Part shown: positions 1 through 53,851 of the stretch, in pieces
Layout: each line of letters starts with the position of its first letter
How positions within the stretch are numbered: position 1 is the first letter of the stretch
Assembly: GCA_016784175.1 (NCBI GenBank)
Contig: JADHVC010000004.1
Location: forward strand, 1-53,851
Length of the DNA: 53,851 bases
From: Patescibacteria group bacterium
Lineage (GTDB): Bacteria > Patescibacteriota > Patescibacteriia > Patescibacteriales > BS150m-G62
Direction: 5' to 3'
The notes under the pieces: model-generated
What the model was told of the DNA's origin: nothing
The model's database searches: none
What the model saw: the letters and a program-made list of their open reading frames with translations, nothing else
Program-made: the position numbers and the translations under genes

Positions 1-78
1 ACGAAGGGAAGTTTTAAATTGAACTTCGCAAAATAATAAAAGTTTAACAATTAATTAAAACGATGCTAGAGGGATATT

Positions 79-127
79 GCCCCCTTTGAGGGGGCCCCGC
101 TCATCAAGCCACCGCCTTTGGCGGGGG
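79..127. other. GC-rich double hairpin, possible insertion-sequence end
   Basis: Two hairpins stand out in an AT-rich background: GCCCCC/GGGGGC around a 5-nt loop (79-95), and CCACCGCC/GGCGGGGG around TTT (109-127) with one A-G mismatch. The response-regulator reading frame loses family similarity exactly where this block begins (about 137). Subterminal hairpins of this kind are typical of IS200/IS605-type ends, but no transposase is in the window, so the assignment is only a guess. Bases 1-78 hold no gene that I can see. Confidence 0.35.
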
Positions 128-406
128 TGTTCTGACTAAGTTTATTTTATCTTCTGTTTCAAAACGAATCGTTATCATTATTATTGGGGTGCTAATATTT
201 TCGCTTCTTACTTCTTTACAAATATCCTCTCCATTTTTACTTGGTAATACATAGTCAAGTATTATTAAGTCATAGGTATTGGTGCGTGCCCAAAAAGACC
301 CCTTGATTCCATCTGCGGCCCAGTCAACAACAAAGCAATCATTTTCCAAACAATTCTTTAATAGTTGAGCTGTTTTAATATCATCTTCAATTAATAGTAT
401 TTTCAT
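104..406 (-). pseudogene. Truncated OmpR-type response regulator (receiver domain only)
   Basis: The first ~85 residues are a CheY-like receiver domain. It starts MKILLIEDD with the acidic pocket, has the phospho-acceptor Asp in LIILDYVLP (about residue 51), and the PIIMIT strand with the conserved Thr. A normal receiver continues through a conserved Lys and about 30 more residues, followed by a winged-helix DNA-binding domain. Here the frame runs instead into the GC-rich hairpin block and ends RTPPPKAVA, so the Lys, the last helix and any output domain are missing. It may be a remnant of a two-component system whose kinase is off the left edge. A perfect DnaA-box-like 9-mer lies just upstream (412-420), but it is single and probably chance. 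The 275 bp to nrdA hold nothing else that I recognise. Confidence 0.65.
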
Positions 407-681
407 AAAGTTTATCCACAGTTAAGCATGTATTATATTAATAATACTATAATATTTGCGTTTTTTAAACCAATACTTGCGAATTTGATTAGGTGTGAAC
501 TTGTGATATAATGAGTAGGCATTTAGTCTATATCTTGTGGTTAAGCAATAGTGAATGTCACAATATATAGTATTACAATAAAAAAATAGATTTTTGTAAA
601 TGAAATTAAACAACTTTTTATTATTATTTTGCTAGTAAAATCGATTACTTAGTTGGATGATGGTAATTAAGTTATAGTATA

Positions 682-3423
682 ATGTCAATTTTAAACATAA
701 GAAAAAGGTCTGGCAATATTGTTAGTTTTGATCAAAATAGGATTGTTGTGGCGATTAATAAGGCAGTGGAGGTTAGTGGTGAAGAGGTTGGTCCTACATT
801 CGCGGCTAATTTGGCTGAAGAAGTTGTTATGAATATTGAGGCAGATTATAATGGTCTTGACTTAATTCCAAGTGTCGAAGATATTCAAGATTTGGTAGAA
901 AAAAAGATAGTAGAGTCTGGTAATTTTGAAATAGCAAAGGTTTATATTTTGTATCGTGCAGAAAGAGCAAGAGCAAGAGCCGAGTCTAGATTAAATGAAT
1001 TGAAACGGATGGAAAAGAATTTACTTAAGGTTGTAAAGTTTATGGGGAGATCTGAGGTTTTTGATATAAATAAGATTTCGAAAATATTAAATAGAGCATC
1101 ATTTGGCTTGAGGAATGTAGACGTGCCTTTATTGTTGGAGGATCTTAAAAAGAATATTTTTGATGGAATAGCAACTTCAGATATAAGCAAGGCTCTTGTG
1201 ATGGTAACGAAAAGTTATATTGAAAGAGATTCGGATTATTCTTTTTTAGCAGCTAGGCTCTTATTGACTTCAGTCTATAAGGAGGTATTTCATGAAAAAA
1301 TTCAAACAGATTCTTTTAGTGATATATATCAAAGGAGTTTTGAGGTGAATATGAAGCGGGGAGTAGAGGCTAAAAGAATATCTAAGTCGTTGCTTGAGTT
1401 TGATTATAAGATAATTGGTGCAGCTTTAGTTCCAGATAGAGATTGCCTTTTGACATATTTAGGGGCTCAGACTCTTTATGATAGATATTTTATTCATATT
1501 AATGAACAACGAATTGAAGCACCGCAGCATTTTTGGATGCGAGTTGCTATGGGATTAGCTCAGAAAGAGGAGAACAAAGAAGAGAAGGCAATAGAGTTTT
1601 ACGAGGTTTTATCAACATTAAGGTTTGTGTGCTCTACTCCAACTTTGTTTAATTCTGGAACTACTCACCAACAACTTTCATCTTGTTATTTATCAAGTAT
1701 CGATGATAATTTGGAACATATTTTTAAAGTAATAAAAGATAATGCAATGTTGTCAAAGTGGGCGGGCGGTATCGGAAATGATTGGACACGAATTAGAGCA
1801 ACGGGTTCTCATATCGAAGGCACGAATGGAAAATCTCAGGGTGTTATTCCTTTTATGAAAATAGCTAATGATACAGCAGTCGCGGTTAATCAGGGTGGTA
1901 AGAGAAAGGGTGCCGTATGTGCTTATTTGGAAACGTGGCATATTGATATTATTGATTTTTTGGAGTTAAGAAAGAATACGGGTGATGAAAGAAGACGAAC
2001 GCCAGATATGAGTACTGCAAATTGGGTTCCAGACTTGTTTATGCAAAGAGTGATTAGTGATCAAACTTGGACATTGTTTTCGCCCAATGAGGTGAGCGAT
2101 TTGCATGACCTATATGGCGCTAAATTTAAAGAAAAGTATGAGGCATATGAAAAATTAGCGGAGGATGGGAAAATAAAAGTATTCAAGAAAATGAAAGCGG
2201 CTGAATTGTGGCGAAAAATGATAACTATGCTTTTTGAGACAGGTCATCCTTGGATAACATTTAAGGATCCTTGTAATGTTCGTTCTCCTCAGGATCATGT
2301 TGGAGTTGTTCATAGTTCAAATTTGTGCACAGAAATTACTTTAAATAGTTCTCGTGATGAAACTGCAGTTTGTAATCTTGGTTCTATAAATATGGCTCAA
2401 CACTATAATGAGTCACTTGGTGATGTTGATAAAGAGAAGCTTGCAAATACAGTAAAAGTAGCTATGAGAATGCTAGATAATGTTGTTGATATAAATTATT
2501 ATCCGATTCCAGAAACAAATAATGCAAATGTAATGCATAGACCGGTTGGGCTTGGGTTTATGGGTTTTCAAGATATTCTGTATGCGAAGGATTTGGACTT
2601 TGACTCTGAGGTTGCTGTTGATTATTCTGATGAATTGATGGAATATATTTCGTATAATGCAATTTTGGCAAGTAGTATTTTAGCTAAGGAGCGCGGGTCT
2701 TATCATAGTTTCGTTGGCTCTAAGTGGGATAGAGGGTTAATGCCAATTGATACTATCTCGCTACTAGAGAAAGAAAGAGGGGAGGCTGTGCGTATTAATA
2801 AGAGAGAGAAGCTTGATTGGCAGGTAGTTCGAGATTCAATTAAAGCTTATGGTATGAGAAATTCAAATTGTCTTGCTATTGCACCAACAGCTACTATTTC
2901 AAATATTTCCGGTTGCATTCCTTGCATTGAACCTATTTATAAAAATCTTTATGTAAAATCTAATATGGGTGGGGAATTTACAGTAATGAATAAACATTTG
3001 GTTGATGAGTTAAAACGGATTGGTATGTGGAATATGGAGGTTTTTAAAAAGATAAAGATTAATGATGGTTCAATTCAGAATATTTCGGATTTACCAATCT
3101 CGATTCGTGATAAATATAAAGAGACATTTGAAATTGATCCTATTTGGTTTATAAAGCATGCAGCAGTTCGAGCAAAATGGTTGGATCAGTCTCAGTCTGT
3201 AAATATTTTTTATCGTGGTCAGTCTGGAAAGGTTATCTCGGATATTTATATATCGGCTTGGCTTATGGGTCTAAAGACTACTTACTATTTAAGAACACTT
3301 GGGGCAAGTCAAGTTGAAAAGTCAACCGTAAAAGATATTGGAACGCATAAACGAGATAATAGTGAAGTTGAAAAGGTAGTATGCGCTGTCGAAAACGGTG
3401 CTAATTGTGACGCTTGTCAATAG
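682..3423 (+). CDS. nrdA: Ribonucleoside-diphosphate reductase, alpha subunit (class I)
   Basis: Catalytic subunit that reduces ribonucleoside diphosphates to deoxyribonucleotides in the cytoplasm with NrdB. It has 913 residues. Residues 1-100 are an ATP-cone allosteric domain; residues ~105-200 resemble the N-terminal cone of E. coli NrdA, so there are probably two cones in tandem. The catalytic core shows the active-site cysteines in RFVCSTPTLFNSG and AVCNLGSINM, and the radical Asn/Cys/Glu set in NLCTEITLN. The C-terminus CDACQ carries the CxxC redox shuttle. No intein is visible. The ATG overlaps a TATAAT-like string (678-683) and has no Shine-Dalgarno sequence. nrdB follows after a 534-bp gap filled by a mobile element and tandem structured repeats. 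Confidence 0.95.
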   Translation: MSILNIRKRSGNIVSFDQNRIVVAINKAVEVSGEEVGPTFAANLAEEVVMNIEADYNGLDLIPSVEDIQDLVEKKIVESGNFEIAKVYILYRAERARARAESRLNELKRMEKNLLKVVKFMGRSEVFDINKISKILNRASFGLRNVDVPLLLEDLKKNIFDGIATSDISKALVMVTKSYIERDSDYSFLAARLLLTSVYKEVFHEKIQTDSFSDIYQRSFEVNMKRGVEAKRISKSLLEFDYKIIGAALVPDRDCLLTYLGAQTLYDRYFIHINEQRIEAPQHFWMRVAMGLAQKEENKEEKAIEFYEVLSTLRFVCSTPTLFNSGTTHQQLSSCYLSSIDDNLEHIFKVIKDNAMLSKWAGGIGNDWTRIRATGSHIEGTNGKSQGVIPFMKIANDTAVAVNQGGKRKGAVCAYLETWHIDIIDFLELRKNTGDERRRTPDMSTANWVPDLFMQRVISDQTWTLFSPNEVSDLHDLYGAKFKEKYEAYEKLAEDGKIKVFKKMKAAELWRKMITMLFETGHPWITFKDPCNVRSPQDHVGVVHSSNLCTEITLNSSRDETAVCNLGSINMAQHYNESLGDVDKEKLANTVKVAMRMLDNVVDINYYPIPETNNANVMHRPVGLGFMGFQDILYAKDLDFDSEVAVDYSDELMEYISYNAILASSILAKERGSYHSFVGSKWDRGLMPIDTISLLEKERGEAVRINKREKLDWQVVRDSIKAYGMRNSNCLAIAPTATISNISGCIPCIEPIYKNLYVKSNMGGEFTVMNKHLVDELKRIGMWNMEVFKKIKINDGSIQNISDLPISIRDKYKETFEIDPIWFIKHAAVRAKWLDQSQSVNIFYRGQSGKVISDIYISAWLMGLKTTYYLRTLGASQVEKSTVKDIGTHKRDNSEVEKVVCAVENGANCDACQ

Positions 3424-3450
3424 GATATAGTGTAATTGATAGCTGCATAG

Positions 3451-3639
3451 GTAACTGCTTACTATGTCTGCATCACTTTTCCGCTTAGGATGGAATATTG
3501 GGCAATTTTTTACGCACAATTTAACAAAAATTTTAAATTCGCTTTACTCAAACATAAAATTTTTTAAGTTAAATTCTGCGAAAAATTACTACATGTTCCA
3601 TATGCGCTCAAAAATAATGCAGACATAGTGAGCAATTAC
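3451..3639. mobile_element. 189-bp MITE-like element, copy 1
   Basis: First of five near-identical 189-bp elements with ~23-bp terminal inverted repeats (GTAACTGCTTACTATGTCTG at the left end, its near complement at the right). The inverted match continues inward, so the whole element is an imperfect palindrome. It starts 28 bp after the nrdA stop. Flanks CTGCATAG and CTATATGG match at only 5 of 8 positions, so its target duplication is eroded or absent. It has no coding capacity; short frames crossing it are artefacts. Confidence 0.8.
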
Positions 3640-3659
3640 CTATATGGTTTCTAGTGACT

Positions 3660-3794
3660 AAATATAGTTTTCTTTCTTTTTATCTTTCTCCTGCTTTGGC
3701 TTTGGATTATCGGGGTAAAATTAATTGGAAGTTCTCTTTCAGCCTGGTGAAACAAAGTTCGAGTGTGGGGTGGGATAGAAAGGAAGAAAACTAG
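3660..3794 (+). ncRNA. Structured RNA candidate, tandem unit A (upstream of nrdB)
   Basis: A 135-bp unit whose ends pair over ~23 bp (3668-3691 with 3767-3790, with G-U pairs). Inside are a 5-bp stem CTTTG/CAAAG (3700-3704 with 3753-3757) and a hairpin GGAAG-TTCT-CTTTC (3727-3740). Single-stranded stretches such as GGGGTAAAA, AATTGGAAGT and CTTTCAGCCT are shared with unit B. GGCT and AGCC could form a pseudoknot. I do not recognise a known riboswitch class. Strand is inferred from the flanking nrd genes. Confidence 0.55.
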
Positions 3795-3935
3795 AAATAT
3801 AGCTTCTTTCTCTTTTTGTTACTCTCCTGCTTTGGGCTCGTATTCCTGGGGTAAAACTAATTGGAAGTCCTCTTTCAGCCTAGTAAGACGAGGTTCGAGT
3901 TGGGGGAGTAACAGAAAGGGAAAGAAGAATCTAAG
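3795..3935 (+). ncRNA. Structured RNA candidate, tandem unit B (upstream of nrdB)
   Basis: Second copy of the preceding unit. Its outer stem pairs 3803-3827 with 3902-3927. The inner stem is CTCGT/ACGAG (3837-3841 with 3888-3892) where unit A has CTTTG/CAAAG: three of five base pairs differ, each by a compensatory change. The GGAAG-TCCT-CTTTC hairpin lies at 3863-3876. The outer stem also keeps pairing while its sequence drifts. This supports an RNA-level function. It ends about 12 bp before the nrdB -10 box, so it may be a separate transcript, the 3' end of the nrdA message, or part of a longer nrdB leader. Confidence 0.6.
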
Positions 3936-3947
3936 TTTAAATATCAT

Positions 3948-3953
3948 TATAAT
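3948..3953 (+). promoter_or_regulatory. -10 box of nrdB, probably leaderless
   Basis: A perfect TATAAT ends 4 bp before the ATG at 3958, so transcription would begin at or next to the start codon. No Shine-Dalgarno sequence and no clear -35 box are seen. Confidence 0.45.
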
Positions 3954-3957
3954 ATTT

Positions 3958-5007
3958 ATGAGCTTTATACAACCAATCAAAAGAACAGATATAAGAGTGA
4001 GTGTTAATGATAGGCGGATAATTAATGGTGCTGAAGAGGCTGATGTGGTACAGCTTTCACCTATGAAGCATAAATGGGCTTGGCAGGCATATTTAGACGC
4101 TAATGCGAACCATTGGTTACCGACAGAGATTCAAATGCAGCGAGATATTGAGTTGTGGAAAGATCCAAATGGGTTAACTGAGGATGAGCGAACGGCGTTT
4201 AAGCGGGTGATGGGTTTTTTTACGACAGGAGATTCTATTGTGGCGAATAATTTGGTGTTGGCAATTTATAAGCAAATTACTTCACCAGAGTGTCGAATGT
4301 ACTTGTTGCGACAGTCTTATGAAGAGGCTATCCATACTCATGCTTATCAGTATATTATAGAGAGCTTGGAGTTAGATGAAGGTGAAATATTTAATATGTA
4401 TCGGGAAAAAGCATCAATATTTAATAAAGATCAAATGTTGATTAACTTTAGTTTAGGGGTGTTGGATCCAAATTTTTCGACAAAGGGTAAAGAAAATACG
4501 CAAAAGTTTTTAGAGAATTTAATTGGTTTTTATTTAATTTGTGAAGGTTTATTTTTTTATACAAGTTTTGCTGTTATTTTGAGTTTTCAAAGGCAGAATA
4601 AGTTAGTAGGCGCCTCGGAGCAAATTCAGTATATAATGCGAGATGAGTCGATGCACATGAATTTCGGGATAGATATGATAAATACTATAAAAGAAGAAAA
4701 TCCTGGAGTTTGGACTTCGAGTTTAGAAAATAAAATTTATGCAGCTATAGAGGAGGCTGTGCAATTGGAAGTGGTTTTTGCTAAGGATTGTTTTCCGAAA
4801 GGAATCTTGGGTATTAATTCTGACCTTTTTGAGCAATATATGCGACATATTGCGGACCGACGGCTTGAGCGGGTAGGACTTGTGGCGCGGTATAATGTGG
4901 AGAATCCTTTCCCGTGGATGAGTGAAGCAATTGACTTAAGTAAAGAAAAGAACTTTTTTGAGTCTAGGGTAACTGAATATAAAACTGGCGGAACTTTGGA
5001 TTGGTAG
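3958..5007 (+). CDS. nrdB: Ribonucleoside-diphosphate reductase, beta subunit (class I)
   Basis: Radical-generating small subunit that pairs with NrdA. I place the start at the ATG at 3958 (MSFIQPIKR, 349 residues). The same frame is open upstream to 3763, but that part translates the tandem RNA repeat and does not look like protein. The ferritin-like diiron fold is clear: E-x-x-H-x-x-x-Y in EEAIHTHAY supplies metal ligands and the radical tyrosine (Tyr130), and DESMHMNFG carries the second Glu/His pair. Because the tyrosine is present, a class Ia/Ib-type radical is more likely than the Tyr-less class Ic. No nrdI is seen nearby. Confidence 0.93.
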   Translation: MSFIQPIKRTDIRVSVNDRRIINGAEEADVVQLSPMKHKWAWQAYLDANANHWLPTEIQMQRDIELWKDPNGLTEDERTAFKRVMGFFTTGDSIVANNLVLAIYKQITSPECRMYLLRQSYEEAIHTHAYQYIIESLELDEGEIFNMYREKASIFNKDQMLINFSLGVLDPNFSTKGKENTQKFLENLIGFYLICEGLFFYTSFAVILSFQRQNKLVGASEQIQYIMRDESMHMNFGIDMINTIKEENPGVWTSSLENKIYAAIEEAVQLEVVFAKDCFPKGILGINSDLFEQYMRHIADRRLERVGLVARYNVENPFPWMSEAIDLSKEKNFFESRVTEYKTGGTLDW

Positions 5008-5060
5008 GGTTGATGCAATATTAATGTAGTGAGTACTTATTATAATTACTATAATTGCTC

Positions 5061-5118
5061 TTGACATTTTTGTGAAATTAGTATATGATTTAAATTGGTC
5101 TGTCCTTTAACAATTTTA
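5061..5118 (+). promoter_or_regulatory. Strong sigma70-type promoter and boxA-like leader
   Basis: TTGACA (5061-5066), a 17-bp spacer and TATGAT (5084-5089) predict a start near 5096. The ~40-nt leader contains TGTCCTTTAACAATTTTA (5101-5118), which closely resembles the bacterial rrn boxA antitermination site (core CUCUUUAACA). A GGAG ribosome-binding site precedes the ATG at 5136. Confidence 0.65.
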
Positions 5119-5135
5119 TAGTGGAGTAGAATACA

Positions 5136-6516
5136 ATGGTAGATTTGGCGTCTCAAGGAATTGCAAGGTTGGAAGAAGAAAATAAGTTTTTAAGAGAGCA
5201 GCTTGCTAGATACCAGGATCTTTTTAAGCGGGCACCAGTTCCATATTTCTATGTTGAATGTGAAACTGGAGTGATTGTTGAATGTAATATGACTGCTTGT
5301 CGTCAATTTGATTATGAAGAGGGTTTTTTGAAGGGTACTAGCATCATGGATCTGTATGCGGATTCTGATGATGGAAGGGTTAAAGCACAATTGGTTTGGG
5401 ATAGCTTCGTGGCTGGTAAGCCGCTTAAGCATATGGAACTTAAATATCGTTGCAGGGATGGTTCATCATTTTGGGGAGTTTTAGTAATTGACTCTGTTCT
5501 TGATGAAGAAGGAAGGATAACTCATGGTAGATTTACGATTTTTGATATAACGGAGCGAAGATTGTCAGAACTCCAAGCTAGGGAAGATAATAAAAAATTA
5601 AAGGAAACGGTAGAAGAATTGCAGAGATCGCGGGCTAAGGAAAAGTTGTTTACAGCTACTCTAAGTCATGATATCCGTAATCCATTAACTACTATTCTTG
5701 GTATGATAGAAGTTATGCATGATTCGAATCTTACAAGAAATCAAAAAAATTTCTTGAAGTTGATGCGCGAGGCTGGCCAGTATCTTCATGCGCTAGTTAA
5801 CGATATTCTTGATTATTCTAAAATTGAGTCTGGCGAATTTCATCTAGAAAGTAAATCGTTTAATCTTCATAGATTAGTGATGAATACTGTTGGAAGAACA
5901 AGCTATTATTTTTGACCCATATGCTCAAGTAAATAGGTCAATTACTCTTAAAAATGGTGGGACAGGATTGGGTCTTTATATATGTAAGCAAACAATTGAG
6001 AAAATGGGAGGTACTATTGTTGTTAATAGTGCCGTAGGACAAGGGAGTGTTTTTCGCTTTACGATTGCATTGAAAAAAGAGTCAGAGGTTACTGAAAGTC
6101 AAGGTGCAGAACATTTAGTTTCGGCTAGTCGACGATTGAGGGTTTTATTGGTTGATGATCAAGCAGATATGAATATTTTTGTCAGTGCTTTTTTGAAACA
6201 GTCACCATATTTTCTTGTTGAGTATTGTAGAAATGGATCAAGTGCTGTTAGGACTTATACTTCTGACCTAGATAAATTTGATGTTGTTTTGATGGACTGG
6301 GAAATGCCAACAATGAATGGCATAGAAGCTGTAAAAGAAATACGAAGAGAAGAAAGAGAATCTTCTTTGAAGCCAGTTAAAATTGTAATATTTAGTGGTC
6401 ATGAGGGTGATGAAAAGAGAGAAGTTGCCTTGACGTCCGGATGCGATGTATTTCTGTCTAAACCATTTTCAAAGGAAGAGTTACTCGAATTGTTGGATAA
6501 GTTGGCTAAAGAATAG
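5136..6516 (+). pseudogene. Decayed hybrid histidine kinase (PAS - HisKA - [deleted] - HATPase end - receiver)
   Basis: The first frame (5136-5915, 259 residues) has an N-terminal coiled coil, a PAS domain (~25-145) and a HisKA domain with the phospho-accepting His in the H-box SHDIRNPL. It stops soon after FNLHRLVMNTVG. The second frame (from about 5890 to 6516) resumes with FDPYAQVN and GGTGLGLYICKQ, the F and G2 boxes of the ATPase domain. It then has a complete receiver domain with the acceptor Asp in VVLMDWEMPTMNG and the Lys in FLSKPFS. About 75 residues holding the N and G1 boxes are missing at ~5889, and the frame shifts there. ATP binding should be lost. The receiver could in principle still be made from the TTG at 5890. 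No transmembrane segment is seen, so the intact ancestor was cytosolic. The strong promoter is still intact. Confidence 0.75.
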
Positions 6517-6546
6517 CCGTTAACAAAGAAAAAAAAATAAATACAT

Positions 6547-6575
6547 GGTCACTGAGAAATCAGTGGCCTTTTTTT
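6547..6575 (+). terminator. Intrinsic terminator after the histidine kinase remnant
   Basis: GGTCACTGA-GAAA-TCAGTGGCC followed by seven T: a 9-bp stem with a GNRA-type loop. Confidence 0.85.
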
Positions 6576-6585
6576 GATCTTTTTT

Positions 6586-6774
6586 GTAACTGCTCACTAT
6601 ACCTGCATCACTTTTTCGCTTAGGATGGAATATTGGGCAATTTTTTACGCACAATTTAACAAAAATTTTAAACTCGTTTCACTCAAACATAAAATTTTTT
6701 AAGTTAAATTCTGCTAAAAATTACTACATATTCCATATGCGCTTAAAAATAATGCAGGTATAGTGAGTAGTTAT
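6586..6774. mobile_element. 189-bp MITE-like element, copy 2
   Basis: Same family as copy 1, with terminal repeats GTAACTGCTCACTATACCTG and its complement. It sits directly behind the terminator at 6547-6575. Flanks TCTTTTTT (left) and TCTTTTTC (right) match 7/8 if the right end is taken one base shorter. With the terminator it accounts for the whole gap before lepA. Confidence 0.85.
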
Positions 6775-6781
6775 CTTTTTC

Positions 6782-6810
6782 TTGCTTAATTTAGACAAAT
6801 ATCATAGTAT
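6782..6810 (+). promoter_or_regulatory. Leaderless promoter of lepA
   Basis: TTGCTT (6782-6787), a 17-bp spacer and TAGTAT (6805-6810). The predicted start at 6816-6818 coincides with the ATG at 6817. There is no ribosome-binding site. Confidence 0.6.
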
Positions 6811-6816
6811 TATTAC

Positions 6817-8622
6817 ATGTTTAATATTCGAAATTTTTGTATTATTGCTCATATTGATCATGGTAAGTCAACTTTGGCAGATAGAATGCTAGAGATTACT
6901 GGAACTGTAGATGCGCGTCATATGAGTGCGCAACATTTAGATACCATGGATATCGAGCAAGAGCGGGGTATTACTATTAAATTGCAACCAGTTACAATGG
7001 ATTATACTTGTAATGGTGAAAAGTATACCTTAAACCTTATTGATACTCCGGGTCATGTTGATTTTAGCTATGAGGTTTCGAGATCTTTAGCTGCTGTTGA
7101 AGGGGCAGTTTTACTAGTGGATGCATCTCAGGGAATACAAGCTCAAACTTTGGCAAATTTATATTTAGCTTTAGAACAAGATTTAGTGATCATTCCCGTT
7201 ATTAATAAAATTGACTTGCCGGCTGCAGATGTTCCCAAGACTGTAAAAGAGATTGTGAGTTTGCTTGGTTGTGATGAGTCAGAAATTATACAAGCTTCTG
7301 GAAAGACTGGTTTTGGCGTCGGAAATATTTTGGATGCTGTGGTTGCACGTGTTCCTGCTCCTATTAAAACTTTAGATGTTGTAGCTCCTCGAGCTTTAAT
7401 ATTCGACTCTAATTATGATGAATACAAGGGTGTTGTGGCTCATATTCGCATTGTTGATGGAGAAATTAAAAAAGGTGATAAGATATATTTTCTTGCTACG
7501 GAGACAAAAAGTGAGGCAATGGATGTTGGAATATTTAAGCCTAAGTATTTTCCTAAAAATGTATTGTCGGCGGGTGATATTGGTTATGTTGTAACTGGTT
7601 TTAAAGAGGTGGGCGAATGTAAAGTTGGAGATACTATCACAAATTATAAATTATCGATTTCTAATGGCGGAGTTAAGCCCCTGCCTGGGTATCAAGAGGT
7701 GAAGCCTTTTGTATTTGCTGGAGTTTTCCCTGGTGAAGGATATGATTATGAAGAGTTAAGAGAGGCAATAGCTAAATTGAAATTGAATGATGCTTCGTTA
7801 TTTTATGAACCTGAAAGGTCTGGTGCACTGGGTTTAGGCTTTAGGTGTGGTTTTTTAGGATTGCTTCATTTGGAGATTTTTCAAGAAAGACTTAGAAGAG
7901 AGTATGATCTTGAACTTATTATTACGATACCTAGCGTTGCTTATAGGGTATATAAAAATAATGGTACAAATTTTGTAATCCATACTCCGCAGGAAATGCC
8001 GGATGCGGGTGTAATAGAAAAAATTGAGGAGCCTTGGGTTAATTTGGATATAATTTGTCCAAAAGAATATATTGGTGGGGTTATGAATTTGGCACAGGAA
8101 AAAAAAGGTATTTATAAAACGACAGAATATATTGATGAAAATAGAGCAATTTTGCATTATGAAATTCCTATGGCGACAATTTTGACTGATTTTTATGATA
8201 AGATTAAGTCAATTAGCGCTGGTTTTGCGTCGATTAATTATGAGTATTTAGATTATCGTTTAGCAGACGTTGTTAAGATGGATATAATTGTAGCAGATGA
8301 GCCAGCTGAAGCTCTTTCTATGATAATATATCGAGATGACGCGTTCGCTCAGGGAAAAAAAATAGTTAATACATTGAGAGATAATTTGCCTAAGCAAATG
8401 TTTGTTATTAAAATTCAGGCTGCAATTGGTGGTAAAATTATTGCAGCTGAAAGAATCTCGGCGATGAGAAAGGATGTTACAGCTGGTTTGTATGGAGGTG
8501 ATGTTAGTAGAAAGAGAAAGGTTTTAGAAAAACAGAAAAAAGGTAAAAAGAAGATGATGGCTAGTGGTGTGGGTAAAGTAGATATTCCAAGTGATGTTTT
8601 TGTTAAAGTTTTAAAACAATAG
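6817..8622 (+). CDS. lepA: Elongation factor 4 (LepA) GTPase
   Basis: Ribosome-associated translational GTPase that back-translocates or remodels stalled ribosomes. Its 601 residues match the usual family length. The G1 loop is AHIDHGKST (about residues 10-18), G2/G3 appear as ERGITIK and DTPGHVDF, and G4 as NKIDLP. The rest shows the EF4 layout: domain II, then GFRCGFLGLLHLEIFQERL, and a C-terminal domain with the Lys/Arg-rich tail KRKVLEKQKKGKKKMM that is diagnostic for LepA over EF-G. It is a monocistronic unit with a leaderless promoter and its own terminator. Confidence 0.96.
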   Translation: MFNIRNFCIIAHIDHGKSTLADRMLEITGTVDARHMSAQHLDTMDIEQERGITIKLQPVTMDYTCNGEKYTLNLIDTPGHVDFSYEVSRSLAAVEGAVLLVDASQGIQAQTLANLYLALEQDLVIIPVINKIDLPAADVPKTVKEIVSLLGCDESEIIQASGKTGFGVGNILDAVVARVPAPIKTLDVVAPRALIFDSNYDEYKGVVAHIRIVDGEIKKGDKIYFLATETKSEAMDVGIFKPKYFPKNVLSAGDIGYVVTGFKEVGECKVGDTITNYKLSISNGGVKPLPGYQEVKPFVFAGVFPGEGYDYEELREAIAKLKLNDASLFYEPERSGALGLGFRCGFLGLLHLEIFQERLRREYDLELIITIPSVAYRVYKNNGTNFVIHTPQEMPDAGVIEKIEEPWVNLDIICPKEYIGGVMNLAQEKKGIYKTTEYIDENRAILHYEIPMATILTDFYDKIKSISAGFASINYEYLDYRLADVVKMDIIVADEPAEALSMIIYRDDAFAQGKKIVNTLRDNLPKQMFVIKIQAAIGGKIIAAERISAMRKDVTAGLYGGDVSRKRKVLEKQKKGKKKMMASGVGKVDIPSDVFVKVLKQ

Positions 8623-8642
8623 ATTTATTGTAGTTTTAAAAT

Positions 8643-8677
8643 ATCCGTTTAAGTCCTTACTTTTAGCGGATTTTTTT
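8643..8677 (+). terminator. Terminator after lepA
   Basis: ATCCG pairs with CGGAT around a nested AAGT/ACTT stem and is followed by seven T. Confidence 0.6.
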
Positions 8678-8718
8678 GTTGGCTTTTTTTATAAAAAAAA
8701 ATGTGATAATATGTTTAC

Positions 8719-8817
8719 ATGAAAAGAAAATTAATAAAGAAAATTTGGACTGTAGTGAGTGTAATAATAATAATCGCGATGATATTTTTTTCTATTGGGA
8801 TTGGGCTTAGTTTTTAG
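8719..8817 (+). CDS. 32-residue single-pass membrane peptide
   Basis: A small frame starting MKRKLIKKIW, followed by a ~20-residue hydrophobic helix (VVSVIIIIAMIFFSIGIG) and ending LSF. The basic N-terminus predicts the N-in orientation. A GATAAT box (8705-8710) lies 8 bp before the ATG, which suits the leaderless style of this genome. Similar one-helix peptides occur in other CPR genomes in my recollection; the function is unknown. It could be chance, but the promoter position and the basic-then-hydrophobic pattern favour a real gene. Confidence 0.55.
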   Translation: MKRKLIKKIWTVVSVIIIIAMIFFSIGIGLSF

Positions 8818-8921
8818 TGAGGGTAATTTCTAAGTGTTAAGAAGTAAATGTTAAGTATTTGAGGAAAGGTTTTATAGCTGTTCTTAATTTTTAATTCTTA
8901 ATTCTTAATATCATAGGATAT

Positions 8922-10652
8922 ATGTCAAATAGCGAAAAGGTGTGGCAATTAGCACCTCAGGTTAAAGGTACACAAAATAAAAATTATCATTGGGTAGTAT
9001 CGCAAATTTTAAATAATTATGGCTTTAAAACCGCTCAAGAGATTGCTGATTTTTTAGATCTGGATTATGACAAGTTAACTCACGATCCTTTTAAATTTAA
9101 TAATATGCAAAAGGCTGTTGATATGGTCATAAAGCATATTGTGGCGCGCAATAAGATAATGATTTATGGTGATTATGACGCAGATGGTGTTACGGCTTCA
9201 GCAGTTTTAACAGAGACATTGGCTACATTAAAAGGGGAGGTGGATGTATATATTCCAGACAGGGTAACTGAAGGATATGGGTTAAATAAAGAGGCTATTA
9301 GGACTATTATAAAGCAGGGGTTTCGTTTGATTATTACTGTTGATGGAGGAGTGCGATCAAAAGAAGAGGCTGCATTTGCAAGAAGTGAGGGGGTTGATGT
9401 TATAATTACTGATCATCATTTACCACCAGAAGATGAGAAGGATCTACCTGATTGTTTGATTATTAATCCAGCGGTGCATGGTGAAAAATACCCATTTAAG
9501 AAATTGGCTGGTGTTGGTGTAGCTTTTAAATTAGCTAAGGCGGTGATTAGTAAAACAAAATTAAAAGAAGAAGATAAAAAAATATTAGAACATAGAATTT
9601 TAGATCTAGTGGCTATTGGGACTATAACCGATTGTGTGATTCTTCGGGGTGAAAATAGGGTATTAACTCAAAAAGGTTTAGAGTTGATTAATTCTAAGCA
9701 GCAAAGAATCGGTTTGCAGGAATTATTGTTGGTGGCTGGATTTCAAAAAGATCCACGAAATAAAGTAGATGCAGGTAATATTGCTTTTCAAATAGGTCCG
9801 CGCATTAATGCAGCTGGTAGAATTGAAAGAGCCACTACAGCTTTTGAATTGTTAGTAACTCGTGGTCCCTCTGAAGCAAAAACGATTGCACATAGATTGA
9901 ATGAGAGAAATATTGAGCGACAAGAACAGACGCAAATCATTATGGATGAGGTGGAAGCGCAAATTGCTAATAGTCAAAAGGACAATATTATTATAGGGGT
10001 TTGTCCTGCGGATAGTGAATGGAATGAAGGCGTAGTTGGATTGGTGGCAGGCAAAGTAAGTGAAAAATATCATAAACCGGCTTTAATTATTGCTAAAACT
10101 AAAGATGGCTATAAGGGTTCTGGTAGGAGTATTCCAGAATATAATGTCGTTAGCGCTATGGAAAAGGCAGCAAAGTATTTAGAAAGGTTCGGAGGGCATC
10201 CCGCAGCTTGTGGTTTTAGTTTATCTTTTGATAATATTGATGATTTTAAAAGAACAGTAATAGAACATGCTAATGCAAATATTCATGATGAAGATTTAGC
10301 TCCAAAGATTAAAATTGATGTTGAGGTGGAGTTAGATGAAGTTGATTTAGAGTTGGTAGAGCAAATTGAAAAACTTTCACCTTTTGGAATGGGTAATCCA
10401 AGGCCTATTACGGTTAGTAGAAATTTAATTATAGCTGATATTGCTTATATGGGACTAGATTCTCAACATATAAAGTTAAGAGTTACAAATGGTAGGTCTG
10501 GAGTAATATGTGCAATAGGATTTGGTCAGGCTAAACAGTGGGATTTTTTGAAAATGGGGGATAGGGTAGATATTGTGTATTATGCTGAAATTAATGGGTT
10601 TAATGGGAGAAGGGATGTTCAAATGAGAATAATTGATATTAAAAAAAGTTAG
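8922..10652 (+). CDS. recJ: Single-stranded-DNA-specific 5'-3' exonuclease RecJ
   Basis: Degrades 5' single strands in recombination and mismatch/base-excision repair in the cytoplasm. It has 576 residues. DHH-family motifs that bind the metal ions are visible: YGDYDADGVTASA (about 80-93), the strand IITVDGG, and the signature ITDHHLPP (about 163-170). The DHHA1 domain carries the GGHPAACGFSL motif (about 425-435). A C-terminal OB-like domain follows. rnhA starts 2 bp after the stop, so the two are almost certainly co-transcribed. Confidence 0.95.
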   Translation: MSNSEKVWQLAPQVKGTQNKNYHWVVSQILNNYGFKTAQEIADFLDLDYDKLTHDPFKFNNMQKAVDMVIKHIVARNKIMIYGDYDADGVTASAVLTETLATLKGEVDVYIPDRVTEGYGLNKEAIRTIIKQGFRLIITVDGGVRSKEEAAFARSEGVDVIITDHHLPPEDEKDLPDCLIINPAVHGEKYPFKKLAGVGVAFKLAKAVISKTKLKEEDKKILEHRILDLVAIGTITDCVILRGENRVLTQKGLELINSKQQRIGLQELLLVAGFQKDPRNKVDAGNIAFQIGPRINAAGRIERATTAFELLVTRGPSEAKTIAHRLNERNIERQEQTQIIMDEVEAQIANSQKDNIIIGVCPADSEWNEGVVGLVAGKVSEKYHKPALIIAKTKDGYKGSGRSIPEYNVVSAMEKAAKYLERFGGHPAACGFSLSFDNIDDFKRTVIEHANANIHDEDLAPKIKIDVEVELDEVDLELVEQIEKLSPFGMGNPRPITVSRNLIIADIAYMGLDSQHIKLRVTNGRSGVICAIGFGQAKQWDFLKMGDRVDIVYYAEINGFNGRRDVQMRIIDIKKS

Positions 10653-10654
10653 GT

Positions 10655-11056
10655 ATGAAAATAATAATTTATTCTGATGGTGGTGCTAGGGGTAACCCTG
10701 GCCCATCTGGTATAGGAGCTGTTTTGAAAAATGAAGCAGGGGAAATTTTAAAAGAAGTTTCTGAATATATAGGTGTGGCAACAAATAATCAAGCAGAGTA
10801 TAAGGCGATTATTCGAGCTTTAGAAGAAGCCAAAAAAATTGGTGCAATTTTCGTAGAGGCAAATTTGGATAGTGAGCTAGTTGTAAAACAGTTAAATGGA
10901 CAATATAAAGTGAAAAATCCAGGATTGGCTCCGTTTTTTTTGCAAATTTATAATTTAAGACAAAGCTTTGAAAAAATAATTTTTAAGCATATTAGACGAG
11001 AGTTTAACGCAGAGGCTGATAAATTAGCTAATGATGCGATGGATAAAGGGAGGTAA
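10655..11056 (+). CDS. rnhA: Ribonuclease H family protein (RNase HI-like)
   Basis: Predicted to cleave the RNA strand of RNA/DNA hybrids. The 133-residue protein starts with the strand and first catalytic Asp in IYSDGGARGNPGPSGIG. NNQAEYKAI supplies the catalytic Glu, LDSELVV the second Asp, and FNAEADKLAN the last acidic position. It lacks the basic protrusion of E. coli RNase HI and resembles the shorter prokaryotic type (as in RNase HI of archaea and of some Gram-positives). It lies 2 bp downstream of recJ, and both probably act in DNA repair or R-loop removal. Confidence 0.9.
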   Translation: MKIIIYSDGGARGNPGPSGIGAVLKNEAGEILKEVSEYIGVATNNQAEYKAIIRALEEAKKIGAIFVEANLDSELVVKQLNGQYKVKNPGLAPFFLQIYNLRQSFEKIIFKHIRREFNAEADKLANDAMDKGR

Positions 11057-11095
11057 CATTATATTCTATTACATTTAATGTAAGTTGTTTCTATA

Positions 11096-11179
11096 TTGAT
11101 ATAGTTAAATAAATAATGTATATTAATGGTGAGCATGAAGTGTAGTATGCTTACTTTATTTGTTCTTTAATAATTAATA
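11096..11179 (+). promoter_or_regulatory. Promoter, leader hairpin and boxA-like site
   Basis: TTGATA (11096-11101), a 17-bp spacer and TATATT (11119-11124). The transcript would begin near 11131 and carry a hairpin GTGAGCAT/ATGCTTAC (about 11128-11153, one G-U pair). Next comes TGTTCTTTAATAATTAATA (11161-11179), almost the same as the boxA-like motif at 5101-5118 and at a similar distance from the ATG. Confidence 0.6.
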
Positions 11180-11198
11180 TACGAGAGGAGTGACAACA

Positions 11199-12731
11199 AT
11201 GGATGTGGATCTTGAAGGTCGTACTACTTTGGTAATTCCACCAATCGAGGATAAAGAAGCTGGGAGAGTGAAATTTTTGAGTGTTCATGAAATGAAGCTT
11301 GCATGGAGCCGAGTTGGTAGTGGGGATAATTATAAAGCTTCTTTGCCATTGGAAGTTATATATAATGATTTGAAAGAGAAGGATAATATGAAAGATGCTT
11401 TATTTTTTTGGAACTTTTTGCGAGTTATGGACGATGAAGTCAAAGTAAGTATCGCGGTGCGCAGAGAGTTCCTTGAAGGATTTATTGATCATCCAAATGA
11501 ATATATCAGTACTGTCGCGATGGTAGAGTTTTTACCAACTAGTATTTGGCGAAAGCTTCTGTGGGATAATAATATCGACTTTATGAGCTTTGAGAGCTTT
11601 CTGCGTAGATTGAAAGATGGTCAGAGGGGTGCAATCGAGCAGGCCTATAACGCTGTTTTAAGTAAATTCGGAATAAGTACTTCTGAAATTTTATTGCCGG
11701 TTGATCAATGTGTGCAAAAGCATAGATGGCAAAATGAACTATGTTATAGAATTCTTTTCGAAGAGTTAAGTCCAAAAGAGCGTTATATGCAAAAGGCCGC
11801 TTGGGTATCAAATTTGTTTGGGATGGACTTTGGTTCTAACCGTTATCCAAAGGGAATATGCAATGACTTTGAGCGAGATGGTACTAGCCATTCTTACTTT
11901 TTGTCAATAAAGGATGGTCAAGATGACTTTGTTGTTCGGCAAGAGCATGGTGGAGTATATTGGTGGCTGTATCAAAAAGTTAGGTCAAATTATTCTTGGA
12001 ATCGGGATGTAAAAGTTGAGCTTGAAAAGCATATTTGCCCTGGTTTTTGGTTGACAATGATAGCTCACTTTTTGTTTTGGATAGTGTCGCCAGTGTGCTT
12101 GTTGGTTTCTTTTGCTGTGTCGTATCAGCAAATAGAAGTTGTGCATTCTATCTTTCCATATACTGTTGCGATACTGGCACTTATTACCCCAGCTTGGATA
12201 ATTATTGCGCTTATAAATGGATTCTTTAGGTTGGTGGATTCAATGATTGATGATACACTTGAAAATAAAATAAATTTCAGAGTGTTGCAAAGTATTGCGA
12301 TATTTATAGTTTTGATTTTTACTGGTTATATAGGTGATGCTTGGTTATTGCCACTTCTCGGTATTGTTAGTGGTGTTATTTGGAACGCACTTGATATTTT
12401 TCATGAAGCTCATGTTTTGGTTTATGGTGGGGTAATAAATGCAATAATTGTAGAGGTTACTATGCTTGGATTTATTGGGTATACAGCTAAATTTCGAGTC
12501 GTGGAAAAAAAGTTTCCGCGATTTAGTGATTATCCAAAGTACCTGTTGGTAGTATTTTCTTATGTGGCTTGTTTAGTCCTAATGACTACATATGATGAAT
12601 ATGCGGTTGATGTTTTCATGGTGATTATTGGTTTATCCTCTTTGGTTCTTGAGCTTGCGGAGACTTTCAAATTGTTTGTACTGTCTATTGGCTTTGGATG
12701 GGTGTGGTTTTTAATGGCTTGTTGGATATGA
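11199..12731 (+). CDS. Polytopic membrane protein with large cytosolic N-terminal domain, unknown
   Basis: Not recognised. I take the ATG at 11199 (510 residues), which lies 8 nt after a strong GAGAGGAG ribosome-binding site; the GTG at 11190 overlaps that site. Residues 1-275 are soluble and rich in charged and aromatic residues, with no family motif I can name. Residues ~280-510 contain about seven hydrophobic segments (for example FWIVSPVCLLVSFAVSY, SIAIFIVLIFTGYIG and FMVIIGLSSLVLEL). Its codon use is less AT-biased than that of its neighbours, and it has a full promoter, leader hairpin and SD, unlike the leaderless core genes. This suggests an accessory or well-expressed surface-related gene. 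It stands alone between rnhA and the dcw cluster. Confidence 0.75.
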   Translation: MDVDLEGRTTLVIPPIEDKEAGRVKFLSVHEMKLAWSRVGSGDNYKASLPLEVIYNDLKEKDNMKDALFFWNFLRVMDDEVKVSIAVRREFLEGFIDHPNEYISTVAMVEFLPTSIWRKLLWDNNIDFMSFESFLRRLKDGQRGAIEQAYNAVLSKFGISTSEILLPVDQCVQKHRWQNELCYRILFEELSPKERYMQKAAWVSNLFGMDFGSNRYPKGICNDFERDGTSHSYFLSIKDGQDDFVVRQEHGGVYWWLYQKVRSNYSWNRDVKVELEKHICPGFWLTMIAHFLFWIVSPVCLLVSFAVSYQQIEVVHSIFPYTVAILALITPAWIIIALINGFFRLVDSMIDDTLENKINFRVLQSIAIFIVLIFTGYIGDAWLLPLLGIVSGVIWNALDIFHEAHVLVYGGVINAIIVEVTMLGFIGYTAKFRVVEKKFPRFSDYPKYLLVVFSYVACLVLMTTYDEYAVDVFMVIIGLSSLVLELAETFKLFVLSIGFGWVWFLMACWI

Positions 12732-12763
12732 TATTGTTTAAATTGATTAGTTTTTTTCCACTG

Positions 12764-12786
12764 AGCGTGATAAGTTGACGCTTTTT
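12764..12786 (+). terminator. Weak terminator
   Basis: AGCGT/ACGCT with a 9-nt loop and a short T run. Confidence 0.5.
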
Positions 12787-13317
12787 ATAATGTTAGTTAG
12801 AAAGTCTAACGGGCGTACATGGTGGTATATATATCCTTAGAGAGAGCGTTTGAGAAGATTGCCTTATGTTTTGTCTGTAAGAATGACAGAGCTTATGCAC
12901 CAGGGAAAAAAGTTTAATGCAGTAAAGAATATTGCTCGTACAGAAATAAAAAGAAGAAATGAACAGGACAAAAAAAATTGGTAGAATAGTAAATGTTTTT
13001 TTTATTTTGATGTCGAAGTTCTTCCAATCAGGATATTTCAAGTTATAAAAGAGTTTTTTGGCTTTGTAGGCTTGATTAACAAAGTCTGTCCATTGATGAT
13101 TCAATCAAAAGTGTTGGATTTCAAATAAGTAAAAAAAATAATTACTGTGTTTAGTTCGGTAACACTAAATGCAAGTTAAGATCTATCAAGACTATTAAGA
13201 CCTAGTGATAATTTCAAAGGGTCTTTTTTTATTTGTGCATTTCCTGTTGAAAAGTTATTTAGATACTTTAAATATCATCTAGTATTAGCTATATTATAAT
13301 ATTTGTTAATAGTTATG
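12787..13317. other. 530-bp non-coding or degenerate stretch
   Basis: No convincing gene. A plus-strand frame ending about 12981 would give a basic tail (MHQGKKFNAVKNIARTEIK), preceded by a stop after a 16-codon frame (MLVRKSNGRTWWYIYP). This looks like a broken small gene, but I cannot name a family. A minus-strand frame of ~100 codons across the same DNA has no recognisable features and is probably spurious. A terminator-like hairpin lies at 13197-13230. Confidence 0.4.
13197..13230 (+). terminator. Terminator-like hairpin upstream of the dcw cluster
   Basis: AAGACC pairs with GGTCTT across a 16-nt loop and is followed by a run of T. It insulates the mraZ promoter. Confidence 0.5.
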
Positions 13318-13371
13318 TTGAATAATGGGAGCAGGTGGGGTATAATAGTTACAGATTGGGGAGAAGTGGGG
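13318..13371 (+). promoter_or_regulatory. mraZ promoter with four MraZ boxes
   Basis: TTGAAT (13318-13323), a 17-bp spacer and TATAAT (13341-13346). TGGGA (13326-13330) and TGGGG (13336-13340) sit in the spacer, exactly 5 bp apart. TGGGG (13357-13361) and TGGGG (13367-13371) sit just after the predicted start, again 5 bp apart. Direct TGGGN repeats with 5-bp spacers are the known MraZ operator, so the cluster should be autoregulated. Confidence 0.85.
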
Positions 13372-13398
13372 AGGATTAATTAATTAAGGAATTTAATT

Positions 13399-13833
13399 AT
13401 GTTTATTGGTGAGTATGCTCATAACTTAGATGACAAGGGTAGGTTGGCGATCCCAGCTAAGTTTAGGATGCTACTTGATAATGGAGCAGTGATTACTCGC
13501 AGTTTGGACAATAAGTGCCTAACTCTTTATCCAAGGAAGAAGTGGGAGGAGATTGCAGAAAAATTAGCTAATATTCCAATCGGTCAGTCTAGTGCTAGAG
13601 CTTTTGCTCGTATAATATTGTCGGGTGCAACCGATGTAGAATTCGATAAACAAGGGAGGGTAAATTTACCAACATATTTACTGAAGTTTGCAAAGTTTGA
13701 GAAAAAGGCTATAGTAACTGGTCAATATGATAAAATTGAAATTTGGTCAGATGATGCTTGGAATGAATATGCTGAGTCAGCAGAAATATCTAGTGATAAG
13801 GTAGCGGAGGGATTAGCCGCCTTGGGTTTATAA
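13399..13833 (+). CDS. mraZ: Transcriptional regulator MraZ
   Basis: First gene of the division and cell-wall cluster; a ring-forming AbrB-like DNA-binding protein that represses its own operon. Its 144 residues hold the two tandem SpoVT/AbrB-type halves, each with a D-x-K/Q-GR motif: NLDDKGRLAIPAKFR near residue 10 and EFDKQGRVNLPTYLL near residue 80. An AAGGA sequence lies ~9 bp before the ATG. rsmH begins 14 bp after the stop. The boxes in its own promoter make autoregulation very likely. Confidence 0.95.
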   Translation: MFIGEYAHNLDDKGRLAIPAKFRMLLDNGAVITRSLDNKCLTLYPRKKWEEIAEKLANIPIGQSSARAFARIILSGATDVEFDKQGRVNLPTYLLKFAKFEKKAIVTGQYDKIEIWSDDAWNEYAESAEISSDKVAEGLAALGL

Positions 13834-13847
13834 ATGATTTTGAAAAA

Positions 13848-14798
13848 ATGGAATACAAACACATTCCTGTGATGCTTGCAGAAGTAATTGAATATTTAAA
13901 AGTGAGGGTTGGTGGTTTTTACATTGATTGCACTTTGGGTGGTGGTGGATATACTAAAGCAATTGCCAGTATAGTGGGGGAAAATGGAAAAGTATTCGCT
14001 GTTGATGTAGATGCGCTTGCCATTAAAAATCAAAAATCAATAATTAAAAGTGCTGGCCTAAAGAATATAGAATTGATCCAGGGGAATTTTAAAGATTTAA
14101 AAAAGATTATCAAAGAAAAGAATAAAAAGAACTTGAAGTTTAATGGTGTAGTGCTAGATTTGGGATTGTCGAGTGCGCAACTAGATGATAGGAATCGAGG
14201 AATATCTTTTAAATATTTGAATGCGCCTTTAGATATGGCATTTGGTGATAGTGGTGATGGTGTTACGGAAGATATTATAAATTATTATTCTGAGCGCGAT
14301 CTTGAAAGAATTATTAAAGAATATGGGGAAGAAAGATTTGCACGGCGTATAGCTGGGAATATTGCAAAGGAAAGAGTTAAAACTCCAATTAAGACTGTGG
14401 GTGATCTAGTTGAAATAATTAATTTTTCAATTCCAAAAAGATTTCAAACGAAGAATATTAGTCCAGCTACTCGTACATTTCAAGCTTTACGAATAGAGAC
14501 CAATAAAGAACTTGAAAGCTTGAAGTTAGTATTACCACAGGCAGTTAAATTGCTAAAAAAAGGTGGTAAGTTAGTTGTTGTTTCGTATCATAGTCTTGAA
14601 GATAAAATAGTAAAAAATTATTTCAAAGATCAAAGTAAAGAGTGTATTTGCTTAAAAGAGGTAATAGTTTGTGATTGTAATTATTTACCAGATTTAAAAA
14701 TATTAACTAAAAAACCAATTGCTCCAACAGCGATTGAGATAAATATAAATAACAGAGCAAGAAGTGCAAAAATGCGCGTTGCTGAAAAAATAAAATAA
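13848..14798 (+). CDS. rsmH: 16S rRNA (cytosine1402-N4)-methyltransferase
   Basis: Methylates C1402 of 16S rRNA in the decoding centre using S-adenosylmethionine. At 316 residues it is of normal length. Family signatures are the start HIPVMLAEVIEYL, the SAM-binding YIDCTLGGGGYT, VLDLGLSSAQLDD, the ATRTFQALRIETNKEL helix and VVSYHSLEDKIVKNYF. It keeps its usual place directly after mraZ. The ftsL-like gene begins 2 bp after the stop, so translation is probably coupled. Confidence 0.96.
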   Translation: MEYKHIPVMLAEVIEYLKVRVGGFYIDCTLGGGGYTKAIASIVGENGKVFAVDVDALAIKNQKSIIKSAGLKNIELIQGNFKDLKKIIKEKNKKNLKFNGVVLDLGLSSAQLDDRNRGISFKYLNAPLDMAFGDSGDGVTEDIINYYSERDLERIIKEYGEERFARRIAGNIAKERVKTPIKTVGDLVEIINFSIPKRFQTKNISPATRTFQALRIETNKELESLKLVLPQAVKLLKKGGKLVVVSYHSLEDKIVKNYFKDQSKECICLKEVIVCDCNYLPDLKILTKKPIAPTAIEININNRARSAKMRVAEKIK

Positions 14799-14800
14799 AT

Positions 14801-15124
14801 ATGCGAACCATTCCAAATATAAGTAATTTTAAGGTCTATTTAAATTTTAATATTTTAAATAATATATTATTTATAGCAATGTTGTTTCTTGGTGTATACT
14901 CAGTAACAACTATTAATGACTTAGCAATAAAAGGTTATGCTATTACTGAGTTGCAAAAGGAGTTGAACGATTTGAAAAATGAAAAAAATGTTTTAGGTTT
15001 AAAAGTGGCACATTTGAGATCTTATGACTACTTGAATGGTGAGATTACTGATTTAAATTTTGTTGTGGCTAATAATATAGAATATATAAAAATCGAAGAT
15101 CGTGAAGTTGTGGCAAGAAAATAA
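14801..15124 (+). CDS. ftsL: FtsL-like division protein
   Basis: Small (107 residues) bitopic protein: a short cytosolic N-terminus, one hydrophobic helix (about 22-42, ILFIAMLFLGVYSV) and a heptad-rich outside segment (ITELQKELNDLKNEKNVLGLKVAHL) able to form the FtsL/FtsB coiled coil. Sequence alone is weak for this family. The assignment rests on topology and on its position between rsmH and the transpeptidase, where ftsL is normally found. It would recruit or activate the septal peptidoglycan synthase. Confidence 0.7.
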   Translation: MRTIPNISNFKVYLNFNILNNILFIAMLFLGVYSVTTINDLAIKGYAITELQKELNDLKNEKNVLGLKVAHLRSYDYLNGEITDLNFVVANNIEYIKIEDREVVARK

Positions 15125-15143
15125 TTTAATTAATCATATATAA

Positions 15144-17282
15144 ATGTCTTGGAGAGTACATGAAAGAAGTAAATCGAATGATGATAATCGCATAAATGTT
15201 ATTTTGGCGATTATTTTTTTATTGGGTACATCAATAATATATAGGCTCTATGGCTTGCAAATCATAGAACATGATTTTTATCTTGCAAAAGCTAGTTCTC
15301 AACATAAAAGTGAGAATTTATTAATTCCAGAAAGAGGTAAAATTTTAATAGAAGATAATACGGGAGGAGTAGAGAATCTATATCCTATTGCGACGAATAA
15401 AGATTTTGCATTTTTATATATTGTGCCAAAGGATATTCGCAAGCCTCAAATGATCGCAGAGACTTTTTATAAATATTTCAATGAAAAGGATATTATAGAA
15501 GAGGTGGATAAAATGTATGAAGAAATTGATAAAGAAAGATTAGAGCGTGACTTAGTTCACGTTCAGACTTTGCCAGTTGAAGAGCAAGCCGTAAAGAGAG
15601 TTGAGATTACTGAAAATCATAACAAAACAATGCTAGAGTCTGAATTTATTGAATTTAGAAAGTTAAAAAAGGAGTCAGAAATAAATGTTAGAAAGGATGT
15701 GATATTAACTCAATATTTGGCAAAGATTACGAAACAAAATGATCCATATGAACCAATTGAGCCAAAGGTTGATGACGACACATTGTTGCATTTATATTTT
15801 GAATTAATAAAAGAAACTGATAAGTCAAAGTTATTTTATTATGAGCCAAATTTATCAAATTCTGAGGTAGATACTTTACTTGAGGGTCTGACTGTCGATA
15901 GTCTAAGTATAAAAAATGACACTATCATAGCTAGGTGTTCTGATGGAGTGAATCGTAGAATAGTTTTGGAAGGGATAGCGTTTTTTTTGAAAATGCATAG
16001 GTATTATCCAGAAAATAATATTGGTTCACATATGCTTGGTTTTGTAAGGAAGGAAGAAAATACACAGATAGGGAAATATGGACTTGAGGGTTTTTTTGAT
16101 GATGAATTATCAGGCGTTTTTGGCTCAGCAGAAGTTGATAAGGGTGCTCGTGGAGAATTGATAGTGATTAATGATATGGAGTATAAAAAGGCTAAGAATG
16201 GGAGTGATTTAGTGCTAACGATAAACAGAACGATCCAGTATGCAATTTGCAACATGCTTGATGTGGCAGCTGAAAAGCATCAAGCAGATAGTGCGGCAGT
16301 AATTATAATGAATCCAGAAACGGGCGAAATTGTTTCTATGTGCTCATGGTTAGATTATGATCCTAATAACTATAAAGATGTGGAGGATATTGCTGTTTTT
16401 AATAATCCTATAATATTTAATGCATATGAGCCCGGATCTGTTTTTAAGACTTTCACTATAGCTGCAGCGATCGATAGAGATAAAATTACGCCAGATACAA
16501 CGTATGTTGATAAAGGTTATATTATGGTTGATGGATGGCCAAAGCCGATTAAGAATTCAGATTATTCCACAGTAGGTGGTCATGGTTTAGTGGATATGAA
16601 TACCGTTTTAGAGGCGTCATTAAATACGGGATCAATTTTTGCTATGAAGCAGGTTAGTGCCAATGTGTTTGCAGACTATGTACGAAAGTTTGGGTTTGGC
16701 GAAAAAACTGGTATAGAATTAAACGGAGAAGTTAGTGGAAATTTGGGGGAGATAGCAGGTGATAGGATATATGATATTTACGCAGCCACTGCTTCTTTTG
16801 GGCAAGGTATTATGACAACTCCACTACAGTTAGCCAGTGCTTTTGGCGCAATAGCTAATAAAGGTATACTTATGAAGCCATATGTAGTAAAAAAGATAGT
16901 TGATGCAGATGGGGTTGAAACGGAAATTAATCCAAAAGTGATTCGAAGAGTTATTTCGGAAAAGACGGCAGCTTTAGTTGGCGGGATGTTGGCAAATGTT
17001 GTTGAAAGTGGGCATGCTAAGTTAGCCGCGGTTAAAGGTTATTGGGTGGGTGGTAAAACCGGTACTGCACAAGTAGCATCAAAAACCAATAGAGGCTATG
17101 GAGAAGAGACAATCCATACATTTATTGGTTATGCTCCAATAGAAAATCCGAAATTTGTTATGTTGGTAAGAATTGATAATCCAAAGGACCAAGTTTATTC
17201 AGCTGGCTCAGCTGCACCTTTGTTTGGTAAGATGTCTGAGTATTTATTAGACTATTGGCAAGTACCAAGAGAGAGAAAGTAA
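15144..17282 (+). CDS. ftsI: Peptidoglycan D,D-transpeptidase (FtsI/PBP2-type penicillin-binding protein)
   Basis: Cross-links peptidoglycan at the septum. It is a membrane-anchored protein of 712 residues with one N-terminal helix (about 18-40). A long, charged dimerisation region follows (about 60-330), larger than in E. coli FtsI, including a Lys/Glu-rich stretch near 115-190. The transpeptidase domain has the nucleophile Ser432 in PGSVFK, SLN at 492-494 and KTG beginning at Lys638 (GGKTGTAQVA). Its place between ftsL and murF supports a septal role (FtsI rather than the elongation PBP). No PASTA domains are seen. Confidence 0.9.
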   Translation: MSWRVHERSKSNDDNRINVILAIIFLLGTSIIYRLYGLQIIEHDFYLAKASSQHKSENLLIPERGKILIEDNTGGVENLYPIATNKDFAFLYIVPKDIRKPQMIAETFYKYFNEKDIIEEVDKMYEEIDKERLERDLVHVQTLPVEEQAVKRVEITENHNKTMLESEFIEFRKLKKESEINVRKDVILTQYLAKITKQNDPYEPIEPKVDDDTLLHLYFELIKETDKSKLFYYEPNLSNSEVDTLLEGLTVDSLSIKNDTIIARCSDGVNRRIVLEGIAFFLKMHRYYPENNIGSHMLGFVRKEENTQIGKYGLEGFFDDELSGVFGSAEVDKGARGELIVINDMEYKKAKNGSDLVLTINRTIQYAICNMLDVAAEKHQADSAAVIIMNPETGEIVSMCSWLDYDPNNYKDVEDIAVFNNPIIFNAYEPGSVFKTFTIAAAIDRDKITPDTTYVDKGYIMVDGWPKPIKNSDYSTVGGHGLVDMNTVLEASLNTGSIFAMKQVSANVFADYVRKFGFGEKTGIELNGEVSGNLGEIAGDRIYDIYAATASFGQGIMTTPLQLASAFGAIANKGILMKPYVVKKIVDADGVETEINPKVIRRVISEKTAALVGGMLANVVESGHAKLAAVKGYWVGGKTGTAQVASKTNRGYGEETIHTFIGYAPIENPKFVMLVRIDNPKDQVYSAGSAAPLFGKMSEYLLDYWQVPRERK

Positions 17283-17351
17283 TTTTTAAAAGTCATTTAG
17301 TCCTCGGACGCAATAAATTAAAATGTGTTCCAGAAAAATTATCTATATACT

Positions 17352-18638
17352 ATGTTTAAAGAAATATTACATTTGAAGCTTAAAATTGCAGCACGGTTAG
17401 TTTTACATAAGTATAAACCAGAGGTAATTGGCATTACCGGTTCTGTTGGTAAGACAAGTGCAAAAGAAGCTATTTATACAGTTCTTGAATCAAAGTTTAA
17501 TGTGCGAAAAAATATTAAAAATTATAATAATGAAATTGGTCTGCCACTTACAGTCATTGGCGTAGAATCTCCTGGAAAAAATCCAATTGGTTGGTTTAAC
17601 GTTGGGTTAAAAGTTTTGAGATTGATGCTTATAAGAGATAAAAATTACCCAAAAATATTAATTTTAGAGATGGGTATTGATAGGCCAGGTGATATGGATT
17701 ATTTGTGTAATATCATTCAACCAAGAATTGGAGTGGTAACAAATATTAGTCAATCTCATCTTGAGTATTTTGAATCACTCGCTCAAATTCAAAAAGAAAA
17801 GTCAAAATTAATTAAACAGTTGCCAAAGGGAGGTTGGGCGGTATTAAGTAGTGATAATGAGAAAGCAAAATCAATTGCTAATTTAAATAAAGGAGTGAAT
17901 TTGTTGACTTATGGTTTTAGTTTCGATGCTTTAGTTCGAGCTCGTGATGATAAAGTTATTTATAGTAAAGATGGTGATCCAGCTGGCCTAAACTTTAAGT
18001 TGGCCTATAATGGTTCTGCTGTACCCGTTATGGTTCCTGGAGTTGTTGGTTCTCCGATGATAAAGGCTAGTTTAGCTGCGGCGGCTTTGGGTGTAGCTTA
18101 TGGTATGAATTCTGTTGAAATTAGTGACGCTATGCGTAATTTAAAGTTTCCTCCAGGTAGGTCGTGTATTTTAAAGGGTATAGATGGTTGTACTTTAGTT
18201 GATGATACTTATAATGCTTCTCCTGTTTCGGCAATGGCTATAATTGCTGCAATTGATAAAATAAGAATAAAGAAAGGGGCTCAGCGATGGGCAATTTTAG
18301 GCGATATGTTAGAGCTTGGAAGTTTTCAAGAAGAGGGTCATAAGCAGGTTGGTTGTGCAGTAACTTTTTCAAAAATTAATAAGTTAATCGTGGTTGGTGA
18401 TTTGGGGTTTAAAATTGGCAAAGCAGCTCAAAAAGCTGGCATGAAAGAATCGAATATATATTATTTTAAAACTTCTTTAGATGTTTGCGAAAAGATTTGT
18501 GAATTAATAAAGAAGGATTCTTTAATTTTGGTTAAAGGTTCTCAGGGAGCAAGAATGGAACGAGTAGTAAAGCGTTTAATGAATAACCCAGAAAATGCAC
18601 ATGATTTGCTTGTCAGGCAGGGAAAAGAGTGGAGTTAA
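17352..18638 (+). CDS. murF: UDP-N-acetylmuramoyl-tripeptide--D-Ala-D-Ala ligase, short form
   Basis: Adds D-Ala-D-Ala to the UDP-MurNAc peptide with ATP. The P-loop is GITGSVGKTSAKEA (about residues 30-43) and the C-terminal ligase domain shows DDTYNASPVSA. I choose the ATG at 17352 (428 residues); a GTG at 17325 would add nine residues. Most MurF proteins have a ~80-residue UDP-binding domain before the P-loop. Here there are only ~30 residues, a hydrophobic/basic helix instead, a short form I associate with CPR genomes. It closes the dcw segment; two hairpin terminators follow. A catalytically impaired relative lies at 47647-48417. Confidence 0.88.
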   Translation: MFKEILHLKLKIAARLVLHKYKPEVIGITGSVGKTSAKEAIYTVLESKFNVRKNIKNYNNEIGLPLTVIGVESPGKNPIGWFNVGLKVLRLMLIRDKNYPKILILEMGIDRPGDMDYLCNIIQPRIGVVTNISQSHLEYFESLAQIQKEKSKLIKQLPKGGWAVLSSDNEKAKSIANLNKGVNLLTYGFSFDALVRARDDKVIYSKDGDPAGLNFKLAYNGSAVPVMVPGVVGSPMIKASLAAAALGVAYGMNSVEISDAMRNLKFPPGRSCILKGIDGCTLVDDTYNASPVSAMAIIAAIDKIRIKKGAQRWAILGDMLELGSFQEEGHKQVGCAVTFSKINKLIVVGDLGFKIGKAAQKAGMKESNIYYFKTSLDVCEKICELIKKDSLILVKGSQGARMERVVKRLMNNPENAHDLLVRQGKEWS

Positions 18639-18673
18639 AAAAAATCCGCCTTTCAGGCGAGTGGATTTTTTTT
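18639..18673 (+). terminator. Terminator of the dcw segment
   Basis: An A-run, then AATCC-GCC, TTTCA loop, GGC, a short bulge and GGATT, then eight T; it works in both directions. Confidence 0.75.
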
Positions 18674-18743
18674 ATCTAAATTTGCTAAAAATTTTTACAA
18701 TTCTATATTAACTCATAATAAACAATATCATAACAGATAACAA

Positions 18744-18783
18744 AAGCCTGTATATCGAACAATCGATTGCAGGTTTATTTTTT
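18744..18783 (+). terminator. Second terminator-like hairpin
   Basis: AAGCCTG/CAGGTTT with an inner ATCGA/TCGAT stem and a T-rich tail. A TATAAT (18803-18808) for the next gene follows. Confidence 0.6.
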
Positions 18784-18842
18784 ATAAAAAGTAATTAAAT
18801 GCTATAATAAAAATATTAACAGTCTGTGTAAAGTTATTAACA

Positions 18843-20759
18843 ATGTCTAGAAAAAAGAAGCATTTAAGTAAGAAGAAAATTGTAATTTCACTCTTTATTG
18901 TCGTGGTAGTGATTTTTTGTATTTATTTTCTTATTCCAAAGGAAGTAAAGCTTGAGTATGTAACAGCTGTTGCAGAGAGGGGATTAATTAAACAAACGGT
19001 TTTAGAAACTGGAGTAGTTAAGTTGCCAAAGATGGTGGATTTGAATTTTGGGGCGAGTGGCAAGGTTTCTGAAGTGCTTGTGTCTGTTGGTGACAAGGTA
19101 GAAAAGAGTGATGTTATAGCGATGTTAGATAGTAATGTTTTGGAAATTAGAGAGCGTGAGGCTTTAGCAAATTTAGAAATCGCTAAAACTAATTTATTGA
19201 AATTGAAGGCAGGTGCTACTAGTGAAGATGTGGCTATTAGTGAGGCAAATGTTGCTTCGGCAATGTCTGCGCATAAAGCTGCTAAAAATGAATTGGAAAA
19301 AATACAAGCTAGTGTTAGTGAGTTAGTTATTCAGAACACGAGAGCTCTTGATGATTTGTGGTCAACAGAGAAGACGGACATAACGGTATATGAGCAAGCT
19401 ATAAAATTGGCTCAAACTGGTTTGGAAAATGCAAAAATTACGCATACAAAAGCTATTAATGACAGTGTAAATAATGCACTTATTGATAGTAATGCTAAAT
19501 TGTCTCAATCACAATCAGCACTTGATAGCATAGCAAAGATATTGAATGACTCTGATGCTAAATCTCTTTTGAGTATAAAAAATTCGACATATCTAGATCT
19601 TACAAAGTTGCATAATAGTCAGGCATTGAATTTAATTGATGTGGCGAGAGCGTTATCTGATGATGCTGAACAAAGTTCAAATAAAAGAATGGTTGTGGCC
19701 GAAGTAGTTAATAGCTCTATTTTGGCTGTGACTAAAACTTTTGATGCTTTAAAGAGTTGTTTTAATGTTTTGGAAAATACAATCACTTCTTTAGATTTTA
19801 CTCAAACTGAGCTTAATACCTATAAATCTGAAGTTAATAGTCAATTAACAGTGATTAGTGTTGCTTTGTCTAGCTTAGAGTCAAAAAAACAAGCATTAAA
19901 CTCTGCAATTCTTAGTTATGATACAAATATCAATAGAGTGAACGATGAACTAAGTCAGGCGCGCGTTAATTATAATAATGCAGTAACTCAAGCAGAGAAC
20001 GCTCTTTCAAGCTCGCAAGTATCGGCAAGTCAGCAAATTCAAATGGCCGAATCAAGAGTGGCGGCAACTGAGATGGCGCTTATCGTTGCGCAAACTAATT
20101 TGGATAAAATCAAAGCACCAACTAATATTCATGATGTTTCTTTGGCTAAATCTCAGATTGATCAAGCTCAGGCAGTAGTTGATAGTGTAAGAGAGCAGTT
20201 AAAGGATACTCAAATTTTTGCACCCTTTGTAGGTACTATTTCTAAAATTAATTTTGAGGTAGGTGAGCAGGTAAATTCGTCTCAGGTGGTGGTGACTTTA
20301 TTAGGGGATTCTAGATTTGAAATAGAAGTGTTGATTTCTGAGACAGATATATTTAAGGTTAAAAATGGTGATTATGTAAATATTACATTGGATGCATTGA
20401 GTGATGATGTAGTTTTTGAAGGAAAAGTCGATTTTATTGAGCCTGCAGAGACAAGAATTCAAGATGTCATTTATTATAAAGTAAAGGTTGTATTTAATAG
20501 TGATAGTAGTTTGGCTGGAGTGATGCATGGTATGACCGCAAATTTGGAAATATTAACAGCCAATAAAGATGATGTATTGGTAGTGCCAAGTAGAGCAATA
20601 TTGGATGGGAATGGAAGAGGGTTGTATGTTAGGATTTTGGATCGCGATGAAGTGAACGAGAAGAATGTTATAGTTGGACTTAGGGGTGATGGTGGCCAAA
20701 TTGAAATTTTGCGAGGAGTAAACGAAGGCGACGTGCTTGTACTTTATGAAAAGAAGTAA
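18843..20759 (+). CDS. HlyD/MacA-family membrane-fusion (adaptor) protein
   Basis: Extracytoplasmic adaptor for the MacB-type ABC exporter encoded downstream. It has 638 residues: a Lys-rich N-terminus and a signal anchor (about 11-30). The first lipoyl half is at ~60-105 (FGASGKVSEVLVSVGDKVEK). A very long alpha-helical hairpin follows (~110-440, rich in Ala, Ser, Gln and Leu). The second lipoyl half begins IFAPFVGTISKINFEVGE, and a beta-barrel domain ends the protein. The hairpin is about twice the length of E. coli MacA's. If the cell has one membrane, as expected for CPR, the hairpin may reach through the thick cell wall rather than to a TolC partner; that is inference. The ABC genes follow after a MITE insertion. 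Confidence 0.88.
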   Translation: MSRKKKHLSKKKIVISLFIVVVVIFCIYFLIPKEVKLEYVTAVAERGLIKQTVLETGVVKLPKMVDLNFGASGKVSEVLVSVGDKVEKSDVIAMLDSNVLEIREREALANLEIAKTNLLKLKAGATSEDVAISEANVASAMSAHKAAKNELEKIQASVSELVIQNTRALDDLWSTEKTDITVYEQAIKLAQTGLENAKITHTKAINDSVNNALIDSNAKLSQSQSALDSIAKILNDSDAKSLLSIKNSTYLDLTKLHNSQALNLIDVARALSDDAEQSSNKRMVVAEVVNSSILAVTKTFDALKSCFNVLENTITSLDFTQTELNTYKSEVNSQLTVISVALSSLESKKQALNSAILSYDTNINRVNDELSQARVNYNNAVTQAENALSSSQVSASQQIQMAESRVAATEMALIVAQTNLDKIKAPTNIHDVSLAKSQIDQAQAVVDSVREQLKDTQIFAPFVGTISKINFEVGEQVNSSQVVVTLLGDSRFEIEVLISETDIFKVKNGDYVNITLDALSDDVVFEGKVDFIEPAETRIQDVIYYKVKVVFNSDSSLAGVMHGMTANLEILTANKDDVLVVPSRAILDGNGRGLYVRILDRDEVNEKNVIVGLRGDGGQIEILRGVNEGDVLVLYEKK

Positions 20760-20768
20760 GAGATGTAA

Positions 20769-20957
20769 GTAACCACTTACTATGTCTGCATTACTTTCTC
20801 GCTTAGGATGGAATATTGGGCAATTTTTTACGCACAATTTAACAAAAATTTTAAACTCGCTTCATTCAAACATAAAATTTTTTAAGTTAAATTCTGTTAA
20901 AAATTACTACATATTCCATATGCGTTCAAAAATAATGCAGACATAGTGAGTAGTTTT
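20769..20957. mobile_element. 189-bp MITE-like element, copy 3, with perfect 8-bp target duplication
   Basis: Same family as the copy at 3451. It is flanked exactly by AGATGTAA on both sides (20761-20768 and 20958-20965). It lies 9 bp after the adaptor stop and 31 bp before the ABC ATPase gene, that is, inside the exporter operon. It may attenuate or re-initiate transcription there. Confidence 0.92.
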
Positions 20958-20988
20958 AGATGTAATTGTATAAACAAAAATATTTCTA

Positions 20989-21702
20989 ATGCAAATAGAG
21001 TTAAAAAAAATTAGTAAAACTTTTGATACCGATGGTGTAAAGACGCCGGTTCTTTTTGATGTTTCTTTTAATATTGATCGCGGAGAATTTATTGCAATTA
21101 TGGGTCCATCAGGATCTGGCAAATCTACATTGATGCACATTATTGGCTTATTAGATTTTGCTACAAGGGGTGGGTATAAGTTAGATTCATTAAATATTGA
21201 TAATTTCGATGATAATGAATTGGCTAGATTGCGTAATCAAAAATTTGGATTTGTTTTTCAGTCTTTTCATTTATTGCCAAGAACGACGGTATTGGAAAAT
21301 GTAAAGCTACCATTAACTTATTCAAAAGAGGAAAATGATTCATCAGCTTTAGCTCGTGATGCTTTAAAGAGTGTAGGTCTTACTCATCGGTTAAATTATC
21401 TGACTAATCAAATATCAGGAGGTGAAAAGCAGCGGGTGGCTATTGCAAGAGCTTTGGTTAATAACCCAGATATTATTTTAGCTGACGAGCCAACTGGAAA
21501 CTTGGATTCAAAATCTGGCATGCAAGTAATGAAAATTCTTCAAAATTTAAATGATCAGGGTAAAACAATTATATTAGTGACACATGAATTTTATACTGCC
21601 GAACACTCAAAGAGAATAATTAAGATGATGGATGGCAAACTAAAGACCGATACGAAGGTAAGAAATAGAAGACGGGCAAGTTCAAATGGGAAACTTAAGT
21701 AG
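20989..21702 (+). CDS. ABC transporter ATPase, MacB/LolD type
   Basis: Energises the exporter. Its 237 residues contain Walker [10 protein letters not shown] (about 43-51), the Q-loop in [10 protein letters not shown], signature [15 protein letters not shown], Walker [14 protein letters not shown] and the switch His in VTHEF. LolD/MacB/FtsE-type ATPases pair with FtsX-fold permeases, as found next door. The C-terminus is basic ([11 protein letters not shown]). It lies 17 bp upstream of the first permease. Confidence 0.94.
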
Positions 21703-21719
21703 TCGAATGATTTAAATAT

Positions 21720-22985
21720 ATGCGATATTATATATTGTCTTTGCAGAAATCAATAGCTCAGCTTTTCAAATCTTTACTTATTAATAAGACCCGAACATTT
21801 TTAACGATGCTCGGGATTGTTATTGGTGTGTCAGGAGTAATAATTATTATGTCTGTTGGGGCAGGCGCTCAAGCTTTAGTTGTCTCTCAAATTGAATCAC
21901 TTGGGTCTAAGGTTGTCGGTGTTCATCCTGGAAATTCTGGGAAGGATAGCCCACCGCCTAGTGTTATGGGCATAGTAATTACCACTTTAAATTATGATGA
22001 CTTACAAGCTATTCGTAATAAAAAAAATGTTCCAAATTTAGTAGAAGCGGTTGGATTTATTCGCGGTATTGGTACGGCTAGTTGGAAATCAAATAGTTAT
22101 AATACGACGCTCAATGGAGTAACGAGCGGATACTTAACAGTTGAGGGTGTTGAATTGAAGGAGGGGAGATTCTTTTTGAAAGCAGAGGAGAGAAATATGT
22201 CAAGAAATGTTGTTATTGGATCACTTGTAAAGGAAGAGTTATTTGGTGATTCGGATGCTATTGGGCAGAAAATTCAAATTCGTGATCATAGTTTTAATGT
22301 TATTGGTGTGTTGAAAGAGAAAGGGATGGTTGCATTAAGTAATGCTGATGACCAAATACTAATCCCCATGAAAACAATGCAAAAGTTAATAGCTGGTGTT
22401 GATCATTTGGCGATAATACGGGTTAAGGTAGACAATGAGGAAAATGTAAAGCAAGTCATGGAGGACGTAAAGTATATTATACGGGCTCAGCATAATATAG
22501 TCGATCAAACCGGGGCTCAAGATGACTTTACTGTTCGGTCGGCTGCGGAGGCTCTCGAAACAATAACGACGATAACTGATTCTTTAAGATATTTTTTGGC
22601 CTTGATTGCTGCTTTATCTTTGGTTGTTGGAGGTATTGGTATTATGAATATTATGATAGTTAGTGTGACAGAGCGAACTCAAGAAATTGGGCTACGTAAG
22701 GCAATAGGAGCAAGTAGCGCAAATATATCTAATCAATTTTTAATAGAAACTATTTCTATAACAAGTATTGGTGGATTAATTGGTATTATCCTCGGTTCAT
22801 TGATTTCATATTTTATATATTTAGGAGCACAATTTTTAGATTATAAAGATTGGGAATTTATTATTACTCTGGATTCTGTGGCTCTTTCAGTTGGAGTTTC
22901 GATAGTGGTTGGGTTAATTTTTGGAATTTATCCTGCTAGACGAGCAAGTAAACTACAGCCAGTAGAAGCATTGAGGTATGAATAG
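21720..22985 (+). CDS. MacB-type ABC transporter permease 1
   Basis: 421 residues with the MacB layout: an N-terminal helix within NKTRTFLTMLGIVIGVSGVIII, an extracytoplasmic MacB-core domain (~60-280), then three helices in the FtsX domain (~285-415) including GGIGIMNIMIVSVTERTQEIGLRKAIGA. It ends with the family tail YPARRASKLQPVEALRYE. No ATPase is fused to it, unlike E. coli MacB. It is a paralogue of the next gene, so the working unit is probably a heterodimer. Likely cargo is a peptide, lipid or lipoprotein; the sequence does not say which. Confidence 0.92.
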   Translation: MRYYILSLQKSIAQLFKSLLINKTRTFLTMLGIVIGVSGVIIIMSVGAGAQALVVSQIESLGSKVVGVHPGNSGKDSPPPSVMGIVITTLNYDDLQAIRNKKNVPNLVEAVGFIRGIGTASWKSNSYNTTLNGVTSGYLTVEGVELKEGRFFLKAEERNMSRNVVIGSLVKEELFGDSDAIGQKIQIRDHSFNVIGVLKEKGMVALSNADDQILIPMKTMQKLIAGVDHLAIIRVKVDNEENVKQVMEDVKYIIRAQHNIVDQTGAQDDFTVRSAAEALETITTITDSLRYFLALIAALSLVVGGIGIMNIMIVSVTERTQEIGLRKAIGASSANISNQFLIETISITSIGGLIGIILGSLISYFIYLGAQFLDYKDWEFIITLDSVALSVGVSIVVGLIFGIYPARRASKLQPVEALRYE

Positions 22986-23003
22986 TAAAATTTATCATTT
23001 TAA

Positions 23004-24266
23004 ATGTCATTAATAAGTTTAATAAAATCAACATTTGCTTCACTAAAAGCTAATCCACTTAGAACTGGTTTGGCTAGCTTGGGTATTGTTATTGGTATTT
23101 CATCAGTTATTATTGTGTATGCAGCTGGTGAGGGAGTTAGAGGGCTGATAAATGGGCAAGTAGAAGCCTTTGGTACTAACTTGATTGAAACTGAGATTAA
23201 GATTCCTAGTGCTAAACAAGGGGTTGCTGGAGCACAAGAGATGGGTGCAGCCATGGCGACTGGGGCACAGGTTACAACTTTGAAAATCGAGGATATGGTT
23301 GCTATAGACAAGATCGAAAATATTAGTCAAAGTTACGCAGGGACTTACGCTCAGGAGCCAGTAAGTTATGGGAATGAAATGTATAAGACATTTATTTGGG
23401 GAGCTAGTGCTAATTATATCAATATTGATAATGGTGAAGTGGTTGAAGGTCGGTTTTATACAGAAGATGAGGATAAAAGTCTTGCTCAAGTTGTAGTTAT
23501 TGGAACAAAGATTAAAGAAAAGTTATTTGGAGAAAGTGATGCTATTGGTAAATATATAAAAATTAGAAAATCAAAATATAGAGTAATTGGAGTGATGAAG
23601 GAGCGTGGTGTCTATATGGGAATGCTTGATTTTGACGACATGCTTTATATTCCTGTTAAAACTGCAATTAAAAAGATTCTTGGTGTTAATCATGTATTGT
23701 TTTTGTTTCACGAAGTTATTGATATGAGTATAGTTAATGAAACGGTTGAAGAAATTCGTCAGGTAATGAGGGTTCAACATGGAATAAGCGATTTGTCTAA
23801 AGAAGATTTTAGAGTTACATCAATGGCAGAAGCTATGGATATGCTTGATACTATAATGGGAGCGCTTGAGTTGCTGTTATTGGCAATTGTAGCAATATCC
23901 TTGATTGTGGGTGGTGTTGGTATTATGAATATAATGTATGCTACAGTTAGCGAACGAGAGTTCGAGATAGGGCTTAGAAAATCTATCGGAGCAACAAATT
24001 CTGATATTATAAGGCAGTTTTTATTAGAGGCTATTTTTAAAACAACCATAGGCGGAATATTGGGAGTATTTTTCGGAGTAGGTTTTTCATATTTGATTGC
24101 AATAGGTGCTAGAGGTAAAGGTTTGGATTGGGTTTTTAGTGTTCCGCTTGAAGCTTATGTTGTGAGCTTTGGTTTTTCTGTTTTTTTTGGATTGGTGTTT
24201 GGAGTTTTGCCAGCAAAAAAAGCAGCTAATTTGAATCCTGTTGAAGCATTGCGCACAAAACAGTAA
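23004..24266 (+). CDS. MacB-type ABC transporter permease 2
   Basis: 420 residues with the same fold and order as permease 1: the first helix in LASLGIVIGISSVIIVYAAG, a soluble core with a Gly/Ala/Gln-rich insertion near residues 65-90, and the FtsX signature GGVGIMNIMYATVSEREFEIGL. It ends LPAKKAANLNPVEALRTKQ. It begins 18 bp after permease 1. Adaptor, ATPase and two permeases form one exporter operon. Confidence 0.92.
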   Translation: MSLISLIKSTFASLKANPLRTGLASLGIVIGISSVIIVYAAGEGVRGLINGQVEAFGTNLIETEIKIPSAKQGVAGAQEMGAAMATGAQVTTLKIEDMVAIDKIENISQSYAGTYAQEPVSYGNEMYKTFIWGASANYINIDNGEVVEGRFYTEDEDKSLAQVVVIGTKIKEKLFGESDAIGKYIKIRKSKYRVIGVMKERGVYMGMLDFDDMLYIPVKTAIKKILGVNHVLFLFHEVIDMSIVNETVEEIRQVMRVQHGISDLSKEDFRVTSMAEAMDMLDTIMGALELLLLAIVAISLIVGGVGIMNIMYATVSEREFEIGLRKSIGATNSDIIRQFLLEAIFKTTIGGILGVFFGVGFSYLIAIGARGKGLDWVFSVPLEAYVVSFGFSVFFGLVFGVLPAKKAANLNPVEALRTKQ

Positions 24267-24302
24267 AATGTTTGAGTTACTATAATTTTTAAATATATAA
24301 TT

Positions 24303-25733
24303 GTGAAGATAAATAATATTGCTAAGAATACTTCCTATTTTACTTTTGCATTGATTTTGCAAAAAATTATTTCGTTTACTTATTTTGCAGTAATAGCAAG
24401 AGCTTTAGGCCCAGTTGACCTGGGTAGGTATTATTTTGCAATCTCATTTACAACAATTTTTGCAATACTTATTGATTTTGGTCTGGCAAATACTCTTACG
24501 CGTGAGGTTGCGCGAGATAATAAAAGGTCACAGGAGTTAGCTAGTTTGGTTTTAGCAATAAAAATACCACTCATCTTTATAGTATTTGGTATTGTTATTC
24601 TTTTGATAAATTTGCTTGGATATGAAGTCTTAACTCGAAACTTGGTGTATTTGGCTGGTCTTTGTATGATTTTGGATTCACTTACTCTTACATTTTTTTC
24701 GATTATAAGGGGATTCCATAATTTAATATATGAAAGTGTATCATCGGTAATATTTCAGCTAATCGTATTTTGTACAGGTTTGTATTTTTTACATATCGGG
24801 CTTGGGCCTGTTTATCTAATGGGGGCAATGGTTGTGGCAAGTGCGTATATGTGTTTGTATTCTGGTTGGTTATTGGTGCGTAAATTTAAAATTAAATTAG
24901 TGCCACTTTATAACTTTAAATTGATAAAATCTTTAGTTGTCATAACTATTCCATTTAGTTTGTATGCAATTTTTCAAAAGATCTATACGTATTTAGACAC
25001 GGTGCTTTTATCGGTTTTAGCTGGAGATGTTTATGTCGGTTTGTATCAGATTGCTTTCAAAATAATCTTTGCTATTCAATTTTTACCACTCGCATTTGTG
25101 GCTTCTTTATATCCAGCTTTTTCAAGTTATTGGGCAAGTAATCGACTCCAATTGGCTTTGTCTTTTGAGCGTGCTATGAGCTATTTGATAATAATTTCAT
25201 TGCCTATTGCTGTTGGTATAGCTACCATTGCAGATAAATTGGTGGTTGTTTTTAGGGAAGGTTTTAATGATGCAGTTATTCCTTTGCAAATCATTATGCT
25301 TTCACTGATATTTATTTTTTTAAACTATCCGATTGGCTCTCTTTTAAATGCCTGTGATAAGCAAATGGTTAATACTAAAATTATGGGCATTACTTTTTTG
25401 GTTAGTATATTTTTGAATTTATTACTGATACCAGCATTCAATGTGATTGGGGCGAGCGTCACGGTAGTAGTAACAAATTTGTTAATGTTTATTCTTGGAA
25501 TAAGAGAAGTGCCAAAGATTATTAACTATGATAAACAAAAAATCTTAACAATATTTGTAAAATCTTTTGCATCAGCTATTTTGATGGTAATATTTATTCT
25601 TTTTGTTAAGTCAACTGTGAATATATTCGTGATAATAGTCTTAGCTGGATTAATATACTTTAGTGTTCTTTATTTTTTGGGTGGTTTTAAAAGAAATGAT
25701 TTAGTAAGTATTGTCCACTCTTTTAAGAAGTAG
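24303..25733 (+). CDS. Polysaccharide/lipid-linked oligosaccharide flippase (MOP/PST family)
   Basis: Membrane protein of 476 residues with about 12-14 hydrophobic helices and the family N-terminus (SYFTFALILQKIISFTYFAVIARALGPVDLGRYYFA). RfbX/Wzx-like proteins move undecaprenyl-linked sugars across the membrane. The start is a GTG at 24303, 36 bp after permease 2, so it may share that operon. A MurJ-type role in lipid II export cannot be excluded because no other MurJ is visible here, but the N-terminal motif favours polysaccharide flippases. The glycosyltransferases at 41.9-45.7 kb could supply its substrate. Confidence 0.88.
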   Translation: MKINNIAKNTSYFTFALILQKIISFTYFAVIARALGPVDLGRYYFAISFTTIFAILIDFGLANTLTREVARDNKRSQELASLVLAIKIPLIFIVFGIVILLINLLGYEVLTRNLVYLAGLCMILDSLTLTFFSIIRGFHNLIYESVSSVIFQLIVFCTGLYFLHIGLGPVYLMGAMVVASAYMCLYSGWLLVRKFKIKLVPLYNFKLIKSLVVITIPFSLYAIFQKIYTYLDTVLLSVLAGDVYVGLYQIAFKIIFAIQFLPLAFVASLYPAFSSYWASNRLQLALSFERAMSYLIIISLPIAVGIATIADKLVVVFREGFNDAVIPLQIIMLSLIFIFLNYPIGSLLNACDKQMVNTKIMGITFLVSIFLNLLLIPAFNVIGASVTVVVTNLLMFILGIREVPKIINYDKQKILTIFVKSFASAILMVIFILFVKSTVNIFVIIVLAGLIYFSVLYFLGGFKRNDLVSIVHSFKK

Positions 25734-25740
25734 AATTACT

Positions 25741-25929
25741 GTAAGTGCTCACTATGCCTACATCACTTTTTCGCTTAGGATGGAATATTGGGCAATTTTT
25801 TACGCACAATTTAACAAAAATTTTAAACTCACTTCACTCAAACATAAAATTTTTTAAGTTAAATTCTGCTAAAAATTACTACATATTCCATATGCGCTCA
25901 AAAATAATGCAGGCATAATGAGCAGTTAC
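25741..25929. mobile_element. 189-bp MITE-like element, copy 4, with 8-bp target duplication (7/8)
   Basis: Flanks GAATTACT (25733-25740) and GAATTATT (25930-25937) differ at one base. The left duplication begins with the last base of the flippase stop codon. The terminal repeats run GTAAGTGCTCACTATGCCTA and its near complement. Confidence 0.9.
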
Positions 25930-25941
25930 GAATTATTTACC

Positions 25942-27639
25942 TTATCTTGTAGCTCCACTATAAGCGATAGCTCGGACAGCATCCCAATTGGTTGAGTTGA
26001 GTGGATCATAAGTAAATATTTTTCTAAATAAGTTTATGGCTGTTTTTTCTGAATTTAAGTTTCTTTGTGATGGTCTTAGTCCATAAGCCATTATTGTTAC
26101 AGCAGTATTGTCATTTGATTGGCTCATGTTCGGTGCTCTTCTATAAATGGTTTTAAAACTTATTTTAGCTCGATCTTCGGCTGGCGTGCTAGTATTGCTA
26201 GGCCATCTGCCATTAGCAATTTTGAGCACATCTTCCCATTCTGCACTTAGTATTGGTAGTTTATTGAAGGCTGACTTATAAGAGCTTAATACCCCAGCTC
26301 GTTCGCCAGCACCAAGTTTTATTGTGCTAGTTGTCCCGTATAAGATAAAATGTGACAAATTGTTCATTGCAATATTGCCCGGGTTATTTATGCCTGAAAG
26401 TAAACTTTTGGTATAATTTGTAAATATTTCAGTTATTTTGTTTGAGTTATTATTGGATTTCCATGAAGTAACATTGTTGTTGATGATGTTAATCGCATCT
26501 TCTTTTATTTGCTCTATTTGAGAATTAGATGTTTGACTTATGACTGTTGGCTCTACGGAAACTGTGTATAAGGAGTTGGGCGAGTTAACCAGTTGATTGC
26601 CATTTAGGTCGCGTGCTCCAGTTATTATTAATTTGTTTATATCAACTGTGTCGCTAACAATTAGGTTTAAAACTCCTTTCCATTTATCATTAATAAATTC
26701 TGTTTGAGTTATTTGATAAGTATCTTTCAATCCTTTGATTGATACAGAGAGGGGAGAGTTGTTGTCTAGAGTTTCAGAGAAGATTATTGATAATCTATTT
26801 TCCCCGATTTTGGGTGGGTTGTTATTGAAATTTGAAAAGATAATTATTGGCCCAATCTTATCTGTTATTTTTATTGATTCAAAATTTGAAAAGCCTACTA
26901 AAGCTTGACTGTCAAAATTTTCGCTATTTGGGTTATATGTAATAATTGGTTTGTTTGTATTTACTATTTCATCACTAAGTATGAGTTCAAAAGAATTGTT
27001 GTTTGTTGGTATTATTTTTTCTATTGTTACATTATCTATTTTAAAATCTGTAGCTGAATGAGCGTTATGATCGATTTCATCGTCAAATTTTAATACAAGA
27101 CTATCCACCATATTATTATTATTGTTATCATTAAGTTGAATTTGGGATAATTTGGGTGGAGTGGCATCTATAAATATTTGAGCGCTAGTGTTTAGAGTTT
27201 GGCTGAAGTCAGAAATATTTTCAGTTATAATTCTCCAATTATATGTGCTGTCGATATTTAGATTGGGGGAAGTTGCTCTAGCAGTAATTATGGTTGATTT
27301 ACCTGAAGTAATTAAATTTGGATTGTCTACTCGTGCACTTGTTTGGCAGGTTATTTGATTACTGTCGATACTTTTTGCCCAAGAATATTGATCGTTAAAA
27401 TTTTTATCTTCAGGACAGTCCAGTAGTTCAGTAAATTTAATATTTGAAGATGTTGGCATCTCAATTCGAATAATATAAATTGGATTGTCAGTATTGGTTA
27501 TATTAAAATAGTGAGTATTAGTTGAATTGATTCCTACTTTTTTTGGTTTTGTGTCGATGATAATATTTTGGGAAGCATCAGTAAAAGAAAGTGGAGTGAT
27601 TATTAAAATGAATAAAAATAGAAGATACTTACCTTGCAT
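25942..27639 (-). CDS. Secreted multidomain protein with a CPR-type C-terminal domain
   Basis: 565 residues with a clear signal peptide (MQGKYLLFLFILIITPLSFTDA). The middle is beta-rich and looks like two or three Ig/Big-type domains (~25-370), Asn/Ser/Thr-rich with few aromatics. The C-terminal ~150 residues form an alpha-helical domain with the landmarks GERAGVLSSYKSAFNKLP, IANGRWPS and the closing WDAVRAIAYSGATR. From memory, this ending recurs on many secreted proteins of CPR bacteria, but I know no assigned function. No LPXTG or transmembrane anchor follows. It is probably a surface or cell-wall protein. It is convergent with the flippase. Confidence 0.8.
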   Translation of the reverse strand: MQGKYLLFLFILIITPLSFTDASQNIIIDTKPKKVGINSTNTHYFNITNTDNPIYIIRIEMPTSSNIKFTELLDCPEDKNFNDQYSWAKSIDSNQITCQTSARVDNPNLITSGKSTIITARATSPNLNIDSTYNWRIITENISDFSQTLNTSAQIFIDATPPKLSQIQLNDNNNNNMVDSLVLKFDDEIDHNAHSATDFKIDNVTIEKIIPTNNNSFELILSDEIVNTNKPIITYNPNSENFDSQALVGFSNFESIKITDKIGPIIIFSNFNNNPPKIGENRLSIIFSETLDNNSPLSVSIKGLKDTYQITQTEFINDKWKGVLNLIVSDTVDINKLIITGARDLNGNQLVNSPNSLYTVSVEPTVISQTSNSQIEQIKEDAINIINNNVTSWKSNNNSNKITEIFTNYTKSLLSGINNPGNIAMNNLSHFILYGTTSTIKLGAGERAGVLSSYKSAFNKLPILSAEWEDVLKIANGRWPSNTSTPAEDRAKISFKTIYRRAPNMSQSNDNTAVTIMAYGLRPSQRNLNSEKTAINLFRKIFTYDPLNSTNWDAVRAIAYSGATR

Positions 27640-27696
27640 ATGAAAATTTTATTATTATATTTTAAATATAGCATGGATTTGACTTATCGTTAAAGA

Positions 27697-27730
27697 ATAA
27701 AAAAACAACTCTCAGTAAAAGTTGTTTTTC
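27697..27730 (-). terminator. Terminator after tRNA-Thr
   Basis: ACAACT/AGTTGT hairpin with A and T runs on either side, so it is usable on both strands. It lies just 3' of the minus-strand tRNA. Confidence 0.7.
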
Positions 27731-27741
27731 TATTCTTTATG

Positions 27742-27814
27742 AGCCACCTAGGGGACTCGAACCCGTGACCCGCTGTTTACAAAACAGCTGCTCTACCAAC
27801 TGAGCTAAGGTGGC
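27742..27814 (-). tRNA. tRNA-Thr (anticodon UGU)
   Basis: Folds as a complete cloverleaf: acceptor GCCACCT/AGGTGGC, D-arm with AGCTCAGTTGGTAGAGC, anticodon loop TTTGTAA (UGU), and T-arm with GGTTCGAGTCC. The discriminator base is U and CCA is not encoded. Confidence 0.97.
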
Positions 27815-27988
27815 TTACTAGCTACTATTTATAGAATTAAGTTTATATGAATACTTAAATGAGGTCAAGACGTTGATATTTAAATGTTAGGGTTTAGTGA
27901 TAATGTCATAATAGAGCAATTTAGAAATACCATACCGCAATAGAAAAATCGATCAAGAAATTTTAAATACGGCTAACATTACAAATAC

Positions 27989-28052
27989 TTGACTTTTATT
28001 TCAAAGTGTGCTATTATTATTACATAAAGTTATTTATCATTTAGATAGATAA
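27989..28052 (+). promoter_or_regulatory. Promoter and leader hairpin of the zinc-ribbon gene
   Basis: TTGACT (27989-27994), a 17-bp spacer and TATTAT (28012-28017). A hairpin, GTTAT-TATC/GATA-ATAAC, follows at ~28028-28052. The leader to the ATG at 28153 would be ~130 nt, long for this genome. Nothing else is seen between the tRNA and this gene. Confidence 0.55.
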
Positions 28053-28152
28053 CGATAATTAATAATATTTTTTGACTAATTTTTTTTAATTCGATGAGGT
28101 TTATTCTAACTATCATTAATTTTTTAAAATTAAGTTAAGAAAAGTAAATATA

Positions 28153-28308
28153 ATGGAAAATCAAGATTTTGGTCAACGCCAAATGTTCCAAGGTAATTGG
28201 AAATGTTCAGAATGTGCAGCAGAAATTACAGAACTGCCATTTGAGCCAAGTGGTGATAGACCTCTTTTCTGTCGCGATTGTCACAGAGCGAAGAGAAGTA
28301 GATTTTAA
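28153..28308 (+). CDS. 51-residue CxxC zinc-ribbon protein
   Basis: MENQDFGQRQMFQGNW followed by KCSECAAEITELPFEP, then DRPLFCRDCHRAKRS: two CxxC knuckles 21 residues apart. This is the small zinc-ribbon protein I recall as common in CPR and some other bacteria (KCxxCGxEITELPF...YCRDCH). It is probably nucleic-acid or protein binding; the function is unknown. It has a sigma70-type promoter and is followed by an excellent terminator, so it is a monocistronic gene. A longer frame crossing it in another phase (28169-28381) is spurious. Confidence 0.85.
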   Translation: MENQDFGQRQMFQGNWKCSECAAEITELPFEPSGDRPLFCRDCHRAKRSRF

Positions 28309-28325
28309 GTCTATTTTTAAAGTCA

Positions 28326-28357
28326 AAAAAACAGCCCCAATTATGGGGCTGTTTTTA
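28326..28357. terminator. Bidirectional terminator
   Basis: An A-run, CAGCCCC, AATTAT loop, GGGGCTG and a T-run. It serves the zinc-ribbon gene on the plus strand and the secreted-protein gene on the minus strand. Confidence 0.9.
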
Positions 28358-28388
28358 GTTTCTGGAAAAGTTTTATTTTAAGCTATGT

Positions 28389-29516
28389 TTATATTTTCAT
28401 ATTTTCTAGCTTATTCTCTTTTTGATCTTGAAGTTTTTTTGACTCCTTAATTTTCATTCTTTTGTCCATTGCTCGCTTTACTGCTTCATTTACTTTTGAT
28501 TGTAGTAAGTTTTTTTTATTACCGTTATTATCCTGGGTGTTTTTTTCTGTTCTGGTCTCAGCGATAGTTTCTTTTATCTGCTCTCTTCTTTCTTTATTGA
28601 TTCGTGGTATGTCGGCGCTCATAACACAAGTTTTAGCGTACTCTCTTTCTTCTTTTTTATCTGTGTTTTTGTTAAGTTCTTTTTTTCCTTTTAAGCACCG
28701 TGTCATTTCTTTGACTTGGTCATTTAAATTTTTTTTTGCTTCCTCAAGACTTAGATCTTTATCTTCTGCATGAGCATATAAAGTGTATCTGTAAGCAGTT
28801 TTAATTTGTTGTCTCTTATTGTCTTTTATTTTTGCTAAGTCGTTTTTTTTGACACCTAAGCTCATTTTTTTCATAAGTTCATATGAGGCTTCATGAGTGC
28901 CTGCATAATAGGCTTTACAATTGTTTGGATTTATCCAATAGGCTTCTCCATTCTTTTCAACTCGCAAAACAATTCTGCCTTTTAATCTATTACTTAATTT
29001 TGATGTTTTGCATACACTTTCTTCTTCTTTTTCAGTTCCAATAATTAGATTAGCAAAATTTTGTTCATTTATCCCAAGTGCTCGGCGTTCAAGTAATTTT
29101 TGGGCAGCTGATCCATCCGCAAGATATTCTTTACCACCAGTTACTGGATCAAGATAATATACTTCACCGTTACCTTCGACATCAAGTAACATTTTGCCAA
29201 ATAGTCTTTCGGTTAAAGCAGGATCTTCTTTTGCTTCAGGAATATCGCTTGGTTCGGCTTCAGTAAGTTCTTCGTCAGAAAAATCACTAACATTTACTAT
29301 TTCTTCATCTTCTGATTCAGTTTTTGACACGATCTCTATTACATTACTCAACTCATCTTCTGTTTCGGTGTTCGTTGATATTAGTTGAGGTGTCGGAGCT
29401 TCAGTCGATTCTTCGGCTTTTACGGTGTTAATGGTGAGAGAGAAAGAGAATACAAACATTATCATTAAAAGGACAGAGAATGTTTGGTAATTTTGGCTTA
29501 CTAGTTTATTTTTCAT
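28389..29516 (-). CDS. Secreted protein with two tandem wall-type repeats
   Basis: 375 residues with a signal peptide (about 1-34, cleaved near VKAEE). Next is an acidic, disordered Glu/Ser/Thr stretch (~35-95). Then come two copies of a ~55-residue repeat: GKMLLDVEGNGEVYYLDPV...LLERRALGI and GRIVLRVEKNGEAYWINPN...LMKKMSLGV. The second ends in a highly charged Lys/Glu C-terminus predicted to be helical. From memory the repeat (hydrophobic strand, G-E-x-Y/W-Y, N/D-P, then x-L-G-I/V) is widespread in secreted CPR proteins, sometimes with peptidase domains. Adhesion or wall binding is plausible, but nothing here proves it. Confidence 0.8.
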   Translation of the reverse strand: MKNKLVSQNYQTFSVLLMIMFVFSFSLTINTVKAEESTEAPTPQLISTNTETEDELSNVIEIVSKTESEDEEIVNVSDFSDEELTEAEPSDIPEAKEDPALTERLFGKMLLDVEGNGEVYYLDPVTGGKEYLADGSAAQKLLERRALGINEQNFANLIIGTEKEEESVCKTSKLSNRLKGRIVLRVEKNGEAYWINPNNCKAYYAGTHEASYELMKKMSLGVKKNDLAKIKDNKRQQIKTAYRYTLYAHAEDKDLSLEEAKKNLNDQVKEMTRCLKGKKELNKNTDKKEEREYAKTCVMSADIPRINKERREQIKETIAETRTEKNTQDNNGNKKNLLQSKVNEAVKRAMDKRMKIKESKKLQDQKENKLENMKI

Positions 29517-29778
29517 ATTGAATTTTAATAATTAATTAGTAGATAAATTTAATATTATCTTAACTGTATTATAGCATGATGTTTCGTTAATAAATAGAAC
29601 TCTTTTTAAGACCTCTCTTTAGGAAAGGTCGTTACAAAAAAACGGATCATACGCAATATTACCGTCTAGCCGTAAATGAAAACAGGTGTCGAAATTGAAC
29701 TGGCAGTTGAAAATTGAGCCATAATGTGCTTAAGTTTAGGATTAATACTTAAATTAATTTTAGAATTAATTACATTAC

Positions 29779-30309
29779 ATGAAATCAAAAAATATCCTTG
29801 AATTGATTCTTCCGGATGGAACTCTTGATTGGTTTGACATAGTAGAGGGATCAAGGGATGAAAATCAAATACATACAATTTTAGAAGAAAAAAATATACC
29901 ACCAACGCTAGATGATAAATCAAAAAATTTAAAAGTAAATCCGAAAGGATTTACTGATATCACCATTACAGATTTTAGAAGGACTTTAATAACTTTTAGG
30001 CGCAGATATTGGCAAGTAGAGGGTCAAAAAGAATACTTGAAACGTGATATAAAATTAGCATTTCCAGGCACACAACTTGAAAAAGAGTTTGCCTCTTTTT
30101 TAAAAGAAGACGGCGGAAGAGGAACCTTACTCGCTGGCTTCTATCGCAAAGTCTCAGAGAATCCCGGCCAAAGAATTTGAAAAACAATACAAAAACCACT
30201 TAAGTGGTTTTCATGAATGGGATCAAAAAGATCATGCTGAAAACTGGCTTCTTTTTCCTGAAAATATTGGAGAAAAATTAAGTATAGATGAGACTGCTAT
30301 GCTAATTTA
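29779..30309 (+). pseudogene. Truncated and frameshifted transposase (ISAon1-like)
   Basis: The first frame (29779-30180) begins NILELILPDGTLDWFDIVEG and continues with HTILEEKNIPPT, KGFTDITITDF and GTQLEKEFASFLKE, matching my recollection of the N-terminal region of ISAon1-type transposases. A second phase then gives IPAKEFEKQYKNHLSGF and ENWLLFPENIGEKLSIDETA, the start of the catalytic part with the first Asp of the DDE triad. The frame stops right there, at the junction with the recombinase remnant. No terminal repeats are identified. The 200 bp upstream (29575-29778) show nothing I recognise. Confidence 0.65.
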
Positions 30310-31368
30310 GACGAATTGCAAGCAGAAGCAGAAGTTTTAGGGTTAACAGGAAAACATAAAAAAGTTTTACAAACTTCTACAATTTACAGAATTATTACTA
30401 ACCCATTTTATTATGGTAAATATGAATGGCCTAAAAATAGCGGTAATTGGTATAAAGGCAAGCATAAGCCGATAATAACATTTACAGAATATCAGCAAGT
30501 TCAAGAAATAATGGCGAAAAGTGCAAAGCCGAAAAAATCTAAATTAAAAGAAGTTAAAGATACCCAAATTTTAGAACAAAAAAATCAAAATAAACTAAAT
30601 AAACTAAATTTACCTGTTATCTATAAAGGCTTAATGACTTGCAAGGTGTGCGGTGGAGCAATTACCGCTAGCAAAGTCCGCAAACAGCAAAAGAACGGCA
30701 ACAAACACCAATATATCTATTATCATTGTTCTAAGCGGAAAGATAAAAACTGTAACCAAAAAAGTTACCCTGTTAATCAAGAAGCTCTAGAGCCTCAAGT
30801 GTTAAAATTCTTAGAAGAAATTACAATAGTTCCAGAAGTTTATGAGTGGGCGATGAGCCAGTCTAAACTTAGAAAAACTAATGATCAAGATTTTAAGGAA
30901 AAAGTATTACAAACACATAAACAAAATCTTGAAAGATCTAAGAACAAAATTCAAAACTTAATCGATATGCTAGCTGATAATGATATCTCGAGAGAGGAGT
31001 ATCAAGAAAGAAGAAAAAAGTGTGAAGATGAGACTAATGTTGCTAATGAAGCAATCTTAAATATTGAGGGCAAAGAAAAAAGACAACAAGAAATGTTAAC
31101 TGATACTTTTCAATTAGTCACAAACCTAAAAAAGAAGTTTCAAAAAGGAACTCCTGACAAGAAAAAAGAGATAATTTTAAAGTTAGGATCAAACCTATCT
31201 TTAAAAGACAAAAAGCTAGCAATAATGCTGGATTTAAAGTTTCAGGCATTCCAAAAGCATGCTAATGGTGCTAACCAAGAAATCACTAGGATCAAACCCC
31301 TTGAAATGCCGATAAATACAACGCAAAACACCCTTACGAGGGGTGCTTATGCTACTATGAGCGAGTAA
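30292..31368 (+). pseudogene. Large serine recombinase lacking its catalytic domain
   Basis: About 355 residues. The frame opens with a recombinase domain (STIYRIITNPFYYGKYEWP, GNWYKGKHKPIITFTEYQQVQ). It then has a zinc beta-ribbon with two CxxC pairs (MTCKVCGGAITASK and HCSKRKDKNC) and a coiled-coil C-terminus. The N-terminal resolvase domain with the catalytic serine, normally ~150-200 residues, is absent; its place is taken by the broken transposase. The first in-frame start is the TTG at 30316, and real translation is doubtful. The stop lies inside the 3' end of the tRNA-Gly gene on the other strand. It is probably a relic of an integrated element. Confidence 0.8.
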
Positions 31369-31430
31369 CGGGAATCGAACCCGTATCTTAAGCTTGGGAA
31401 GCTCACATTCTACCACTGAACTATACCCGC
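31360..31430 (-). tRNA. tRNA-Gly (anticodon CCC)
   Basis: Acceptor GCGGGTA/TACTCGC with one G-U pair, D-arm AGTTCAGTGGTAGAAT, anticodon loop TTCCCAA (CCC) and T-arm with GGTTCGATTCC. CCA is not encoded. Its 3' nine bases overlap the end of the recombinase remnant. Confidence 0.95.
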
Positions 31431-31565
31431 TAATTTAAAAGTAATATGAATAATAAACTATTCACAGTTCTTTATCACAATACTATGTTATAATTTATAA
31501 TAATCTTTTTAGTTAAATAAATCAATTTGGGACGTGCTATTGAGTTTAGTTATATAAACAATATT

Positions 31566-33332
31566 ATGAATATAAAAAATAATTGGAAATTAAGTGCTAT
31601 TGTGATGTTTGTTGTGGTGAGTATGCTGGATGTAAGCGTTGCGCAGGCTTCAGTGAATGGGTGGATGGCGGAGGCAATGAAAATGTTGGAGGAACAATCA
31701 TTAGGAAATCTGTCTGCGGAACAAGTTAAGGAGGGGAGCGAAGAAGTAGCGGAAATTCAAAGTGAACCAGTTGCGTTATTTGTTCAGGATATAGAACCAG
31801 TTGTAAGTCAATTTGCTGAGGAAGACATTGTTAATGAGGAATTTTATATTAATTTAAATAAGGAAACAATTGATAGGGGCTATACGGTTAGAGCTTTTGA
31901 TGGTTTGATGAAGATATCGCTTGTGCCGGGGATACTTAGCCAAGAGACACCTGTGGAAATTATTAAGCTAAATGAAGGAATGGATCAGCCTTGGAGTTTA
32001 AGTCGGGTAAGTCCAGTTTATCAATTTGAGTTTAAGAATAAATCAGCTTATGATTCTAGCAATCCTTTTGAAATTGAGTTGAGTTATGATAAAGAAGATG
32101 GAAGATATAAGGAAGTTTTTTTCTTTGATAAGGGGTATGGCACATGGAGACCATTGCCAACAAGGGAATATCCTAATGAAAAATTTGTGCGGGCTATGAT
32201 ATATTTACCTTATGCTCGAGTGGCAGTGTTTAGTTATCCAGAAGTGCTTACGGTAGGTAGGGCTAGTTGGTATAAGTATAAGAATGGAGATTATGTGGCT
32301 TCACCAGATTTTCCAAAAGGATCAATTTTGAAAGTGACAAATTTGGAAAACAATAAGTCGATTGATGTAACAGTGAATGATTGGGGTCCAGAGCGTGATT
32401 TGTTTCCAGATAGAGTTGTTGATTTAGATAAGGTTGCGTTTGGCAAGATTGCATCTGTTGGGGCAGGAATTATTGATGTTAAAGTTGAGCCTATTTTTAT
32501 AGCTAAAAGTAATGAATCTAGATTTGGTTTGGGTAAGCTCGGGGCTACAATAAATCCAGCAATAAGTTCAAGTGCAGCGATTGTTTATGTTGAGGAAGAT
32601 GGAGAGATTGTTTATGATAAGAACGCTACAAGTTCTTTATCGATTGCGAGTTTAACTAAGCTTATTGCAATTTCAACTTTTTTTAATACAAGACCATCGC
32701 TAAATGAGGTTGTCGTATATTTAGATCAGGATGAGAAAAATAATCATCGTTATGTTGATGAGATATGGAGAATTGCGAAGTTAGAGTTGAAAGAAGGGGA
32801 TAAGATAACTTTGGAAGATTTGCTTTATGCTTCATTAGTTGGATCATATAATAATACTATTGAAACTATTGTTCGGGCGAGCGGATTAACTAGGGATGAA
32901 TTTGTCGCTAAGATGAATGAAAATGTAATAGAATGGGGAGCAAAATCGACACATTTTATTGAGCCAACTGGTCTTGCACCAGAGAATGTTTCAACTGCTG
33001 AAGACTATGCTATAATAACTAAAGAATTATTTAAGAATCCGTTGATTAAAAAAACAAGCACTATGAGTGTGTATGAGTTCGGTTTGTTAAATAGGGAAGA
33101 AAAGTTTAAGGTTGTTAATAGGAATCATTTAATATTGAAAAATATATATAGGATTATTGGTTCAAAGACTGGCTATTTAGATGAAGCTGGTTACTGTTTA
33201 ATGACTAGGGTGCGAACGCCAGATAACAAGCATATGGTAATAGTCTTATTGGGGGCTGATAGTCGTGATCAAACATTTATTGAAACCGAGGAGTTAATTC
33301 AATATGGTTTACTGAAAAAAAGGGGGGACTAA
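31566..33332 (+). CDS. RlpA-like domain fused to D-Ala-D-Ala carboxypeptidase (peptidase S11)
   Basis: Exported peptidoglycan enzyme of 588 residues. I choose the ATG at 31566 because it gives a normal signal peptide (MNIKNNWKLSAIVMFVVVS...AQA). After an acidic linker and a beta-rich region (~80-220) comes an RlpA-type double-psi barrel (~225-315: GRASWYKY...VTVNDWGPERD...DRVVDLDKVAF). The usual A-H-x-T-L-P motif reads SPDFPKG, so lytic activity is uncertain. The S11 domain (~335-588) has the active-site Ser362 and Lys365 in SLTK, SYN at 427-429 and KTG beginning at Lys534. ftsE starts 24 bp downstream; FtsEX commonly controls peptidoglycan hydrolases, so this protein is a good candidate partner. 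Confidence 0.88.
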   Translation: MNIKNNWKLSAIVMFVVVSMLDVSVAQASVNGWMAEAMKMLEEQSLGNLSAEQVKEGSEEVAEIQSEPVALFVQDIEPVVSQFAEEDIVNEEFYINLNKETIDRGYTVRAFDGLMKISLVPGILSQETPVEIIKLNEGMDQPWSLSRVSPVYQFEFKNKSAYDSSNPFEIELSYDKEDGRYKEVFFFDKGYGTWRPLPTREYPNEKFVRAMIYLPYARVAVFSYPEVLTVGRASWYKYKNGDYVASPDFPKGSILKVTNLENNKSIDVTVNDWGPERDLFPDRVVDLDKVAFGKIASVGAGIIDVKVEPIFIAKSNESRFGLGKLGATINPAISSSAAIVYVEEDGEIVYDKNATSSLSIASLTKLIAISTFFNTRPSLNEVVVYLDQDEKNNHRYVDEIWRIAKLELKEGDKITLEDLLYASLVGSYNNTIETIVRASGLTRDEFVAKMNENVIEWGAKSTHFIEPTGLAPENVSTAEDYAIITKELFKNPLIKKTSTMSVYEFGLLNREEKFKVVNRNHLILKNIYRIIGSKTGYLDEAGYCLMTRVRTPDNKHMVIVLLGADSRDQTFIETEELIQYGLLKKRGD

Positions 33333-33356
33333 ATTTTTAATTTTTAACTTAATTAC

Positions 33357-34037
33357 GTGATTAAATTTATAAACGCCACAAAAAAATACGGACGAAAGGT
33401 AGTTGCTTTAGACAATCTAAATTTACACATTAGGCCAGGTGAGTTTGTATCTGTTGTTGGTAGATCTGGTACTGGTAAAACTACTCTTGTTAAGGCTTTA
33501 ATTGGCGAAGAGTGCTTAGATAAGGGACAGGTTATGGTCGGAGGTTGGGATATTACTCGAGTGAGACAGTCAGAAGTTCATATTCTAAGGAAACAAATTG
33601 GGGTTATTTTTCAGGATTTTAAATTGTTGCCAAATAAGACTTTGTATGAAAATGTTGCTTTTGCCATGGAAGTATGTGGAAAAAAATCTTCTAAGATTAG
33701 AGATATTGTTCCGCAGTTATTAAAAATTGTCGGTCTTCAAAATAAAGTCAATCGTTATCCACATGAGGTGTCAGGTGGTGAAAAGCAAAGAGCAGGTATA
33801 GCGAGGTCACTTGTTCATCAACCTAAGATTTTATTGGCTGATGAACCTACAGGTAATTTAGATTCAATAAACGCTGACGAAATTATTGAGCTACTTTTGA
33901 AGATTAATAAATTCGGTACGACTGTTGTTCTGGTGACTCACAATAGGGAAATAGTCAATAGGTTAAGGAAAAGAGTTGTGACGATTGAAAATGGAACTGT
34001 AGCTCATGATCAGGTGGTTGGAAAATATGTTCTATGA
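33357..34037 (+). CDS. ftsE: Cell-division ATP-binding protein FtsE
   Basis: ATPase of the FtsEX complex. It has 226 residues and a GTG start. Walker A is GRSGTGKTT (about 36-44), Q-loop IFQDFKLLP, signature VSGGEKQRAGIARSL, Walker [14 protein letters not shown] and switch VTHN. The start IKFINATKKYG and overall length match FtsE. It is followed after 32 bp by ftsX and preceded by a peptidoglycan carboxypeptidase, a sensible functional set. Confidence 0.95.
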   Translation: MIKFINATKKYGRKVVALDNLNLHIRPGEFVSVVGRSGTGKTTLVKALIGEECLDKGQVMVGGWDITRVRQSEVHILRKQIGVIFQDFKLLPNKTLYENVAFAMEVCGKKSSKIRDIVPQLLKIVGLQNKVNRYPHEVSGGEKQRAGIARSLVHQPKILLADEPTGNLDSINADEIIELLLKINKFGTTVVLVTHNREIVNRLRKRVVTIENGTVAHDQVVGKYVL

Positions 34038-34069
34038 TTTTATAAAAATTAACAAATAATAGTAAAATA

Positions 34070-34978
34070 ATGATTTCTTTTTTGAGAATAATTAGATTTA
34101 GTTTTCAAGATATAATTCGTAATATCTGGTTGTCTTTAATTACAATAAGTATTTTGATTTTGGCACTAATTTCAGTGAATGTTCTTTTGGTTTTGAATCT
34201 TGTATCAGAAACAACAATGGGTGCAATAGAAGATAAAATTGATATTAATTTGTACTTAACTCAGGATGCGAAAGAAGACGAAATATTAGCTTTAAAGGCT
34301 AAGATTACGAATTTACCTAATGTTGCGTCTGTTGGGTATATTTCTCGTGATGAGGCATTAGTTAGTTTTAGATCAAAGTATAAGGATAATGTAGAGATAT
34401 TGCAGGCATTAAGAGAGTTGGGGAAGAATCCGCTAAGTCCAAGCTTGACAATTAAACCAGAAGACGCCAGTAATTATAAAGGTTTGATTGCGCACTTAAC
34501 TAATCTAGATGAGGATATTGTTGAATATAAGAATTTTGATGACCATGAAGCTGTGTTAAATAAGATTGATGCGATTTCAAAAAGGGTTAATAAGGTTGGG
34601 TTATATGTTAGTTTGGTTTTTATCGCTATATCTATTTTGATGGTATTTAATTCTATTAGAATGGCAATATATACCCATAGATATGAAATAGGTATAATGC
34701 GTTTAGTGGGGGCATCTCGATGGTTTATTCGGGCACCCTATTTAGTTTCTGCTGTGACATATTCTTTAATAGGAGTTCTGATTGTTATCGTTGCTTTTTT
34801 CCCTTTTTTAACTTTGTTACACCCATATCTACAAGCATTTTTTGTAGGATATGAAATAAATATATTTACATATTTTACAGAGAATTTTGCTATTTTCTTC
34901 GGTTTACAATTCATAGGTGCTGCATTAATTAGCGGACTAGCTAGTTTGATTGCTGTGGCTAAATATTCAAGAGTGTAG
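34070..34978 (+). CDS. ftsX: Cell-division membrane protein FtsX
   Basis: 302 residues: an N-terminal helix (about 22-43), an extracytoplasmic domain (~45-165) with NLPNVASVGYISRDEAL, and three further helices (about 175-300) carrying the FtsX segment with EIGIMRLVGASRWFIRAPYL. It transmits FtsE ATP hydrolysis to wall hydrolases outside the membrane. A bidirectional terminator separates it from the convergent corA. Confidence 0.95.
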   Translation: MISFLRIIRFSFQDIIRNIWLSLITISILILALISVNVLLVLNLVSETTMGAIEDKIDINLYLTQDAKEDEILALKAKITNLPNVASVGYISRDEALVSFRSKYKDNVEILQALRELGKNPLSPSLTIKPEDASNYKGLIAHLTNLDEDIVEYKNFDDHEAVLNKIDAISKRVNKVGLYVSLVFIAISILMVFNSIRMAIYTHRYEIGIMRLVGASRWFIRAPYLVSAVTYSLIGVLIVIVAFFPFLTLLHPYLQAFFVGYEINIFTYFTENFAIFFGLQFIGAALISGLASLIAVAKYSRV

Positions 34979-35012
34979 AGAGGGTATGTTTGAGTAGTTT
35001 TATGAAATGAAT

Positions 35013-35046
35013 AAAAGTGATGCTAACGAAAGCATCACTTTTATAT
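35013..35046. terminator. Bidirectional terminator between ftsX and corA
   Basis: AAAAGTGATGCT-AACGAA-AGCATCACTTTT, a perfect 12-bp stem, followed by T-rich sequence on both strands. Confidence 0.92.
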
Positions 35047-35059
35047 TTTTTTGAATAAT

Positions 35060-36028
35060 TTATAGCCATTTTTTTCTTTTAAAATAGAATAGCATGATCA
35101 TACAACCAATTATCATAGAGAACATAATTTGCCAAAAACCAAAAGGAGAATCTAGTAATGGCATTCCTCCTGTGACGTTCATTCCAAAGATGGCGGCGAG
35201 CAATGTAAGTGGGAAAACAATAACAGAAAATATTGTTAGCGTTTTCATTATGTTGTTAAGTTTGTAATTTATTAAGGATTCGTTAGTGTTATTTAGTAGT
35301 TCTGCAATTTCTTTTCTGTTGGTTGATATTTCCCAAAGGTTTTGTGAATAATCTATTAAATTATCATAATGCTCTTTGATATCAATATTCGGTATTAACT
35401 TGTCTCTTTGTAGATTTTGAATTTTTGCAATAATTTTAGTGTGGTTCTCGAGTATTCTTCTTATGTTTAATATATTTCTTCTTATTAAAAGTATTTCTGT
35501 AACAGCCTCTTTTTGCTCTTGTGCAAATATTATCTTTTCTACTTTTGTTATATTTTTTGAGATTTCATCTAGTATGTCAAAAGAATTTAGTAATAGTTTT
35601 TGTATTAATTCGTATAACAAGATTCTTGGTGATTCTTTTTTGAAGGCGAGTGTATTTTTTGGATTCTTTTTTACTTCTTTAAAAAAGTCATTAATCTCGT
35701 GTACATTGTTATGGATCGTTACGAGGTAATTATGTGAAAAGAATATTTCAATTTCTTTAATTTTAATATTACCATTTTCTAGTTTTGGAAATTGTAGAAT
35801 GATAAATAGGTATTCTTCGGTACGTTCAAATGTGGTTCGTTGTGCATAAACATTTCCTCTTGAAGCAGAAAGATGTGTGGAGTGAAAATTGTATTTAGTA
35901 TGCAGGTATTCTAGTTCTTTTTTTCCAGCATTACTGATATTGATCCATGTTAATTTTTTGGCACGCGTTCTTAGATTATCTATAATTACCTCTTTGAGCT
36001 TTTTTGATTGTATATTCTTTAGTGTCAT
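35060..36028 (-). CDS. corA: CorA-family magnesium/divalent-cation channel
   Basis: 322 residues: a soluble alpha/beta N-terminal domain (~1-160), a long helix leading to the pore, and two C-terminal membrane helices. The family signature GMN is present in FGMNVTGGMP at the mouth of the first pore helix. The C-terminus ends with basic residues (FKRKKWL) as usual. It is transcribed convergently to ftsX and in the same direction as gyrB, from which it is separated by a terminator. Confidence 0.93.
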   Translation of the reverse strand: MTLKNIQSKKLKEVIIDNLRTRAKKLTWINISNAGKKELEYLHTKYNFHSTHLSASRGNVYAQRTTFERTEEYLFIILQFPKLENGNIKIKEIEIFFSHNYLVTIHNNVHEINDFFKEVKKNPKNTLAFKKESPRILLYELIQKLLLNSFDILDEISKNITKVEKIIFAQEQKEAVTEILLIRRNILNIRRILENHTKIIAKIQNLQRDKLIPNIDIKEHYDNLIDYSQNLWEISTNRKEIAELLNNTNESLINYKLNNIMKTLTIFSVIVFPLTLLAAIFGMNVTGGMPLLDSPFGFWQIMFSMIIGCMIMLFYFKRKKWL

Positions 36029-36052
36029 TAATAATATTATAGCATATAGAGC

Positions 36053-36090
36053 AAATAAAAAAAACTGTAATATTTTACAGTCTTTTTTTG
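36053..36090 (-). terminator. Terminator of gyrB
   Basis: On the minus strand, CTGTAA-AATA-TTACAG followed by a long U run. It is also A/T-flanked on the other side. Confidence 0.8.
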
Positions 36091-36102
36091 ATGGTTTTGT
36101 GA

Positions 36103-38136
36103 TTATGTGTCTAAGTTTTGAACACTTTTTGCGTGCGTCTGAATAAAGTGTTTGCGAGAGGGGACATGGTCACCCATAAGCATTTCAAATGTTTTGTCGG
36201 CCTTCTCAGCATCATTAATTGAAATTTGCTTCATTAATCTTGTCTCTGGATTCATGGTAGTTTCCCATAGTTGTTCAGGATTCATTTCTCCGAGACCTTT
36301 ATACCGTTGAACATTTAGTTTGACATTATGTTTTCTGGTTGTTTCCTCTACGTTTTCTTCGATCTCTTCCTCTTTGTCACTTGCTTCTTCAACATCAGTT
36401 TCTATTTCTTCATGACTTTCATTTTCCATATCTTCTCCGCCACCAAATTCTTTTATGATGTTGACTTTTTCTTCATCTGAATAAGCATATTTTACTTTTG
36501 TTCCTTTTTGTATTCTGTATAGTGGTGGTTGAGCGACATACAAGTAGCCATTAGTTATGAGAGGTGCAAAGTGTCTAAAGAATAGTGTTAGTAATAGCGT
36601 TCTGATGTGTGCACCGTCAACATCGGCATCTGTCATGATGATAATTCTGTGATATCTTAGTTTTTCAATATCGAGTTGATCATCAATGTTCGTTCCAAGT
36701 GCAATGACTAGGTTTTTAATTTCGGTGTTTGCGAGCATTTTATCTAGTCTTGCTCTTTCTACATTTAAAATTTTACCTCTTAGCGGTAAAATTGCTTGGA
36801 ATTTTCTATCTCTTCCTTGTTTGGCACTACCTCCAGCACTGTCTCCCTCAACAATATATATTTCGCAATCAGCTGCTTTTCTGCTAGAGCAGTCAGATAG
36901 TTTCCCAGGAAGAGTCATTCCGTCAAGAGCTCCTTTGCGTAAAATGGATGCTCGTGCGGTTCTGGCCGCAATTCTAGCTTGAGCACTAAGCATACATTTA
37001 CCAATGATAGCTTCTGCTTCTTTTGGATGTTCTTCTAAAAAAGTCATCAACGCTTCTCCCATAACCTTGTCAACCTGTGATTTTATTTCAGCATTGCCCA
37101 ATTTACCTTTGGTTTGTCCTTCAAACTGTGGTTCTTGTAATTTTAAGCTAATGACTGCAGTTAGTCCTTCTCTTACATCTTCTCCTGTTAAGTTTTCATC
37201 CTTTTCTTTAATTAAATTTTTTGACCTTGCGTAAGAATTGAGCGTTCTAGTTAAAGCAGTTTTAAACCCGATTAAATGAGTTCCACCATCCGGATTGTAA
37301 ATATTATTGGTAAATGGTAATACATTTTCGTTGTATTCATCGTTATATTGAATAGCTAATTCGATAAAGTTTTCTTCATATTCCTTACCAACATAAAAGA
37401 TTGTCTCGTTTTTTAGGCTCTTGCCATGATTAAGTGCCTTGACATAAGACTTAATTCCACCTTCAAAATAAAAGCGATATTTTTTTTCGTCATCTTTTTT
37501 ACGTAAATCAAAGATATTTATTGTAATATTTTTTGTTAAATATGCCTGTTGCCGCATTCTGTCTAATATTCGATTCCATTTGAATTCAAGTTCGGTAAAA
37601 ATAGTATCGTCTGGTTGAAAGATGATGGTTGTGCCTGTTTTCTTTGAATCTCCAATTGTTATGATATCGCCTTGTGAATCACCTTTTTTAAATTCTTGCA
37701 TCCATATTTTACCTTCGCGTTGAATTTCTGCTCTTAAGTAGCTACTTAGTGCATTTACAACGGATACACCAACACCATGAAGACCACCGGAGACTTTATA
37801 CCCACCACCACCAAACTTACCACCAGCGTGTAATTTTGTTAAAACTGTTTCTAGAGCAGATAATCCGGTAATCTTGTGCTTTGATACGGGGATACCGCGT
37901 CCATTATCCTCAACGCTTACTATTCCGTCTGGTAACAGCTTGATTGTTATGGTGTCGGCATGTCCTGCCATTGCCTCGTCGATACCATTGTCAACTACTT
38001 CCCAGATTAAGTGATGTAGGCCTTGGCTAGATGTTGAACCAATATACATTCCTGGTCTTTTTCTGACTGGGTCCAACCCCTCTAGGACTGTAATTGACTC
38101 TGCACCATATTCTTGTTCTTGTGTATTTTCTGCCAT
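36103..38136 (-). CDS. gyrB: DNA gyrase subunit B
   Basis: ATPase subunit of the type II topoisomerase that introduces negative supercoils. It has 677 residues. The GHKL ATP site shows VVDNGIDEA, VEDNGRGIPV and GGLHGVGVSVVNALS. The Toprim domain shows EGDSAGGSAKQGRDR and TDADVDGAHIRTLLLT, and the C-terminus QRYKGLGEMNPEQLWETTMNP (written here as landmarks of the family). An acidic Glu-rich insert lies at ~560-600. ParE is the alternative, but the length and the QGRDR...LRGKILNVE spacing suit GyrB. A TATAAT-like box lies ~12-17 bp before the ATG. Confidence 0.93.
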   Translation of the reverse strand: MAENTQEQEYGAESITVLEGLDPVRKRPGMYIGSTSSQGLHHLIWEVVDNGIDEAMAGHADTITIKLLPDGIVSVEDNGRGIPVSKHKITGLSALETVLTKLHAGGKFGGGGYKVSGGLHGVGVSVVNALSSYLRAEIQREGKIWMQEFKKGDSQGDIITIGDSKKTGTTIIFQPDDTIFTELEFKWNRILDRMRQQAYLTKNITINIFDLRKKDDEKKYRFYFEGGIKSYVKALNHGKSLKNETIFYVGKEYEENFIELAIQYNDEYNENVLPFTNNIYNPDGGTHLIGFKTALTRTLNSYARSKNLIKEKDENLTGEDVREGLTAVISLKLQEPQFEGQTKGKLGNAEIKSQVDKVMGEALMTFLEEHPKEAEAIIGKCMLSAQARIAARTARASILRKGALDGMTLPGKLSDCSSRKAADCEIYIVEGDSAGGSAKQGRDRKFQAILPLRGKILNVERARLDKMLANTEIKNLVIALGTNIDDQLDIEKLRYHRIIIMTDADVDGAHIRTLLLTLFFRHFAPLITNGYLYVAQPPLYRIQKGTKVKYAYSDEEKVNIIKEFGGGEDMENESHEEIETDVEEASDKEEEIEENVEETTRKHNVKLNVQRYKGLGEMNPEQLWETTMNPETRLMKQISINDAEKADKTFEMLMGDHVPSRKHFIQTHAKSVQNLDT

Positions 38137-38275
38137 ATAAGTGATTATATTATAAGTTTTTATGAATTAATATTATCAAGAATAAAAAAAACTCGCAAAT
38201 CATTGACAACATGATATATATATGCTTAGATTGTGAGTAATAATTAGACAAATATTAAATAATTGATTTTGGAAT

Positions 38276-39517
38276 ATGTTAAATGAATTTAAACGGTGTC
38301 CATTTTGCAATGAGAGTGTAAGCGCTGATGCAAGTAAGTGCCGATATTGTTATGAGTGGATTAGCCAAAAACCAAGTAATTTTAAGGAGGAGACTAAGTT
38401 GAATAATAAAATTAGTTATTCAAAAAAGCAAGTAATTGTTCTTGCTATTTTCGCTTTAGTTTTTACTAGTAGTATTTTTGTTTTTGGTGCTAAAGCTTTT
38501 AGGGCTATAGTTAGCCAACCTGAAGTTGCAGCTTGTAGTTTTGATGATATAAAGACTGCTGATGGATATATCTTTAGATTGATGGATGATCCGGATAAAA
38601 AAATCAGCGATAATTATGTGATTCGTGATAAAGAAACTTGTAAATATTATATAAAACTTGGAAATGATAGTAAATTTGAAGTTACACCAGAATTTCAAGG
38701 CTTGTTGTTTGGGGCAATGGAAAATACATCCCAGGAAGCACCCAATAGTATAATGCTATCAAGCGAAGAGCAAAAAAAGATCCATTTATCCTTAGATGTC
38801 GTAAATGAAGATAAGAGTATACAAGAAAGATTGATTGAGTTCGTAGATAGTATGAAGCCGCAAACAGTTTTAACTTTGCAGGTGTATGGTGGTAATTCTG
38901 AAAATGTTCTAAGTCAACATAAATTAAGTATAAATTATACTTCTCCAGAGTTAAATATGTACAAGAAAACATTCGAAAGACAAAGAGAAGTTGTTATTTA
39001 TATTAAGGATAGTTTGATGACTCAAGAGAAAATTGATTTAAATGTGGTGAATAGCAATGATATTGAATTTATTAGGCGAGAGGTTGAAACTTTTTATGAG
39101 ACTTTTAAAGGGGATTCAAATTATAACCAGTCGAAGTTTTTATTTCCATATTTGGAATATTTAGCAAACGATTATGAGGATGATGTTGAATATAGAATTT
39201 TAACAGATGGTTCTTTTGAGAGAGTGGATTCAAGATATTATAATTTTAATGAAACACATTTTAACTATCATTCAAGGAAGATAATTGAAAGATTGAAGAT
39301 TATTGAAGATGCTCGTAAACAACAAGAAGTATCGGATGATCCTGTTGAAATACCTAATGTGTTACCACCATTTTATACTTATTTTGACACAAAACTTAAA
39401 GAAAAAGTAAATACATTTAAGTATGTTTGTTTTGATTTGGTTCAAAGTGAAAAAGACAGAAGCTCTGATTGGTTAAATGAGAGAAACAGATTGTATAATA
39501 ATTTAACTTGTAAATAA
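38276..39517 (+). CDS. Zinc-ribbon membrane-anchored protein, unknown
   Basis: 413 residues, not recognised. Residues 8-29 form a double CxxC zinc ribbon (RCPFCNESVSADASKCRYCYEWI), as found at the front of many prokaryotic membrane proteins. A single helix follows at ~47-68, after a Lys/Asn-rich linker. The rest (~75-413) is outside the membrane, rich in charged and aromatic residues, with two pairs of cysteines but no family motif I know. TTGACA (38203-38208) with TAGATT 18 bp later is a plausible promoter. The next gene begins 3 bp after the stop, so the pair is an operon. Confidence 0.75.
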   Translation: MLNEFKRCPFCNESVSADASKCRYCYEWISQKPSNFKEETKLNNKISYSKKQVIVLAIFALVFTSSIFVFGAKAFRAIVSQPEVAACSFDDIKTADGYIFRLMDDPDKKISDNYVIRDKETCKYYIKLGNDSKFEVTPEFQGLLFGAMENTSQEAPNSIMLSSEEQKKIHLSLDVVNEDKSIQERLIEFVDSMKPQTVLTLQVYGGNSENVLSQHKLSINYTSPELNMYKKTFERQREVVIYIKDSLMTQEKIDLNVVNSNDIEFIRREVETFYETFKGDSNYNQSKFLFPYLEYLANDYEDDVEYRILTDGSFERVDSRYYNFNETHFNYHSRKIIERLKIIEDARKQQEVSDDPVEIPNVLPPFYTYFDTKLKEKVNTFKYVCFDLVQSEKDRSSDWLNERNRLYNNLTCK

Positions 39518-39520
39518 AAT

Positions 39521-41002
39521 ATGGAATATTTAATATATCCAAGCTTAATATTTATTACAGCCCTGGTTGCTACTTATATTACTTATCAAAATACAAATAA
39601 GTATTTTAAATTGGGCTATTCGAGATCGAAAGAGGCAATTAAGAATTTTTATCCAATATTGCAAGAAAAAGTAACAAACAGTCAAGTTGAGAGTAAGATT
39701 TCTTTTGTTAAGGATGAAGTATATAAAATGCTTGCAAAGCCACAAGCGATTGTAAATGTAAATAGTAATCATCAAGCCTTACTTCAGGAAATTGAGGCTT
39801 TAAAGGTGCAAAAAATAGAAGTGCTTTTATCTGCGCATAATGAAAAGAAATTAAAAATTGAGAATGAAAACTTAAAGTTAACGGAAACTTTAAATAGCTT
39901 TAATTCAAAAAGGGATTTAATGGATGAGAGAAAAGAAAAGTTATTAGATGAAATATTGGTTTTGGAAGATAAAATTAAAACAAATGAAGACCACCTATTT
40001 AATAAAGCTATAAAAAGCGAGGAAAATTACTATAAGCCAAGTATAGTGTGTAAAAGTAATTATGTTGTGCAGACATTGACAAAATGGTTGTATGATTTCT
40101 ACAAACTTCTTAAAAGCGATGCGTTATTACTAGTTCCTATTTTTTTATTGATTATGCTTGTTGTAGTTGATTATTATGTTGGTACAGCATTCGTTTTAGA
40201 GCAATATAGGGGTGAGCTATTTGAAGCGCGTGGGAATGATAAATTAATTTTAAATATAAAGATATATTCAATGGCCTTTATGGTCTTTGGTGTTGTTCTC
40301 TTGATGATAGAATTTGCGAATCGGAAGTTATTTAGTGTTTATAATAATGCATTTGTTCAGGGTGTGAAATGGTTGCTAAATATTTTAATTGTAGGATCTA
40401 CATTTATGGGGGTGTTACTATATTTAGGCGCTACCAGATTTTTTGAGAATGATATTAGCCTTCAAGGAAAACTAGAGGATATTGGATTGATACTTATTTG
40501 GTTTGGCTTGGTATTTGTTTGTTCTCTTTTGTTTAATGAGATAAAAAATTCAGTTCGTGCATTTGCACCAATAATAACTTTAGTAGAGATCCTTATAGCT
40601 CCTTTTGTAGTTATTTCGCTTATTCTGTTTGTGATTTTATGGGCGATCGAATATTTATTTAAGTGTTTGTTTGGTTTCTTGAATGTGTTCTTGCCTCAGT
40701 CTAGAGTGTTGGAAAAATCTATATATAATACAAAGAGGGTGGTTGATGACTATGAGAGACGGATAGCAATAATGGAATTAGCACATGAGCAGAGAGTGAT
40801 TGCTGAAAAAGAGAGAGTTGAAAAAATTGTAATTAAAATCGAAAATGATCATAAGAAAAAAATAGAAAGTATTGAAAATGATTATTTTAAAAAGATTAAT
40901 TATATTATTAAGAAAATTGAGGAAATTAATAATATGGAAGCAATGTTTAGAGAGGGGAGTGACACTGCAGTTGTTAATCTTTGGGGAAAATATATATTTT
41001 AA
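39521..41002 (+). CDS. Coiled-coil polytopic membrane protein, unknown
   Basis: 493 residues, not recognised. There is an N-terminal hydrophobic segment (about 5-20) and a long coiled coil (~85-165, Lys/Glu/Leu/Asn heptads). Then come about five membrane helices between ~205 and ~385 (for example LLLVPIFLLIMLVVVDYYV, IYSMAFMVFGVVLLMIEF and LLNILIVGSTFMGVLLYLG). A second coiled coil (~405-475, EKERVEKIVIKIENDHKKK) completes it. It is co-transcribed with the zinc-ribbon protein and may form an envelope complex with it. It has some architectural likeness to mechanosensitive or scaffold proteins, but no motif supports either. Confidence 0.75.
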   Translation: MEYLIYPSLIFITALVATYITYQNTNKYFKLGYSRSKEAIKNFYPILQEKVTNSQVESKISFVKDEVYKMLAKPQAIVNVNSNHQALLQEIEALKVQKIEVLLSAHNEKKLKIENENLKLTETLNSFNSKRDLMDERKEKLLDEILVLEDKIKTNEDHLFNKAIKSEENYYKPSIVCKSNYVVQTLTKWLYDFYKLLKSDALLLVPIFLLIMLVVVDYYVGTAFVLEQYRGELFEARGNDKLILNIKIYSMAFMVFGVVLLMIEFANRKLFSVYNNAFVQGVKWLLNILIVGSTFMGVLLYLGATRFFENDISLQGKLEDIGLILIWFGLVFVCSLLFNEIKNSVRAFAPIITLVEILIAPFVVISLILFVILWAIEYLFKCLFGFLNVFLPQSRVLEKSIYNTKRVVDDYERRIAIMELAHEQRVIAEKERVEKIVIKIENDHKKKIESIENDYFKKINYIIKKIEEINNMEAMFREGSDTAVVNLWGKYIF

Positions 41003-41010
41003 AGAGAATG

Positions 41011-41087
41011 TGTTGTGAGTCCAGTTGAGTGTTAAAATGTTCGTCAGGTTAATTACTAGAGTTTAAGATTTGACTGGGTTCACAACA
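41011..41087 (+). other. Long inverted repeat, possible RNA hairpin
   Basis: TGTTGTGAGTCCAGT (41011-41025) pairs over all 15 positions with ACTGGGTTCACAACA (41073-41087), using two G-U pairs, around a 47-nt loop. It lies 8 bp after the coiled-coil gene. It has no U-tract, so it is not a simple terminator. It could be a 3'-end stabiliser or a small RNA. Confidence 0.5.
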
Positions 41088-41147
41088 GAGTGAGACATTA
41101 ATTTTTTTTGCTGAAAAAAAACATAACAATTAATAGTGAATAATTTA

Positions 41148-41171
41148 GGGAGCTAGAAAATAGCTCCCTTT
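41148..41171 (+). terminator. Terminator split by MITE copy 5
   Basis: GGGAGCTA-GAAAA-TAGCTCCC followed by TTT, then the MITE. The other side of the MITE resumes with CTCCCTTTTTC, so the original terminator had a longer U-tract that the insertion has interrupted. Confidence 0.85.
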
Positions 41172-41360
41172 GTAACTATTCACTATATCTACATCACTTT
41201 TTCGCTTAGGATGGAATGTTGGGCAATTTTTTACGCACAATTTAACAAAAATTTTAAACTCGCTTCACTCAAACATAAATTTTTTTAAGTTAAATTCTGC
41301 TAAAAATTACTACATATTCCATATGCGCTCAAAAATAATGCAGACATAATGAGAAGTTAC
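41172..41360. mobile_element. 189-bp MITE-like element, copy 5, with perfect 8-bp target duplication
   Basis: Terminal repeats GTAACTATTCACTATATCTA and near complement. It is flanked exactly by CTCCCTTT (41164-41171 and 41361-41368). Because the duplicated target is the 3' arm and U-tract of a terminator, the empty site can be reconstructed with confidence. Confidence 0.93.
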
Positions 41361-41371
41361 CTCCCTTTTTC

Positions 41372-41400
41372 TTGACTATTTTTATTAATAATGCTATACA
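41372..41400 (+). promoter_or_regulatory. Promoter of RNase P RNA
   Basis: TTGACT (41372-41377), a 17-bp spacer and TATACA (41395-41400). The predicted start at ~41407 would leave a ~70-nt 5' extension before the mature RNA. Confidence 0.6.
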
Positions 41401-41475
41401 ATATATACGGAGTATAAGTCAAGTCATAAATATTGATTTGTGTGCTAGAAAATATCTTTACAATTGAATATTATT

Positions 41476-41908
41476 AAACAAGCGGATGATTGCTTTAGTT
41501 TAGGCTAAAGAGGAAAGTCCGGACTTCTGCTTCCTTGAGGAGCAAAAAGAGTAGTGGGTAATGCCCACCGTGAATCGCAAGGTTCATAGGGAAAGTGCCA
41601 CAGAGACTATACTAATTGGCCATTGGCTAATGAAAGGTGAAAAGTTTAGAGATATGTGGAGTGATTTATTATTCCATATTACTGTATTCGCCCTAGGGTG
41701 ACCTAGGTGTGCGGTAAACCCTACTTGAAGCAAGAGCAAACTTGTTTATGAGATATATTTATTTATAGCTCATAGGCAAAAGAAAAGTGGCTCGCATTTT
41801 AATATGTTTTCGGATGTATTAAATGACCCTAATAGTAATATTGGGGCTAGATAGATAATCATCGCTTTGAATTTATTTAAAGTACAGAATCCGGCTTATA
41901 GCTTGTTT
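41476..41908 (+). ncRNA. rnpB: RNase P RNA (class A)
   Basis: Catalytic RNA that matures tRNA 5' ends. The P1 helix is AAACAAGC (41476-41483) with GCTTGTTT (41901-41908). Universal core pieces are present: AGAGGAAAGTCCGGAC near the 5' end, the CACAGAGA segment, TGAAAGGTGAAA, TGCGGTAAACCC and a closing ACAGAATCCGGCTTATA. The 433-nt length fits a bacterial A-type RNA with a few extended arms. Confidence 0.95.
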
Positions 41909-41937
41909 AGTAATATTTAGTTTTAAAGATAAAATTT

Positions 41938-43356
41938 ATGAAGAAATCAGAATTATTTTTTTCATTTTTACTCGTACCAATCGATTTCTTAATGATTGTT
42001 GCCTCTGGATTGTCTGCTTATTATATTCGTTTTGCAGACTATGTAACCGAGATTCGACCTGTTATTTTTGATTTAGATTTGATATGGTATTTAAAAATAT
42101 TATTCGTTGTGGCAACTACATGGATTGTTATTTTTGCCTTGGCTGGTCTTTATAATATTAAAGAAGGAACTCGTAAATTATCAGCTGAGATTTATAGGGT
42201 TATACTTTCATGCTCTACTGGTTTCATGATGATAACAGTGGTTATTTTTATGGGTAGGGAATTATTTGACTCTCGATTTATAGCTTTAGTAGCTTTTTCT
42301 TTATCAATAATTTATATTAGTGTGGCTAGGACTTTAATTAGATATTTGCAAAAAGTATTATTTAGATATGAGATTGGAGTTCATCAGGTCGTTTTATTGG
42401 GCGCTGGTCAGACAGCTGAAAATTTAATCCAAAATTTTTCAAAAAATAAAAGATCCGGATATAAAGTGGTAAAGCGATTATATGATTTTAGCCTAGAAAC
42501 TTCAAACGGTTTACTTGAGTTTATTAAAAAGAATGAAGTTGATGAGATTATTCAGGCTGACCCAAATTTAAGTAAAGCTGAAGTTTTGCGTTTATATGAT
42601 TTTGCTGATGAAAATCATATAACTTTTAAATATTGTGCGGATTTGTTGGGAACTAAGGTTCTAAAAACCGATGTTGTAGAAGTGGCTGGTGTGCCAATCG
42701 TAGAGGTTAAAAATACTCCTTTGGACGGATGGGGTAGAATTGTAAAAAGAATTTTTGACATCATAGCTTCCTCCCTTATAATTATTGCACTTAGTCCTAT
42801 GTTGATTGTTACAGCTATCTTGGTTAAATTGGACTCACATGGACCTGTATTTTTTTCGAGAAAAGATGATGGAACCTTCGTGTATAGAGTAGGGCAGGGT
42901 GGAAAGCTTTTTTCTTACTTTAAATTTAGGTCTATGATCCCAGGCACTGATAATATGCGTTATAATGAGCTTGCTTCGCAGAATTTGCGTGATGGTGGTC
43001 CAATGGTTAAAATTAAAAATGATCCTCGTGTAACAAGGGTCGGCAAGTTTATTCGCAGATGGAGTATCGACGAGTTGCCTGAGTTGTTTTTAGTACTAAA
43101 GGGGGATATGAGCTTGGTTGGTCCAAGACCACATTTGCCAGAGGAAGTTGCTAAATATGAACGACATCATAAAAAGGTGCTTACTATTAAGCCAGGTATA
43201 ACTGGTATGGCACAAATTTCTGGTCGTTCCGATTTGAATTTTGAAGACGAAGTAAAGCTTGATGCTTTTTATATTGAAAATTGGTCACTTTGGATGGACT
43301 TAGCAATTCTATTGCGAACTCCGCTGGCAGTATTTCGACATAGAGAGACGGAGTAA
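41938..43356 (+). CDS. Polyprenyl-phosphate sugar-1-phosphate transferase (WcaJ/WbaP-like)
   Basis: Starts surface-polysaccharide units by loading a sugar phosphate on undecaprenyl phosphate. It has 472 residues: four N-terminal helices (~10-135), a Rossmann-like middle (~145-240, VVLLGAGQTAENLI), a re-entrant helix (~268-292) and the bacterial sugar-transferase domain. That domain carries KRIFDIIAS, FKFRSM, DPRVTRVGKFIRR, SIDELPELF and GDMSLVGPRP, including the catalytic Asp-Glu pair. It heads a glycosyltransferase group but has its own terminator. Confidence 0.93.
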   Translation: MKKSELFFSFLLVPIDFLMIVASGLSAYYIRFADYVTEIRPVIFDLDLIWYLKILFVVATTWIVIFALAGLYNIKEGTRKLSAEIYRVILSCSTGFMMITVVIFMGRELFDSRFIALVAFSLSIIYISVARTLIRYLQKVLFRYEIGVHQVVLLGAGQTAENLIQNFSKNKRSGYKVVKRLYDFSLETSNGLLEFIKKNEVDEIIQADPNLSKAEVLRLYDFADENHITFKYCADLLGTKVLKTDVVEVAGVPIVEVKNTPLDGWGRIVKRIFDIIASSLIIIALSPMLIVTAILVKLDSHGPVFFSRKDDGTFVYRVGQGGKLFSYFKFRSMIPGTDNMRYNELASQNLRDGGPMVKIKNDPRVTRVGKFIRRWSIDELPELFLVLKGDMSLVGPRPHLPEEVAKYERHHKKVLTIKPGITGMAQISGRSDLNFEDEVKLDAFYIENWSLWMDLAILLRTPLAVFRHRETE

Positions 43357-43371
43357 ATAAGCTAAAAATTG

Positions 43372-43401
43372 TCTGGATATTTTGTCCAGATATTTTTTTT
43401 A
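43372..43401 (+). terminator. Terminator after the sugar transferase
   Basis: TCTGGA-TATTTTG-TCCAGA then a T-rich run. Confidence 0.8.
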
Positions 43402-43473
43402 TTGATTTTTAAGGCAGTATAGATTAATATTAGGTTAATATTAAATAATTTATGTTTGTATATTTCTTGTTTT

Positions 43474-44619
43474 ATGAAAGTTGCTTTAGTTCATGATCAT
43501 TTAGCTCAAGATGGGGGTGCTGAGAGGGTATTGAGGGTTTTTGCGGATATGTTTCCGGATGCTCCTATATATACTCTGCTTTATGATAAGGAAAATGCTT
43601 TAAAATATTATAGTGATCGAAGAATAGAAACATCAATTATTCAAAAGCTACCAGGTGGTATTAAACATTATAAATGGTATATGCCTTTTATGCCGATGGC
43701 GGTTGAGTTTTTTGACTTGTCTGGGTATGATTTGGTTCTTTCGGATGCTAGTGCATTTGCCAAGGGTGTTATAACTTCGACGAATACACTTCATATTTGT
43801 TATTGTCATACCCCGACTCGTTATTTATGGAGCGATACCCATCAATATATAAATGAACTAAAGTATAATAAATATTTTAAAAAAATAATTGCATTATCAC
43901 TAAATAAGATTCGAATTTGGGATAGAATAGCAGCCGATAGGGTCGATAAGTATATTGCCAATTCAGAATTTGTAGCAAAAAGAATAAAGAAATATTATAA
44001 AAAAAAATCTCAAGTAATCTACCCTCCAATTGAGATAGATAAATTTAAAGTGACTGATACAATAGGGGATTATTTTTTAATTGGTGGAAGGTTGGCTCCA
44101 TATAAAAGGGTAGATTTAGTGGTTGATGCTTTCAATAAATTGAATGAAGAGAAAAGTCAAATATCAGTTAATGACAAGGTAGTTTCTTTTAAGTTGAAAA
44201 TATTTGGTGATGGGATTGACATAGAAAGGTTAAAAAAATTAGCGAAGAATAATTCTAATATTGAGTTTTTGGGGAGAGTTGGTGATGAGCAGATGGTCGA
44301 TTTGTATTCAGGTTGTATTGCCTTTATTAATCCTCAAGAAGAAGATTTTGGCATGACAGCTGTTGAGGCAATGGCATCTGGAAGACCTGTGATTGCCTTT
44401 GGGTCTGGTGGGGCTTTGGAAACGATTATTGCTGGTGTGACTGGTGAGTTTTTTCCTAATCAAGAAGTTGATAGTTTGCTTGAGATTATGAAAAGCTTTG
44501 ATTATAAAAAATATAAAAAAAGTAATATTCGGTTGCATGCAGAAAAGTTTTCCACAGATAGATTTAAAAAGGAGATTACAGATTTTATCCAAAGAGAGTT
44601 CGATTCGCACAAAATATGA
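43474..44619 (+). CDS. Glycosyltransferase, GT4 family
   Basis: 381 residues from the ATG at 43474 (MKVALVHDHLAQDGGAERV); an upstream TTG would add six unlikely residues. GT-B fold: the N-terminal Gly-rich GGAERVL acceptor motif, YCHTPTRYLWSD, then the donor-site segment GGRLAPYKRVDLVVDAF and the E-x7-E signature in EEDFGMTAVEAMASGRPVIA. It probably adds a hexose to a lipid-linked oligosaccharide. Its stop overlaps the start of the next gene by 4 bp. Confidence 0.92.
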   Translation: MKVALVHDHLAQDGGAERVLRVFADMFPDAPIYTLLYDKENALKYYSDRRIETSIIQKLPGGIKHYKWYMPFMPMAVEFFDLSGYDLVLSDASAFAKGVITSTNTLHICYCHTPTRYLWSDTHQYINELKYNKYFKKIIALSLNKIRIWDRIAADRVDKYIANSEFVAKRIKKYYKKKSQVIYPPIEIDKFKVTDTIGDYFLIGGRLAPYKRVDLVVDAFNKLNEEKSQISVNDKVVSFKLKIFGDGIDIERLKKLAKNNSNIEFLGRVGDEQMVDLYSGCIAFINPQEEDFGMTAVEAMASGRPVIAFGSGGALETIIAGVTGEFFPNQEVDSLLEIMKSFDYKKYKKSNIRLHAEKFSTDRFKKEITDFIQREFDSHKI

Positions 44620-45737
44620 TTATCGGAATAGACATTAGAACTTTAATGGATAAGCAGTATTCGGGAGTGTCTGAATATACGCTCAATTTAGTGAATGCTT
44701 TATTGGAAGTTGATCAGATTAATGAGTATAGGTTATTTTATAATTCTTTTAGTGATATTAGTGAAAATATTCCTAGGTTCGGAGCTTCTAATGTCAAAAT
44801 TATCAAAAAACAATATCCTAATAAATTGCTGAACTATTTATTTTTTACGGTATTGGATTATCCTAAGGTGGATGATATTTTGGGTTGTGACGTTTTTTTA
44901 ATGCCTCATATAAATTTTGTTTCATTGACTAAGAATGCAAAAAGTATTCTTATTGTTCATGATTTGTCTTTTTTACGCTATCCAGAGTTTTTTTCAGGTC
45001 GAAAAAATTTGTGGCACTCATTTATTGATATAAAAGATTTGGTTAACCGGTTTGATACTGTTGTTGCTATTAGTGAGAATACCAAACAAGATATAGTCGA
45101 TCTGTTAAAGGTAAATGAGGGCAAAATAGAAGTAATTCACTCTGGATTATGTGTGATTGATAAAGTAGTTGATGATAAATTAGATTTGCCAGATAGATAT
45201 TTTTTGTATTTAGGAACCGTTGAGCCAAGAAAAAATATTGAATCGATAATTAAGGCTTATATAAAGTTAAGGGAAAAAAGTGTTGATTATGCTAGGCATA
45301 AGCTTGTTATTGCTGGTGGGAAAGGTTGGAGGTGCAATCAGGTTTATGAGATGGCTGGAGGGTCAATTTTTTATAAAGATATTGTTTTTGCTGGGTATAT
45401 TAAAAAAGAGCACAAATATTTATACTATAAAAATGCAAGTATTTTTATTTTTCCTAGTATTTATGAGGGGTTTGGGTTCCCACCACTTGAAGCGATGCAT
45501 TTAGGTATTCCAGTTATCGCTAGCAATACGTCCTGTCTGCCTGAAGTTCTGCAGGATGCTGCTTTGTTAATTGACCCGCTATGTGTGAATGAGATAATTT
45601 TGGCGATTGAAGCATTGATGGAGTCGAGTGAGCTTAGAGATAAGTTTGTTAAGAAGGGATTTGAAGTAATAAAAAAATATAGTTGGCCTAAGGTGGCTCA
45701 ACTATATTTAGATGTATTAATGAAGGATAAAATATAA
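44616..45737 (+). CDS. Glycosyltransferase, GT4 family (mannosyltransferase-like)
   Basis: 373 residues. N-terminus MIIGIDIRTLMDKQYSGVSEY, acceptor-domain VHDLSFLRYPEFFSGR, a donor domain with LYLGTVEPRKNIESIIKAY, and the E-x7-E motif in YEGFGFPPLEAMHLGIPVIAS. The pattern resembles WbaZ/MtfB-like mannosyltransferases, but donor and acceptor cannot be read from sequence. It is translationally coupled (ATGA overlap) to the preceding transferase. Confidence 0.92.
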   Translation: MIIGIDIRTLMDKQYSGVSEYTLNLVNALLEVDQINEYRLFYNSFSDISENIPRFGASNVKIIKKQYPNKLLNYLFFTVLDYPKVDDILGCDVFLMPHINFVSLTKNAKSILIVHDLSFLRYPEFFSGRKNLWHSFIDIKDLVNRFDTVVAISENTKQDIVDLLKVNEGKIEVIHSGLCVIDKVVDDKLDLPDRYFLYLGTVEPRKNIESIIKAYIKLREKSVDYARHKLVIAGGKGWRCNQVYEMAGGSIFYKDIVFAGYIKKEHKYLYYKNASIFIFPSIYEGFGFPPLEAMHLGIPVIASNTSCLPEVLQDAALLIDPLCVNEIILAIEALMESSELRDKFVKKGFEVIKKYSWPKVAQLYLDVLMKDKI

Positions 45738-45749
45738 TGAGATCAGTTT

Positions 45750-45878
45750 TTATACCATTGCAATAAATGCAACTAATAATACAAACAATAAAGCTCCAAG
45801 GCTAGTATGACTTGGTAGGTGTTTGCCACCACCACAACATGATTTTTTATTTATTTTACCATTTATTTTTTTTGTCAT
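45750..45878 (-). CDS. 42-residue Cys/Gly-rich membrane peptide
   Basis: MTKKINGKINKKSCCGGGKH followed by a short linker (LPSHTSLG) and one hydrophobic helix (ALLFVLLVAFIAMV). The CCGGGKH motif next to a helix is distinctive and could bind a metal or carry a lipid. A TATAAT-like sequence lies ~35 bp upstream. I do not recognise the family. It is convergent with the glycosyltransferases, 12 bp from their stop. Confidence 0.55.
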   Translation of the reverse strand: MTKKINGKINKKSCCGGGKHLPSHTSLGALLFVLLVAFIAMV

Positions 45879-45921
45879 TATTGTAAATTTATATTTAATT
45901 AATAAATATATTATAGCATGA

Positions 45922-46365
45922 TTATTCAAATGTTTTATTAGATTTGTTCCAGCCTAACTCTAGCATTTTTTTTGCGTCATTAAAGTCAACTAATACATAT
46001 AGAGTATATCCTTGTGGACAACTACAGATTTCACAAGTTTGTAAGCTTTGGTTATTTAAATCTGTAAATGAAATAGATTTTACATTTTTTATTTTAAGAT
46101 TGTTGTTCTTGTAGTGATCTTTTAGTATGACTATTTCATCTTCATCAATTTTATCGAGTTGTTCTTTTGGGTAGTTAGCATAATTGCTAGGATGAGCCTT
46201 GAGCCATTCAAACTCCCAAGGGTTTCCAAGGCATTTGATAGGATTCATTTCAAGCCAAATGTCATTATTATTGTATGTGGTTACCTTGGGAAAAAGCCAA
46301 ATTAAAAAAATGAGAGCCATTGGAATGAGAGTATATTGTATTTTTTTCTTTATATTTTTATTCAT
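45922..46365 (-). CDS. Membrane-anchored protein with Cys motif, unknown
   Basis: 147 residues. A basic N-terminus and one helix (about 10-26, TLIPMALIFLIWLFP) anchor a small outside domain. The domain includes WLKAHPSNYANYP and, near the C-terminus, CEICSCPQGYTLYVLVDFND, with three cysteines in a C-x2-C-x-C pattern. I have a memory of similar CxxCxCP...LYxLV proteins in CPR genomes, but no function. It lies in the same direction as the 42-residue peptide and may be co-expressed with it. Confidence 0.7.
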   Translation of the reverse strand: MNKNIKKKIQYTLIPMALIFLIWLFPKVTTYNNNDIWLEMNPIKCLGNPWEFEWLKAHPSNYANYPKEQLDKIDEDEIVILKDHYKNNNLKIKNVKSISFTDLNNQSLQTCEICSCPQGYTLYVLVDFNDAKKMLELGWNKSNKTFE

Positions 46366-46447
46366 TTTTTTATTATAGCATATTTTTATTTATGTAATAT
46401 ATTGATATCGTAGCATTTTTCAATTATCATCAAGAGATAGGTTTTAA

Positions 46448-46453
46448 TATAAT
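46448..46453 (+). promoter_or_regulatory. -10 box of the aminotransferase gene, leaderless
   Basis: TATAAT ends 6 bp before the ATG at 46460, so the predicted transcription start is the start codon. Confidence 0.5.
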
Positions 46454-46459
46454 TTTATT

Positions 46460-47620
46460 ATGTTTAAAAGAACGCAAAATATCAATTTAAGTTTGATAAA
46501 GGGAATAGAGCTTGAAGCTACAAAGTATTGCGATGTAGTCTCTTTGGCGCTTGGAACGCCTAGTTTTGATACCCCAGACTGTATTAAGAGGCGAGTGGAG
46601 GTCGCTTTAAAAAAAGGCTTAGTGGCGAAATATTCACTTTCACCAGGGTTGCCAGAATTAAGAGAACTTATAGAGATAACTTTAGCAAAAGAGAATATGT
46701 ATTACGATTGGCAAAAGGAGATAATTGTTACAGTTGGGGCGATAGAGGCAATTTCTGCTACATTGTTAACCATAACAAACCCAGGTGATGAAGTGTTAAT
46801 TCCAGATCCAACTTATACAAGCTATCGTGATGCTATAATAATGGCTGGTTGCAAACCAGTTTATGTACCATCTATTGAGAAAAATAATTGGTCACTAAAT
46901 ATAAAAGCTTTCAGTAAAGCAATAACCCCAAAATCAAAGGTTATATTTTTCTGTAATCCCAATAATCCTACTGGAACTCTTTATTCAAAGGAATCTCTTT
47001 TGGGATTAGCGGAAATAGCAGAAAGAAATAATTTATACATCATGAGCGATGAAGTATACAAAGATTTTATTTTAAATGATGATTATGATGACAAGTCAGT
47101 GTTTTCTTTGGCAGAGAATGTGAATTTACGGAAAAGAGTCATACGTATAGCAGGTTTTTCTAAGATGTATGCGATGACGGGGTGGAGAGTTGGATATATG
47201 CACTCCGATGCTTCAATTATTCAAGAAATTTTAAAAGTTCATGATGTACTTGTGACATGTGCGCCTGTGGTATCACAATATGCTGCACTTGGTGGACTGG
47301 AAATGGCTCAAAAAGATGTTCAATATTTTAAAAATGAATTTAAAAAAAGACTAGATTTAATTTGTTTAAGACTTGATAGGCTGAGTGAGTATTTTTCCTG
47401 TGATAGGCCAGATGGAGCATATTTCATGTTTGCTAAGATGCTAAAAGAAAAAGACTCTAAGGTATTTGCCTTTGATTTGTTAAAGAAAGCGCAAGTTGCT
47501 GTTGTGCCTGGCATATCTTTTGGTCCAAGCGGTGAGGGGTACATAAGATTTAATTTTGGAGTAAAGGAAGAATTTATTAATAAAGCTTTTGATAGAATCG
47601 AAAAATATTTTGGCATATAG
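46460..47620 (+). CDS. Class I/II PLP-dependent aminotransferase (aspartate-type)
   Basis: 386 residues. Fold-type I signatures: YSLSPGLPELRELI, the PLP phosphate-binding VGAIEA, NPNNPTGTLYSKE with the Asn that contacts the cofactor, SDEVYKDF with the Asp and Tyr, and the Schiff-base lysine in IAGFSKMYAMTGWRVGY. A C-terminal Arg for the substrate carboxylate lies in YIRFNFG. Substrate may be aspartate, alanine or an aromatic amino acid. It precedes cell-wall genes, where a D-amino-acid or alanine role would fit, but that is a guess. Confidence 0.92.
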   Translation: MFKRTQNINLSLIKGIELEATKYCDVVSLALGTPSFDTPDCIKRRVEVALKKGLVAKYSLSPGLPELRELIEITLAKENMYYDWQKEIIVTVGAIEAISATLLTITNPGDEVLIPDPTYTSYRDAIIMAGCKPVYVPSIEKNNWSLNIKAFSKAITPKSKVIFFCNPNNPTGTLYSKESLLGLAEIAERNNLYIMSDEVYKDFILNDDYDDKSVFSLAENVNLRKRVIRIAGFSKMYAMTGWRVGYMHSDASIIQEILKVHDVLVTCAPVVSQYAALGGLEMAQKDVQYFKNEFKKRLDLICLRLDRLSEYFSCDRPDGAYFMFAKMLKEKDSKVFAFDLLKKAQVAVVPGISFGPSGEGYIRFNFGVKEEFINKAFDRIEKYFGI

Positions 47621-47646
47621 TAGTTTAATTATTTAGTGATTTATTT

Positions 47647-48417
47647 ATGAAGTGTCTATTGAGGCCATTGTTAAGAATATATCTAAAAACGCTTGTAAAA
47701 TTAGCTATATTTATCCATAGGCCTGTAGTCGTGGCAGTAGCTGGAAGTATGAATAAGCATATTGCTAAGGAGGCTATTGTAAAAGAGCTTCTTTATTGCA
47801 AGATAGACGCAAGAGCGGGGCGAAGGGGGTTTAATACTGATATTGGATTGCCGTTAACAGTATTAAATTTACCAAGTGGTTTTAACTCGTATAAAGATTG
47901 GAGGCGGACGGTTATAATAGCGCCACGGGTAATTTTTAAAAAGATGGAGAGGGTATTAGTTTTAGAATTTGGAATTTCGGAGGTGGGGGACTCTCAATAT
48001 TTATTAAGTATAGTAAAGCCCCAAATTATTGTTATTACTGAAATTACCGCTCGCTACATAGAAAATTTTAAGAACACTGACCAGATTATTAGGGAGTATG
48101 AATGTCTAGTCACTAACATTAATGAGGACGGTTTAGTCGTGGCCAATATTGATAATTTAAATATAAGGAAGTTGGTGCTCTCGGTTAAAGCTCCGTTAAT
48201 AACTTTTGGTTTTAATGTTAAGGCTGATAATGTCATTGATTCCGTCGGGGTGCGAACTACAGGTCAAAGTGTTATAATTAAGACATCTGATAAATCGCAA
48301 TGCTTAAATGTCGATAGATTTGGAAAGCATCATGCTTACGCAGCGGTTATTTCTCAAATTGTATTAAAATATTTTTTAAGTAATGATAAATCCGTTCAAA
48401 AAAAGACAAAGGTCTAA
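47647..48417 (+). CDS. MurF-like protein without P-loop and ligase domain
   Basis: 256 residues related to the MurF at 17352: the same N-terminal hydrophobic/basic helix, FNTDIGLPLTVLNLPSGF, VLVLEFGISEVGDSQYL and VANIDNLNIRKLV. The ATP-binding loop that reads GSVGKTSAKEA in MurF reads GSMNKHIAKEA here, losing the G-K-T/S core. The C-terminal ligase domain is absent. It therefore cannot be an ordinary Mur ligase. The frame is intact and overlaps ftsQ by 35 bp, which argues against simple decay. A scaffold or regulatory role in wall synthesis is possible. Confidence 0.8.
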   Translation: MKCLLRPLLRIYLKTLVKLAIFIHRPVVVAVAGSMNKHIAKEAIVKELLYCKIDARAGRRGFNTDIGLPLTVLNLPSGFNSYKDWRRTVIIAPRVIFKKMERVLVLEFGISEVGDSQYLLSIVKPQIIVITEITARYIENFKNTDQIIREYECLVTNINEDGLVVANIDNLNIRKLVLSVKAPLITFGFNVKADNVIDSVGVRTTGQSVIIKTSDKSQCLNVDRFGKHHAYAAVISQIVLKYFLSNDKSVQKKTKV

Positions 48418-49228
48418 GTTTATTAATCCATATTATCAAGGTGCTGAGGAAAATTATAGCAAGCTCCATCTAATAAATAAATCATATAAGATAAAGTTGT
48501 TAGTATTTGAATTTATAATTGTTGCCTCAACGTTAGTGTGGTTTTTTTACTTTTCTGCGGTGTTTGATGTTAATTATGTAGAAATACGTGGGCAAAGAAG
48601 GATTCCTAAATCTGAGCTTTTAAGAGTGGTTCATGCGCAAATTAATGAGGATAACGCAATTTTGGGATCAAATTTAAATATTTTTTTGTTGAATGAAGAA
48701 AAACTTAAGGAAACGTTAAATGAAAAATATTATTTAACTTCACTCGAGATCATAAAAGATTTTCCAGATAGGGTTGATGTGCTTTTAGTTGAAGAGGATT
48801 ATTCGGCAATTTGGAGGGAAGGTGATAATTATTATTATATAAATAATGAAGGGTTGGTTGTAGAGAGGGCAAACCCGTTGGAGATAAAGAGTAGTTATCC
48901 TCTAATTGATAATAGTGGAGAAAATAAGTTTAAAGCTAATGTAATAGTAGGGGAGGAGGATCACATTGCTTATATTTTAGAGATTTTTAAATACTTCAGA
49001 AAAGAGCAATTAGATATAAAAGTGGCTATTGATAGATTTATGGTTGATGGTACTGATACCTTAAAATTAGTTTTACGTGAAGGGCCGTATATTTTATTTG
49101 ATTTTGCGCAAGATGCAGAACAGCAAGTATTGAAGTTAGTAACTATAAAAGATAAGAAACTTACTTCAGATTTTTTTAAAAAAGAATATATAGACCTAAG
49201 ATACGGCGATAGGGTTTATTATCGATAG
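48383..49228 (+). CDS. ftsQ: FtsQ/DivIB-type cell-division protein
   Basis: 281 residues: a basic cytosolic N-terminus, one membrane helix (about 36-56), a POTRA domain (~60-130: VNYVEIRGQRRIPKSEL, LTSLEIIKDFPDRVDVLLVEE) and an FtsQ beta domain with YYYINNEGLVVERA and YIDLRYGDRVYYR at the end. It bridges early and late divisome proteins (FtsL/FtsB). The start overlaps the MurF-like gene. It is separated from the main dcw segment by 30 kb. Confidence 0.88.
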   Translation: MINPFKKRQRSKFINPYYQGAEENYSKLHLINKSYKIKLLVFEFIIVASTLVWFFYFSAVFDVNYVEIRGQRRIPKSELLRVVHAQINEDNAILGSNLNIFLLNEEKLKETLNEKYYLTSLEIIKDFPDRVDVLLVEEDYSAIWREGDNYYYINNEGLVVERANPLEIKSSYPLIDNSGENKFKANVIVGEEDHIAYILEIFKYFRKEQLDIKVAIDRFMVDGTDTLKLVLREGPYILFDFAQDAEQQVLKLVTIKDKKLTSDFFKKEYIDLRYGDRVYYR

Positions 49229-49240
49229 ATAGGTGGATGG

Positions 49241-49663
49241 TTAGATAGATGATGTATTTTTTTTGGTTAAATAAAAAGAAAGGGGGAGTAGTAGGGCCAT
49301 TTGAAGAATTGGAGTTAAACCTACTTTAAAATAGGGGATAATTGGCATCGCATCAGTGTAAGTCCATCGGTGCCAAAGTAAAGCACGATATTCAATGCAT
49401 AGCGCAAATATTATTCCAAAAATAGCTAAAATTAAATAATCATTCTTATTGATATTTTTTATCCAGTTTGAATCATGTTTAAGTGTGATTACTATGTAGT
49501 AAACTAGTATTGTAAACACTACATCGCCAAATGTAGCTAAAAGGCAAGGCGCGAAGTGTTGAAAAAAAGATTCATATCCGTTAAATAGTTGTGCGTGTGC
49601 ATTCTCCCAGATAAGATTAAGTATAAAGCTGATAATTGATAAGGGTATTATTTGTTTGAACAT
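49241..49663 (-). CDS. Small four-helix membrane protein, unknown
   Basis: 140 residues with about four hydrophobic helices (residues ~5-20, 38-58, 75-92 and 115-135). Landmarks are FILNLIWENAHAQLFNGY near the front and EYRALLWHRWTYTDAMPIIP. A conserved Glu/His pair in WENAHAQ and Trp/Arg residues in the third loop resemble a widespread uncharacterised membrane family; I cannot name its function. It is convergent with ftsQ, 12 bp apart. Confidence 0.7.
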   Translation of the reverse strand: MFKQIIPLSIISFILNLIWENAHAQLFNGYESFFQHFAPCLLATFGDVVFTILVYYIVITLKHDSNWIKNINKNDYLILAIFGIIFALCIEYRALLWHRWTYTDAMPIIPYFKVGLTPILQMALLLPLSFYLTKKNTSSI

Positions 49664-49853
49664 AAAAAAGTCCTTGATAAGATTATTAAGAGATTTCTAT
49701 GTAGTAGCGTTTATTGGATTATATTATTAGTCTACCTTATTGATGGTTACTATTCAAGTTATGCACAATTGTGTTAGTGTGGAGCATAGTGGAAGTAATA
49801 TTTTAAGGAAATAGTAAAAAAGTAAGAATTATTGCATAAAATTTTAATTTTAC

Positions 49854-49929
49854 TTGACTTTATTTTAGATATATGCTACACTTATAACAGTTATATAGTT
49901 CATTTTACCATTCGCAATTCGCGGGTAAA
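49854..49929 (+). promoter_or_regulatory. Promoter and leader hairpin of the DGR target gene
   Basis: TTGACT (49854-49859), a 17-bp spacer and TACACT (49877-49882). The ~70-nt leader has a TTTACC/GGTAAA hairpin (49904-49929). The ATG at 49958 is preceded by AGAGGAGG, the strongest ribosome-binding site in the window. The rest of 49664-49853 is AT-rich with nothing recognised. Confidence 0.6.
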
Positions 49930-49957
49930 TATCAACTAACAAGAGGAGGAAGCGACG

Positions 49958-50881
49958 ATGACGACAGAGTCGATCACGTCCATCACGGATGGTCAGAGAA
50001 AGCAGTATTTTCGGTTTGGAGAGGATGCATTAGAGCGTGCTCTCACGGAGGCTGGCCTCGACAAAGAGGGCATCCAAAAACTTATTGGAAACGGAGGACA
50101 ATTTCAAGCAGACATGGTGGCCAGTATTAAAAGGCTTTCCGTCAGCAATCAGTTCGCCGATGAGGAAAAAGAGTCTACCCATGGGTATCTTTCGGGTTAT
50201 AAGCCCGATCCAAGTCTTGACGAAAATTTGGCTGACTTGGAAACTGAATTGGCAAGACTTCGTCAAATTCCAGAACTCGCTAGTGCTGATTACGATCGTG
50301 ATTATGCGGAGCGTATTCGTACTGGTGAAATCACGCTTCCAGTCGGAAATGAGCGTTGGACGTTGATCCCAAAATGGGAACTTCTCAGTAAAACCTATGG
50401 AGTTGCCGTCGAACGGCCACTTGCGCTTATCAGCCAAGACCGAGACGGAAATTTCCACAATTACCGTGAAGGTAAGCTTGGCGCAAGCTATCTTCGTCAA
50501 GGTGCACGTAGTGTCGAGATGTGGAAGCAATTGGCAAAAGACCAAAAAGGCGACATCTTGATCGTTCCAATTCAGGCTGGTATCGTCCATCGTGGACGAT
50601 CAGTTAGGCGGGCACGTGAAGTATTTCGTGCTCATGAGTTCGGTCTTGGTGCATTTGCCGTCGGAATGTTCATTTTGACACATCCAGAGCGCCTGAAGCA
50701 TCTTGATGATCTATGGATCGATTGCGCAGGAGATGAGTATTCACCGCATGCCGATGGCGATTTCCCGCGCGCCCCGCTCTTCCACTTCGATGACGGTCAG
50801 GTCAGGTTCGGCGCCTACTGGGTCAGCGATGCGCATTCGTACTACGGGTCGGCCTCTGGTTCGGTGGTCGTGTCGCAGTAA
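49958..50881 (+). CDS. DGR target protein with C-terminal variable ligand-binding domain
   Basis: 307 residues, no signal peptide or membrane helix. Residues 1-115 are helical and charged. Residues ~130-205 include GNERWTLIPKWELLSKTYGVAV. The C-terminal domain runs from GDILIVPIQAGIVHRGRS through FGLGAFAVGMFILTHPERL and LWIDCAGDEYSP into the variable region. Residues 264-307 are encoded by the VR; 13 of them are diversified (264, 271, 274, 276, 278, 283, 285, 286, 287, 291, 293, 295, 307). The fold is probably C-type-lectin-like, as in other DGR targets, but this is inferred. Codon use is far richer in C and G than in neighbouring genes. With its strong promoter and SD it is likely well expressed. 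Cytosolic or export-independent location is implied by the lack of a signal. Confidence 0.9.
   Translation: MTTESITSITDGQRKQYFRFGEDALERALTEAGLDKEGIQKLIGNGGQFQADMVASIKRLSVSNQFADEEKESTHGYLSGYKPDPSLDENLADLETELARLRQIPELASADYDRDYAERIRTGEITLPVGNERWTLIPKWELLSKTYGVAVERPLALISQDRDGNFHNYREGKLGASYLRQGARSVEMWKQLAKDQKGDILIVPIQAGIVHRGRSVRRAREVFRAHEFGLGAFAVGMFILTHPERLKHLDDLWIDCAGDEYSPHADGDFPRAPLFHFDDGQVRFGAYWVSDAHSYYGSASGSVVVSQ
50743..50878 (+). repeat. DGR variable repeat (VR)
   Basis: 136 bp ending at the last sense codon of the target gene. It aligns without gaps to the TR 568 bp downstream. It differs at 50747, 50768, 50769, 50777, 50783, 50789, 50805, 50810, 50811, 50813, 50816, 50828, 50834, 50840 and 50876. 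Every difference replaces an A of the TR (7 to G, 6 to C, 2 to T). The last ~35 bp before the final changed base are invariant and GC-rich, as expected for an initiation-of-homing site. Confidence 0.97.
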
Positions 50882-50944
50882 GATGCTTGAACTTTGAACA
50901 CTTGAATCTTGTGTCGAAAACTTGATACTTGATTCTTGAAACTT

Positions 50945-50959
50945 CCTGCCGAAGGCAGG
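50945..50959 (+). other. Small hairpin downstream of the VR
   Basis: CCTGCC-GAA-GGCAGG, a perfect 6-bp stem 66 bp after the VR. In the Bordetella phage DGR a hairpin just after the VR promotes homing; a similar role here is possible. Short CCTGCC/GGCAGG palindromes are also common scattered repeats in CPR genomes. Confidence 0.45.
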
Positions 50960-50970
50960 TCGCAACAATT

Positions 50971-51004
50971 GGGGTTATCCACAGGCTGGATAACCCCTTT
51001 TTTC
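50971..51004 (+). terminator. Terminator of the target gene
   Basis: GGGGTTATCC-ACAGGCT-GGATAACCCC followed by T-rich sequence (TTTTTT): a perfect 10-bp stem. Confidence 0.93.
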
Positions 51005-51462
51005 TTTGCTGATAATAATGTACAATAATATTGAGCTAGGCTAGTGCATGGTAGTTTACGAATTACTGTCGCCGAACTCTCTCTACGAACGAGAAAACAG
51101 CCAGAGTCCTTAAAGATTACGATTTTTGAGGAGAGTGCTGGTTTAAGGAGATACTGCTTGTTTTAGTCTGGAGCAGATGTTTCGGATTTATGAATATTGT
51201 TTATTGTATGGAGCTACTGCCAGATAAAATACAGAGAGAAGAGCATATAATCCACTAACTGGTGGACGTAAACCTCAACTTTCAGTGGCCATGGATAGAT
51301 TAAAACAACTACCGAATGCCGATGGCGATTTCCCGAACGCCCCGATCTTCAACTTCAATGACGGTCAGGTCAAGTTCAACACCAACTGGGTCAGCAATGC
51401 GAATTCGAACTACGGGTCGGCCTCTGGTTCGGTGGTCGTGTCGAAGTCTCTTCTTCAAAGGT
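51005..51462 (+). ncRNA. DGR template RNA (TR plus flanks)
   Basis: The non-coding interval between two terminators. It holds ~300 nt of unique sequence, the TR and ~16 nt of 3' flank. In studied DGRs the RNA carrying the TR with its flanks is the template and primer platform for the RT. Local pairing is visible upstream of the TR: ACTCTC with GAGAGT, CAGC with GCTG, and CCACT-AACT-GGTGG (51252-51265). TACAAT at 51021-51026 is a possible -10 box without a good -35. Transcript ends are inferred, not seen. Confidence 0.7.
51311..51446 (+). repeat. DGR template repeat (TR)
   Basis: 136 bp, same orientation as the VR. Read in the VR frame it encodes Asn at almost every diversified codon (AAT or AAC, ten of thirteen), the codons that adenine mutagenesis can convert to the widest set of residues without stops. 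Of its 31 adenines 15 differ in the VR; none of its 105 other bases does. Its GC content is far above its surroundings, as in the target gene. Confidence 0.97.
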
Positions 51463-51491
51463 AAAAAAGCATCTAAATAAGATGCTTTTTT
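51463..51491. terminator. Bidirectional terminator between TR and avd
   Basis: AAAAAAGCATCT-AAATA-AGATGCTTTTTT: a perfect 12-bp stem ending in U-tracts on both strands, 2 bp from the avd stop codon. It ends the TR transcript and the avd message. Confidence 0.92.
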
Positions 51492-51492
51492 G

Positions 51493-51834
51493 CTATAATG
51501 ATTTTATCCATCCACCTAGCATTTTGCCAATCTCATTAACAATTTTTTCAATTCGCAAATATTTTTTATCATCTATTGCCTTGTTTTCCCTTAGTAATCT
51601 AATAAATATTCTTGCAATATTTAATTTTAAACTAACATTTTTTAGTATTGGACTTTTTTCGTTTCTTGGTAGTTGAGCGGCTAATAAAATGCCCTCAATT
51701 ATATCTAAAATAATCCTTTCACAACGCTCAAAAGTCGTAAATCTTTCATGCTTAGGTATTACTTTTCTAAAATCATGAAGAGTTTTATACAGCTCATAGG
51801 ATTTTTTGCAAATTGGTATTTCTAATGTATCCAT
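51493..51834 (-). CDS. Avd-like accessory variability determinant (four-helix bundle)
   Basis: 113 residues from the ATG at 51834 (MDTLEIPICKKSYELYKTLH); the frame is open further upstream but that part overlaps the RT gene. It is all-helical and basic, with the pattern of the four-helix-bundle/Avd family: YELYKTLHDFRKVIPKHERFTTFERCERIILDIIEGILLA (shown only as landmark segments here: YELYKTLHDF, IPKHERFT, IILDIIEGILLA). Avd forms a pentamer that binds the RT and template RNA and is needed for cDNA synthesis. It is encoded on the opposite strand to the RT, with a 9-bp intergenic space. Confidence 0.85.
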   Translation of the reverse strand: MDTLEIPICKKSYELYKTLHDFRKVIPKHERFTTFERCERIILDIIEGILLAAQLPRNEKSPILKNVSLKLNIARIFIRLLRENKAIDDKKYLRIEKIVNEIGKMLGGWIKSL

Positions 51835-51843
51835 TATAATTAT

Positions 51844-52890
51844 ATGAAGACTTGTAAGAATATATTTAATCAAATAATATCTCCTGAAAATTTATTAATT
51901 TCGTGGGATGAATTTAAAAAGGGAAAGGGGAGTAAGGAGGATGTAATGAAATTTGAGTGGAATTTGGAGGATAATATTTTTAAATTACACCATGAGCTAG
52001 TCAGTAAAAATTATAAACATTGTGAATATACTTCTTTCCATATTCATGATCCAAAAAGGAGGCATATTCACAAAGCGAGTGTCAGGGATCGTGTCTTACA
52101 TCACGCTATATTTAGAGTACTAAATCCGATTTTTGAGCCGTCATTTATTCATACTTCATTTTCTTGCCGTGTTGATAAGGGGACTCACAAGGGCATAACC
52201 GCTTTATCACAAATGTTGAATAAAGTCAGTCAAAATAATACACAAAAATGCTTCGCCTTAAAATGTGATGTAAAAAAATTCTTTGATACAGTTCATCATG
52301 GGATATTAAGAAATATTATTTCAAAACGAATTAAGGACAATAATGCTCTTTGGCTTTTAGAGGAAATAATCGAGAGCTATATTACTAAATATTCAAATTT
52401 GTTTGATAGGAGGGGTATTCCGATTGGAAATCTTACCTCACAATTGTTTGCTAATATATACATGAATGAATTTGATCAATTTATTAAGAGCGATTTAAGA
52501 ATAAAGCACTATGTTAGATATACTGATGACTTTGTAATAGTGTCTCAGGATGAAAAATATTTGATTAATTTAGCTAAAGTACTAAACTTTATTTTGCAAA
52601 CTAGGCTAGACTTAAAATTGCATCCAAGTAAGGTGTGGGTTAGAAAATACAGTCAAGGTATTGATTTTCTAGGTTCTGTTATTGTGCCTCATTACAAACT
52701 ACCAAGAGCCAAGACAAAGCAACGTATTTTTAGAAAAACCAAGCAGAAATTAAAGGAGTTTAATGGAGATAAGATTTCCGAAAATACATTAAATCAGACC
52801 TTGCAATCATATTTGGGTGTTCTTACTCACACAAGCTCTTTTAAGGTAAGTGAACAATTGAAAAATCAATACTTTTTCGGCATTAATTAG
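51844..52890 (+). CDS. DGR reverse transcriptase
   Basis: 348 residues. RT fingers and palm are clear: RDRVLHHAIFRVLNPIFEPSF, the first catalytic Asp at ~142 in LKCDVKKFFDTV, and RRGIPIGNLTSQLFANIYMNEFD with the DGR-type motif (I/L/V)GxxxSQ at 194-200. YTDD at 226-229 supplies the other two catalytic Asp, and the thumb includes VWVRKYSQGIDFLGSVI. It lacks the maturase and endonuclease domains of group II intron RTs. The IGNLTSQ motif and the adjacent TR/VR pair and avd assign it to a diversity-generating retroelement. It copies TR RNA with misincorporation opposite adenine. A TATAAT lies 3 bp before the ATG, in the 9-bp gap shared with avd. Confidence 0.95.
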   Translation: MKTCKNIFNQIISPENLLISWDEFKKGKGSKEDVMKFEWNLEDNIFKLHHELVSKNYKHCEYTSFHIHDPKRRHIHKASVRDRVLHHAIFRVLNPIFEPSFIHTSFSCRVDKGTHKGITALSQMLNKVSQNNTQKCFALKCDVKKFFDTVHHGILRNIISKRIKDNNALWLLEEIIESYITKYSNLFDRRGIPIGNLTSQLFANIYMNEFDQFIKSDLRIKHYVRYTDDFVIVSQDEKYLINLAKVLNFILQTRLDLKLHPSKVWVRKYSQGIDFLGSVIVPHYKLPRAKTKQRIFRKTKQKLKEFNGDKISENTLNQTLQSYLGVLTHTSSFKVSEQLKNQYFFGIN

Positions 52891-53114
52891 TCGTTGCGCT
52901 TCTTTTTCTGAATGATATAATCTTCATCTATATTAGACAGATCTTTAGCCAATTTACTCATATGCCGACAATCTCTTTTTAGTGCTTTTAAATTTTCTTC
53001 TTTGTTATAAATAATATCCTTAATACTCCTGCATAATGAATTAAGTGCATTGGATAAAGTAATAAAATACTCTTTTTTAGAAATGAATCCTCGAATTTTA
53101 GTTTTTCTTGACAT
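52887..53114 (-). CDS. 75-residue basic helical protein, unknown, convergent with the RT
   Basis: MSRKTKIRGFISKKEYFITLSNALN start (landmarks only), a helical middle (IKDIIYNKEENLKALKRDC) and a Lys/Arg/Asp-rich tail. It overlaps the RT stop by 4 bp on the opposite strand. A hairpin ATTTGC-TATTA-GCAAAT lies within ~20 bp upstream of its ATG. It has no motif I recognise. By position it may be a second DGR accessory protein, but equally an unrelated small gene. Confidence 0.5.
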   Translation of the reverse strand: MSRKTKIRGFISKKEYFITLSNALNSLCRSIKDIIYNKEENLKALKRDCRHMSKLAKDLSNIDEDYIIQKKKRND

Positions 53115-53148
53115 TTAATATTTGCTAATAGCAAATAAATTTAAATAC

Positions 53149-53269
53149 AAAAAAGGCCTTCCCAGTACTAGCGACAACTCCTTTCGAAATTGCCCTGCCC
53201 TCCTTTCGGAAAACAGACCCCTAAACAAAGAGTGCTAGCCTGTAGAAGGCCATCTCTATTGTTTAGGGG
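53149..53269 (-). ncRNA. Structured RNA candidate with pseudoknot and terminator
   Basis: Minus strand, ~121 nt. The 5' end CCCCTAAACAATAGAG pairs with CTCTTTGTTTAGGGG. The loop of that hairpin (GGCCTTC and CAGGCTAGC) pairs with the 3' end (GCTAGTACTG with one bulge, and GAAGGCC), which would make a pseudoknot or a switch. Two GAAA-capped hairpins lie between (TCC-GAAA-GGA and GGCAATTTC-GAAA-GGAGTTGTC). It ends GGCC plus six U. TATAAA sits 7 nt before the proposed 5' end. I do not recognise the family. Confidence 0.55.
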
Positions 53270-53425
53270 AATTTTATATTTCACCATGCCTAATTGTCAT
53301 TTCAATTAAGTTTAGGTATTGTTGAGAAGTTTATTTTATATAATTTATTTGATATTAATTTAATTAATTATATTATTAATATTACATTTTTTAATTAAAA
53401 AAACAAGATGATGATATTGAATAAT

Positions 53426-53457
53426 GATAAAATATTATTAACAAATAATATTTTATC
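53426..53457. other. Perfect 14-bp inverted repeat
   Basis: GATAAAATATTATT and its exact complement around a 4-nt AACA loop, in an AT-rich spacer between the two divergent RNA candidates and 8 bp before a -35 box. It could be an operator or a weak terminator. Confidence 0.5.
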
Positions 53458-53464
53458 AGAGGTG

Positions 53465-53492
53465 TTGACTTTATTTTTCAATTTGATATAAG
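53465..53492 (+). promoter_or_regulatory. Promoter of the right-hand RNA candidate
   Basis: TTGACT (53465-53470), a 16-bp spacer and TATAAG (53487-53492), giving a start near 53500. The rest of the AT-rich interval 53270-53464 holds no gene. Confidence 0.55.
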
Positions 53493-53499
53493 ATTATAA

Positions 53500-53683
53500 T
53501 ATACAAACAATCGAATATGGATTTATAAAACCTAACCCAGAAATGGTATGGTTTTAAAATCTCAATCCCAAAAGACATAAGAACGGCTTTCTAGCTGGTA
53601 TCCTGTCTTTTGGGTCAATTCTGAGAAATCGGGATTGGGATTCATCGCTTCGGCGGTGGGTTCGCCACTGGGAAGCCTTTTTT
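53500..53683 (+). ncRNA. Structured RNA candidate with strong terminator
   Basis: Three stem systems in order. AAAACC/GGTTTT encloses a CCA-GAAA-TGG hairpin (53527-53555). AATCTCAATCCC (53558-53569) pairs at 12 of 12 positions with GGGATTGGGATT (53631-53642) and encloses AAAAGACA/TGTCTTTT. Last comes a terminator GCTTC...GTGG-GTTCG-CCAC...GAAGC with six U (53647-53683). The CCC of the second stem could pair instead with GGG at 53612-53614, a possible switch. No coding frame or known family is recognised. Confidence 0.6.
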
Positions 53684-53741
53684 GTATGGAGTTTTCAGTG
53701 GCACTTAATTAAATGATTACACACCGCTTAAGATAATCCAT

Positions 53742-53851
53742 ATGAATTCAAGACAACAAAAAATCAACAAAAGCATAGTTGATGAAAATTATTTTAAAAA
53801 TATGTCAGAGAGCTTTGAGTTGCTAGCAATAGCAAACTCAAAAGCTCTTGA
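53742..53851 (+). CDS. Unknown protein, 5' end only
   Basis: ATG at 53742; MNSRQQKINKSIVDENYF, then SESFELLAIANSKALE to the window edge. It is too short to classify. TAAGAT ends 7 bp before the ATG, a leaderless arrangement. The DNA at 53809-53848 is an inverted repeat (AGAGCTTTGAGTTGCTA with its complement carrying two extra A) inside the coding frame. Confidence 0.5.
   Translation, partial: MNSRQQKINKSIVDENYFKNMSESFELLAIANSKAL

Follow-up and report, generated by a model that had tools for sequence, protein, structure and literature searches.

The 534-bp gap between the ribonucleotide reductase genes nrdA and nrdB of a Patescibacteria group bacterium (GenBank assembly GCA_016784175.1, contig JADHVC010000004.1; the window, i.e. 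the whole stretch of DNA analysed, comprises 53,851 nucleotides) contains a palindromic repeat followed by two tandem units which, judged from their sequences, look like transcribed RNA with selected pairing. The pair has the appearance of a local element for RNA-level control or processing, and is no proven sensor of nucleotides. The locus is laid out as follows.

682..3423, + strand: nrdA, class I ribonucleotide reductase large subunit with ATP cone (Pfam PF02867, PF00317, PF03477)
About 3441-3650 (3447..3643 as a feature), no strand assigned: dispersed palindromic MITE-like repeat, between nrdA and unit 1
3667..3791, + strand: unit 1, structured RNA (MFE -58.2 kcal/mol, z -8.77; covariation with unit 2)
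3667..3686, + strand: unit 1 closing stem, 5' arm (partner 3772-3791)
3715..3724, + strand: unit 1 one-sided bulge, 10 nt, GTAAAATTAA
3725..3742, + strand: unit 1 apical hairpin, UUGGAAG/CUUUCAG
3772..3791, + strand: unit 1 closing stem, 3' arm
3803..3927, + strand: unit 2, structured RNA (MFE -60.9 kcal/mol, z -6.75; covariation with unit 1)
3803..3822, + strand: unit 2 closing stem, 5' arm (partner 3908-3927)
3851..3860, + strand: unit 2 one-sided bulge, 10 nt, GTAAAACTAA
3861..3878, + strand: unit 2 apical hairpin, UUGGAAG/CUUUCAG
3908..3927, + strand: unit 2 closing stem, 3' arm
3928..3957, + strand: A/T-rich leader from unit 2 to the nrdB start, without a terminator-like site
3958..5007, + strand: nrdB, ribonucleotide reductase small subunit (Pfam PF00268, 288.6 bits)

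The MITE-like repeat at 3447..3643 is a neighbour of the units and lies outside the RNA. It is approximately 190 bp long, with copies in the window at about 3441-3650, 6586-6776, 20766-20950, 25741-25929 and 41172-41362, and it occupies at least 40 distinct places (3447-3643 included) in the 1.21-Mb genome at 90-100 % identity, a lower bound given that 40 of 116 first-look candidates were scored. Among other genomes of the order, 11 of 95 contain only weak partial matches to it (25-61 bp).

The two units were delimited by a repeat finder at 3668-3790 and 3804-3926 (76 % identical, spacing 136), and in register they agree at 93 of 125 positions (68/85 in the core and 25/40 in the closing stem). 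Each is predicted to form a single unbranched long hairpin, closed by a 20-bp stem common to both, that ends in a 7-bp apical hairpin and is interrupted by small internal loops and by a 10-nt bulge on one side (GUAAAAYUAA); none of the 200 dinucleotide shuffles per unit that provided the z baseline folded as well. In a G+C-corrected window fold scan, performed without shuffles, positions 3781-3920, over unit 2, constituted the most structured 140-nt stretch on the + strand. The original prediction of tandem structured RNAs between nrdA and nrdB is thus borne out by the repeat finder, the fold z-scores and covariation, and the closing stem and GGAAG/CTTTC hairpin that it assigned to each unit were found in both. 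The closing-stem energies are 10-20 kcal/mol better for cognate arms (-25.1 and -33.8 kcal/mol) than for crossed ones (-13.9 and -15.3 kcal/mol); being mutually incompatible, the stems should therefore keep the units as two separate hairpins, and drift could produce such orthogonality. A coding role for the units was set aside, since their 136-nt spacing is not divisible by three. Read in the 5' direction, the nrdB frame stays open across unit 2 as far as a GTG at 3763 (window 3763-3957), which is probably due to chance.

The pairing has been retained while the letters changed. Substitutions affect 32 of the 125 positions in register, and 23 of them fall in the 96 paired columns, approximately as expected from an even spread. 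Ten of the 48 pairs have changed on both sides and are still paired, seven of them within the closing stem, and a further three show one-sided changes via G-U. All 96 cells contain standard pairs and no pair is broken, a result that is partly built in, since the fold was derived from the same two sequences; the number of doubly changed pairs depends less on this. When partners were slid by 1-3 columns, only 0-1 doubly changed pairs were left, while moving the 32 substitutions to random like bases gave on average 1.4 compensated pairs (maximum 6 in 20,000 trials) and 11.9 broken ones. With two sequences, this covariation counts changes and not independent families; at that level, the compensation, including a closing stem that drifts yet stays paired, is stronger than first claimed. 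The proposed inner-stem change from CTTTG/CAAAG to CTCGT/ACGAG is indeed compensatory, but at two pairs in register (columns 35/90 and 37/88), the third of the three proposed requiring a one-base shift. Similarly, the loops were said to be conserved, which holds for the 10-nt bulge (GTAAAAYTAA, 9/10 alike) and the terminal loop (3/4) but not overall, as 9 of the 29 unpaired columns differ.

Palindromic DNA elements are expected to fold about equally well on either strand. The folding energies of the units on the + and - strands are -58.2 and -21.2 kcal/mol (unit 1) and -60.9 and -35.8 kcal/mol (unit 2), with 15 and 11 G-U pairs, respectively, on the + strand versus 2 and 1 on the - strand. In a strand-neutral pairing script that scores all mismatches alike, the G-T to A-C ratio was 11:1 for unit 1 (p 0.006) and 10:1 for unit 2 (p 0.012), p values that are not independent given that the units are related. 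No significant imbalance was detected in five hairpins of relatives or in any of the five MITE copies of the window (7:7, 3:3, 4:4, 2:5 and 4:6), and the copy near nrdA folds on both strands, unlike the units. LOOT RNA, a known RNA, scored 2:2 in the same test, and a balanced count therefore does not rule out RNA. The + strand folding energy and the excess of G-T over A-C place the signal on the nrdA/nrdB strand, and the excess points to selection acting on a gene-strand transcript.

This asymmetry bears on the possibility that the units represent a MITE- or REP-like mobile hairpin, low in copy number or a relic, which entered an insertion-prone gap either twice or a single time with later duplication. 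Such an origin is considered rather unlikely. The asymmetry is strong and none of the five MITE copies in the window shows it; strand specificity could, however, also be a property of an element that moves as single-stranded DNA. The units resemble MITE/REP palindromic repeats in being long intergenic hairpins, here adjoining a real MITE-like repeat in the same gap, but differ from them in that they are not dispersed and in that their pairing is strand-asymmetric. The motif AAATAT lies near each unit edge (3660, 3795 and 3939, the three occurrences within 3401-4000), as in a target duplication or a duplication joint, but it is common here, at a base rate of 2.0 per kb.

Copies in unrelated contexts, which would mark a mobile repeat, were sought, and no second place was found in the window's own genome: BLAST and covariance model R1 (E up to 10) recovered only the two units, side by side, which argues against a mobile relic and departs from the several separate genomic copies characteristic of MITEs. 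The third row of the R1 search of this genome was the opposite strand of unit 2. Across the order, where the window's genome was the only one of its family sampled, the covariance model matched 1 of 111 genomes, namely its own, and none of the 110 others. The phylum draw yielded matches in 2 of 379 genomes (own and G376), the class draw, searched with core model R2, in 2 of 380 (own and G790), and a set of 40 genomes (own and 39 relatives), searched with laxer filters than the larger sets, in its own and G018 only; these draws overlap, and the counts are not additive. The three outside matches were rejected as homologues, G376 (27.6 bits in the genome search) being a palindromic stretch matched by the model on either strand and devoid of the core letters, G790 (21.1 bits, E 0.08) a poor match and G018 (16.4 bits) a partial one. 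A DNA match in G005 was likewise discarded, as it spans 28 nt inside the pyrimidine-rich closing arm. Pattern scans returned nothing for a 21-mer in 84,980 species or for a 33-mer in IMG/VR; a looser 20-base pattern found 23 stretches in genome_contigs and one in viral_contigs, none resembling the units (best model score of all 24, 13.1 bits), and two more viral matches, to another pattern, had no model match. Blastn against phages and plasmids gave only chance matches of 22-35 nt (E 0.02 or worse). No mention of the element was found within a limited set of literature sources and terms; in passages of PMC11665869, riboswitches figure as proposed tools.

The operon arrangement itself is shared. 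NrdB was detected at E 1e-30 in 27 of the 111 order genomes, the window's own included, and in 24 of the 26 order relatives with nrdB, nrdA is the gene immediately preceding it; at L050 and L062, the nrdB start is within 465 bases of the end of the fetched locus and nrdA was not seen there. The nrdA-nrdB gap measures 17-136 bp in 23 of these 24 relatives, too short for the element, and 511 bp in one (G002). Among the 12 of the 24 gaps that were folded, mostly the longer ones, five (L047, L058, L063, L065 and L066) contain hairpins at z -5 or below that are unrelated to the units. Used as queries, the L065 and L058 hairpins were recovered as dispersed repeats from other places in their genomes or family, and that of L063 matches that of L065 at 79 %. 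The gaps at L063 and L065 (genomes G048 and G021) carry a different palindromic repeat, common to two genera of one family and also present elsewhere in those genomes. Since the relatives' gaps are short and hold no homologue, the element appears to be a lineage-specific insertion and not a conserved nrd-linked aptamer, and its absence from the relatives searched implies that nrdAB can generally be expressed without it. Most simply, the sequences suggest that it arrived on the window's own lineage, in an arrangement whose gap accepts hairpin insertions. The short gaps and the other dispersed hairpins in relatives also fit a mobile relic: at least two hairpin kinds there are dispersed repeats, and hairpins at this position may thus mean only insertion tolerance.

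Rfam 15 gave no gathering-score match within 3424-3960, and a relaxed search (E up to 10) returned only chance long-hairpin miRNA models and others far under threshold (best 37.4 versus 150 bits), in keeping with the original view that no known class fits. Tandem riboswitches exist, for example those for glycine, and the units resemble them as two homologous structured units in tandem before a gene, with a conserved bulge and apical loop, drifting stems and a location in the ribonucleotide reductase operon. A tandem riboswitch controlling nrdB, for instance by nucleotide sensing, is nevertheless improbable. The units are unbranched, no relatives of them were found beside nrd genes or elsewhere in the genomes searched, the weak and dissimilar G376, G790 and G018 matches falling short of an aptamer conserved across genomes before related genes, and no expression platform was seen, as the gap contains no terminator-like site and the nrdB start lies outside the units, which do not mask it. 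The nucleotide-related signal that had been suggested is therefore unsupported. LOOT RNA (RF03000) is likewise a structured RNA of this genome, but it has several stems, and the units do not match its model.

LOOT RNA occurs in the window beside a diversity-generating retroelement (49958-52890), at 53173-53318 on the - strand (55.8 bits), and a second candidate on the opposite strand, 53529-53651 (+), scored just below the threshold (45.0 versus 46.4). The retroelement comprises the following parts, and all 15 mismatches between its variable and template repeats fall at template adenines.

49958-50881: target ORF, with the variable repeat at 50743-50879
51311-51447: template repeat
51493-51873, - strand: bAvd
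51844-52890: reverse transcriptase

Intercistronic hairpins that process or stabilise operon messages are known, for example in the puf operon. Like them, the units place a long hairpin between two genes that run in the same direction and encode parts of one complex, and it lacks a terminator tail, no G+C stem followed by a U tract having been found; unlike them, the units are present as two copies that have diverged around a conserved, bulged core. A distance of 30 nt separates the end of unit 2 from the nrdB ATG, which is left uncovered, and the pairing predicted at the nrdB start is partial and involves its own A/T-rich leader, not the units. Promoter-like sites in the gap are at shuffle level (2 versus 1.8). 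The lack of a terminator or extra promoter, the uncovered nrdB start and the separateness of the units therefore favour a post-transcriptional role, and a duplicated, lineage-specific intercistronic hairpin with a function in processing or stabilising the nrdA-nrdB message is tentatively preferred. The nrdA-nrdB order of the relatives and the strong, unrelated hairpins in five of their 12 folded gaps also speak for this reading.

The units may instead be a pair of trans-acting small RNAs, excised from the nrdA-nrdB message or made from their own promoter. Compactness, high stability and a conserved core speak for this, as does a folding energy comparable to those of the window's RNase P and LOOT RNA segments, but given the promoter counts, the lack of a terminator and the fact that no target is known, such a pair seems unlikely.

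Under the preferred reading of an intercistronic hairpin, the units would be co-transcribed with nrdA and nrdB, and each would immediately form a rod with some 50 pairs, in which the 20-bp closing stem would be long enough to make RNase III a candidate nuclease. Acting after transcription, the two units would separate the nrdA portion of the message from the nrdB portion, or protect these portions, and thereby set their relative amounts, with the conserved bulged core as a putative recognition feature for a protein or nuclease. It is much less probable that the units represent a novel class of tandem regulatory RNAs by which a small-genome lineage of family rank adjusts its class I ribonucleotide reductase, each bulged hairpin being a metabolite or protein sensor and the incompatible closing stems keeping the sensors independent.

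The double changes and the excess of G-T over A-C set the units apart from the adjacent DNA palindromes, and the test may be used on other orphan hairpins. Even if the element is merely local, tandem copies alone, without a homologue, show signs of RNA-level selection. If the units do act on nrdA-nrdB, the supply of DNA precursors would be controlled at the RNA level in a lineage that has received little study.

Follow-up and report, generated by a model that had tools for sequence, protein, structure and literature searches.

The window, the whole stretch of 53,851 nucleotides analysed here, belongs to the CPR (Patescibacteria) genome of a tiny uncultured bacterium. A target gene, its variable repeat (VR), a template repeat (TR), an inverted avd gene and a reverse transcriptase (RT) gene followed one another in this order. 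The VR (50743-50879, + strand) and the TR (51311-51447, + strand) were aligned without gaps over 137 nt at an offset of 568. The two repeats differed in 15 of the 137 columns, and all 15 mismatches were located at TR adenines (hypergeometric P = 7.7e-12), which agrees with the adenine-specific signature reported in the preliminary description. The VR had changed 15 of the 31 TR adenines (7 to G, 6 to C and 2 to T), whereas the 106 non-adenine positions were all identical. The alignment described earlier was the same but one base short (136 columns with 105 identical non-adenine bases). Similarly, the 13 altered target codons were recovered, and nine rather than ten of them were Asn codons in the TR, the others being Ile, Lys, Thr and Lys.

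The RT gene (51844-52890, + strand) encodes 348 residues with the motifs IPIGNLTSQLFAN and YTDD. As the preliminary description had proposed, the protein was compared with profiles of known RTs. The best PDB match was the RT of the BPP-1 diversity-generating retroelement (DGR) (8ub7, 3.1e-40), and the next was a group II intron RT (6.3e-23). The protein also matched phrog_1423 (1.6e-110) and Pfam PF00078, and its sequence identifies it as an RT of the DGR type. The avd gene (51493-51834, − strand) is antisense to the TR and the RT and encodes 113 residues. The product matched Pfam PF22296 (2.5e-15, 57.3 bits against a threshold of 40), NCBIfam NF033474 (2e-22, 79.4 bits, just under the cut-off of 80) and phrog_3206, annotated as the Avd protein of DGR (3e-20). 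Hence, given the adenine-only differences between the repeats, the BPP-1-like RT and the Avd, the element is with little doubt a DGR of the Patescibacteria kind, in which the VR would be replaced from an RNA template, and the earlier finding of a complete DGR in a CPR genome, with target, VR, TR, Avd and DGR-type RT all present, is upheld. The matches of the RT to group II intron and DRT models, which fell below the cut-offs of those models, could be taken to indicate a different RT system (retron, group II intron or DRT) lying beside a chance duplication. This reading is extremely improbable in view of the adenine specificity, the Avd, the best match to the BPP-1 RT and the recurrence of this set of genes at dozens of loci.

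The element had been placed at 49854-53114. This interval does enclose the target, the avd-like gene and the RT. No relative of the terminal open reading frame (52887-53114, − strand) was present among the other loci retrieved, and this frame is probably no part of the element.

The target gene (49958-50881, + strand) was delimited from its open reading frame, the family alignments A1-A4 and an AlphaFold model. It encodes 307 residues without a signal or known domain, and the VR forms the last 45 codons. A terminator-like hairpin of the gene was found at 50971-50997 (+ strand) by the terminator scan. The protein had no match in Pfam, NCBIfam, PADLOC, PHROGs or the PDB. Pattern scans with this single protein in genomes and viral contigs also found nothing because the patterns were too narrow, and a family alignment later succeeded. 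With the latter, at least 112 relatives of the target were counted in a single genome collection. Most of them were in Patescibacteria, and the family is spread across the phylum both with and without a DGR. The earlier suggestion that the target family may be new is thus not sustained. Nor is the layout new, because the same arrangement with an inverted avd was found in dozens of Patescibacteria DGRs, with adenine-specific repeats in dozens of loci. At one target relative (G378), an apparent open frame of 23,325 residues proved to be a run of N and not a giant gene. It was also considered whether target homologs without a DGR nearby are served in trans from DGRs elsewhere in their genome. This was rejected for the nine genomes examined, as the VR-TR scores were 12-16, compared with 122 for the positive control and 10 for the null. 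The GC content of the target gene was raised. This was explained neither as codon adaptation, as EF-Tu of the same genomes was not similarly raised, nor as a general effect in DGR targets, as it was seen in only about half of the unrelated targets in the order.

The AlphaFold model of the target had a pLDDT of 94.4, and a second model gave a similar value of 94.7. Foldseek searches with the models returned no match at E ≤ 0.001. Many of the top matches, none of them significant, had a lectin fold (EMS16, PvdO, Bd2740 and TvpA, 2y3c), with a best TMt of about 0.5, and TvpA is itself a DGR target. A C-type lectin fold at the target C-terminus is usual in DGRs, though not universal. The diversified C-terminal face may be a C-type-lectin-like binding surface.

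All near RTs that were found came from genomes of the same phylum. In the RT tree, the RT of the window grouped with RTs from other lineages that serve this target family and not with those of its own order, and a tree constrained to its own order was rejected (p-AU 0.0018). The cassette and its target were probably acquired by horizontal transfer, since the RT clusters by shared target family across lineages and not by order.

The activity of this kind of element was evaluated in relatives. Two near-identical contigs with the same target family (L198 and L199) differed at 22 positions in 9,504 bp, and all 22 fell in a stretch of 169 nt at the 3′ terminus of the target. The mapped VR held 13 of these differences, 12 of which were at TR adenines. 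This pair represents natural hypermutation of the target family over a background near zero. Moreover, all 16 VR differences between L128 and L131 were at TR adenines. An exact scan of viral contigs with the TR pattern for strain variants returned nothing. The DGR of the window appears to be active, judging from its own VR and TR together with these relatives. The element might instead have decayed, leaving the repeat pair as a record of past activity only; a second VR variant is not known, the genome has a single DGR target, and orphan targets or remnants occur in some relatives (L055 and, weakly, L042). Nevertheless, such decay is improbable, as the RT (348 aa), Avd and target remain intact open frames, the non-adenine positions of the repeats are still identical (106/106) and none of the RNA helices in the window is broken.

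These helices belong to a structured RNA upstream of the TR, from about 51142, which was overlooked in the preliminary description and was the least expected feature of the locus. A stretch of about 150 nt immediately upstream of the TR adopts a conserved and strongly covarying fold with helices P1, P2 and P3. The match span of the covariance model built for it (R1) was 51149-51319 (+ strand), and its 3′ end overlapped the TR by 9 nt. P1 is formed by 51160-51169 and 51297-51306 (both + strand), the latter strand lying immediately before the TR, and was identified from covariation and the single-sequence fold. The proportion of paired cells in the domain was 91.2%, compared with 67.3% for shuffled and 39-51% for slid alignments. 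The covariation was 0.824, compared with 0.35 after shuffling, and compensatory changes on both sides were observed in 20 of the 21 pairs. R1 scored 114.9 bits in the window, which belonged to its training set. At E ≤ 0.02, matches were obtained in 39 of the 48 DGR loci searched; the other nine had no match, so some DGRs have a diverged form of the domain or lack it. The approximately 40 target loci without a DGR gave one remnant-like match and one beside a contig end. In a blind test, 11 of the 12 matches in previously unseen regions adjoined an adenine-specific VR/TR pair, including two TR/VR loci in which no RT was found nearby.

A further helix, P0, links the 5′ flank of the RNA domain to the nucleotides directly following the TR. 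Its 5′ strand (51142-51155, + strand; TTTAAGGAGATACT) pairs with 51445-51458 (+ strand) at the TR 3′ end. The pairing of P0 was 79% in register and 36-58% when the strands were slid. In the permutation test, which leaves the kinship among the sequences in place, none of the 5000 permutations was as high. When the window RNA was folded as a single sequence, P0, P1, P2, P3 and the terminator were recovered. The last of these is a strong hairpin with an A-run and a T-run (51463-51491, + strand) between the TR and the convergent avd, recognised from the sequence, the fold and the relatives. It was absent from the list of the terminator scan and is probably the terminator for the 3′ ends of both the TR RNA and avd. 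The 45 nt between the TR and the avd stop consist mostly of the P0 strand and this hairpin.

The element was compared with known systems. No description of a folded head before a DGR template was found in the literature searched, and Rfam had no family at threshold for the 5′ RNA. The nearest Rfam entry considered, the RT-16 RNA (RF03019, an RT-associated RNA motif), aligned over its full length at 51161-51317 and shared the core AUAAAAUACAG...GGUG, but was rejected as the family of this RNA because its score of 18.7 bits was below the gathering score of 50. A search with RT-16 in 287 genomes of the phylum gave no match, and the controls were silent too. Roux et al. 2021 (PMC8144416) described a DGR clade (clade 2) restricted to Patescibacteria/CPR, with targets lacking recognisable domains. 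By description, the DGR of the window resembles the clade in its host phylum, its encoding in the cell and its target without a recognised domain or membrane segment; in the excerpt of that paper considered here, a 5′ RNA domain and the avd orientation go unmentioned. The nanoarchaeal and ANMV-1 DGRs are archaeal and have a hairpin near the VR (PMC4372165). They too occur in small uncultured prokaryotes and have orphan proteins as targets, and a domain 5′ of the TR is likewise unmentioned in the excerpt of that source.

The DGR of BPP-1 (mtd, VR, avd, TR and brt) is similar in its RT (31.5% identical), Avd, VR at the target 3′ end, TR length and A-to-N mutagenesis. However, its genes all share one strand, with about 145 nt from the TR to brt, whereas avd is inverted in the window and 45 nt separate the TR from it. 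In BPP-1, the spacer between TR and brt folds, recruits RT-Avd and primes the cDNA (PMC12875486). The priming structure is 3′ of the TR in BPP-1, the conserved structure of the window is 5′ of the TR, and R1 had no match in BPP-1. BPP-1 also has a hairpin/cruciform a few nt past the VR, required within about 35 bp (PMC3240598), whereas the nearest hairpin in the window is a 6-bp stem with a GAA loop about 65 nt downstream (the search covered seven loci). The DGR itself is an ordinary member of its kind, and it is because of its RNA that the element is a new variant, as far as the literature searched extends.

In the mechanism proposed here, the non-coding region would be transcribed on the TR strand as one RNA ending near 51490. 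The RT and Avd would bind the 5′ domain, and P0 would hold this domain beside the TR 3′ end. Copying of the TR by the RT would introduce errors at A, and replacement of the VR by the resulting cDNA would provide the target with altered C-terminal faces. It is tentatively suggested, at somewhat less than even confidence, that the patescibacterial template RNA has a reversed order, in which the domain recruiting RT-Avd is 5′ of the TR, P0 brings in the TR 3′ end, and the cDNA start or primer differs from the 3′ spacer adenosine of BPP-1. The 5′ structure may instead be a leader of an ordinary DGR, with a regulatory or stabilising function, for instance, and without a role in reverse transcription, and priming would occur 3′ of the TR through read-through into the antisense avd. 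Such priming from a 3′ spacer is the case in BPP-1, read-through is possible given the downstream position of the RT on the same strand as the TR, and the hairpin at 51463-51491 is a putative terminator that the scan did not list. Nonetheless, a strong hairpin 3′ of the TR precedes avd in nearly every locus of the relatives, and in the covariation analysis, made outside the antisense-avd region, the only strongly covarying domain found was 5′ of the TR. Furthermore, P0 ties the 5′ domain to the exact TR 3′ end in divergent DGRs, where the sequence changes and the pairing is kept. This argues against a leader because a mere leader would not need P0, and the leader is considered rather unlikely.

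Most of what is understood about the mechanism of DGRs comes from a single phage element, whose template RNA carries its working structure after the template. R1 is a practical detector, as it finds TR/VR loci without a nearby RT that RT-based searches could miss. If a large cellular DGR branch truly carries its structure before the template, clamped by a long-range helix, then how the RT starts on the template would become an open and directly testable question.

The variable repeat (VR, 50743-50879) and template repeat (TR, 51311-51447) of the diversity-generating retroelement (DGR) were aligned over 137 ungapped columns with an identity of 89%. All 15 differences sat on the 31 adenines of the TR (P = 7.7e-12) and the 106 non-adenine positions were the same in both repeats, bearing out the adenine-only difference reported in the preliminary description. 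That description was also right in counting 13 altered codons, although nine of them, not ten, were Asn in the TR. The reverse transcriptase (RT, 51844-52890, + strand) carried the DGR-type motif IPIGNLTSQLFAN and matched phrog_1423 of PHROGs at 1.6e-110. The best of its solved relatives was 8ub7 (3e-40), matched by alignment to the RT of the Bordetella phage DGR BPP-1, followed by a group II intron RT (6e-23). The accessory gene avd (51493-51834, - strand, 113 aa) was assigned to Pfam PF22296, to phrog_3206 and, right at the margin of the cut-off, to NCBIfam. The target family, this type of RT and the RNA discussed below were each represented once in the genome (1.2 Mb, with the window as one contig). 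The DGR in the window is real and unremarkable as a DGR, belonging to an already known Patescibacteria group; Roux et al. (2021; PMC8144416) describe a Patescibacteria-restricted DGR clade with targets lacking known domains.

The layout had been considered possibly new, but scans of relatives for adenine-specific repeats, RT and Avd repeatedly found the order target, VR, TR, inverted avd and RT. Two variations were observed, namely a divergent target (L118, L138, L159, L194, L198 and L199, among the relative loci fetched for comparison) and one TR with two targets (L039 and L045). Close RT relatives were present in 45 of 111 genomes of the window's order. In the RT tree, the window RT was placed among RTs serving the same target family in other lineages, outside the RTs of its own order, and its constraint to that order was rejected (p-AU 0.0018). 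The cassette, target included, has therefore probably moved by horizontal transfer.

The target gene (49958-50881, + strand), which bears the VR at its 3' end, encodes a protein without matches in Pfam, NCBIfam, PADLOC, PHROGs or PDB. The suggestion that its family may be new did not hold, with relatives occurring in 33 of the 380 genomes sampled from the phylum and at 112 or more places in a named genome collection, mostly in Patescibacteria and some in MAGs labelled Acidobacteriaceae. The AlphaFold model was confident (pLDDT of 94.4) and gave no significant Foldseek match; the best weak matches repeatedly had C-type-lectin folds, the DGR target TvpA being one of them, and a lectin-like C-terminus is plausible. 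The DGR target at L103 (4852-5652) shared only its first 61 residues with the family and had a different C-terminus, which is N-terminal module shuffling. The Patescibacteria homologs without a DGR were hypervariable at the same columns as the DGR-linked ones. Because no TR of another DGR in the same genome matched a DGR-less target in the nine genomes tested, these homologs look like frozen former targets. Four Acidobacteriaceae homologs were nearly invariant at the columns hypervariable in Patescibacteria; DGR-less homologs in MAGs so labelled were L168, L169, L176, L179, L182, L186, L188-L190 and L196. They are possibly a fixed, non-diversified version of the target, or else mis-binned contigs. 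GC3 was 0.42 in the target body (49958-50742) and 0.22 in the genome's EF-Tu, and the same excess over RT and neighbours was seen across the family, reaching 0.87 in a locus with a GC of 0.40. Codon adaptation does not account for this excess, given the EF-Tu value.

Activity was evident within the family. L198 and L199 had 22 differences across 9,504 aligned bp, all within 169 nt at the target 3' end, with the other 9.3 kb identical; 12 of the 13 differences inside the mapped VR were at TR adenines. The VRs of L128 and L131 differed at TR adenines in 16 of 16 cases, and their flanks differed at ~10% of sites. Both patterns are hypermutation in nature.

Comparison of the flanks of 28 TRs revealed a conserved stretch directly 5' of each TR. 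The consensus from 29 aligned loci had three helices, P1, P2 and P3, with the core AAATAAAATTCAG...GGTG; P1, the outer helix, ended right before the TR. Paired cells made up 91.2% of this alignment versus 67.3% when shuffled and 39-51% when slid, the covariation score was 0.824 versus 0.35 (shuffled) and at most 0.24 (slid), and 20 of 21 pairs had changed on both sides. The aligned sequences thereby give strong support to a predicted conserved RNA fold 5' of the TR. A covariance model of the domain, R1, was built from the aligned 5' domains and searched in 94 loci (943 kb). Of 48 DGR loci, 39 had an R1 match with E <= 0.02 directly upstream of the TR, among them DGRs from the order to which the window belongs whose targets are unrelated; BPP-1 had none. 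Among ~40 DGR-less target loci, R1 matched only L055 (remnant-like), L141 (at a contig end) and, weakly, L042. In a blind test of 12 previously unexamined R1 matches from a sample of 116 genomes, 11 adjoined an adenine-specific VR/TR pair, nine of these also with an RT and eight with Avd; the twelfth was the L055 remnant again. L255 (4529-5139, - strand) and L259 (958-1556, + strand) had TR/VR pairs and the RNA domain, with RT and Avd not found alongside; their genome, G133, had an RT at another place (C4, about 85 kb). They are possible trans-served DGRs.

A long-range helix, P0, pairs the 5' flank of the domain (51142-51155) with the TR 3' end (51445-51458). When the anchors were picked without regard to pairing, 79% of positions paired in register versus 36-58% when slid. 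None of 5000 partner permutations reached the observed pairing, a statistic that ignores the kinship of the sequences. The pairing was kept with other sequences in divergent DGRs, as in L085 (AAGAAGATACT with AGTATCTTCTT). For order-level loci the combined P was 9e-9, with the best helix at another position in L084 and L110. Folded as a single sequence, the window RNA was predicted to contain P0, P1, P2, P3 and a terminator-like hairpin, with a modest z-score of -2.1. Overall, a 5' RNA domain with a template-closing helix is well supported. A further conserved hairpin, CCAGAGTC...GATTACGGTTT...GAGAGTG, was located 5' of the domain (~51097-51141 in the window) and upstream of P0 in relatives, with some DGRs having two or three copies. 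At the 5' end, the TR RNA may extend some 250-300 nt further.

Two copies of LOOT RNA (RF03000) lay 0.3-0.8 kb after the RT in opposite orientations (53173-53318, - strand; 53529-53651, + strand), one above threshold and one just below (45.0 versus 46.4 bits). Of the 36 DGR loci inspected, 9 had LOOT, in most cases no more than 1.5 kb from the cassette, and none of 11 DGR-less target loci had it; the whole genome of the window had only five copies. LOOT may represent a boundary element or something akin to a MITE.

In BPP-1, the TR RNA has avd on its 5' side and a spacer on its 3' side; this spacer is folded, recruits RT-Avd and provides the adenosine used for priming (PMC12875486). The trailing RNA is also where a review locates the conserved structure (PMC8867640). 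In the window, by contrast, a P0 strand and a hairpin between A- and T-runs take up the only 45 nt that separate TR from convergent avd. The conserved structure lies on the 5' side of the TR, and P0 brings it to the TR 3' end. Presumably the 5' domain does the work of the BPP-1 3' spacer. The closest Rfam family, RT-16 (RF03019), aligned at full length at the same place as the domain, with 18.7 bits, below its gathering score of 50. In the literature covered, which includes neither the RT-16-defining paper nor the earliest large survey of CPR DGRs, the domain with its helix is apparently undescribed. The 5' domain and its template-closing helix make this element a variant with a directly testable mechanism.
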